IMG/VR virus record: IMGVR_UViG_3300043419_001013
Coordinates: 1 to 30,434 of that record
DNA: 30,434 nucleotides
Origin: a virus
Strand: one strand, 5' to 3'
Numbering within the stretch: position 1 is the first letter of the stretch; the number at the start of each line of letters is the position of its first letter. The position numbers and the translations under genes are program-made. This document shows positions 1 through 30,434 of this stretch, piece by piece. The notes under the pieces are model-generated. The model was not told the DNA's origin, made no database searches, and worked only from the letters and a program-made list of their open reading frames with translations.

Positions 1-1
1 T

Positions 2-1048
2 GCTTGGTCTAATCTGGACGTATTCACCATCAACGACGGCAGCTCCGACACGCTCGTAGCCGTAGCCCCTTGGACTCTCAATGAGTTCGTCATTTTTATG
101 CGTAACAGCATCTTCTACGCCTCCGCTGGCGTGGGTGCTAACGCTGCTGGCGACCCGGCCCAAGAGAACGACTCTTACATCAAGTCCCTTGCTACTGATA
201 TTGGTTGCATCGCTAAGGGCTCTATCGTGCAGGCCGGAGGTGGCATCCTGTTCCTGTCTGATAACGGCGTGTACATCCTTAACCCTGCTGGAGCTGGAAA
301 TGGCGCAGGAAACACCCCGGAGGGCATGCGACTGCTGACCATCGCTGAGCCGCTTTCCGCCCCTATTTCTGACGTCATCGCGCGCATCAACTTCAATGCC
401 GTTGATAAGGCGATTGCTACATACTGGGAGAACCGGTATTACCTAGCCGTCCCGCTGGATAACAGCACCGTCAACAACGCAATCCTCGTCTATAACTTCC
501 TGAACAAAGCGTGGGAGTCAGTAGATACCTACAACCCCAGCCAGTCCATCGAGGACTTCGTGGTCGCCAAGAAGGGCAATCGCCGCCGCATGTTCATGGT
601 TGATCGCGTCCAGGGTCTGTACCTACTTGAGCAGCTAGAATGGGATGAATACGACAACTCTGTCGGCTCCCCTGAACTCCCCTTTTACATCCCTGCTACG
701 CTTAGCGCGCTGGCTTTTCAGCCAGTAGAAATCGACGCTGAGCTGATTACGCGGGCTTACTCGTTCCAGACTAACCGCGAGAAGCGCTTCTCCAGCGTTC
801 AGGTCGATGCCGAACTTCCTGCTGGCGGAGCCATGAACGTAACGGCAATCACCGTCAACCCTGACACGAACACGCTCCTTAGCTCCTACGGCTCTCCTAC
901 GACCGAGGACGTGACGCTGCGCTTCCCTGTTCGCAAGTCCGGCTATTACGCCCAGATCAAACTGGAGTCTCAGAACCTTCGTCCGTCTTTCAGGTCGGTG
1001 ACTGTTGAAGCCATCATCCCTGGACACATGACTCAAACTACCAAATAA
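2..1048 (+). CDS. Tail nozzle / packaged-DNA stabilisation-like structural protein (5' end cut off)
   Basis: The frame is open to the window edge, so only the last 348 codons are visible; the internal ATG at 98 is not the likely start. The segment FLSDNGVYIL, followed by a stretch containing RYYLAVPLDN and LVYNFLNKAWES, has the beta-strand rhythm of phage nozzle (T7 gp12-like) and P22 gp10-like stabilisation proteins. These sit at the bottom of the portal-tail and contact the ejected DNA. The C-terminal SFRSVTVEAIIPG is also usual in these proteins. It is followed directly by the fibre gene, with no gap between stop and next ATG, which fits a late tail operon. The family assignment is by pattern only; another tail structural protein is possible. 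Confidence 0.6.
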   Translation, partial: AWSNLDVFTINDGSSDTLVAVAPWTLNEFVIFMRNSIFYASAGVGANAAGDPAQENDSYIKSLATDIGCIAKGSIVQAGGGILFLSDNGVYILNPAGAGNGAGNTPEGMRLLTIAEPLSAPISDVIARINFNAVDKAIATYWENRYYLAVPLDNSTVNNAILVYNFLNKAWESVDTYNPSQSIEDFVVAKKGNRRRMFMVDRVQGLYLLEQLEWDEYDNSVGSPELPFYIPATLSALAFQPVEIDAELITRAYSFQTNREKRFSSVQVDAELPAGGAMNVTAITVNPDTNTLLSSYGSPTTEDVTLRFPVRKSGYYAQIKLESQNLRPSFRSVTVEAIIPGHMTQTTK

Positions 1049-2281
1049 ATGGCCCAAATCCAATCCCCAGAAACCTATGTAGATGGGCAACAGGTGACTG
1101 CGGCTCGTCTAAACAACCAGACGAACGGTGCTATCCTGCTCCCCGGTGCCGTCACCGATCAGACCGCCATCTCCGGCGGCGTCGCCTCGGCTGACACCCT
1201 CATCGTGCATGATGCTTCCGCGTCTGCTATTCGCAAGGCTACCGTCACAGAACTTCTAGGCGGCGGAGTCCCGGTGGTCGCTTCGTCCGTCACGGGCGTT
1301 GCCGGCTCCGACTTGGTTATTAACGCACCGGCAGGCCAAGAAGTCGATGTAGTCGGCAATTTCCAGGTCATCGGAAATGAGACTGTCACGGGAAACCAGA
1401 CTGTCACGGGAAACCAGACTATTAATGGCGCTGCGTCATTCAATGCTACGTCTGCCTTGAAAATCCCCGTCGGGACTACTGCCCAGCGACCTGGAACTCC
1501 TGTTGCCGGTCAGATGCGTTATAACAGCGAACTCGACCAGGCCGAAGTCTATTCGGGTACTGAATGGAAAGCGGTGGGTGGTAGCCCTTTTGACGCTAGC
1601 GGGGGTACTGTTACCACGTTTGATGGGTTCAAAATCCATACATTCACGGCCTCTGGTACTTTCACTCCCGCTTTAAACAGAGAAGGCAAGATCGAGTATC
1701 TTGTGGTTGGTGCCGGTGGCGCAGGAAGCACATTCAGTCCTCAAGGTGGTGGCGGCGGGGGAGGCGGCGACGTAAAGACTGGCTTCATGACGATTGCCAA
1801 GAATACCATGCCTATCTCTGTTACGGTTGGTAGCGCTGCCTCTGGTAACGGAACTCCTTCGTCCTTCTCTACGATTGTCGCCAATGGCGGCTCCGCTGGC
1901 TCTGGTCGATCCGGTGGCACTTCTGGCTCTGGATTTGCTGGTGGTGGCCCTGCCGATGGCGGTGGTGCTGGCGGTGGTGCTCGGAGCGTAGAACTTTCTC
2001 CGAGAGGTGTGAATTGCGGCGGCTTCGGTGGTCGTGGCGTCGGATCCTCCATCAGCGGGTCGTACAAAGAGTACGGCGGTGGTGGCGGTGGTGCTGGCGG
2101 GGGGAACGGATCGACCGCTGCCTTCAATCTGGCTAATTCTCCTGAAGGCGTCTGGGGTGGCGGCGGTAAAGGCGTCGCCCCTGTTGCGAACTCTGGCGGC
2201 GGCGGTAACGGCGGTTGCACTAATGTAGCCGCAACAATGGGCGCGGACGGCGTGGTCATCATCCGCTACCGAGTCTCTTGA
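1049..2281 (+). CDS. Tail fibre / receptor-binding protein with glycine-rich tip
   Basis: A 410-aa protein. The N-terminus contains DGQQVTAARLNN, common in fibres attached to short tails. Residues 110-130 carry repeated VTGNQT units encoded by an 18-base tandem repeat. Residues about 140-175 contain IPVGTTAQRPGTPVAGQ and a YSGTEWKAVGG strand, a segment found in many phage fibres. From about residue 195 comes the motif FTASGTFTP, then YLVVGAGGAG, and then about 170 residues dominated by runs of glycine. This is the layout of glycine-rich fibre tips, some of which (such as the gp38 adhesin of T-even-like phages) fold as packed polyglycine helices and bind the receptor. The gene starts one base after the preceding stop and has no visible SD. 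The next gene overlaps its stop as TGATG. Confidence 0.85.
   Translation: MAQIQSPETYVDGQQVTAARLNNQTNGAILLPGAVTDQTAISGGVASADTLIVHDASASAIRKATVTELLGGGVPVVASSVTGVAGSDLVINAPAGQEVDVVGNFQVIGNETVTGNQTVTGNQTINGAASFNATSALKIPVGTTAQRPGTPVAGQMRYNSELDQAEVYSGTEWKAVGGSPFDASGGTVTTFDGFKIHTFTASGTFTPALNREGKIEYLVVGAGGAGSTFSPQGGGGGGGGDVKTGFMTIAKNTMPISVTVGSAASGNGTPSSFSTIVANGGSAGSGRSGGTSGSGFAGGGPADGGGAGGGARSVELSPRGVNCGGFGGRGVGSSISGSYKEYGGGGGGAGGGNGSTAAFNLANSPEGVWGGGGKGVAPVANSGGGGNGGCTNVAATMGADGVVIIRYRVS
1381..1416 (+). repeat. 18-base tandem repeat in fibre gene
   Basis: Two perfect copies of GACTGTCACGGGAAACCA lie end to end and encode TVTGNQ twice, with a partial third copy following. This kind of in-frame repeat lengthens the fibre shaft and can expand or contract by recombination. 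Confidence 0.9.
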
Positions 2282-2700
2282 TGCTTCTTTCCGAACTAAC
2301 CTCCTTCATTGATGCGAACCGATACAAGGGTCGCAGGGAGGCGTTCGGCATTAATGACACCCAGAACTACCTTCGCTGGGCGTTCCTTCACGACTACCTA
2401 TTCGTGTCCTATGACGAAGGCCGGATCGCTGGGGTGGGCGTGGCCTACCCTATCGGAAAGCCCTACACAGGGGACGAGTCTGCTCTGAACCCTGTCTATG
2501 GGGTTTCGCTCGAAAACGAGCCCAACCAGGATATCTGCATCATGGACTGGTGCGCCCTCAACACCGCTGGTCGGGTTGGCCTAGTCTGGCGGTTCAAGAA
2601 GCGCTACCCGAATTGGGAAAACCAGAAGAAATGGGCAGTCCAATTCGACAAGGTGGTCGAAATCTCTAACAAATATATCAATCTAACCGAAGCACTCTAA
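2281..2700 (+). CDS. Small late protein, gp13-like by position; possible acetyltransferase-like fold
   Basis: A 139-aa protein. The start is ATG at 2281, overlapping the fibre stop as TGATG; the TTG one codon earlier is not needed. It ends in TAATG, coupling it to the next gene. Visible features are an N-terminal helix, a strand pair around YLFVSYDEGRIAGVGVAYPI, and a later hydrophobic segment ICIMDWCALNTAGRVGLVW followed by a basic helix. The order of strand, glycine-containing turn and helix is compatible with a degenerate GNAT fold, and T7 gp13 (138 aa) occupies the same place before the internal core proteins. Both statements are inference. No catalytic motif is certain, and the protein could instead be a chaperone or assembly factor. 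Confidence 0.5.
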   Translation: MLLSELTSFIDANRYKGRREAFGINDTQNYLRWAFLHDYLFVSYDEGRIAGVGVAYPIGKPYTGDESALNPVYGVSLENEPNQDICIMDWCALNTAGRVGLVWRFKKRYPNWENQKKWAVQFDKVVEISNKYINLTEAL

Positions 2701-3764
2701 TGGGAAGCAAAGCAAAAGTACCCGCCCCTAATCCTCAAGCGGACTATAACCAGTATCTAGCCGAGGGTCAGAACGCTCTGCGCGTTCAGTCCACCCTTCT
2801 CCCTGAGCAGGCTCGCCTTGAGCAGACGCTAGCCCCGCAGCTCATTGATACCCGCATGGCTGGCCTCCGGGCTACATCCCAGGGTCTTCTCGGACTGTAC
2901 GGCGACCTCTATCAGCCAGCCCAGCAGCTCCAGACGCGATATGCCACCGACCAGCTGAACCTTCTTGGCGGTCTTGGCGCTCAGGCTACGGGCGCTGCCC
3001 TTGGCTCCCTTGACGCTACTACCCGTGGCATCTACTCCACCTTTGGTCAGCAGGCACTATCCGACCTTCAGGCCGGAACCTCCTTGACAGCAGAGGAAAC
3101 TAACCTCGCTCAGCAGGCTGCTCGCGCCGCTGCTACCGCGCGTGGACAGACCTTCAGCCGTCAGGGTACTGACCTTGAGATCCTGAACACCTACGGCATG
3201 GGTCAGCGTCGCCTCGCCCAGCGTCAGGCCACGGCTCAGCAGGCTTACCAGATGGGCGTTGGACAGCAGACTGTCGGGCTCCAAGGGTTCCTTACCCCCG
3301 CCTATGCTGGCTCCCAGCAGTACAGCCTGACCGGTCTTGCCGGCGGCGCCTCTGGGATGTATGCCGACGTTGGCTCGTCCCCGTTCCTCCAGCCCGAGTC
3401 TCAGTACCTCGCGAACATCCGCGCGAACCGCATCCAGATGGAAACCGCGATCCAGTCTGCTAACGCATCGCGCTCGGGTGGCATTATGGGTGGACTTGCC
3501 TCTGGCGCCGGCGCCGTCCTTGGAAAAGCCGCTGTTGCCGCTATCTGCTGGGTCGCCCGCGAGGTGTACGGCGAGGATGATCCTAAGTGGATGGTCTTCC
3601 GCCAGTGGCTACTCACGGAAGCCCCTGAATGGCTCCTCGACCTGTATATGGAGGAAGGCGAGCGTTTCGCTAAGTTCATCTCCGACAAGCCCTTGCTCAA
3701 GTTCATCGTCAAGAAAGCGATGGACATTGTGGTCGAACCCCGCTTTAAACTTATCGCAGCCTAA
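2700..3764 (+). CDS. Internal virion protein (gp14 position) with conserved C-terminal domain
   Basis: A 354-aa protein, coupled by TAATG overlaps at both ends. Residues 1-240 are rich in Ala, Gln and Leu and predicted mostly helical, with repeated small-residue patches such as GGLGAQATGAALGS. A Gly/Ala-rich hydrophobic stretch lies at about 260-280. Residues 281-340 contain CWVAREVYG, then MVFRQWLL, APEWLLDLY and ERFAKFI. I recognise this as a C-terminal module recurrent in phage internal and tail-associated proteins, often annotated as a tail fibre domain-containing protein. Position and small-residue hydrophobic patches fit a T7 gp14-type ejection protein that enters the cell envelope with the DNA. 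The function is inferred from order and composition. Confidence 0.6.
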   Translation: MGSKAKVPAPNPQADYNQYLAEGQNALRVQSTLLPEQARLEQTLAPQLIDTRMAGLRATSQGLLGLYGDLYQPAQQLQTRYATDQLNLLGGLGAQATGAALGSLDATTRGIYSTFGQQALSDLQAGTSLTAEETNLAQQAARAAATARGQTFSRQGTDLEILNTYGMGQRRLAQRQATAQQAYQMGVGQQTVGLQGFLTPAYAGSQQYSLTGLAGGASGMYADVGSSPFLQPESQYLANIRANRIQMETAIQSANASRSGGIMGGLASGAGAVLGKAAVAAICWVAREVYGEDDPKWMVFRQWLLTEAPEWLLDLYMEEGERFAKFISDKPLLKFIVKKAMDIVVEPRFKLIAA

Positions 3765-5956
3765 TGGCCTCCCCCTTCGCAAAGTATCAGTCCGAACAGG
3801 TTCAGCAGCTCGCCCCCGGCTTCGTCGAGGCGTTCGCCAAGTCTGGCGCCGCTATCGGGCAGGGACTCGCGAACATCGGGACGTCCATCGCTCAGGGCAT
3901 GGATGAGGCTGAGAAGAAGAAAATCGAGGAGGCTAAGCTTCAAGGCGCGCTGACTCCTTATCTTCGGTCTGAGGTCGAGAACGTCAAGCGCTCCATCGAG
4001 AACGGACTCCTGCAAGTCGGGAAAGACGGCAAGGCTTCCATCGTCCCTGGTCAAGAAAAGAACCTCGACCCCAACAAGATTGGTCGCGCCCTTGATATCT
4101 ATAATCAAACAGAGGGCGGCAAGAAGGAACTCAAAGCGGCTGACCTGAACTCCCTCGTCAGCACCATTCAGTCGTACGATACCCTTGAGAAACAGGCCGC
4201 TGAGAAAGCGAAGACAGTCCGTGACGCCAAGCTCGCTGAGCTTGAATACACGACCAAGATCCTCGGGAACGCGAAGACCCTCTCTGAAGGCATCCTGGCC
4301 TTCGCCGCCGACAAGCGTAATGCTGGCATGGCCTTCGCTGAGAAAGGTGACGCTAAGGCGGCTGGCTTGGCGTTCGCTGAGGCCAACGCCCTTTTCGATA
4401 AGGCGCGCACAATTCAGTTCGACGCGATGCGTTCAACAGGAACCAACATCGACGCCTATCTTCCGCCTGAGCCTGTTCCTCCGCCTGCTCGCCCTGCTGC
4501 CGCTGCTGTTGGATCCGGAGCAAGCACGCTGTACACCGTTACAACTCCTGCGGAGCCTGCGGCTCCTCCAGCCGGACTGGACTTCTCGCGCTTTGACAGC
4601 ATCTTGCGCGCTGGGTCGGCTCCGACTACCGCCCCTGCCCCAGCCCCAGCAGCCGCCCCTGCGCCGGTTAGCGCGCCTGCACAGGTCAGTGCTCCTGCAC
4701 AGGTCAGTGCTCCTGCGGCGGTTCAAGCGCCCGCCCCTGCTCCTGTTGCGGCACCAGCAGCCAAGCCCGTAGAGGCCAAGCCTACTGCCGCCAAGCCAGT
4801 CGTTACGTCGCGCGATATCCTGCTTGGAACAATCCCGCAGGCACAGGCTCCTGCCGCTGCCGCCCCTGCTGCCGTTGAAGCAGGAAAGCCCGTCGCCACA
4901 GCCGTAACCAAGCCGGCCTACATCCAGCAGGCTGAGGCTGAAATCGCATCGCTGAGGACGGCTCGCTCGATTTATACTGATCGCGCCAAGGCAATCCGCA
5001 TAGGCATGGGTGCATCTGGCATCCGTGGTGATGAGCTGAAGAACCTCCAGAAGCTCGCGACGGACGCAGACGCCCAGGCGCTCAAGATTGACGACGCCAT
5101 CACGGAGAAGATGAAGGCGCTCACGGCTGAACAGGCTCGCGTTGAGACTGGCGCCATCGAAGCCAGCAAGCTCGGCATGACTCAGGCCAAGGCCATGGAT
5201 GATCGTTTCCCTGACTTCGGGATGGGTTATTGGGCTGCTGGTCGAGCCAAGGCTTTTACGCTTTATCCTGAAAACCCGGCGCTCGCCCTCCAGGACGTCC
5301 GCATCGGCGGCATCAAGGGTGAGTCCAAGGAAATCACGGACACCATCGGCTCCATCGGCTCCTTCATGGAAGGTACAATGGCTATCGAGTCCGCTATCGA
5401 CTCCCGGCTTGAGGAGGGCAAGGGCTTCTTTGACCGCTTCACGCTCACCTCTGACGACTACGAGAACATCGCCAAGGGTAATGTCGGGGAGAAGATCCTC
5501 CTCGCGTCCATGCGCAAGGCCATCGTCTCCGGCGGCAACTTCTCCGACGCTGACCGTACGTTCGTCCTCGAAGCCATCGCGTCCATCAATACGCTTGACC
5601 CGACTAAGCGGAACGAGTACTTCAAGGCGCTCAATCAGGTCATGGCTGGCATGGTGTTCAAGATGTACGACGGCAAGCTCAAGTCCATGGGCGTCGAGCG
5701 TCACCTCGAACTCCTCTCGCCCGAAGAACGCAAGCAGGCCGTGACCCCAACCGAGACTGCCTTCCGCCAGCGCTTCGGGATCGGAGACGACAACCAAGCC
5801 GCTGCCGCGCGCGCTCAGCTCGCCGCCATCATCGGGGAGACTAAGAAGGCGCCAGGATACGCTTCCAGCCGATCCAGGGCAGAAGCCGCCGTCTCGACGT
5901 TCATCGACCGAGCCAAGACGGAAGCCGCCGCCCGCACGACTGAAGCGAAGAAATAA
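3764..5956 (+). CDS. Internal virion protein (gp15 position) with long Ala/Pro linker
   Basis: A 730-aa protein, close to T7 gp15 in length (747 aa) and at the same relative position, starting in a TAATG overlap. Residues 1-225 are helical with a charged coiled-coil-like segment (MDEAEKKKIEEAKLQ). Residues about 230-390 form a low-complexity linker of Ala-Pro repeats, partly encoded by an 18-base tandem duplication. Residues 390-730 are again helical and charged. The linker would give the two globular halves freedom of movement, as expected of a protein that must pass through the tail channel. I see no enzymatic motif. The stop is 3 bases before the next gene. The role in DNA ejection is inferred from synteny. 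Confidence 0.55.
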   Translation: MASPFAKYQSEQVQQLAPGFVEAFAKSGAAIGQGLANIGTSIAQGMDEAEKKKIEEAKLQGALTPYLRSEVENVKRSIENGLLQVGKDGKASIVPGQEKNLDPNKIGRALDIYNQTEGGKKELKAADLNSLVSTIQSYDTLEKQAAEKAKTVRDAKLAELEYTTKILGNAKTLSEGILAFAADKRNAGMAFAEKGDAKAAGLAFAEANALFDKARTIQFDAMRSTGTNIDAYLPPEPVPPPARPAAAAVGSGASTLYTVTTPAEPAAPPAGLDFSRFDSILRAGSAPTTAPAPAPAAAPAPVSAPAQVSAPAQVSAPAAVQAPAPAPVAAPAAKPVEAKPTAAKPVVTSRDILLGTIPQAQAPAAAAPAAVEAGKPVATAVTKPAYIQQAEAEIASLRTARSIYTDRAKAIRIGMGASGIRGDELKNLQKLATDADAQALKIDDAITEKMKALTAEQARVETGAIEASKLGMTQAKAMDDRFPDFGMGYWAAGRAKAFTLYPENPALALQDVRIGGIKGESKEITDTIGSIGSFMEGTMAIESAIDSRLEEGKGFFDRFTLTSDDYENIAKGNVGEKILLASMRKAIVSGGNFSDADRTFVLEAIASINTLDPTKRNEYFKALNQVMAGMVFKMYDGKLKSMGVERHLELLSPEERKQAVTPTETAFRQRFGIGDDNQAAAARAQLAAIIGETKKAPGYASSRSRAEAAVSTFIDRAKTEAAARTTEAKK
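4676..4711 (+). repeat. 18-base tandem repeat encoding Ala-Pro linker
   Basis: Two perfect copies of CCTGCACAGGTCAGTGCT encode PAQVSA twice inside the Ala/Pro-rich linker. The duplication explains part of the linker length. Confidence 0.9.
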
Positions 5957-5959
5957 TTT

Positions 5960-8900
5960 ATGGACGAACAGCCGAAGCTAGCCGACTACTCGCAGCCTTT
6001 CTATCAGTACGATGGAAGCGGTAACGTGGTGGGAGGCTACGGGACTACCGTACCTACATTGACTCCCGGGACTCCGGAGAACTCGATGTACCTGGACTCG
6101 GAGTTCTTGCGTTCAGACCCGAACATCGCCGCGCTCCATAAGGCTATCGACGACGACTTCGCAGCCGCGTCCAAGCCGAAGTACAGTGCGCGTGGATACG
6201 ACGTCCCTCCTGCCGCCATCACGACGCAGTTCTCTGATAGCGCTGAGGCCAAGCGTGCCATGACTGTCGCTAAGCTCGAAACCGAGCATGACGCCGAACA
6301 CGTCTTGCACTACATCGGTGACGATATCCGTGGACTCATCAATCAGGTTCGTGATAACGGGAACTTCGATTGGCGCGCCAGCAAGGACATGACGGATGAA
6401 GAAATCATCGCCCTCGCGGAAGCCCGTGGCGTCGATCCGGTAGCCATCAATTACCTCAAGAACAGCAAGAAGAACCCCGTCGCGAACTACGGCATTGATA
6501 TCATGTCTGCCGTCCGTCGGCGCATGTTCCGTTACGACGAGCGCTACCTGTCCGGCAAGGCCATCGCATCTGACGTCCAGAACCAGCTTTTCGCCCTTCC
6601 TGACGGCCCGATCAAGGCTCAGGCCATGCGCAATTATTCGTACTACCGGGCTTTCTCTGAGGACAGCATGGTGCCTCAGTTCGCGCACGCCCTCGGTCAT
6701 CTCGTAGCCAGCATCGGTGAGTCCGTCGCGAAAGACCTTCCCGTCGGCGTCTTCGAGGCTGTCGCCGGCACAGCCGATGAGAGCCTGTCCCCGAAATACA
6801 TCGCCAACAAGGAACTGCGTTCCAAGGCCATCGCTGTCGTCGAGCGCGCCGAGCGACTTGCGAGGACTGGTCTGTACAAGGATATCGCCCAAGGTGGCAT
6901 CGCCCGAGGGGACAGCTCTAAGGTCATCCAGAAGGCAGGAGAGTTCGTCAGCAATCCTGAAGTCCAACAGGTCATGCTCGACCTCCAGGCTTTGAACGAC
7001 GACGGAGCCTTCGTTCCAGCCTCCCGCTTCAGCCGTATCTTCTCTTTCTTCGACGGTGGCGTCAAAGCCACGCAGGAGTTCTATCGGATGTTCGCCGCGT
7101 CGTCCGACCCTAACAGCCTGTTCTTCAACCTTGAGGCCGGCATGAGCGAGCAAGGCGGACTGATGTACGCCATCAGATCGACAGCCCAAGGGACGAAGCG
7201 CTATCAGCTCGCCCGTGACGACGAAGTTCTCCGCATGGCGCACCAGCTGGAGTCGAACTACAACCATGCGAACTCGAACACCGACAAGGGTGGCGTTGAG
7301 CGCATGTACCTGACGATGGCGGATGCCGCGTCCGACGAGGCTACCAAGACCTATTGGCGCGAGGCTGCTAAGGCGGCTGGGGAACTCACCAACCTCGGCG
7401 TCACAGACCGGGCGCAATACGTCCTCGACCCGACGGTCATCGCCGGCGGTGCAGCAGCCAAAGCCGCGATCGGGATGGTCAAGCCAGCCGCCAAGGTTGC
7501 CTTTATTGACTCTGCCTTGGCTGCCAGGGCTTCGGCTCTTGGCGACGATATCCTCAAGGCAGCAGCCGCAACCGAGAAGGGTGCCGCCACGATCGAGCCG
7601 GCAGTCCGGGCGTTGCAGGATAGGCTTAAGCTTTTCGGCGTGGTCGTCTCGGACAACGAGGCTATCGCCCTTGCCCTGTCTAACAACGCTCAATCCTGGG
7701 AGGTTCGAGCAGCCCTAGGCGGCGTCACGTCTGAGGCCGCTACGATCAGGCAGACAATCGGAAACCTTTCTGCCGGCAACAAGACTCTGCGCACGAACGT
7801 CCAGAGCTTCCTGTCCGATGCCAAGACAGCCGCAGGCAAGGTTCCAAAGCCGAAGGCCGGCATCGCTCGTCCCATCGGTGGGGCTGTCGCCAAGGGCGCC
7901 GGCGTGACTGGTGAGTTCACCGGGAACTTCCTCGATAACCTCGGGGAGTTGCTTCTGGGAAGCACCCCTGAAGGCGTGGAGCGTATGTCCCTTGAGGGCA
8001 TGAAGGCAATCCGCCTTGGTCGCATGGCGGCAGGCGCCACCGGTGGCGGTGTCGTCGCTGTCGGCTACGGTCTTTATGAAGACGGCCCGGAAGGTCTGAT
8101 TGCCGCCGGCGGTCAGTTCGTTAAGGGTGCCGCAATCGCCACCGGGTTCGGCGTCGGCGCTAAGATTGTCGGCCCAGTCCTTGCCCGTAATGGTCGCCTT
8201 CTCAAGAACGTCTCCTCTGAGATTTCCAGCGGAGAACGCAAGGGTGTGTCAGCGTTCCTTCAGGCCGCAGATCGCCTAGACGCGAGCGCTCAGGTCATCA
8301 AGAAGTCAGACCCGAAGAAGGCGCTCCAGATGGCTCAAGACGCCCAGCACCTTCGTAACCTGAACACCATGGGTTACGAGGAAGCCCTTACGCAGACCCT
8401 CGTTGTCGGAGTTCAAGGGGCTTCTGGCGCCTCTGCTGGTGCTATCCTTGCGTGGGCTAATTCCCGCGATAGCATGTCCGCTGGAGCAGGCATGGGTTTC
8501 GGCGGCGCCCTTATCGCCGGAGCCGCATCTAAGCTCGGAGCCATGCTTCCGTCCGGCGTCCAGGCTTCCCGCGAGATGGGGGTTATGGCGACCTCCCTGT
8601 ACTACATCAATCGAGCCAGCCCCGAGCAGCGCGCGAACTTCTTCGAGATGTTCAACCGTGAGGTCGGCGTCGATGCCAATGGCAAGTTCAAGAACAAGGA
8701 CAAGGCCATGCGTATTCTCGATGCGTATAACCTGATGAACGGTGCGCTCGGTCAGGCTGGCTTCGAGCTCGCAAACCCCGGAGCCATGCAGGGCGCAACC
8801 ATCGCCACGCGCCATGCGAACATCGACATGGATGCCCTCAAGACGGTCGCAGGACAGATGTATCCTAACGACCCCAAGATGGCTGCTGCCTACGCCGAAC

Positions 8901-11900
8901 GTCTCGTCGAGCGCGTGAACACGCAGAACAATCAGTTCGCCACGATCGCCGCCGCCAATGCTCGCCTTGAGAACAATACCAAGGTTTCCGAGGCAAACCT
9001 CCGAACCATTGAGTCAATCAAGGAGGGCATCGCTAAGGCTGAAGCCGCCGGCTTGGACAAGCGTGCCGCTGAGCTCAAGTCAGACCTTTCCGCGCGTGAG
9101 GCCAAGCAACAGGTGTATGCCAAGGAGCGCGCTGTCCTCGAACAAGCCCGCGACCTTGAAAAGTCTCGCCTCGTAGATAAGGAAGCCGTTGCCAAGGAAG
9201 CCGACCGCCAAGGATTGCAGGGCGACGAACGCGCTAAGTTCATTGAAGCCGAAACGCTCCGACAGACGGCGCTCCTCGACCCCATCCGCCCTGGCGAACT
9301 GCGCACAGGCACAGCCGGGAACCAGATCCGCCAGATTGCCGACGGCTTCTATATCAACGACGGCAACGGTAAGGTCATGGTTGACTTCACCCGAGCCGAC
9401 GCCCTGACGATGATCCATGAGGGGTTCGAGGCCATCCTGCGAGACGACTCCCTGAAGGCTATCATGCCGGAGTTGGTGAACTTCTTCTACGCAGACCCTA
9501 CATCTCCGTTGTCCACGAAGCGCCTGCTGTCCGACCAGAACCGCCAGCGTTTCTTCGACCTGTACGCCTCAGACCTCACCCCGGAGAACGCCGCGCAGTA
9601 CAAGAAGGACTTGGCTTCCGCCGAGAAACTATTCAAGGAGACGGGAGATTACTCCGCCCTTCTGCCGTTCGTTCAAGAGGCTTCGGCTTGGTGGCTCGCC
9701 GTCCTTCATGACGCCTACCCCCCTGGCTACGCCAACGTCCTAGGCGCCGCCCCGACCTCCGGCTATCAGGGTCGTATCTTCGGTCGCATCTTCGAGGCAG
9801 AGAAGTCCGGAAAGCACAGCCGGCGACCCGGAGAGCTGATGAAGGCTCTCTTGGAGACTGGCACCAAGACTGAAATCTCTGGCGTGCTTGCCTCCGAGTG
9901 GGAGGCGTTCATGAACCCTGAGTACGGCTGGCTTGGCGAGAAATCCCGCAAGCTCATCCGTAGCCGCCTTGAGTCCAACGGCATGATCTTCGAGGACGCC
10001 TCAGACGGCACCGTCCGTGGCTACTTCCGTCAGAACGGCGAGACGATCAATAACCCGATCATGGGCGACCTGTATCGCGTCATCGCCCGTAATCAGGGCG
10101 GAGTCAGCGGCGTGCGTCGTTCGACGATGGATATCATCTCAGACCCGCGCGTCCCCGAGGGCGTCAAGATTGAGTGGATCAAGCAGAATGGACTAGACCA
10201 CATGCTTACAGACCCTGCTACTCCGGGAGAGCCTGTGCGCATCAAGACCCCAGAGGAGCAGACCGCTACCAATACCCGTATTACGGAAAGTGTTCGGGAT
10301 AGCCTTGGCAGCGTTCCAGCCGACCAGCGCGGAACAACCACCACGACAAACCCCTCCAACGGACAGGTCATCTTCCATGGCGTCCCGAGCCCTGCTGAGG
10401 TCGCCGTCATCAAGAACAACCCTGACATTCCCCCCGTCGTCCGAGACAACCTCGTCGGCATCATGGAGGGCATCATGAATGGGAAGACTAACGCCGTCCT
10501 GCGCGCTCAGTACGTCAACGTAAGCACTAAGCAGAAGGGTGTCGGAACCGAGGCGCGCCTCACAGTTCCAGAAGAAACGGGAGGCCCGGTTGTCAGCGAG
10601 AAGCAGTTCGTACCGCTTGGCCTTGTCTTCGGAGTTAGCGACATGCTTCCTGGTGGCGTCAAGACCCCAGGTGGAGTGAAAATCCCGTCCGTCAGCGTGC
10701 TTAGTTTCGACGTGCTAGCCGCCAAGGGCAACCTCAATACAGTTCGCAATCGCGGCCTGTTTGACAAGGAGGGCATGATCATCAAGGACGCGCAAGGCAA
10801 CGATATCACCCCTGCTCGTTTCCGTGAGATGTTCCCCACTGACGGCGACTACTGGAACGCGGTGAACGTGTACCTGACGCACCTTCAGGCTGCTGGCAAG
10901 ATTGACCCTACGAGCAATCGTCCCGTCATGCCTGCCGGCTATGAGCCGTCAGCCGTCAAGCTCGCCGCCCTCGTCGGAGATCCCACGAACATCAAGCTCG
11001 GAGAGTCCATGCGTAATGCGATCCGGGCTACCCTTGGTATCGACGCCAGAAAGGGGATGACGCTCATCAACCCCGCCGGATACGGCAAGGTCATGCGCGA
11101 CATCAACCAGACGATCAGCAGCTTCCGTATCGACGGTCTTGGTAAGGTTTCCATGACGGGCGAGACGTTCTCCATGGACTCCAACACCCTTGCGTGGGCG
11201 CAAGCTAATCTCGCCCCGTCCACATGGCGCGCGCTTAATCAGGACGGCTTGAACGCCCTGCGCGCCACGGATGGATGGAATACGACCCAGGCGTTCGGGC
11301 ATCCGAACAACAACTTCCGCATCGTCGAGGACAGCCGAACCGTCGATGGAAAGACCGAGAAGCGCGTGCGCATCTATGATGCCGCCACCGGAAGCCTGCT
11401 TGAACACAATGCCACTGACGTCAAATCTGCCCGCGAGTTCGTGCGTGATAAGATGGCTACCGACTCCGCGAACGCAGAGATTGCCGCCGCTGCCGCTGAG
11501 CTCGCCAGGACTGAGGCTGCTCGTTATCCGATCATCACGGAAACCCGCACCGGCAAGAAGGTTAATCCAGAGATGACGAATACCGTCGGGCCGATGGCTC
11601 CTATTGGTGGTGGTCAGAACGCCCTCACGCTTGAGCCTGGATACGCCTATCGTATCGTGAGCGCGAACGAAGTCCGTAGTATCTTCACGGAGGGCATGAT
11701 GATTACCGATCCTGCCCTTGAAGGTCAGGCTCCTCGCTCAAGGGGTCAGACGCTGAAGAAGATGTTCAGCGAACTCAATCCGAATAAGCCTGATGCCGGC
11801 TTCCGCCCAGGGTCAATCGTCGTCCGAGTTCGCCGTGAAAACGTCCCGACTGATACCAAGGGTATCCCTGTACGCGACGCAGACGTCCAAGTCATGCAGT

Positions 11901-12883
11901 TCGACGGCGAAAAGTGGGTCGCTAAGACCACCGCCGAGTTCCTAGGCGAGAAGGTTAAACCCGGCCTTGCCGTCAAGGAGCAGCAGGCTTATAACCAGAA
12001 GAAGGCTGAAGCCATCGCCGCTGCCGCCCGCCGTATCATCAAGGAGCGTGATATCAAGTTCGTCAAGAACGAGAACGAGCGCGTGGATGTACAGCGCCAG
12101 TGGGAGGAGGAAGCCGCGCGCCTCGCCTCGGACGAACGCGCAGCCGAAGCTGGACGTCGCGCCAAGCTCGATAAGGATATCGCTGAGGTTCAGGAGGCCG
12201 CTGCCGCCCGCCGCCGTGAGATCGAGAATGACATGGGCAGGCAGTTCGCTGACAAGGCCAACGAGTTCTCTGCCGCCGAACGCTTCTACTTCGGTGACAA
12301 GGTTAAGCTCAATAACGCCATCACCGTGATCGACAAGACCCCCAAGGGTCTGGTTGACCTCGAACGCACGTTGTCCCTTACGCCCCAGCAGCTCGGCGTG
12401 GAAGTCAGGACGGCATCCGTCGTCCAGCCGCTGCCCCTGCCGATCTACCGTCAGGCGCTCGTCTTCGATAAGCGTCCGCTTTCCAAGGCTCCTATGGACG
12501 TGATGAACGCCCGATCCGGCATGCGCGATATCGCTGAGGCCACGACCCTCCAGGGGGTCAAGGGCGCCATGCAGGAGGCGAATAACTACGTCCTGTCCAA
12601 TGCGCTTGGTCAGGTCATCGTCTCCGAGATGCGCTCCCGTCAGGGCGCCAATCCCTACCGCGTGTTCACGGTGTACTCCGCCGGCACCAAGACCAAGCTC
12701 ATCGAAACTGAGAGCTTCCAAGAGGCGCTTCAGAAGTCCCTGTCCGACGCCTACCGGTTGGAGGCCAAGGCCAGAGCCGTCAAGGTTCCGACGCAGGCTG
12801 AGGTCGGCATGGCCTTCGAGGTCGCCAGCCGAGCCACCAAGGGCAAGACGCTTCCCCCGAACATCATCCAGAGATACAAGTGA
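5960..12883 (+). CDS. Giant internal virion / ejection protein (2307 aa)
   Basis: This is the largest gene in the window and sits where T7 gp16 (1318 aa) is found. I see no N-terminal lysozyme-type motif like that of gp16. Two Gly/Ala-rich hydrophobic stretches lie at about residues 687-740 and 811-865, possible membrane-crossing parts. A long charged helix follows at 1000-1080. Around 1145-1160 there is TMIHEGFEAIL, shaped like a zincin metallopeptidase helix but with Glu in place of the second His, followed near 1240 by FVQEASAWW. Around 1893-1960, YRIVSANEVRSIFTEG and GSIVVRVRREN resemble the first strands of ADP-ribosyltransferase-like domains in large polyvalent phage proteins. Residues about 1995-2090 form a coiled coil. 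The enzymatic readings are tentative; the virion role is inferred from position and size. Confidence 0.6.
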   Translation: MDEQPKLADYSQPFYQYDGSGNVVGGYGTTVPTLTPGTPENSMYLDSEFLRSDPNIAALHKAIDDDFAAASKPKYSARGYDVPPAAITTQFSDSAEAKRAMTVAKLETEHDAEHVLHYIGDDIRGLINQVRDNGNFDWRASKDMTDEEIIALAEARGVDPVAINYLKNSKKNPVANYGIDIMSAVRRRMFRYDERYLSGKAIASDVQNQLFALPDGPIKAQAMRNYSYYRAFSEDSMVPQFAHALGHLVASIGESVAKDLPVGVFEAVAGTADESLSPKYIANKELRSKAIAVVERAERLARTGLYKDIAQGGIARGDSSKVIQKAGEFVSNPEVQQVMLDLQALNDDGAFVPASRFSRIFSFFDGGVKATQEFYRMFAASSDPNSLFFNLEAGMSEQGGLMYAIRSTAQGTKRYQLARDDEVLRMAHQLESNYNHANSNTDKGGVERMYLTMADAASDEATKTYWREAAKAAGELTNLGVTDRAQYVLDPTVIAGGAAAKAAIGMVKPAAKVAFIDSALAARASALGDDILKAAAATEKGAATIEPAVRALQDRLKLFGVVVSDNEAIALALSNNAQSWEVRAALGGVTSEAATIRQTIGNLSAGNKTLRTNVQSFLSDAKTAAGKVPKPKAGIARPIGGAVAKGAGVTGEFTGNFLDNLGELLLGSTPEGVERMSLEGMKAIRLGRMAAGATGGGVVAVGYGLYEDGPEGLIAAGGQFVKGAAIATGFGVGAKIVGPVLARNGRLLKNVSSEISSGERKGVSAFLQAADRLDASAQVIKKSDPKKALQMAQDAQHLRNLNTMGYEEALTQTLVVGVQGASGASAGAILAWANSRDSMSAGAGMGFGGALIAGAASKLGAMLPSGVQASREMGVMATSLYYINRASPEQRANFFEMFNREVGVDANGKFKNKDKAMRILDAYNLMNGALGQAGFELANPGAMQGATIATRHANIDMDALKTVAGQMYPNDPKMAAAYAERLVERVNTQNNQFATIAAANARLENNTKVSEANLRTIESIKEGIAKAEAAGLDKRAAELKSDLSAREAKQQVYAKERAVLEQARDLEKSRLVDKEAVAKEADRQGLQGDERAKFIEAETLRQTALLDPIRPGELRTGTAGNQIRQIADGFYINDGNGKVMVDFTRADALTMIHEGFEAILRDDSLKAIMPELVNFFYADPTSPLSTKRLLSDQNRQRFFDLYASDLTPENAAQYKKDLASAEKLFKETGDYSALLPFVQEASAWWLAVLHDAYPPGYANVLGAAPTSGYQGRIFGRIFEAEKSGKHSRRPGELMKALLETGTKTEISGVLASEWEAFMNPEYGWLGEKSRKLIRSRLESNGMIFEDASDGTVRGYFRQNGETINNPIMGDLYRVIARNQGGVSGVRRSTMDIISDPRVPEGVKIEWIKQNGLDHMLTDPATPGEPVRIKTPEEQTATNTRITESVRDSLGSVPADQRGTTTTTNPSNGQVIFHGVPSPAEVAVIKNNPDIPPVVRDNLVGIMEGIMNGKTNAVLRAQYVNVSTKQKGVGTEARLTVPEETGGPVVSEKQFVPLGLVFGVSDMLPGGVKTPGGVKIPSVSVLSFDVLAAKGNLNTVRNRGLFDKEGMIIKDAQGNDITPARFREMFPTDGDYWNAVNVYLTHLQAAGKIDPTSNRPVMPAGYEPSAVKLAALVGDPTNIKLGESMRNAIRATLGIDARKGMTLINPAGYGKVMRDINQTISSFRIDGLGKVSMTGETFSMDSNTLAWAQANLAPSTWRALNQDGLNALRATDGWNTTQAFGHPNNNFRIVEDSRTVDGKTEKRVRIYDAATGSLLEHNATDVKSAREFVRDKMATDSANAEIAAAAAELARTEAARYPIITETRTGKKVNPEMTNTVGPMAPIGGGQNALTLEPGYAYRIVSANEVRSIFTEGMMITDPALEGQAPRSRGQTLKKMFSELNPNKPDAGFRPGSIVVRVRRENVPTDTKGIPVRDADVQVMQFDGEKWVAKTTAEFLGEKVKPGLAVKEQQAYNQKKAEAIAAAARRIIKERDIKFVKNENERVDVQRQWEEEAARLASDERAAEAGRRAKLDKDIAEVQEAAAARRREIENDMGRQFADKANEFSAAERFYFGDKVKLNNAITVIDKTPKGLVDLERTLSLTPQQLGVEVRTASVVQPLPLPIYRQALVFDKRPLSKAPMDVMNARSGMRDIAEATTLQGVKGAMQEANNYVLSNALGQVIVSEMRSRQGANPYRVFTVYSAGTKTKLIETESFQEALQKSLSDAYRLEAKARAVKVPTQAEVGMAFEVASRATKGKTLPPNIIQRYK

Positions 12884-13596
12884 GATGCCTTATCCCATTC
12901 CTCCTGCTGCTGGCTGGATGCACCACAAAGGTCAATCCCAGCAAGGTAAGCCCTACGCCTGCCCCGGAGCCGGTAAATCTGGCAGCGGTTGGTCAGGGGT
13001 TGGACGTCATCGACTCCCGCGTTGCCGCCTCCGTAGTCGTGTCAAGGGAGCTCATTCAGGGCGGTAAGCCGGGTAAGGCAGACCAAGAGCTATCCATAGC
13101 CCAGAGCCTGTTGCCTAAGCCGAGCGAGGGGGACGTCGCCTACGCGCGCCAGCGGAGTGAGAAGGCTTCAGACGCCGAATATGAGGCTCAGCGTAAGAAG
13201 GCAGAGGCTAAGCAGAAGGCCATGGAGGACAGCTGGAAACTCCTCGAAGCTCAGGTCGCCAAGAACAAGGATGCAATCAAGGCCAAGGACGACCGCATCG
13301 CTGAACTTGAGGCTGAGGTGAAGCGCATCAAGAACGAGGCTGACCGGAACCTGTGGAGCATGGCTGGCGTGGCTGTCGCGGTGATCGGGGCGCTCGCCAC
13401 GGCCTTCGCATCGCCCAGGGTTGGAGTTCCCCTCATGGCATGCGGTGCTGCTATCGGAGCGTTCCCGTATGTCGTTGATAGTGAATACTTTTCGATTATT
13501 GTTGGCGTCTGCCTTGCGCTCGCCGGAGCCATTGGTATCTGGTTCCTGTGGGATGCGGCGCGAGATCGCATTAACGCCAAGCCCACGAAAGAATGA
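12880..13596 (+). CDS. Lipoprotein with coiled coil and C-terminal membrane segments; unimolecular spanin candidate
   Basis: A 238-aa protein. The GTG start at 12880 overlaps the previous stop as GTGA and gives a short signal sequence ending in the lipobox LLAGC, with Cys14 as lipidation site and Thr at +2, so outer-membrane sorting is expected. Residues 15-35 are Pro-rich, residues about 85-157 form a charged coiled coil, and three hydrophobic segments follow at about 158-177, 181-200 and 203-225. Unimolecular spanins (T1 gp11 type) join an outer-membrane lipid anchor to an inner-membrane segment and fuse the two membranes at lysis. This protein has that topology, but is larger and has three membrane segments rather than one. 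It lies directly before the holin candidate. It could instead be a structural envelope protein. Confidence 0.55.
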   Translation: MRCLIPFLLLLAGCTTKVNPSKVSPTPAPEPVNLAAVGQGLDVIDSRVAASVVVSRELIQGGKPGKADQELSIAQSLLPKPSEGDVAYARQRSEKASDAEYEAQRKKAEAKQKAMEDSWKLLEAQVAKNKDAIKAKDDRIAELEAEVKRIKNEADRNLWSMAGVAVAVIGALATAFASPRVGVPLMACGAAIGAFPYVVDSEYFSIIVGVCLALAGAIGIWFLWDAARDRINAKPTKE

Positions 13597-13976
13597 GCCC
13601 GCCCCCTTCAAGTCCGTTAGACCCCGAAGCAATCGCCCCGGAGTTGAAACAGGCCGGCATCGCTGGGTTGTTGGGCATGATGGGCATGGCGGTTAAAATC
13701 ATTCTGACCGACGAGAAGATGAAGATCGGACAAATCATCCTGCATCTGTTCGCCGCAATCATCGTCGCCATCCTATCGGGTTACGCCCTTTCGGATTACG
13801 TCAAGAGCCAGAAGATGCTATGGGCGGCTAACGGCGTCTCTGGCTTCATGGCTATCAGGATCGCTATGTGGGCAGAGCGCGTTGTCGGTGCTAAGCTCGA
13901 CCAGGCGGAGGCCAAGATCACGAAGGGCAACCCCAAGAAGACCAATGCAAAACGACAAGCCAAGCGTAGAAAGTAA
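13593..13976 (+). CDS. Holin-like membrane protein
   Basis: A 127-aa protein starting at ATG 13593 in an ATGA overlap with the spanin candidate. Three hydrophobic segments are visible, at about 21-38, 45-68 and 75-98, followed by a strongly basic C-terminal tail ending KRQAKRRK. Size, three membrane segments and charged tail match class I holins, which form the inner-membrane lesion that times lysis. The neighbouring spanin candidate supports this. There is no family-specific motif I can name. An N-terminal amphipathic first segment would also fit a two-segment holin. Confidence 0.65.
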   Translation: MSPPPSSPLDPEAIAPELKQAGIAGLLGMMGMAVKIILTDEKMKIGQIILHLFAAIIVAILSGYALSDYVKSQKMLWAANGVSGFMAIRIAMWAERVVGAKLDQAEAKITKGNPKKTNAKRQAKRRK

Positions 13977-14262
13977 TCTCCTGTGGGCTGTCGCGCTATT
14001 GACCCTTGCAGCCGGGGCGACGGCTTGCGTGTCTGCTTATACGGCAGATTTCGTCTTAGACCAGATCATGAACTCCCCCGAGGCCATGGTTATGATTGTG
14101 GTTGATGGGGTTATCAAGTCTGACTCAGCCGTCCTAGAGAAGAACATGTCGTCCGCGACGCTGGCGCTTCAGTCCGTCCGCGACCTGGGGATGGCTCTTT
14201 CGTTCGGCTGTCTTGCGGTAGCCATAGCCGTGTGCTTCAGGGCTTGGAAGAACAAGTCTTGA
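13945..14262 (+). CDS. Small membrane protein, possible second holin or antiholin
   Basis: A 105-aa protein. I chose ATG 13945 over the upstream start at 13882 because the longer version begins with an arginine-rich stretch that merely mirrors the holin tail in another frame. Two hydrophobic segments are seen, at about 12-33 (LLWAVALLTLAAGATACVS) and 82-99 (MALSFGCLAVAIAVCF). It overlaps the holin candidate by 32 bases, an arrangement often used for holin/antiholin pairs. The sequence ATAC near residue 25 is a poor lipobox, so I do not call a lipoprotein. It is the last gene of the rightward late operon before the convergent junction. Confidence 0.5.
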   Translation: MQNDKPSVESNLLWAVALLTLAAGATACVSAYTADFVLDQIMNSPEAMVMIVVDGVIKSDSAVLEKNMSSATLALQSVRDLGMALSFGCLAVAIAVCFRAWKNKS

Positions 14263-14276
14263 CAGCCTATCATACC

Positions 14277-14327
14277 TGAGCAACCTGACGTCAGCCGCTA
14301 GCTGGAGACGTCAAGTTGGTTGACTCA
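14277..14327. terminator. Long imperfect inverted repeat at convergent gene ends
   Basis: The arm at 14277-14292 (TGAGCAACCTGACGTC) pairs with GACGTCA (14307-14313), GGTTG (14318-14322) and CTCA (14324-14327), with small bulges between. An inner CAGC/GCTG pair narrows the loop. It lies between the end of the late operon and the end of the leftward operon, where a bidirectional terminator is expected. There is no clear T tract, so it may be factor-dependent or serve as an RNA 3' end stabiliser. Confidence 0.5.
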
Positions 14328-14365
14328 TGGGGTGAAGCGGTCAGGGCGATAGCCTCACTCCGGGC

Positions 14366-14662
14366 TTACCGTCCGCCTTTTAACTTGCGAACGATCGCAT
14401 GCGCCTTCGGGTGCAGCTTGTAGTGCGGCACCGTCCGACGATGGAACCCGAGAAGTATCCTGAACGACTTCTTCTCCGAGAGTCCAGACGCGGTTAGTCT
14501 TTCGAGGTAGATGTAGGTCTGTCGCTGACCGACGCCGAATATGTCCTCGAACTGTTTTACGGTCTTGAAGCCAGGGGGAGCCTGAAGCTCCTCGTTGCCG
14601 TCATTGACCAGAGCCGTAAGTGCTGCGTACAGTTCGTTGCGTGTGCTTGGCTTCTTGGGCAT
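14366..14662 (-). CDS. Small winged-helix/HTH DNA-binding protein
   Basis: A 98-aa protein. The ATG at 14662 (MPKKPSTRNEL) was chosen because the longer reading overlaps the neighbouring Cys-rich gene and is Arg/Ser-rich shadow sequence. Residues 33-70 (KTVKQFEDIFGVGQRQTYI then LERLTASGL) look like a helix-turn-helix with a following hairpin, and the C-terminus is very basic (AIVRKLKGGR). It is probably a regulator and is the terminal gene of the leftward operon. It overlaps the upstream gene by 62 bases. The target is unknown. Confidence 0.6.
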   Translation of the reverse strand: MPKKPSTRNELYAALTALVNDGNEELQAPPGFKTVKQFEDIFGVGQRQTYIYLERLTASGLSEKKSFRILLGFHRRTVPHYKLHPKAHAIVRKLKGGR

Positions 14663-14816
14663 AGTTCTCGACGTGCATCTTGCACGATCCTTTTTCGGCG
14701 TCGTACGGCGCTCCGTTGATCCAGAGCTGGAGGAGGTCATCGGACTTCTTCGTGAACCGCAGGCACGTTTCTTTGATGCGACATTCGGCTCCATGGCATT
14801 TGGCTACTTCAGGCAT
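14601..14816 (-). CDS. Small four-cysteine protein, probable zinc-binding
   Basis: A 71-aa protein. Cys7, Cys12, Cys18 and Cys45 follow the pattern C-x4-C-x5-C-x26-C, with a Trp-containing segment (LQLWINGAPYDAEKGSC) before the last Cys. Small phage proteins with this arrangement (C...C...CxRF...W...C) are common and thought to bind zinc, with unknown roles. The start ATG at 14816 overlaps the stop of the preceding gene by 8 bases, so translation is probably coupled. It overlaps the following HTH gene by 62 bases in another frame. Confidence 0.55.
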   Translation of the reverse strand: MPEVAKCHGAECRIKETCLRFTKKSDDLLQLWINGAPYDAEKGSCKMHVENYAQEAKHTQRTVRSTYGSGQ

Positions 14817-15090
14817 TGGGTTTGATATTGGAGCCAGCAGTCGGAGTCGAACCGACGACCTGACGCTTACAAGGCGGCTGCTCTACCGGCTGAGCTATGC
14901 TGGCATGAGTCCTTTGTGCCTTGTTTCCTTTGAGGGTCAAGCCTAGACGCCTGGCGGCTATGTAGATGCTTTGCTGCCGGATGCCATGCTTGGCGATCAC
15001 TTCGGCGTAGGTTAGCCCCTGCTCATGGCCTTCGATGAGGGCTTGCTTGACGTCGCCGTAGCCGGCGCGGGTGCGTTTGGTATCGCTCAC
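14809..15090 (-). CDS. Small HTH protein whose 3' end runs through a tRNA gene
   Basis: A 93-aa reading frame. The start is GTG at 15090, overlapping the previous stop as GTGA, with AAGGAGG about 10 bases upstream supplied by the previous gene. Residues 12-55 (DVKQALIEGHEQ, TYAEVIAKHGIRQQSIYI) form a homeodomain-like helix-turn-helix of the type found in small phage regulators. Residues 63-88 are the in-frame translation of a complete tRNA-Thr gene on the same strand; the sequence QVVGSTPTAG is the typical translation of a T arm. The protein then ends five residues on, overlapping the next start. Either the tRNA was inserted into the gene end or the gene lost its stop. The functional part is the first 60 residues. 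Confidence 0.55.
   Translation of the reverse strand: MSDTKRTRAGYGDVKQALIEGHEQGLTYAEVIAKHGIRQQSIYIAARRLGLTLKGNKAQRTHASIAQPVEQPPCKRQVVGSTPTAGSNIKPNA
14829..14904 (-). tRNA. tRNA-Thr (anticodon TGT)
   Basis: The - strand reads as a 76-base tRNA. The acceptor GCCAGCA pairs fully with TGCTGGC, followed by discriminator T and an encoded CCA. The D stem GCTC/GAGC is intact. The anticodon stem GCCGC/GCGTC has one mismatch; its loop CTTGTAA gives anticodon TGT, which reads ACA (Thr). The T arm is GTCGG-TTCGACT-CCGAC. The gene is entirely inside the reading frame 14809-15090 and in the same direction, so it would have to be processed out of an mRNA. It may compensate for Thr codon use in the phage. 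Confidence 0.92.
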
Positions 15091-15440
15091 GGCTGCTTGC
15101 CCTCCTTGGTCTTTGCGAATAGCCACGCTTGGACGGCTATTGGTTCTTGATAAAAGCAGATTTCAGCCATCGCATCCCCTGCCTTTGTCAGCCGCTCGAC
15201 CTCGGCCTTGAGGCGGGCGTTCTCGGCGACAGTCTCATCAAACAATGCTCGGTTAAACTGTGCGTGTAGTTCACCCACATCTACACGGATGCTTGCGAGC
15301 CGATACCGCTCGGCTTCTTCCTTGATACGGGCGTAGTCCTCGTACTTCACCCACATTCCATCGGCTTGTTCTTTTGCTCCAAGATAGATGGCATCATCAT
15401 CCTCATGCAACCTAAATGCGTATCGGATAGGTTTGCTCAC
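15087..15440 (-). CDS. Small coiled-coil protein of unknown function
   Basis: A 117-aa protein. The start is GTG at 15440 (VSKPIRYAFRL), in a GTGA overlap with the preceding gene and preceded by AAGGAGG; the longer version to 15515 is the upstream gene read in another frame. Residues about 75-92 (ENARLKAEVERLTK) form a short leucine-zipper-like coil, almost identical to one in the protein at 15631-15933. It ends in KEGKQP, whose codons make the ribosome-binding site of the next gene. No function is recognised; accessory phage proteins with such coils are common. Confidence 0.6.
   Translation of the reverse strand: MSKPIRYAFRLHEDDDAIYLGAKEQADGMWVKYEDYARIKEEAERYRLASIRVDVGELHAQFNRALFDETVAENARLKAEVERLTKAGDAMAEICFYQEPIAVQAWLFAKTKEGKQP
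15187..15224. repeat. 38-base direct repeat, copy 1
   Basis: This stretch matches 15755-15792 with one mismatch in 38 bases. Both encode the coil RLKAEVERLTK on the - strand, showing that part of one small gene was copied into the other. Confidence 0.9.
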
Positions 15441-15634
15441 GACTGCTTGCCCTCCTTGGCGGGTTTGTCTTCGCAGATTAGATAGCGTCCACATCCGTAA
15501 GTCATTTCGTGGCATCCGCAGGGCTTACCCTTATGGCATCGGCGTGGAGTCCACTCGAAGCAGGAGAGGTAAGACCAGACGGCGTAGAGCAAGGCTCCGC
15601 CTGCCGCACCGATGATGAACCAATCAGCGCTCAC
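15437..15634 (-). CDS. Small membrane-anchored cysteine-rich protein
   Basis: A 65-aa protein from GTG 15634, in a GTGA overlap, with AAGGAGG from the upstream gene's end. Residues 5-24 (WFIIGAAGGALLYAVWSYL) form one transmembrane helix. The remaining 40 residues hold six cysteines (about 25, 33, 39, 41, 48, 54), including CGCHE and YGCGRY, and end in KEGKQS. A single membrane helix plus a Cys-rich domain suggests an envelope-located metal-binding or disulfide-bonded peptide, possibly acting on the host membrane. I do not recognise a family. Confidence 0.55.
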   Translation of the reverse strand: MSADWFIIGAAGGALLYAVWSYLSCFEWTPRRCHKGKPCGCHEMTYGCGRYLICEDKPAKEGKQS

Positions 15635-15933
15635 GGCTGCTTTCCCTCCTTGGCGGTCAAATAAAGGTAGTGAAGTCGCTGGTATGCTTCTCGTCCTTCT
15701 TTGATTTCTTGGAACATCAAGTTCATATCCCTTTGGCGGGTTTCATTCTCCTTGGTCAGCCGCTCGACCTCGGCCTTGAGGCGGGAGTTCTCTTGCATGG
15801 CGTCAAGCCACTGCTGGTTCCTATGGCGAGCCTCGATCTTCCAGTAGTTGATGTAGTGCTGAGCCGCCTTGATGACCTCATCCTTTGTAGCCCACTCGGG
15901 GGGCTGGAACTGTTCCTCGATTGACGAGCTCAC
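15631..15933 (-). CDS. Small coiled-coil protein, paralogous segment with 15087-15440
   Basis: A 100-aa protein from GTG 15933, in a GTGA overlap with the gene before it. Helical throughout, with a coil around residues 48-70 (ENSRLKAEVERLTKENE) encoded by a 38-base repeat shared with the gene two places downstream, and the same KEGKQP ending. The N-terminal half (IEEQFQPPEWATKDEVIKAA) is not shared. Function unknown; coils of this kind usually mediate dimerisation. Confidence 0.6.
   Translation of the reverse strand: MSSSIEEQFQPPEWATKDEVIKAAQHYINYWKIEARHRNQQWLDAMQENSRLKAEVERLTKENETRQRDMNLMFQEIKEGREAYQRLHYLYLTAKEGKQP
15755..15792. repeat. 38-base direct repeat, copy 2
   Basis: Second copy of the repeat at 15187-15224, one mismatch. 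The two copies are 568 bases apart. Confidence 0.9.
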
Positions 15934-16169
15934 TTACGTACCCCCATCTTGATGACGCGATCGTGGTAGTGCCAGCCCTTGCCTGGGATGTAAGCCCGGA
16001 CGGTGGCGGACACCTCGCTGGCCTGAAGGCGGACGTTGACGGTGATATCATCTTCCTCGGCGGAATACTCGAAGGGAGTAGTCCCGAGGTTTTCGATGAC
16101 GTTCACGATGATGTTGTCAGCCCAGGCTTCAAAGCCGAGGCGCTGGATTTGTTCGTTTGGTTCGTTCAT
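15930..16169 (-). CDS. Hypothetical 79-aa protein
   Basis: ATG at 16169, with no SD. This is the first gene after the terminator at 16210-16263 and probably the first gene of a new transcript. The protein has an acidic middle (FEYSAEEDDITVNVRLQ) and alternating hydrophobic residues suggesting a small beta-rich fold, and ends YHDRVIKMGVRK. The stop overlaps the next GTG start. No family is recognised. Confidence 0.5.
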   Translation of the reverse strand: MNEPNEQIQRLGFEAWADNIIVNVIENLGTTPFEYSAEEDDITVNVRLQASEVSATVRAYIPGKGWHYHDRVIKMGVRK

Positions 16170-16177
16170 GGCTCATG

Positions 16178-16206
16178 TAGTCTTACCCTGCCATGCTTTG
16201 CGTCAA
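16178..16206 (-). promoter_or_regulatory. Possible promoter directly after the terminator
   Basis: On the - strand TTGACG (16206-16201) abuts the T tract of the terminator. Either TAAGAC (15-base spacer) or AGACTA (17-base spacer) could be the -10. With the second reading, the transcript would begin about two bases before ATG 16169. The CAGGGTA word in the spacer is shared with the candidate promoter at 23508. A start signal is expected here because the upstream operon is terminated. Confidence 0.4.
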
Positions 16207-16208
16207 CA

Positions 16209-16263
16209 TAAATAAAGACCCCCCGAGAGAAACCATGCTTGTTAGGCAGAGGGCCGGGGGGTC
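16209..16263 (-). terminator. Rho-independent terminator
   Basis: On the - strand the 9-base stem GACCCCCCG/CGGGGGGTC (16263-16255 and 16225-16217) encloses a loop of about 29 bases and is followed by TTTATTTA. It lies after the tRNA-Asn-like gene and before the small-gene cluster, so it should separate the replication transcript from the accessory transcript. Confidence 0.85.
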
Positions 16264-16279
16264 GCCAGCGCGCGCTGGC
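16264..16279. repeat. 16-base perfect palindrome
   Basis: GCCAGCGCGCGCTGGC is a perfect inverted repeat between the tRNA-Asn-like sequence and the terminator. It is followed at 16296-16310 by a second hairpin, CTGCA-TCGAG-TGCAG. These may protect the processed tRNA transcript or serve as a protein-binding site. Confidence 0.7.
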
Positions 16280-16328
16280 TTCGTTGCTGGACGGTCTGCA
16301 TCGAGTGCAGGATACGGCTCAGCGAAGA

Positions 16329-16404
16329 TGGCTGAGAGGGTTGGAGTCGAACCAACGACCGACGGCTTAACATGCCGCTGCTACTACCACTGAGCTACTT
16401 TACA
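16329..16404 (-). tRNA. tRNA-Asn-like sequence (anticodon GTT), 5' acceptor does not pair
   Basis: The - strand has a good anticodon arm (GCGGC-ATGTTAA-GCCGT, anticodon GTT), a good T arm (GTTGG-TTCGACT-CCAAC) and an encoded CCA after discriminator G. The 3' acceptor is CCTCTCA, which would need TGAGAGG at the 5' end, but TGTAAAG is found, with three mismatches. The D arm also has one extra base (GGTAGTAGC where GGTAGAGC is usual). Possible readings are a decayed tRNA, a tRNA needing 5' repair, or an attachment site in which only the 3' part copies a host tRNA-Asn. No integrase is seen in this window. Confidence 0.6.
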
Positions 16405-16680
16405 AAAACACCACCCTTCGTATCTTCAGGGCATTACTCGCAACGCATACTCTCGGGTGACATACTATCAGTTAAGCCGTACTGGGACGGCAGGGATCAC
16501 TCCCCCGACAAACGGCATCGAGCCGAACCTACCCTCTGCGCTGCTTTCGTTGGACTTACACCAACTGTCCGAGCGTCCTCGGATGGATAAGACTTTCAAA
16601 AGGACGACTGCGGCGTACCTCGAAAGGCAGAGGCCGAGCCTTTGTACTGTCAAGATGCCAGCCACTGCCGGCCTGTCAAG
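16405..16680 (-). other. Structured noncoding stretch, possible ncRNA or tRNA remnants
   Basis: About 276 bases without a convincing gene. Short perfect hairpins are crowded here: 16476-16480/16487-16491, 16493-16496/16501-16504, 16513-16516/16522-16525, 16549-16553/16561-16565, 16569-16573/16578-16582 and 16623-16628/16638-16643. The fourth is a 5-bp stem with a 7-base loop; on the - strand its loop TGTAAGT is close to a tRNA T loop (TTCAAGT). The - strand also holds TTGACA at 16679-16674 and 16653-16648, downstream of the phosphoesterase gene. It may be a structured RNA co-transcribed with the tRNA-like gene. Confidence 0.4.
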
Positions 16681-17445
16681 TCACTTCCGCTTACGACCTG
16701 ACGACCAGAGCTCCCCGTCGAAAACCCAGTGCTTGGAGTCCCAGCGGTGGATCTGATACCCCTTGTACTTCGTGCCGTCCGTGACGAACCGCAGGAAACC
16801 GTTCTGCCACCGGAGCGTCCCGCTTCTCCGTAGGGCGTAGTTAGCCAAGTCGATGTTCATGGCGCACCCGCACAGGAACGCAGCCCCACCTTCGATGTGC
16901 TGGTAGTTCAGCTGCTCCTCGCGGTGCAGATGTCCCATGGCGAACCCATGCCCAGGCGTGCCGTAGGTGGCCTGATCCTGAAGCAAGGCGTTCTTCCCGT
17001 GGCTCATGCCATGGATGAAGTCGATGCCTTCGATGCTAACCCGACAATCCCTGACGTCGTACGGCTTGATGACCTTGCACCCGACAGACCGCAACTCGCG
17101 CTTCATTTCGTCGATGACGTCCTGAGCCTTGCGAGCCTTGGACATGCTATCGGTGTTATGCAGGAGCTCGAACACGCGCCATTCATGGTTGCCGAATAAA
17201 AAATGGGTGGGCTTGTAGCGCCTGATCCAACTAATTCCCGCATCCAGGTCTTCACGGAGGTTGTCGATTGCCTCCTTGGAGTTATGCTCGATGCCCTTGC
17301 GCAGACAGGTCATGTCCCAGTTATCCCCGAGATGTACGCGGTACTTCGGCTTATACCTGGCGACCCCCTCCATGATGGCATCTAGCGTGTCATCACAGGC
17401 GAGGTGTCCATGGTTGTCCCCCATGGCGATGATGTTAGTCAGCAT
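16681..17445 (-). CDS. Calcineurin-like metallophosphoesterase
   Basis: A 254-aa protein. All metal-site motifs are present in order: GDNHG (Asp10, His12), GDNWD (Asp41), GNHE (Asn86, His87), a His in FIHGMSHG (145/149) and GHLH (171-174). These coordinate two metal ions in phosphodiesterases and phosphatases. Phage members are often found among replication genes and may act on nucleic-acid ends, nucleotides or protein phosphates; the substrate cannot be told from sequence. The ATG overlaps the kinase gene's stop by 7 bases, so the two are probably translated together. The C-terminus is basic (SSGRKRK). Confidence 0.88.
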   Translation of the reverse strand: MLTNIIAMGDNHGHLACDDTLDAIMEGVARYKPKYRVHLGDNWDMTCLRKGIEHNSKEAIDNLREDLDAGISWIRRYKPTHFLFGNHEWRVFELLHNTDSMSKARKAQDVIDEMKRELRSVGCKVIKPYDVRDCRVSIEGIDFIHGMSHGKNALLQDQATYGTPGHGFAMGHLHREEQLNYQHIEGGAAFLCGCAMNIDLANYALRRSGTLRWQNGFLRFVTDGTKYKGYQIHRWDSKHWVFDGELWSSGRKRK

Positions 17446-17999
17446 AAGTTCCAGAGGGTAGAGAGAACTCGAGCGTGGTCAAACAGGGCTTCCCTGTCGC
17501 CGGGGTCTGCCTCGACGGGGTGCGTGTCAACGTTGTCCAGACAGCCTTGCACGTTCTTCTCCTCCCATGGGGACTGAGCCATCTGACCGGTCTGCGAAAC
17601 ATGCACAGCCCTGACCTTGACGTCCGGCATGGAGGACAAGCCCGACCTGATGATCTCGTATTCGATAGGGCGGCGCCAGTCGGTCAGGACGACGTGGTAC
17701 CCTTGACCGAGGAACCTCTTTACGTTCTCCATGGCGGCTTCAGCGAACACCCCGGTCTGGACGTCGGTAGCCGCCTTGCCGATGGCGAGCAGGACTTCAC
17801 GGTAGCGCGGCTGTTCCTTGATGGCATCGTCAAAGAAGTCCACCTGTTGTCCGAAATGACTGAACGCCAAACTAGCCGCTTCCTTCAGAGGGGAGCTGAA
17901 CTGAACACGGACGAGGGTAGGGCAGCAGGCACGAAGGCCAGAGGCGAACGTATCCTTGCCAGCCCTGGCGTACCCGGTCACTAGAATGACTTGCCTCAC
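17439..17999 (-). CDS. Deoxynucleoside monophosphate kinase-like P-loop protein
   Basis: A 186-aa protein. The Walker A motif GYARAGKDT lies at residues 9-17, with the GKDT form typical of phage dNMP kinases (T4 gp1-like). A Lid-like basic/acidic region and the motif VVLTDWRRPIEYEII (about 104-118) follow, as in that family, where the Asp-x-Arg-Arg segment binds nucleotide. It would phosphorylate dNMPs to dNDPs to feed phage DNA synthesis. The start is GTG at 17999, overlapping the upstream stop as GTGA, with GAGAGG upstream. Length is a little short of T4 gp1 (241 aa). A different P-loop nucleotide kinase is possible. Confidence 0.7.
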   Translation of the reverse strand: MRQVILVTGYARAGKDTFASGLRACCPTLVRVQFSSPLKEAASLAFSHFGQQVDFFDDAIKEQPRYREVLLAIGKAATDVQTGVFAEAAMENVKRFLGQGYHVVLTDWRRPIEYEIIRSGLSSMPDVKVRAVHVSQTGQMAQSPWEEKNVQGCLDNVDTHPVEADPGDREALFDHARVLSTLWNLC

Positions 18000-18418
18000 T
18001 GGAACTTAGCCCTCTCAGGGGGTGGCAGGCGGTAGCGTCTGGCGTAGGCGTAGATGGCCTCTCTGGTAACGCTGGCCTCCTTGACGGCCTTCTGGATGCC
18101 TTCCTTGATGGCGAGCTCGTATCCGATGCGGCTCTTGCTTTCAGACCTGACGTGGAAGGTTCCGACGGGAGGGAACCCATTAGTCCGGGCGAATTGATCG
18201 ACCTCCTCGATGCGCACTCCCCACGACTGGCAGGCCGTGGCTACGGCGGCGCCGGCCTTGACCATCTCATAAGCCTTGGCGGTTCGTTCGTGGCGCTTGA
18301 GGTCGGCGTCAGACTTGTAGCCGATGGAGGACTTCAGGCGAGGGGCAACCCCTCCAGAGATCAGGGCTTTAACCCTGTCTTTGGAGAGGCCGACCATCTT
18401 GAGCATGTGCTCAGCCAT
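17996..18418 (-). CDS. Hypothetical protein with two HTH-like segments
   Basis: A 140-aa protein from ATG 18418, three bases after the stop of the annealing-protein gene. Two segments resemble short DNA-binding helices: residues about 50-80 (YEMVKAGAAVATACQSWGV) and 105-130 (GIQKAVKEASVTREAIYAY then ARRYRL). The second resembles the HTH of the protein at 14809-15090. The protein is basic. Its position between recombination and nucleotide genes suggests a DNA-binding accessory factor, but no family is recognised. Confidence 0.5.
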   Translation of the reverse strand: MAEHMLKMVGLSKDRVKALISGGVAPRLKSSIGYKSDADLKRHERTAKAYEMVKAGAAVATACQSWGVRIEEVDQFARTNGFPPVGTFHVRSESKSRIGYELAIKEGIQKAVKEASVTREAIYAYARRYRLPPPERAKFQ

Positions 18419-18421
18419 GAC

Positions 18422-19393
18422 TTAGAACGGAACGTCGTCAGCGGGTTCCTCGTAGGCCGGGACTTCGAGGTCAGCCGGAGGGGTGGGCTTAGCGGCACCG
18501 CCCTTGGTCTTGTTCCAGAGCGCGACAGCGGCTTCCTTGAGCGCAGCGTCCTTCGGGCTGACCTTGCCGGTCTTCTCCCACGGGCGCGGTTCCCACTTGT
18601 TCGCCCAGTAGTCCAGGTCGCGCTCGCTGAGCTGGCTGATGGTCTTGCCCTTGTTGTTGCCGAACGGGATCACGGGGTCGGCGCCGGAGCCAGCCGAGGC
18701 AGGGATGCCTTCATGCGGGCGGGCGATAGCCTTGACCTTAGTGGCGTTGTCGAGGACGTCATCGACTTCCTTCGGGAGAACCATGGTGGCCTTGGTCTGC
18801 TTGGCAGGGGCGGATGCGGGACGAGGAGCAGGAGCGACGGTACGGACTTCGACGACAGGGGCGGGAGCACCAGTCGAGCCGGCCTGAGCCCACTCAGGGA
18901 GGGCAGGAGGGTTCCAGCGGAAGCGATTACCCTGCTTGGTCTTGCCATCGTACTTGCCGTTAGGATCGATGACAGCCCAGCCTTCGGGGAGGTCGTACAG
19001 GTAGCGACCGATGCCGAGGTTCACGACAGCACGCTTCATGGCGCCGGAGGCGGCGGACTTGAACGGGTCGATATCGCCGTTGGCTTCGACGGCGCAGGAA
19101 CCGGTGACGGTGCGATAGGGGATGACAACATCACCTTCGGCGCCCCGGGTGCCTTCGATGGTGATCGTGACGACGCAGACCGCCTGCCCGCCGACCTGAT
19201 GGAACTCCTCGGCGTGCGACCAGTTCATGCCGAACACTTCGTCCAGGCGTTCCATGGCTGCGCGGTTGTCGATGTAGGCGAGACAGCGAGCCCAGATGGA
19301 GCCGTCCTGTTTTTCGCCGCAGGAACCGACACGCCATTCGATGCGGTCAGCAGCGAAAGGAGCGCGGAGTTGATTGATGATTTCGTTACTCAT
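18422..19393 (-). CDS. Rad52-like single-strand annealing protein with C-terminal ExoX-like domain
   Basis: A 323-aa protein. Residues 1-140 show the Rad52/Rad22 annealing fold signature: LRAPFAADRIEWRVGS, AYIDNRAAMERLDEVFG, then FKSAASGAMKRAVVNLGIGRYLYDLP. These proteins form rings that anneal complementary single strands in phage recombination. Residues 165-235 are an Ala/Pro linker. Residues 240-275 (IPFGNNKGKTISQL then LDYWANKW) match the small domain found at the C-terminus of ExoX-type proteins, which probably binds DNA ends. The extreme C-terminus is acidic and ends DDVPF, like the SSB tail that recruits partners. It works with the RecE-like nuclease at 21744-22568. ATG 19393 has the leader TAACCC and no SD. 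Confidence 0.85.
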   Translation of the reverse strand: MSNEIINQLRAPFAADRIEWRVGSCGEKQDGSIWARCLAYIDNRAAMERLDEVFGMNWSHAEEFHQVGGQAVCVVTITIEGTRGAEGDVVIPYRTVTGSCAVEANGDIDPFKSAASGAMKRAVVNLGIGRYLYDLPEGWAVIDPNGKYDGKTKQGNRFRWNPPALPEWAQAGSTGAPAPVVEVRTVAPAPRPASAPAKQTKATMVLPKEVDDVLDNATKVKAIARPHEGIPASAGSGADPVIPFGNNKGKTISQLSERDLDYWANKWEPRPWEKTGKVSPKDAALKEAAVALWNKTKGGAAKPTPPADLEVPAYEEPADDVPF

Positions 19394-19422
19394 GGGTTAT
19401 GTATGCTTGATGTAGCGGATGT

Positions 19423-19725
19423 TTATTCGTCGAAGTCCCAGTCGTCGTCAACAATAATTTTCGGGCCTTTCGTAGCCTCGAACTCAGCCAGAAGGACTGA
19501 GTGCCTTTTGACAATTATTTTAAGAGCCTCAGCCTCCTCGCTCTCCATGTCCCGGGCGTGCTCCATGAGGAACATGTGCAGGGAGTGCATGAGGTCGCGG
19601 TGCCGGGTGTAGAGGAAGGTGTTCTCCTTCTCGATCCTCTGGTGGTATTTCATCGCGTCGCTTGCGATTAGGTCTATGCTTCGCAGCATAGCCTGGGCGT
19701 CTTGTAGGTTCTGTTTTATGGACAT
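19423..19725 (-). CDS. Small helical protein with acidic SSB-like tail
   Basis: A 100-aa protein. Helical from residue 1 to about 85 and charged; then the last eight residues are DDDWDFDE, a strongly acidic tail with two aromatics. Such tails occur at the C-terminus of single-stranded DNA-binding proteins (T7 gp2.5, bacterial SSB) and attract replication partners. I see no OB-fold pattern in the rest, so this is not called an SSB. The gene overlaps the transglycosylase gene by 10 bases and lies 29 bases before the annealing-protein gene, which itself has an acidic tail. Confidence 0.5.
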   Translation of the reverse strand: MSIKQNLQDAQAMLRSIDLIASDAMKYHQRIEKENTFLYTRHRDLMHSLHMFLMEHARDMESEEAEALKIIVKRHSVLLAEFEATKGPKIIVDDDWDFDE

Positions 19726-20162
19726 AAGTTACGCACCCGTTCAGCCGCGTCCCGCTTCCGGGCGGGCGCCAGCATGGGATTAAAGCCGATGCCCTTGAAG
19801 GCGGCATGACCCATTGAGAAGGAAAGGTATAGCTGCTGTATCGTCGGACTTGGAACCCCGTTGGCGACGAGGCGTTCGTGGTGCCAGCTCAGCAAGGCAT
19901 GGCAGATGCTCCGCTGTGCCGCAGGATCACGCCAGCGCCACCGGGAGATTGGGGTCATACGATGTTTGACGCGCCACTCGTTCGCCGTGTCCCATGCCAC
20001 CGACCATACTTGCCATGCGCCTACCGCACGCCCACCGTCCCCGACAGCCCGGTAGTCATGCCCGGACTCCACAGCCGCAACAGCCGGCAGCACCGAGTCT
20101 ATGGTATAGGCGTTCAGGGATAGCCCCCATGCCACGGCGGTAATTTTTGTAAAAAGACCCAT
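19716..20162 (-). CDS. Lytic transglycosylase / lysozyme-like enzyme, probable endolysin
   Basis: A 148-aa protein. ATG 20162 was chosen because the longer reading is shadow sequence of the neighbouring gene and the shorter one begins with a hydrophobic segment (MGLFTKITAVAWGLSL). Residues 24-52 (LPAVAAVESGHDYRAVGDGG, then AVGAWQVW) match the transglycosylase catalytic segment, with Glu32 as acid and the Gly-rich loop. The enzyme would cut the peptidoglycan sugar backbone. The N-terminal segment could be a signal-arrest-release type membrane anchor. It is the only cell-wall enzyme I see and is on the opposite strand from the holin and spanin candidates. A role in DNA entry is also possible. 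Confidence 0.7.
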   Translation of the reverse strand: MGLFTKITAVAWGLSLNAYTIDSVLPAVAAVESGHDYRAVGDGGRAVGAWQVWSVAWDTANEWRVKHRMTPISRWRWRDPAAQRSICHALLSWHHERLVANGVPSPTIQQLYLSFSMGHAAFKGIGFNPMLAPARKRDAAERVRNLCP

Positions 20163-20163
20163 G

Positions 20164-20403
20164 CTAGTCACGAACCTTTGAGATGACGTAATCCGCGAGC
20201 CATTCACGGCACGCCTTGATATGCTTGCAACGACGGTCTTCCCTGGGCTTCTCAGCCATGTCGGGGCGACCAAGGCGGCATACCCAGTTTTCGCAGGAAC
20301 AGCGCTCCTCCTTGAGATCAACCATATGCACGACGTTCGGGCGGCTCGTCGAGCGCACCTGGAAGTTCAACCCAAGGCCATGCTGCGTAATCTTGTAGCT
20401 CAT
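20164..20403 (-). CDS. SWIM zinc-finger protein
   Basis: A 79-aa protein. The motif CSC at residues 35-37, Cys42 and the later CKH form the C-x-C...C-x-H arrangement of SWIM zinc fingers, with basic residues between (EKPREDRRCKH). SWIM domains bind DNA or proteins, often in recombination and repair. The ATG overlaps the stop of the helicase-loader gene (ATGA), so the two are likely coupled. One base separates it from the transglycosylase start. Confidence 0.65.
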   Translation of the reverse strand: MSYKITQHGLGLNFQVRSTSRPNVVHMVDLKEERCSCENWVCRLGRPDMAEKPREDRRCKHIKACREWLADYVISKVRD

Positions 20404-21092
20404 GCTCCGATTGCTTGGAAGTAATCCTTGAGCCGGCGGATGAAGGCAGGGCCGGTTTCGGCGTTCGAGAAGCGCTCCTGCAACCCTTGGCTTGTATAAT
20501 TCGTCGTGATAATTGTAACGCGCTTGTTCGCCGTACGCTCATCAATAATGGCAAACAGGTCGGACTCAAGGCGCTGGGTCATTCTCTCCTTGCCCAAGTC
20601 GTCGAGCACCAGCAGGGGGACTTCGATCAGGTAATCAATGACGCCCCCGTGGTCGCGGTCATCAAAGCCCTTCTCGATCAGCCCGTCCACCTTTCGCATG
20701 GGCAGGAACTGAGCATCGAGGGGGAAGCTGTCCAGCCATAGCCGATTGAATACCGACCAGGCCACGCGCGTCTTGCCGCACCCCGTCGTCCCGTGGAGGA
20801 GCAGGCTTTGCTTCTCCCCCGGCACCCAGTCGAACGCCTTGCGCATGCGCTCGGAAGGGAGCTGGTCTTGACGGGTTTCCCTGTAAGCTTCAGGCATCAG
20901 GGGGTGAACCTCGGAGAAGATAAGCCCCTTCTCGTCGAAGATGCGCACGAAGTCGAACGGGTATGAGTGCCATGTCGCCTTGCCGGACTCGGCGCAGGAA
21001 CGGCATACGCGATAGGTCGAGATGACCTTCTTGGCGTTCACGTCCCAGACGGGGGTAGCCGCCCCCTTGCACCCACGGCACTCAGAAGCCAC
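20400..21092 (-). CDS. DnaC-like AAA+ helicase loader
   Basis: A 230-aa protein. Cys5, Cys8, Cys30 and Cys33 make an N-terminal zinc site. Residues 101-108 are Walker A (GTTGCGKT), 160-165 Walker B (LLVLDD, followed by LGKE as in DnaC/DnaI), 196-198 sensor 1 (TTN), and Arg219-Arg220 sit where the arginine finger is expected (FIRRLKDYF). It would load the host replicative helicase DnaB onto phage DNA. The start is GTG at 21092 with GGAGG about 9 bases upstream, inside the end of the initiator gene (11-base overlap). A phage helicase gene is not visible in this window, which fits use of the host helicase. Confidence 0.88.
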   Translation of the reverse strand: MASECRGCKGAATPVWDVNAKKVISTYRVCRSCAESGKATWHSYPFDFVRIFDEKGLIFSEVHPLMPEAYRETRQDQLPSERMRKAFDWVPGEKQSLLLHGTTGCGKTRVAWSVFNRLWLDSFPLDAQFLPMRKVDGLIEKGFDDRDHGGVIDYLIEVPLLVLDDLGKERMTQRLESDLFAIIDERTANKRVTIITTNYTSQGLQERFSNAETGPAFIRRLKDYFQAIGA

Positions 21093-21744
21093 GTTCGTGA
21101 TCCTCCGACTTCAGGGCTGGACGCTTCGGCATAAGGACGTGGCGAGGCGGGAACAGCCCTTGCCAGCCGTTCCGGATGGACTGCTGGATGCACTCGATGG
21201 CCTCGGCTTCGGAGGACAGGCTGGCTAGCAGCTCGAACTGCTTTGTGATGGTGGTCGCGGTGAGGCGGGCTTTCTTCTCCTTTCGGAACTGAACCCACTC
21301 ATCCCACGCCTTCGCCATCCCCTCCCCCCAAGGGGGTAAGGGGGTATCTGTATTCTCTTTCTTATCTTCTTTTCTATTAGGGTGAACCACAGTGCATGGG
21401 GGGGGTGAACTGTGCTTCACGGGGGGGTGAACTGGGTCGCATGGGGTCATGCCCTGGAAAGCAAGGGTGCTGATAGTCGTAAGAAGCCGGGTCTTGGCGT
21501 TGCCAATGCCGGCCTCAGAACGCACGATCAGGCTCTTATCGACGAGCTCATTGATGAGCCCTTGGATGTGCCGCTTGCTGCATCCGACGACCTCGCTGAG
21601 ATAGGCGTTCGAGGCGTAGCAACCCTTGGTGTCGAGCGCCTGGATGACCGCGTAAAGCACCTTAGCCAAGGGCGTGAGCTCCTTGTCCAAGGCGACCTCC
21701 CGTGGGATCCAGATGCCCGTGAAGGCTTGGTTGATGACGTGCAT
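21082..21744 (-). CDS. Winged-helix replication initiator-like protein
   Basis: A 220-aa protein. Residues 8-75 (WIPREVALDKELTPLAKVLY then YASNAYLSEVVGCSKRHIQG) form the winged-helix domain typical of phage replication initiators of the lambda O/DnaD-like group. Residues 95-150 are a Pro-rich linker including repeated His-Pro-Pro. The C-terminal part (AIECIQQSIRNGWQGLF) is the helical segment by which such initiators usually contact helicase loader or helicase. Being immediately upstream of the DnaC-like gene supports this. The origin is often inside the initiator gene; the strand-biased C-tract stretch at about 21320-21440, with runs such as GGGGGG and CCCCTCCCCCC, is one place to look. Confidence 0.75.
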   Translation of the reverse strand: MHVINQAFTGIWIPREVALDKELTPLAKVLYAVIQALDTKGCYASNAYLSEVVGCSKRHIQGLINELVDKSLIVRSEAGIGNAKTRLLTTISTLAFQGMTPCDPVHPPVKHSSPPPCTVVHPNRKEDKKENTDTPLPPWGEGMAKAWDEWVQFRKEKKARLTATTITKQFELLASLSSEAEAIECIQQSIRNGWQGLFPPRHVLMPKRPALKSEDHERGF

Positions 21745-22568
21745 CAGAACTTCTCCCCGAGGCTGAGGGTGAGCTTCTTGCCGTAGTTGACGCCGGGATA
21801 GACGCCGGACTCAAGACAGTCGGCGTACTGTTCGTACAGACCATCGAGCTTCATCTCAGCCATGGCAAGCCAGCCGTCGTCGAGGCTAACGGTGCATACA
21901 TCATGACCTGCCGTTTCAGTCTCACCGAAGTATAGTTCCATCAAGTCAGGCGTGCGATTGTAAATAATCTGAACCACGCGCCGGTAGTGCGCGAGCTGGA
22001 GGTCATAGCCACTCTCGATGATCCGGTAGTACAGCGCGCGCTTAGTCATCTCGGCGCCGAACGTCTTGACGTCTCCGATGGTCGTGCAAGGGATGAACAG
22101 GTCGAGCTTAGCCTTCATCGGGAAGCCGAACTTAGGGTGCTTGCACTGGAGCACGACTTCCTTGAGAACGTCGGGGTGGCTGGACACGGCGGCGAACTCA
22201 GGGTGCTTCTTGATCTTCTCGATGACCGCGTTCCCGTTGTCCATCTGGGAAGGGGAGAGGAGAACGCCGTCAGGGTTGGCCTGCTTCCAAGCGGCGCGGG
22301 CGTTCTTGCTGCCCTCGCCGGTAGTCGGGAGGCACGCGAAGTTCGAGAGCTCAGACGGGCTGAGGAGCGAGGCGTGGATGAACGAGCCGAGGTCGGTCGC
22401 GGCGGAGCCGTCGAAGTCGTCGGTCTGCGCGCGCAGCGGGCTCACCCGGAACTTCTTCAGGTACGAGGCGGACAGCGCGGGGATCGCGAAGTACTCCTTG
22501 TCGGGCATGCCGACGGTGACGCCGGCGGGGTGGATGTTGGTCGTGGATTTGGATTTGGGTTTGCTCAT
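21744..22568 (-). CDS. RecE/YqaJ-like PDDEXK exonuclease
   Basis: A 274-aa protein. Motifs of the PDDEXK nuclease fold are seen in order: YFAIPALSASYLKKF (27-41), GSFIHASLLSP (His65), KEVVLQC (Glu137), KLDLF (Asp156), GDVKT (Asp166, Lys168) and YDLQLAHYRR (188-197, Gln191 and Tyr195). This is the pattern of exonuclease VIII-type phage proteins, which resect duplex ends 5' to 3' to expose single strands for the annealing protein. Its partner, the Rad52-like protein, is in the same operon. The length is normal for the family. It overlaps the initiator start by one base (TGATG). Confidence 0.85.
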   Translation of the reverse strand: MSKPKSKSTTNIHPAGVTVGMPDKEYFAIPALSASYLKKFRVSPLRAQTDDFDGSAATDLGSFIHASLLSPSELSNFACLPTTGEGSKNARAAWKQANPDGVLLSPSQMDNGNAVIEKIKKHPEFAAVSSHPDVLKEVVLQCKHPKFGFPMKAKLDLFIPCTTIGDVKTFGAEMTKRALYYRIIESGYDLQLAHYRRVVQIIYNRTPDLMELYFGETETAGHDVCTVSLDDGWLAMAEMKLDGLYEQYADCLESGVYPGVNYGKKLTLSLGEKF

Positions 22569-22592
22569 GGCGAGTTCACCCTACGACCATAG

Positions 22593-22967
22593 TTATTTAC
22601 TCGTCAATCTTTTCCGCTTCAGCCGAGCACGTTTATTTCGGAGCAACCGTTTCTCGTCAGGCGTCCTGTGGTTCGGGTGCCAGAGGTCATGCGGATACAT
22701 CTCAGCAGCCTCCCAATATGCCAGCACCGACGCGACGTATTCAGCTGACGTCCTGCCCCGGCGCCCACGCCTGGATAGGTTGAAGATCTTCCCCTCTATG
22801 CCGTTACAATTACCGCACAAAACCCCACGGATACGCCCGGTCTGGTGGTCGTGGTCAAGGCAAGGGTTGTTATCCTTCAGCGGAATATTACACAAAAGGC
22901 ACACATTCCCCTGTAATTTCATCAGTTTTTCCCTGGTTGATGGAATGTCCTTGGTCTTTAGCCTCAT
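22593..22967 (-). CDS. Endonuclease VII-like HNH resolvase
   Basis: A 124-aa protein. CxxC at 23-26, DHDH at 38-41 and CxxCN at 51-55 make the treble-clef HNH site of the recombination endonuclease VII family (T4 gp49). These enzymes resolve Holliday junctions and branched DNA before packaging. The C-terminal 55 residues are strongly basic (RLLRNKRARLKRKRL). ATG 22967 has the leader CTAAAACC and no SD. It is the first gene of the leftward replication operon, 50 bases from a divergent gene. Confidence 0.85.
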   Translation of the reverse strand: MRLKTKDIPSTREKLMKLQGNVCLLCNIPLKDNNPCLDHDHQTGRIRGVLCGNCNGIEGKIFNLSRRGRRGRTSAEYVASVLAYWEAAEMYPHDLWHPNHRTPDEKRLLRNKRARLKRKRLTSK

Positions 22968-23017
22968 GGTTTTAGGTATTAAATTGACAAATAGTTTCCA
23001 TAAGCCAAGGTTATACT
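22968..23017. promoter_or_regulatory. Divergent promoter region
   Basis: Fifty AT-rich bases between two divergent first genes. On the + strand, TTGACA is at 22984-22989 and TATACT at 23012-23017. The 22-base spacing is too long for a standard sigma70 pair, and TATACT touches the ATG. On the - strand, TTGGCT (23008-23003) and TTTAAT (19-base spacer) could serve the leftward operon. The site is clearly placed for regulation; the exact boxes are uncertain. Confidence 0.5.
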
Positions 23018-23497
23018 ATGGATTTGGAACCTAAGCACGAACGGTTGGCAGGCAAGGTAGGCGATGCCGGAAGCAAGTCGCCCAAGCCGGCGAAGAAGAA
23101 AGCCGAAAAGCTCCTTCAGAACGGCGTCCCGCCCTCCGAGGTAGCAGCCCTGACCGGCGTTGATCGGCATGTCGTCGCTGATATCCGTAAGAACTTGGAG
23201 GACGAGGGCAAGCTGGATATCCTGGCCTTCAAGCGCCGCACCGCCGCCCGCCTCGCGTCCTTCATCGGCAAGGCTGTCGAGCGCTTGGACAGTGAGGTCG
23301 AGAACATCCCCATCGGTCAGCTCATGCTCCCTACCGCCATCGCCATTGACAAATTGAACGGACTGTCCGAGGCTACCCCTACGGTGAACATCAAGGCCGA
23401 GCTCAGGATCAGCGCCGACGATATCAACAGGATGCTCAGCCCGACGGTCATCGACGTGAACAGCCTGCCCCCGACGAAGGAAAATCAAGGGCAGTAA
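23018..23497 (+). CDS. HTH protein resembling small terminase subunits
   Basis: A 159-aa protein. Residues about 25-58 (KKAEKLLQNGVPPSEVAALT, then VDRHVVADIRK) form a helix-turn-helix. The rest is helical (RRTAARLASFIGKAVERLDS, then LPTAIAIDKLNGLS), a layout I associate with small-terminase-like and related phage HTH proteins that recognise the packaging site. No large terminase follows, so the terminase role is doubtful; it may instead be a transcriptional regulator of this rightward operon. It is the first gene after the divergent promoter region. A weak AAGG lies before the ATG. Confidence 0.5.
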   Translation: MDLEPKHERLAGKVGDAGSKSPKPAKKKAEKLLQNGVPPSEVAALTGVDRHVVADIRKNLEDEGKLDILAFKRRTAARLASFIGKAVERLDSEVENIPIGQLMLPTAIAIDKLNGLSEATPTVNIKAELRISADDINRMLSPTVIDVNSLPPTKENQGQ

Positions 23498-23507
23498 TTT
23501 TTTTCAG

Positions 23508-23536
23508 TTGACTGTCATGCCGCAGGGTAGGATAAC
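23508..23536 (+). promoter_or_regulatory. Possible promoter before 23545
   Basis: TTGACT at 23508-23513 is followed after 17 bases by GATAAC (23531-23536), or after 14 by TAGGAT. The TTGAC box begins 37 bases before the ATG, exactly as for the gene at 16169, and both spacers contain CAGGGTA. A T7 run (23499-23505) lies just upstream but has no hairpin. Confidence 0.4.
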
Positions 23537-23544
23537 CCCTGTGC

Positions 23545-23925
23545 ATGAAAACCAAATCACCTAAGAAGTCGGTGCGCTTCGGCAGCGTATCCGAGGCCGT
23601 TCAATACGGCGAACTCACCCGCCGCTGCGAGATGCGCCTGCGCATGGCGCTGAACGACGAGAGCATCAAACGCATGACCGGCGGCACCGTCCGCGCGCTT
23701 GTGTACGCCTGCCGCGACCCGAAGACCTCCTCGAAGGAGATCACTGTTTCGCAGAAGGTCATGAAGTACCAGAGGTATGCCAAGCTGTGGGATAACCTCG
23801 CCTGGGCTGTCCGCCTGTATGACAGCAAGATTAACAACGTGAAGGTTGAACCGACACCCGGAGAAGACTGCGCGAAGTTCCGCGCGCGTTACCTCCAGGC
23901 CATCCTGAACGCCGATATCCGATGA
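23545..23925 (+). CDS. Hypothetical 126-aa protein
   Basis: A basic N-terminus (MKTKSPKKSVRFG) and then mostly helical. A central segment (GTVRALVYACRDP, then SKEITVSQKVMKYQRYAKLW) suggests a small nucleic-acid-binding fold. The stop overlaps the next start as ATGA, so it belongs to a three-gene coupled set ending with the methyltransferase. No family is recognised. Confidence 0.5.
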   Translation: MKTKSPKKSVRFGSVSEAVQYGELTRRCEMRLRMALNDESIKRMTGGTVRALVYACRDPKTSSKEITVSQKVMKYQRYAKLWDNLAWAVRLYDSKINNVKVEPTPGEDCAKFRARYLQAILNADIR

Positions 23926-24221
23926 ACGGCTCCGTCGTATGGGTGAAGATTGACGTGCTGAACGACAAGCACATCAAGCCGGAACACCAGAAATACATCA
24001 AGTACACCAACATGGATATGCCTTGCATCTTCGTCGAGGTGCATGCCACTGAGCTGCTGGACGGCGATTGGCACGTCGAAGTATTCCACCGGCTGACGCG
24101 CCCGAAGTCCGAGCTCATCCCGATCTTGGGCAGGATATTCGGCAAGCGCTATTGGCATTACAGCAAAGACCGCCTGCCTGAATACATGGCTCGCGAAGCC
24201 GTGGAGGTGCAGCGTCTATGA
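23922..24221 (+). CDS. Hypothetical 99-aa protein
   Basis: Coupled at both ends by ATGA overlaps, between an unknown gene and the methyltransferase. The sequence alternates beta-like strands (VVWVKIDVLN, CIFVEVHATELL) with a C-terminal basic helix (RYWHYSKDRLPEYMA). A compact alpha/beta protein is likely. The close coupling suggests a partner role with the methyltransferase, but no motif shows this. Confidence 0.5.
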   Translation: MNGSVVWVKIDVLNDKHIKPEHQKYIKYTNMDMPCIFVEVHATELLDGDWHVEVFHRLTRPKSELIPILGRIFGKRYWHYSKDRLPEYMAREAVEVQRL

Positions 24222-24847
24222 GGGTGCTTGAGCTTTTCGCCGGTAGCAGATCTATAGGCAAGGCCGCTGAAGCCCTTGGAATGGAGGTGTTTTCGTCAGA
24301 CATAAACGACTTCCCAGGCATCCATTATCAGGTGGATATTCTCAAGTTCGACCTATCCAAAGTTCCGTTCCACCCTGACGTGATTTGGGCGTCCCCGCCA
24401 TGCACGACGTTTAGCGTGGCATCCATCGGGCATCATTGGCAGGGTGGTGCGCGTGCTTACATTCCGAAGACGGACGCCGCAGTTGTTGGCAAGGCAATTG
24501 CCATGAAGACGGTTGAAATAATCAGGCACTTCAACCCTCGCTTCTTCTTTATCGAGAACCCTCGCGGACTTCTTCGCAAGATGGATTTCATGCAGGACAT
24601 GAAGCGGCACACTGTGACCTATTGCCAATACGGAGACAGCCGTATGAAGCCCACGGATATCTGGACTAACAGCGATTTATGGGTTCCGCGCCCAATGTGC
24701 AAGAACGGATCCCCATGCCATGAGGCAGCGCCGCGTGGAGCCAGGACAGGAACTCAGGGCTTGTCATGTGCATATGACCGCAGCAAGGTGCCTGCCGAAT
24801 TGTGCGAAGAAATCCTCAAATCCTGCTTAAACCATGAAACGAAATAA
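24218..24847 (+). CDS. Compact DNA cytosine-C5 methyltransferase
   Basis: A 209-aa protein. Motif I (LELFAGSRSIGKAA, 4-17) binds S-adenosylmethionine. Motif IV (ASPPCTTFS) has the nucleophile Cys62, motif VI is FFIENPRG (ENP 113-115), and YCQYGD...KPTDIWTN (135-151) corresponds to motif VIII and what follows. The recognition region is reduced to a small Cys-containing stretch (MCKNGSPCHEA), so the enzyme is well below the usual 300-plus residues, as in several phage methyltransferases. It would methylate phage DNA against host restriction or mark DNA for regulation. No restriction gene is adjacent. GAGG lies 10 bases before the ATG. Confidence 0.85.
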   Translation: MRVLELFAGSRSIGKAAEALGMEVFSSDINDFPGIHYQVDILKFDLSKVPFHPDVIWASPPCTTFSVASIGHHWQGGARAYIPKTDAAVVGKAIAMKTVEIIRHFNPRFFFIENPRGLLRKMDFMQDMKRHTVTYCQYGDSRMKPTDIWTNSDLWVPRPMCKNGSPCHEAAPRGARTGTQGLSCAYDRSKVPAELCEEILKSCLNHETK

Positions 24848-25469
24848 ACGCAAAAAGACCCCTCGGGGTAGGACTATCATCGAGAAGCTAAAAGGAAACA
24901 CCGTCCTGCTTCCAGGTGGGGGTAGGTACAAGGTAGGCTTAGGGGTATGCTTTAGCGGTCAAGGTATAACTCCTATCAAGCGCAAGGGCAGGGTAGGCAA
25001 GGTAGGCTACTCAATCGAAGACGTCTCTGATCTAATGGACTACAAGCCCGAGGTAGGCGTCGAGGTAGGGCATGGGGTAGGCTTTGCCCTGACCCATGGG
25101 GTAGAGGGTTGGAAGACCTTTACTTACGACCCCGCCGCCTGCGTCATGGGGCATACGCACTCCCCCGCTAAGCCGTCCGCGTGGGCGTCAATCCGCGCGA
25201 CGTGCGCCGCTTACGTCCGGGAGTTGTGGGACGCGCTGCGCTGGTTTTTCTCCCTCCCCGCGCGCGCCTTTACGGACGTTGCCGGCACGCCCGCCCCCGC
25301 CGCCCCCGGCGTCGAACCTGGCGCGCCTGCCGACGTCACTCCGGCGCCGGCGGACGTCACCCCCGCCCCGTCTCCCTTCCCTGAGTTAGACCCCCGGAAG
25401 GTTTCAGCATGGGCGGCAGGGGCTGACCTGACTAAGCCTAAGCGCAAGCGCCGCCCCCGGAAGGACTGA
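24834..25469 (+). CDS. Basic protein of unknown function; gene carries eight GGTAGG words
   Basis: A 211-aa protein. It starts inside the methyltransferase end (14-base overlap) with the context TTAAACC and no SD. Residues 1-80 are Gly/Val/Lys-rich with repeated VG dipeptides (GKVGYS, VGVEVGHGVGF), mostly caused by the DNA word GGTAGG. Residues 115-140 contain an amphipathic aromatic segment (YVRELWDALRWFFSL). Residues 145-190 are Ala/Pro-rich with a repeated PADVTPA, and the end is very basic (KPKRKRRPRKD). Base composition shifts from here on. It may be a DNA-binding protein whose gene doubles as a DNA site. Confidence 0.45.
   Translation: MKRNKRKKTPRGRTIIEKLKGNTVLLPGGGRYKVGLGVCFSGQGITPIKRKGRVGKVGYSIEDVSDLMDYKPEVGVEVGHGVGFALTHGVEGWKTFTYDPAACVMGHTHSPAKPSAWASIRATCAAYVRELWDALRWFFSLPARAFTDVAGTPAPAAPGVEPGAPADVTPAPADVTPAPSPFPELDPRKVSAWAAGADLTKPKRKRRPRKD
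24867..25081 (+). repeat. Cluster of eight GGTAGG words inside a coding region
   Basis: Copies begin at 24867, 24921, 24932, 24992, 25001, 25052, 25064 and 25076, mostly as AGGTAGGC or GGGGTAGG. They are the same word as the tetranucleotide arrays further right, but dispersed and in more than one reading frame relation, so protein selection alone does not explain them. Confidence 0.75.
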
Positions 25470-25476
25470 CCCCGGC

Positions 25477-25497
25477 GGGAAGGGGAAGGGGTGGGGG
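25477..25497 (+). other. G-quadruplex-type motif
   Basis: Four G runs (GGG, GGGG, GGGG, GGGGG) separated by one or two bases follow the end of the basic-protein gene and lie directly before the AT-rich element at 25503. The remaining bases to 25557 hold only that element and a pyrimidine-rich leader. Confidence 0.7.
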
Positions 25498-25502
25498 TAA
25501 AG

Positions 25503-25526
25503 ATTAATTTAAAATTGTCTTTACTC
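25503..25526 (+). promoter_or_regulatory. AT-rich promoter-like element, copy 1
   Basis: ATTAATTTA, seven bases, then CTTTACTC. The same two blocks at the same 16-base spacing occur at 28444-28467, and both end about 32-33 bases before the first ATG of an operon. In a GC-rich region this conserved AT block is the best promoter candidate, but it does not match sigma70 boxes. Confidence 0.65.
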
Positions 25527-25557
25527 TCTCCCCGGTTGCGGTTCTTGTGCCGGTGCC

Positions 25558-25833
25558 ATGAAACACCGCACCCCCGCAAATAACAACGCCGGCGAGACGT
25601 TCACCGCGTCAATCAATAACATGATGCGCGAAGATCGCGCGACATGCGCCCACGCCGCGCAAGCGCTCGAAATCTTCGCCGCGTCCGGCAGCTGCCCCGC
25701 CTATTGGGAAGCCCGGCAGCGCTTCGCGAACGCCTACGCCGCGCGCGCTGAAAAGCGTTTCCGGCTTACGCTGATCATGATTGCCCTTAGCAACCTGGCA
25801 TTGTTCGCCGCGCTTTATCTGAGCCGCGCCTAA
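25558..25833 (+). CDS. Small tail-anchored membrane protein
   Basis: A 91-aa protein, first gene of the right-arm operon. Residues 1-68 are hydrophilic; residues 69-89 (RLTLIMIALSNLALFAALYL) form one C-terminal transmembrane helix. The segment GETFTASINN at 12-21 resembles GESFAASTNN in the peptide encoded at 28500, the first gene of the next operon, and both have the same upstream element. The leader is pyrimidine-rich without SD. Function unknown; a membrane-located early protein is likely. Confidence 0.55.
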   Translation: MKHRTPANNNAGETFTASINNMMREDRATCAHAAQALEIFAASGSCPAYWEARQRFANAYAARAEKRFRLTLIMIALSNLALFAALYLSRA

Positions 25834-25853
25834 CCCCTCCGCCCTTTCCTCCC

Positions 25854-26708
25854 ATGAGCAAAACCAAAGCCCCCACCCCCGCCCCCACCGTCCCCGCGTT
25901 CGACTTCGCGCAAGCGTTCGACAGCTTCGCCGCGCTCGCGCTTTCGCGCTCCGCCGTGAAACTTGAAAGCGCGAATTATTCCGACGCCGCCGGCTACCGT
26001 CAAGACCGCCGCACGATCGAAAGGCAAACCGCCGGCTTGCGCGACGCGCTCGCCGCGTTCCATGCTATCCCGCGCCCCTACCATGCGCCGGAGGACATGC
26101 CGCGCATTAATGAAAACCGGCACCGCGCCGGGTTGCAGCTTATCGCGTCCGCCTTGTCGGATCGTTTCAGCTTCGACCCCTGCCGCCTTGATTGGGAGTA
26201 TTGCGCGGGACAATATCAGGCAACGGAAATTAGGGGAGCCGCCTGGCGCGTCGCAGCGTCCGCCGTTCGCAACATGGCGCCGGTGAAGGATTATGACGGC
26301 GCGCGCTATCAAGTCCAGCGCTTAGGCTGGATAATGAAAGACGCCGGACGCAAGCTTAACGGCATGCTTCGCGGGATTGCCCGATGCCCTGGCCTCCCCT
26401 CGGGCTATTACGCCCCGCACCTGACGGGCAAACGCGCGCGCTGTGTGCTTAACTTCGCCCGCGTGCTTCATGCTGAGATCTCCGGGGACGTGCTCCGCGC
26501 GTTCGCCCGAAAGGACGCCCCGCAGCATGACCCCGACGGCCTGCGCTGGATTGAGCGCGCCGCGCTTAACCTTGTAAAAGACGCGGAGAAGGTCGCGCGC
26601 CTTTCCGACGATCCCTTTCCGGGATGGGCGCCAGGCGCCGCGCTCGCTGACCACGCGCGCCAGCTTCACCCCAATCCCTCCGCCCCGGATGCCGGCATTT
26701 ATTCTTAA
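25854..26708 (+). CDS. Hypothetical 284-aa protein
   Basis: The N-terminal 15 residues are Pro/Ala-rich; the rest is helical with many Arg and Ala. Notable stretches are YRQDRRTIERQTAGLRDALA (47-66), a Cys/Trp segment (DPCRLDWEYCAGQY, about 108-121) and RWIERAALNLVKDAEKVARL (near 229-248). I see no catalytic motif. It starts at ATG 25854 after a pyrimidine-rich leader with no SD, 20 bases from the previous stop. Codon and word use (many GCGC and CCCC) match the rest of this arm and differ from the late genes. Confidence 0.5.
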   Translation: MSKTKAPTPAPTVPAFDFAQAFDSFAALALSRSAVKLESANYSDAAGYRQDRRTIERQTAGLRDALAAFHAIPRPYHAPEDMPRINENRHRAGLQLIASALSDRFSFDPCRLDWEYCAGQYQATEIRGAAWRVAASAVRNMAPVKDYDGARYQVQRLGWIMKDAGRKLNGMLRGIARCPGLPSGYYAPHLTGKRARCVLNFARVLHAEISGDVLRAFARKDAPQHDPDGLRWIERAALNLVKDAEKVARLSDDPFPGWAPGAALADHARQLHPNPSAPDAGIYS

Positions 26709-26730
26709 CCCTTCACCCCCACAAAAAAAC

Positions 26731-27210
26731 ATGAGCACCGAAACCACCCCCACCCCGCCCGCGTCCGTCCGCGCCGTTATCATTCAGGCGTTAGGCGAAG
26801 CGCTCGAAAGTAACCGCGAGCTTATCCGCTTTGCGGAAAACTCCGGACGCGCTGAGCTCGAAAGCGGACGCCGCGAGCTGATTGCCGCCCTTGATTGGGC
26901 GGAGGCTACCCCTCCGCCGGACTTGTCCGCCGTCCCGCTTGACGTCCTTTCCCGTGAAATCGCGCGCCGCGAGATCTCCGGGGAGTGCGTCGCGCTGATC
27001 GTCACCCCGTCCGACTTGTCGGAATATTGGGAAAGCGACGACGCCGGCAACACGCCCCCCGGCAGCGACGAACCGAACCGCGAAGAGATGCGCGCCATCC
27101 GTAAGGCGTTCGAGACTTGGCAGGACGTCGGCGGATTTTCTGAGATCATGAACATATGCCGCGACGCATGGAACGACGCGAAGGCCGACGGAAAGGGGGA
27201 AAGCAAATGA
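26731..27210 (+). CDS. Hypothetical acidic 159-aa protein
   Basis: ATG 26731 (MSTETTPTPPAS) is preferred over the one at 26689, which lies inside the previous gene; an A-rich leader (CAAAAAAAC) precedes it. The protein is helical and acidic, with a Pro/Asp/Ser-rich stretch near 115-130. The stop overlaps the next start as ATGA, and the next three genes are joined the same way. No family recognised. Confidence 0.5.
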   Translation: MSTETTPTPPASVRAVIIQALGEALESNRELIRFAENSGRAELESGRRELIAALDWAEATPPPDLSAVPLDVLSREIARREISGECVALIVTPSDLSEYWESDDAGNTPPGSDEPNREEMRAIRKAFETWQDVGGFSEIMNICRDAWNDAKADGKGESK

Positions 27211-27512
27211 GCTCCGCGAATAATTGCGGCTTCTTTCTCCGCGCCGTCGAAGATGTCAACCCGCCCCTTCCCGGCGGGCGTTACCTGGAAGTATTCAGGA
27301 CGGACGAACGCGGGGAAGCGGACGGGGATCCCGTCGTTTCTTGCTTCGTCGCGGACTTCGAGACGGACGAAGAAGCCGTAACCGGACTTCTCACCGAGTT
27401 TCTTCACCCCTTCGGCGCAGCTTGGGAAAGCCCGGAACAATACGGGCGCGAGCTCGAAGCGGTCAAATGGCTGGCGGAGTTTCACGGGATCAATCCGGAG
27501 GACTACAAATGA
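27207..27512 (+). CDS. Hypothetical 101-aa protein
   Basis: ATG 27207 in an ATGA overlap; the longer reading from 27156 is the previous gene in another frame. The sequence alternates strands and helices (CGFFLRAVEDV, GRYLEVFRTD, VVSCFVADFETDEEAVTGLL) and ends with WLAEFHGINPEDYK. It looks like a small acidic alpha/beta protein, the kind used by phages as a host-protein inhibitor or DNA mimic. That role is a guess. Confidence 0.5.
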   Translation: MSSANNCGFFLRAVEDVNPPLPGGRYLEVFRTDERGEADGDPVVSCFVADFETDEEAVTGLLTEFLHPFGAAWESPEQYGRELEAVKWLAEFHGINPEDYK

Positions 27513-27877
27513 GGCTCGCACCCTGCGCACGCCGCGCTTGTGAGATCACGTCCGGCGGGTTTATCGGCAGGCATTGGCAAGAAGCTACGGGGCAGGCGCA
27601 CGCGCGCGCCCTGGCGCTGCTTTGCCTTGCCGCGTCCCGCGTTCAAATCGCCGGCGGCATGCGGCACGCCCTTAAAACAACCGCTTACGCCTACGGCGTC
27701 CCCTCAGTCCACCCGGAAAGACGCGCGGCGCTTTATCTCCGGCAGGCTTTCCCCGCCCTCCGGCGCTTGCTGCTTAAAGCGCACCCCCGCCGGCGAGACG
27801 CCGCAGCCGCCCGCCTTATCCGCTTGGGGCGCTTGTTTGCTAAGCAGGCCGCCTTTATCGAGCTGGAAACCGCATGA
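27509..27877 (+). CDS. Hypothetical basic Ala/Arg-rich protein
   Basis: A 122-aa protein from ATG 27509 (MRLAPCARRACE) in an ATGA overlap. The start at 27224 would make a much longer frame, but it lies in the preceding gene and is Arg/Ser-rich shadow. Helical, with strongly basic helices (ALRRLLLKAHPRRRDAAAAR). It may bind nucleic acid. The stop overlaps the next gene. Confidence 0.45.
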   Translation: MRLAPCARRACEITSGGFIGRHWQEATGQAHARALALLCLAASRVQIAGGMRHALKTTAYAYGVPSVHPERRAALYLRQAFPALRRLLLKAHPRRRDAAAARLIRLGRLFAKQAAFIELETA

Positions 27878-28017
27878 GCACGCGACGCTTTAAGCTATGG
27901 ACACCCCGCCCGCGCTGGTTTGCTACCTTAGCGGACGCATGCGCAGCCGCTGAGGACTACCGCAAGCGCACCGGGTATTTTGTCGCAATAACCGAAAACC
28001 CTTCCCCGCGCGCCTAA
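27874..28017 (+). CDS. Small hypothetical 47-aa protein
   Basis: Frame from ATG 27874 (ATGA overlap) to TAA 28015-28017. It begins MSTRRFKLWTPRPRWF and ends with a small strand segment (GYFVAITENPS). A basic aromatic N-terminus and an alanine helix are visible. Gene-to-gene coupling on both sides (ATGA, then TAATG) argues that it is translated. Confidence 0.5.
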   Translation: MSTRRFKLWTPRPRWFATLADACAAAEDYRKRTGYFVAITENPSPRA

Positions 28018-28082
28018 TGGGGTATTTAATCGCGCTTTTATTGTTCGCTTTCGTCGCGACAATAACGGGGAAAGGTAGGTAA
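28017..28082 (+). CDS. 21-aa single-helix membrane peptide
   Basis: ATG 28017 overlaps the preceding stop as TAATG. The peptide MGYLIALLLFAFVATITGKG plus Arg is a single hydrophobic helix with a basic end. Its last codons, GGT AGG TAA, are the first unit of the following GTAG array. The size and hydrophobicity suit a toxin-like or regulatory membrane microprotein. The evidence is translational coupling and composition only. Confidence 0.4.
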   Translation: MGYLIALLLFAFVATITGKGR

Positions 28083-28106
28083 GTAGGTAGGTAGGTAGGT
28101 AGGTAG
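28083..28106 (+). repeat. (GTAG)6 array
   Basis: Six perfect GTAG units directly after the last gene of the first right-arm operon, before a terminator. Confidence 0.95.
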
Positions 28107-28109
28107 TCA

Positions 28110-28143
28110 GGGGGTAGGGCTCACGCCTTGCCCCCTTTCCTTT
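28110..28143 (+). terminator. Rho-independent terminator after first right-arm operon
   Basis: Stem 28110-28120 (GGGGGTAGGGC) with 28125-28135 (GCCTTGCCCCC), 11 pairs including two G-U, loop TCAC, followed by TTTCCTTT. The same right arm and T-rich tail recur at 30086-30101. Confidence 0.8.
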
Positions 28144-28149
28144 GCCGGG

Positions 28150-28180
28150 GTAGGTAGGTAGGTAGGCGCAGGCACGCGCC
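28150..28180 (+). repeat. (GTAG)4 array with GGCGC hairpin
   Basis: Four GTAG units (28150-28165) preceded by GGG and followed by the inverted repeat GGCGC (28165-28169) / GCGCC (28176-28180). The order matches the module at 30102-30159. Confidence 0.9.
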
Positions 28181-28443
28181 ACCCCCTACCCCTCCCCGCA
28201 GCTGCCGGCGTTCGACGTCCCGCGCGCTGCGCGCTGCGCCCTGGCGCCCCCGCACGTCCTCCCCGCGCCCCGTGGGGCAAGATCTCCCCCGCGTCTCGCC
28301 GGCGCCGCGTCCGCGTCCGCAAGCTGAGCCCACGCCCCGTCCGCCCCGTCCGCATGTCCCACCCCTCCCCGCGCATGCCCCCGCCGGCGTGACGCCTGAA
28401 ACAAAGGCAACCCCCGCCGGCACCGTCCCACCCCTCCCCTAAA
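28181..28443. other. C-rich noncoding tail between right-arm operons
   Basis: About 260 bases with no supportable gene. The + strand is packed with C runs (28182-28197 has three of four or more), and holds CCTACCCC, the complement of the array's leading GGGGTAGG. Words such as CAAGATCT and CCGCGTCCGCGTCCG recur in the tail after 30159. The frames seen on the - strand are low-complexity Gly/Arg sequence. Confidence 0.6.
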
Positions 28444-28467
28444 ATTAATTTATTTTCCTCTTTACTC
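28444..28467 (+). promoter_or_regulatory. AT-rich promoter-like element, copy 2
   Basis: ATTAATTTA, seven bases, CTTTACTC, identical in both blocks and spacing to 25503-25526, and 56 bases (versus 55) from block start to ATG. It starts the clamp operon. Confidence 0.65.
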
Positions 28468-28499
28468 CCCCGCGCGCTTCGCTTTGTTTTCTTTCCGAC

Positions 28500-28634
28500 A
28501 TGCAAACCTATATTGTAAAACTGAGCACCGGCGAAAGCTTCGCCGCTTCGACTAATAACGTTTTTGCGCTGAACCGCGAATTGATTGCCGCCGGCGTGCC
28601 GGTCTTTCAAATTATCCCCGCTGATCTTGCCTAA
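28500..28634 (+). CDS. 44-aa peptide, relative of the 25558 gene's N-terminus
   Basis: ATG 28500 to TAA 28632-28634. The peptide begins MQTYIVKLSTGESFAASTNN and ends PVFQIIPADLA. The GESFAASTNN part resembles GETFTASINN in the first gene of the preceding operon. The pattern of two strands, an SxxN turn, a helix (FALNRELIAAGV) and a final strand suggests a complete mini-domain. The leader has no SD. It is the first gene after the AT-rich element. Confidence 0.55.
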   Translation: MQTYIVKLSTGESFAASTNNVFALNRELIAAGVPVFQIIPADLA

Positions 28635-28646
28635 CTTCCCCCTAAC

Positions 28647-28865
28647 ATGATCACCCCCGCCCCCGTCCGTCCTTTCGTTATTATCAATCCCGCCGGCCTT
28701 TATTACGCCGGCACCGTCCGCACCCCTTGGGCGGATAACTTCACCCCTGCGCTTTCCCTTGCGTTCGTCTATTCTTGGGAAACCGCATGGAAAGAGATCA
28801 AGAACTTTCCCGTAGCGTTCGCCGGTTGCGTCGCGGTTGAACTCCCCGCCCCCGCCGTCCTTTAA
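28647..28865 (+). CDS. Hypothetical 72-aa protein
   Basis: ATG 28647 after the leader TTCCCCCTAAC. The beginning, PFVIINPAGLYYAGTV, is beta-rich; a helix with Trp residues follows (SWETAWKEIKNF) and then a strand (GCVAVELP). It lies 19 bases before the clamp gene and is probably co-transcribed. No family recognised. Confidence 0.5.
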   Translation: MITPAPVRPFVIINPAGLYYAGTVRTPWADNFTPALSLAFVYSWETAWKEIKNFPVAFAGCVAVELPAPAVL

Positions 28866-28884
28866 CCCCCTCTCCCCTAAAACC

Positions 28885-30042
28885 ATGAAAACCGAAAACA
28901 CCGAAAACGCCCCCGCCCCCGTGAACGTCCCCACCCCTGAACGCGCTGAGCTTTATAGCTTCCGCGTGCCGGCTTATCAGCTGCGCGCCGCGCTCAGCGC
29001 ATGCGCCCCCGCCATGTCAAAGGATCCCTTGCGCATGGTATTAAATGCCGTTTGCCTGGAACTGTCCCCCGCGCCTAAATCCGGCGGCGCGCCTTTCCTT
29101 ACCCTATGGGGGACGGACGGACGCCGCGCGCATGGAGTCCAGCTCCCATTGGACTTTTCCCCCGCTTCCGACGTCCTCCCCGCGTCGCGCTGGGCTTTCG
29201 TCCTTCCGTCGGAAAACGTAAAGCAGGCAATCAAGGGAATTGCCAAGAAAGACAAAGCGGAAGCCCGGGTTTGCTTTTACCGAGCCCCCGGCGGCTTGGT
29301 AAATGCCGCCCCCGTCCTTTGGATCTCAATTCAAAGCGCCGCCGGCGAGACGCGCGCGAAAGCTGCCGACGTCAATTTTCCTGACATGCGCCGCGTCATC
29401 CCGTCCTTATATCGAATGGACGGCGCCGGGGAGGTTTCTCTTCCCGTCTCTTACCTGCGCGCCGCGCTGGGGAATATCCAAAACGCGCAAAACGAAGCCC
29501 GCTTGACGTGCGCCGCTTTCGGGGCGGACGTTGCAACCCTTAATTGCGACAACCCCATGTCAGGCCGCGCCGCCGGCGAAGCGCTTTGCAAATCTCTCTT
29601 AAAGGACGCGGAAAGGGATTTGTGCCATGCCGCGCTGCGCTTTAATCTTGGCACGCGCTCCCCCGCCCCCGGCGCTGTTACCTGGGCGCTTAATCCTGCC
29701 CCGGTTTCCTATGCGCTTAACCTCCCCGCCCCCGGCGCTTGTCAATTCGACGGAAGCAAACCCCCGGCAAAGGCAATCCGTGGCGCTGAACGCGCAAGCG
29801 CGACGCGGAACACCCCCGCCGCTGACATGGGGTTAAATCCCGCTTATGTCGCGGACGCGCTCGAAGCTTTCGACGTCTTAAACGCATGTCCGGGCTTCCG
29901 ATTGGACGGGCTGGACTTTTGGACGCGCCGCCCCAAGGACATTAATCACTCTTGGGATCCCGTCGAATTATTCTCCCCCGCGTTTGATCGGGGCAGGGAG
30001 CCGGCATTTGTCGCGGTCATCATGCCTCAGCGCTTAGGGTAA
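28885..30042 (+). CDS. dnaN-like: DNA polymerase III beta sliding clamp-like protein
   Basis: A 385-aa protein (E. coli DnaN is 366). ATG 28885 (leader TAAAACC) is preferred over 28837, which lies in the preceding gene. Clamp hallmarks appear in order: an N-terminal SKDPLRMVLNAVCLEL and LTLWGTDGRRAHG (domain 1, like the LPIL...TD segment of DnaN); a central FPDMRRVIP (domain 2, like YPDYRRVLP); LNPAYVADALEAF (domain 3, like VSYVLDVLNAL); and a C-terminal FVAVIMPQRLG, the counterpart of YVVMPMRL. It would encircle DNA and hold a polymerase, probably the host's. The first 20 residues are an added Pro/Glu-rich extension. It is the last gene before the terminator at 30066. Confidence 0.85.
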   Translation: MKTENTENAPAPVNVPTPERAELYSFRVPAYQLRAALSACAPAMSKDPLRMVLNAVCLELSPAPKSGGAPFLTLWGTDGRRAHGVQLPLDFSPASDVLPASRWAFVLPSENVKQAIKGIAKKDKAEARVCFYRAPGGLVNAAPVLWISIQSAAGETRAKAADVNFPDMRRVIPSLYRMDGAGEVSLPVSYLRAALGNIQNAQNEARLTCAAFGADVATLNCDNPMSGRAAGEALCKSLLKDAERDLCHAALRFNLGTRSPAPGAVTWALNPAPVSYALNLPAPGACQFDGSKPPAKAIRGAERASATRNTPAADMGLNPAYVADALEAFDVLNACPGFRLDGLDFWTRRPKDINHSWDPVELFSPAFDRGREPAFVAVIMPQRLG

Positions 30043-30065
30043 TAAGTCCGGCAGCGCGACGCGAC

Positions 30066-30101
30066 GGGGGCAAGGGGTTAAACCTTTGCCCCCTTTCTTT
30101 T
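30066..30101 (+). terminator. Rho-independent terminator after clamp gene
   Basis: GGGGGCAAGGGGTT (30066-30079) pairs with AACCTTTGCCCCC (30081-30093) with one bulged position, followed by TTTCTTTT. It shares the right arm TTGCCCCCTTTC with the terminator at 28110. Confidence 0.85.
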
Positions 30102-30104
30102 GGG

Positions 30105-30148
30105 GTAGGTAGGTAGGTAGGTAGGTAGGTAGGTAGGTAGGTAGGTAG
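30105..30148 (+). repeat. (GTAG)11 array
   Basis: Eleven perfect GTAG units, preceded by GGG directly after the terminator. Confidence 0.95.
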
Positions 30149-30159
30149 GCGCATGCGCC
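30148..30159. repeat. 12-base palindrome after array
   Basis: GGCGCATGCGCC is a perfect palindrome abutting the array, the counterpart of the GGCGC/GCGCC hairpin at 28165-28180. Confidence 0.85.
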
Positions 30160-30434
30160 CCCGCGCGCGCCTGAGCTCCCCGAGCCCCCGCCCCGTTCAA
30201 GATCTTCGCCGGCGTCCGCGCAAGCTGCGCCAGGGGAAAGGCAACAGGCAACCGCGCCCCCTCCCCGCGCTCCCCCGCGTCCGCGTCCGTCCGTCCCCAG
30301 CGCGTCCGCCCCATAAGCCCACCCCCTCAGCGCCGCGCCCCCACCTACCCCACCCCCACAACGTCCCCACCCCATGCAACCCCCGCCCCCACCGTCCCCG
30401 CGTCCTACCCCCTTCCCCCAGGGGAAGCCCGCAC
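30160..30434. other. C-rich noncoding tail with run of i-motif/G-quadruplex sites
   Basis: No gene is supported to the window end. Between 30338 and 30399 there are eight C runs of four or five bases on the + strand, so the - strand could form G-quadruplexes. It shares words with the tail at 28181-28443, including CAAGATCT, and contains CCTACCCC. A third AT-rich element and operon may follow beyond the window. Confidence 0.6.

Follow-up and report, generated by a model that had tools for sequence, protein, structure and literature searches.

A one-directional GGTAGG element beside operon-end terminators in a clade of uncultured phages

Introduction

Phage operons are commonly described as ending in a hairpin followed by a run of U. 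The locus studied here raises the question of why two successive operons of a phage should instead end in a terminator framed or followed by pure tandem arrays of GTAG, an inverted repeat and a long C-rich tail, and what such an arrangement might do. A sequence-only reading of the DNA had described this layout as a duplicated module and proposed that it could be a protein-binding array, a replication origin or pausing site, a packaging signal, or a recombination-generated cassette boundary. In the literature of the open library we found no description of this terminator-array-palindrome layout.

The window, that is, the whole stretch of DNA analysed, is the complete IMG/VR record of 30,434 bases; end repeats are absent, and it covers part of a tailed phage genome. 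Genes for the tail and internal virion proteins occupy its left part, where a single ORF of 2307 codons (5960-12883) has no clear family match. Genes for Erf, exonuclease VIII and a DnaC-like loader lie on the minus strand in the middle, and the right part is a C-rich arm of small rightward genes, many of which lack a Shine-Dalgarno-like leader. The last of them, on the plus strand at 28888-30042, encodes a protein resembling a DNA polymerase sliding clamp (PHROG 947, E=2.4e-8) and closes the second operon.

A search with the large terminase subunit (TerL) gave 80 loci, by which relatives were sorted by identity; we define the clade as phages with TerL identity of ~77% or more, and the comparison group as those at ~64-67%. 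The nearest named isolate by TerL, Phage C75C1, was the best among 50,697 phage records at just 31%, so no cultured member of the clade is known here. TerL relatives at 50% and 34% identity sit in a Pedosphaera and an Opitutae metagenome-assembled genome, respectively, which suggests, as a hint rather than a proof, that this uncultured group infects Verrucomicrobiota. The relative G003, of 44,947 bases, is probably a complete, circularly assembled genome, since both its ends carry a direct repeat of ~127 bases. The IMG/VR contig L042 has Illumina adapter sequence (agcagaagacggcatacgagat...gctcttccgatct) apparently inside it at ~120-200, an assembly artefact.

Results

Two modules in the window

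Every feature named by the sequence-only reading was recovered where it had been placed. Around the first terminator, GGTAGGTAA and then (GTAG)6 lie upstream (28074-28106, plus strand), and a possible 21-codon ORF read from the sequence (28017-28082, plus strand) has its end, ...GGT AGG TAA, within this array. Intrinsic terminator 1 (28109-28144, plus strand) consists of an imperfect 12-bp stem (hairpin 28109-28136) and TTTCCTTT, and is followed on the same strand by GGGG and (GTAG)4 (28147-28166), so that one terminator is flanked by two arrays. The inverted repeat GGCGCAGGCACGCGCC / GGCGCaggcacGCGCC (28165-28180, no strand assigned) forms an alternating purine-pyrimidine stretch, and a C-rich untranslated spacer (28166-28440, plus strand; 53% C, 26% G) extends to the next operon. 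There, a AATTAATTTA box with TTTACT (~28441-28466, plus strand) forms a putative promoter conserved upstream of right-arm operons: the box, with TTTACT or TTTACTATTG, precedes the first start codon in the window, L013 (~1790), L016 (~1070 and 2990), L026, L028 and L029, and we treat it as a putative promoter type whose function is inferred.

Intrinsic terminator 2 (30066-30101, plus strand; hairpin 30066-30093) reads GGGGGCAAGGG(GTTAAA)CCTTTGCCCCC followed by TTTCTTTT, and shares the arm TTGCCCCCTTTC with terminator 1, as had been claimed. On the plus strand after it come GGGG and (GTAG)11 (30102-30149), then the palindrome GGCGCATGCGCC (30148-30159, no strand assigned), which recurs after the arrays of L013 and L242, and a second C-rich spacer (30150-30434, plus strand; 55% C, 22% G) cut by the contig end at 30434. 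Thus each outer array runs into a GGCGC..GCGCC repeat and then into a tail of 53-55% C.

The view that this arrangement is too regular for random low complexity held up: no (GTAG)≥4 arose in any of 500 first-order shuffles of the right arm, and all 15 occurrences of GTAGGTAGGTAG in the window, against 0.01 expected by chance, fall in these arrays. Other parts of the reading fared less well. The "shared words" of the two tails hardly exceed what composition gives, as 2 of 60 shuffled pairs score as high. The word CCTACCCC, proposed to pair with the array, is indeed present in the C-rich tails at 28185, 30344 and 30404, but relatives do not conserve the pairing; the clusters of other clade members have no such word beside them, and we rejected this candidate. 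The inverted repeat exists but is better seen as the local form of an alternating purine-pyrimidine tract. Likewise, although the window does hold two copies, "duplicated module" is too narrow a description, as the arrangement recurs at several different boundaries in the clade with differing hairpins and spacers.

Conserved boundaries between exchanged operons

The suggestion that related phages be searched for arrays at operon ends was borne out by the closest relatives. L016, whose clamp is 85% identical to that of the window, has 8 GTAG units after the same terminator, and L013 has 7+4, compared with 11 in the window. An assembly artefact, the concern raised about array length, is unlikely because L016 and L017, which come from different metagenomes, share a degenerate module 1 letter for letter.

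Terminator 2 is near identical in L013, L015 and L016. The clamp gene of L013 (303-1481) is a replaced homologue whose product is only 31% identical to that of the window (28888-30042); nonetheless, the terminator, array and palindrome downstream of it are conserved. L242 shares a 48-nt island (94%) comprising array and palindrome, and in L013, L015, L016 and L028 the boundary islands are conserved while the operons that they enclose differ. Related genomes having the genes without the arrays had been expected to make a functional module unlikely. L015 is such a case, keeping the clamp-operon gene and the terminator with no array; however, it lacks the array because its whole last operon is missing, so that array, tail and next promoter were lost together. 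In three of these relatives, a polypurine run (e.g., GGGGAAGGGGAAGGGAAGGGAAGGGG) follows the last, GGTAGG-less terminator (L016 ~3775-3810, L013 ~2500-2530, L015 ~2030-2065).

GGTAGG as the invariant part

Elsewhere in the clade the word is spaced as GGTAGGC, GGTAGGCC or GGTAGGTAG. G003 shows AAGGGAGGC..GCCTCCCTTTTTTGTGCCTACTT-GGTAGG, G014 has GGTAGGCC repeats on both sides of GCCCCCG..CGGGGGC-TTTTTG, and in G015 GGTAGGC surrounds GCCCCGGG..CCCGGGGC. Because these spacers differ, the comparison identifies GGTAGG (core AGGTA), rather than a 4-base period, as the invariant part of the element, with GTAG arrays as one of its forms. The pure (GTAG)n arrays are the slippage-expanded form found in the window's closest relatives; slippage very probably explains the length of the array and not the word. 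GGTAGG starts 9-18 nt past the hairpin end and/or about 9-14 nt before the hairpin start. An alternating purine-pyrimidine tract follows 73% of 41 GGTAGG clusters at p<0.05 (e.g., TACACGCACACACACGCACA; GCGCATGCGC in the window), often with AGCTGCCG next; it is absent in G014, G015 and L061, and short in window module 1 (p=0.10).

To quantify the association with operon ends, terminators were called by one fixed rule, which gave 51 in the right arms of 16 records, and GGTAGG was scored within 40 nt. On the rightward coding strand, GGTAGG adjoins 28 out of the 51, which agrees with the proposed tie to operon ends; the records are related and the terminators thus not independent, although hairpins, spacers and neighbouring genes do differ. 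When GGTAGG positions were shifted circularly within each arm (2000 trials), the mean was 4.0 and the maximum 12. At the same 51 terminators CCTACC scored 3 and eight other G-rich hexamers 0-2. Outside the right arm, GGTAGG accompanied none of seven plus-strand terminators and one of four minus-strand ones.

The right arms contain 195 GGTAGG against 40 CCTACC, and GGTAGG is 22.9 times denser there than in the rest. AGGTA is strand-skewed in 11 out of 11 records, GGTA is the most enriched right-arm tetramer, and in the seven array-bearing records paired GGTAGG points in one direction, save for one pair within plus-strand coding sequence of G001. The motif was looked for at leftward operon ends and none was found there, so polarity relative to transcription is inseparable from polarity relative to the genome arm.

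The element is also restricted to the clade. Seven of nine whole records with TerL identity of at least 77% have paired GGTAGG, the exceptions (G005 and G006) being fragments that may miss the right arm, and none of six long records at about 64-67% does. Among TerL loci reaching far enough upstream, most at about 77-82% show GGTAGG clusters and none below 67% does. A host origin of the word was rejected: of 289 Verrucomicrobiota genomes just 10 contain a GGTAGG triple, and the backward control turns up no less often. A scan of the collection for T6 plus paired GGTAGG gives no measure of breadth: the matches listed were mostly unrelated contigs, near chance by our own estimate.

Two contigs beyond the clade may be recorded here. 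L135 (minus strand), which matches the wider group in only two proteins, both distantly, has large GGTAGG arrays at 1023-1143, 2305-2342, 3850-4005 and 5067-5169; one of them has a T-run with (GCGTGT)n on one side and an opposing terminator on the other, and another is beside a GTTCCACGTGGAAC parS-like site. In L184 (minus strand), a contig without protein similarity to the clade, copies of GGGTAGGTTTGGGTAGGGTTG come right after a strong intrinsic terminator (~3231-3261).

Within the clade, not every terminator is marked. In right arms of the G003 type, the element lies at the ends of the first two operons and of one later operon; the middle terminator is skipped despite a hairpin nearly the same as a marked one, and the last terminator before the late region regularly lacks the element. 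Since these terminators are skipped, the element is no general terminator part but something that particular boundaries call for.

A coding tract and a neighbouring methylase gene

One site had been missed by the sequence-only reading. The gene at 24834-25466 (plus strand) has a first half rich in GGTAGG/GGGGTAGG (24865-25103), with eight GGTAGG words at 24867-25081; it is an operon-end tract with no clear hairpin, and it is read as V-G codons. In codons 1-120, GTA makes up 8 out of 12 Val codons compared with 39 out of 476 in the other genes counted (Fisher p=1.5e-6), and the L017 homologue behaves in the same way (10 out of 14). This codon bias argues for selection on, or a strong bias towards, GGTAGG as a DNA word.

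Directly upstream of this first GGTA tract lies a C5-cytosine-methylase-like gene (24218-24847, plus strand; PF00145, E=7.6e-9). A PF00145 gene was present in 11 of 11 array-bearing records scanned compared with none of 8 others, two of which are fragments. In a search for candidate trans-acting genes, with G003 taken in the orientation that puts TerL on the plus strand, both its methylase ORF (35393-36781) and a 107-codon gene near the terminase region (44058-44381) were found in 7 out of 7 in-groups and 0 out of 6 out-groups. The methylase was considered as the reader of the word but not adopted, as its co-occurrence with the arrays may reflect one clade-level event.

Discussion

Comparison of these genomes demonstrates the position, polarity, sequence specificity and clade restriction of the element, and shows that terminator, array and palindrome stay conserved where the clamp genes are dissimilar. 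What the element does is a matter of interpretation. We tentatively favor, at somewhat less than even confidence, a clade-specific cis-acting operon-end element that lies between tandem rightward operons of the right arm and acts on passing RNA polymerase. According to this hypothesis, GGTAGG would act on polymerases crossing the boundary, such that those that have passed the hairpin are stopped or held and the next operon stays under its own promoter; slippage would then multiply the copies on top, yielding the pure (GTAG)n arrays of the window's close relatives. Since the sites hold GGTAGG specifically rather than G-rich words at large, a sequence-specific reader would be the most likely candidate; it might be a DNA-binding protein of phage or host that forms a roadblock, or a factor of the NusG type that reads the non-template strand. 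Several observations argue against this hypothesis. Two terminator positions regularly go unmarked, as described above; the downstream copies lie too far on to be within the bubble of a polymerase halted at the U-tract, and so could give no direct help to hairpin release; the upstream-only cases (G001, G003, G004, L052 and L148) fit roadblocks less well; and neither a NusG homologue nor a recognisable repressor was found in these phages. Of the functions proposed from the sequence, a protein-binding or pausing element may be right, while a replication origin or packaging signal finds no support, as the copies are multiple, tied to terminators and missing at the last terminator before the terminase region.

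The nearest known systems are stoperators, ops/RfaH and GTAG-tagged REPs, and from sequence features membership has been established in none of them. The stoperators of the cluster A mycobacteriophages L5 and Bxb1 are asymmetric, mostly one-way and mostly off-promoter sites that stop elongation (PMC6550527, PMC9283540). A similar scheme, in which a phage-encoded protein bound one-way to GGTAGG at operon ends would halt elongating polymerase and perhaps act as a switch of timing, would fit the sequence-specific word, its asymmetry and single orientation with respect to transcription, and its several gene-end sites per genome (PMC6550527). We nevertheless consider it unlikely: stoperators are single 13-bp sites bound by the immunity repressor, distributed genome-wide and in some cases within promoters, whereas GGTAGG forms clusters of 6-mers that frame intrinsic terminators, concentrate at right-arm operon ends and are missing from the left arm. 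Among the Pfam matches and the 25 of 64 PHROG families listed for 38 ORFs of G003, no repressor or integrase was recognised.

Another rival is antitermination of the ops/RfaH type, in which a NusG-family factor, recruited by GGTA in the non-template strand, would allow readthrough towards the late genes. RfaH reads ops during elongation as a G4-G5-T6-A7 (GGTA) loop (PMC5995543); GGTA equals the core of the element and is the top right-arm tetramer, and the terminase genes lie downstream of the right arm. However, ops stands upstream of the genes that it controls and needs a closing C3:G8 pair and a NusG paralogue, whereas the present element is multi-copy and sits beside terminators at operon 3' ends, though also upstream of the next tandem operon, for which its position might suit. 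The closing pair and the consensus pause flanks are mostly wanting (AGGTA is the dominant context, and GTAG arrays offer no pyrimidine-G step), most copies follow the terminator, and the terminator nearest the late genes has none. The NusG family (PF02357) was found in 0 of 17 phage records, with the control positive in 10 of 14 genomes, though a host factor might serve instead. We hold this explanation to be quite improbable. The NusG-dependent intrinsic terminators of Bacillus subtilis also use non-template sequence near the terminator (PMC8060035), but there it is TTNTTT within the U-tract and here GGTAGG beside it. GTAG-tagged REPs, reported to be abundant in the verrucomicrobium O. terrae (PMC3733652), are a tempting comparison; like REP/BIME elements with RAYT transposases in general, they place GTAG beside a short palindrome downstream of genes. 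Each stem of a REP family, however, bears a single unpaired GTAG, and such families often reach high copy, whereas GTAG in the window's clade is tandem, lies on both sides of unrelated terminator stems and occupies few sites per genome; no RAYT (Y1_Tnp, PF01797) was found in 16 phage records. Phage-encoded NusG and Y1 transposase were accordingly set aside, as was a known Rfam RNA family (two sub-threshold matches and none above the gathering score). Rho utilisation was likewise rejected as an interpretation of the tails at large: most 80-nt tails have more C than G, yet their G content is 20-39%, and those of G014, G015 and L061 are GC-structured.

Further rival explanations must also be weighed. 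Operon-end repeats might serve as linkers by which the Erf/exonuclease system swaps operon cassettes. The phages encode homologues of Erf and exonuclease VIII, L013, L015, L016 and L028 differ in the operons between conserved islands, and L015 lost an operon beside the array position; recombination at the boundary did therefore occur, as the idea of a cassette boundary implied. Yet such linkage would leave unexplained the single orientation, the sequence specificity, the tight spacing to the hairpin and the GTA bias of the coding tract, and the conserved islands take in the terminators themselves, so we hold it to be improbable as the main explanation. Neutral expansion by polymerase slippage in unselected spacers would suit the variable array length (11, 8 and 7+4 units) and the low-complexity tails, but is very unlikely to account for the same word in the same orientation at non-homologous boundaries with different spacers (GGTAGGC, GGTAGGCC), for codon bias within a gene, or for absence from the sister group. 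The least probable explanation, in our estimation, is non-B DNA, that is, a two-tetrad G-quadruplex or R-loop on the G-rich strand that, beside a Z-prone tract, would serve as a barrier or supercoil sink with no dedicated protein needed. A two-tetrad pattern is present in 38 out of 41 clusters and alternating tracts come next, but the stabilisation predicted is weak, with only 25 out of 41 folds making use of it, and GGAAGG, GGTTGG and other words would be equally able, yet are unused.

If GGTAGG does act on RNA polymerase, it might belong to a new class of phage transcription-boundary signal, in which a polar GGTAGG and its alternating tract, read by a dedicated factor, set readthrough between tandem operons during infection, possibly in connection with the methylase; we regard this broader proposal as doubtful. 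A whole uncultured clade appears to add a second, sequence-specific and one-way signal to chosen operon boundaries, a signal seemingly strong enough to skew the codon usage of a gene. Marked and unmarked terminators coexist in one genome, which makes the question directly testable. Should the element control termination or readthrough, it would be a novel means of timing or insulating tandem operons in phages, and might provide a portable terminator part.
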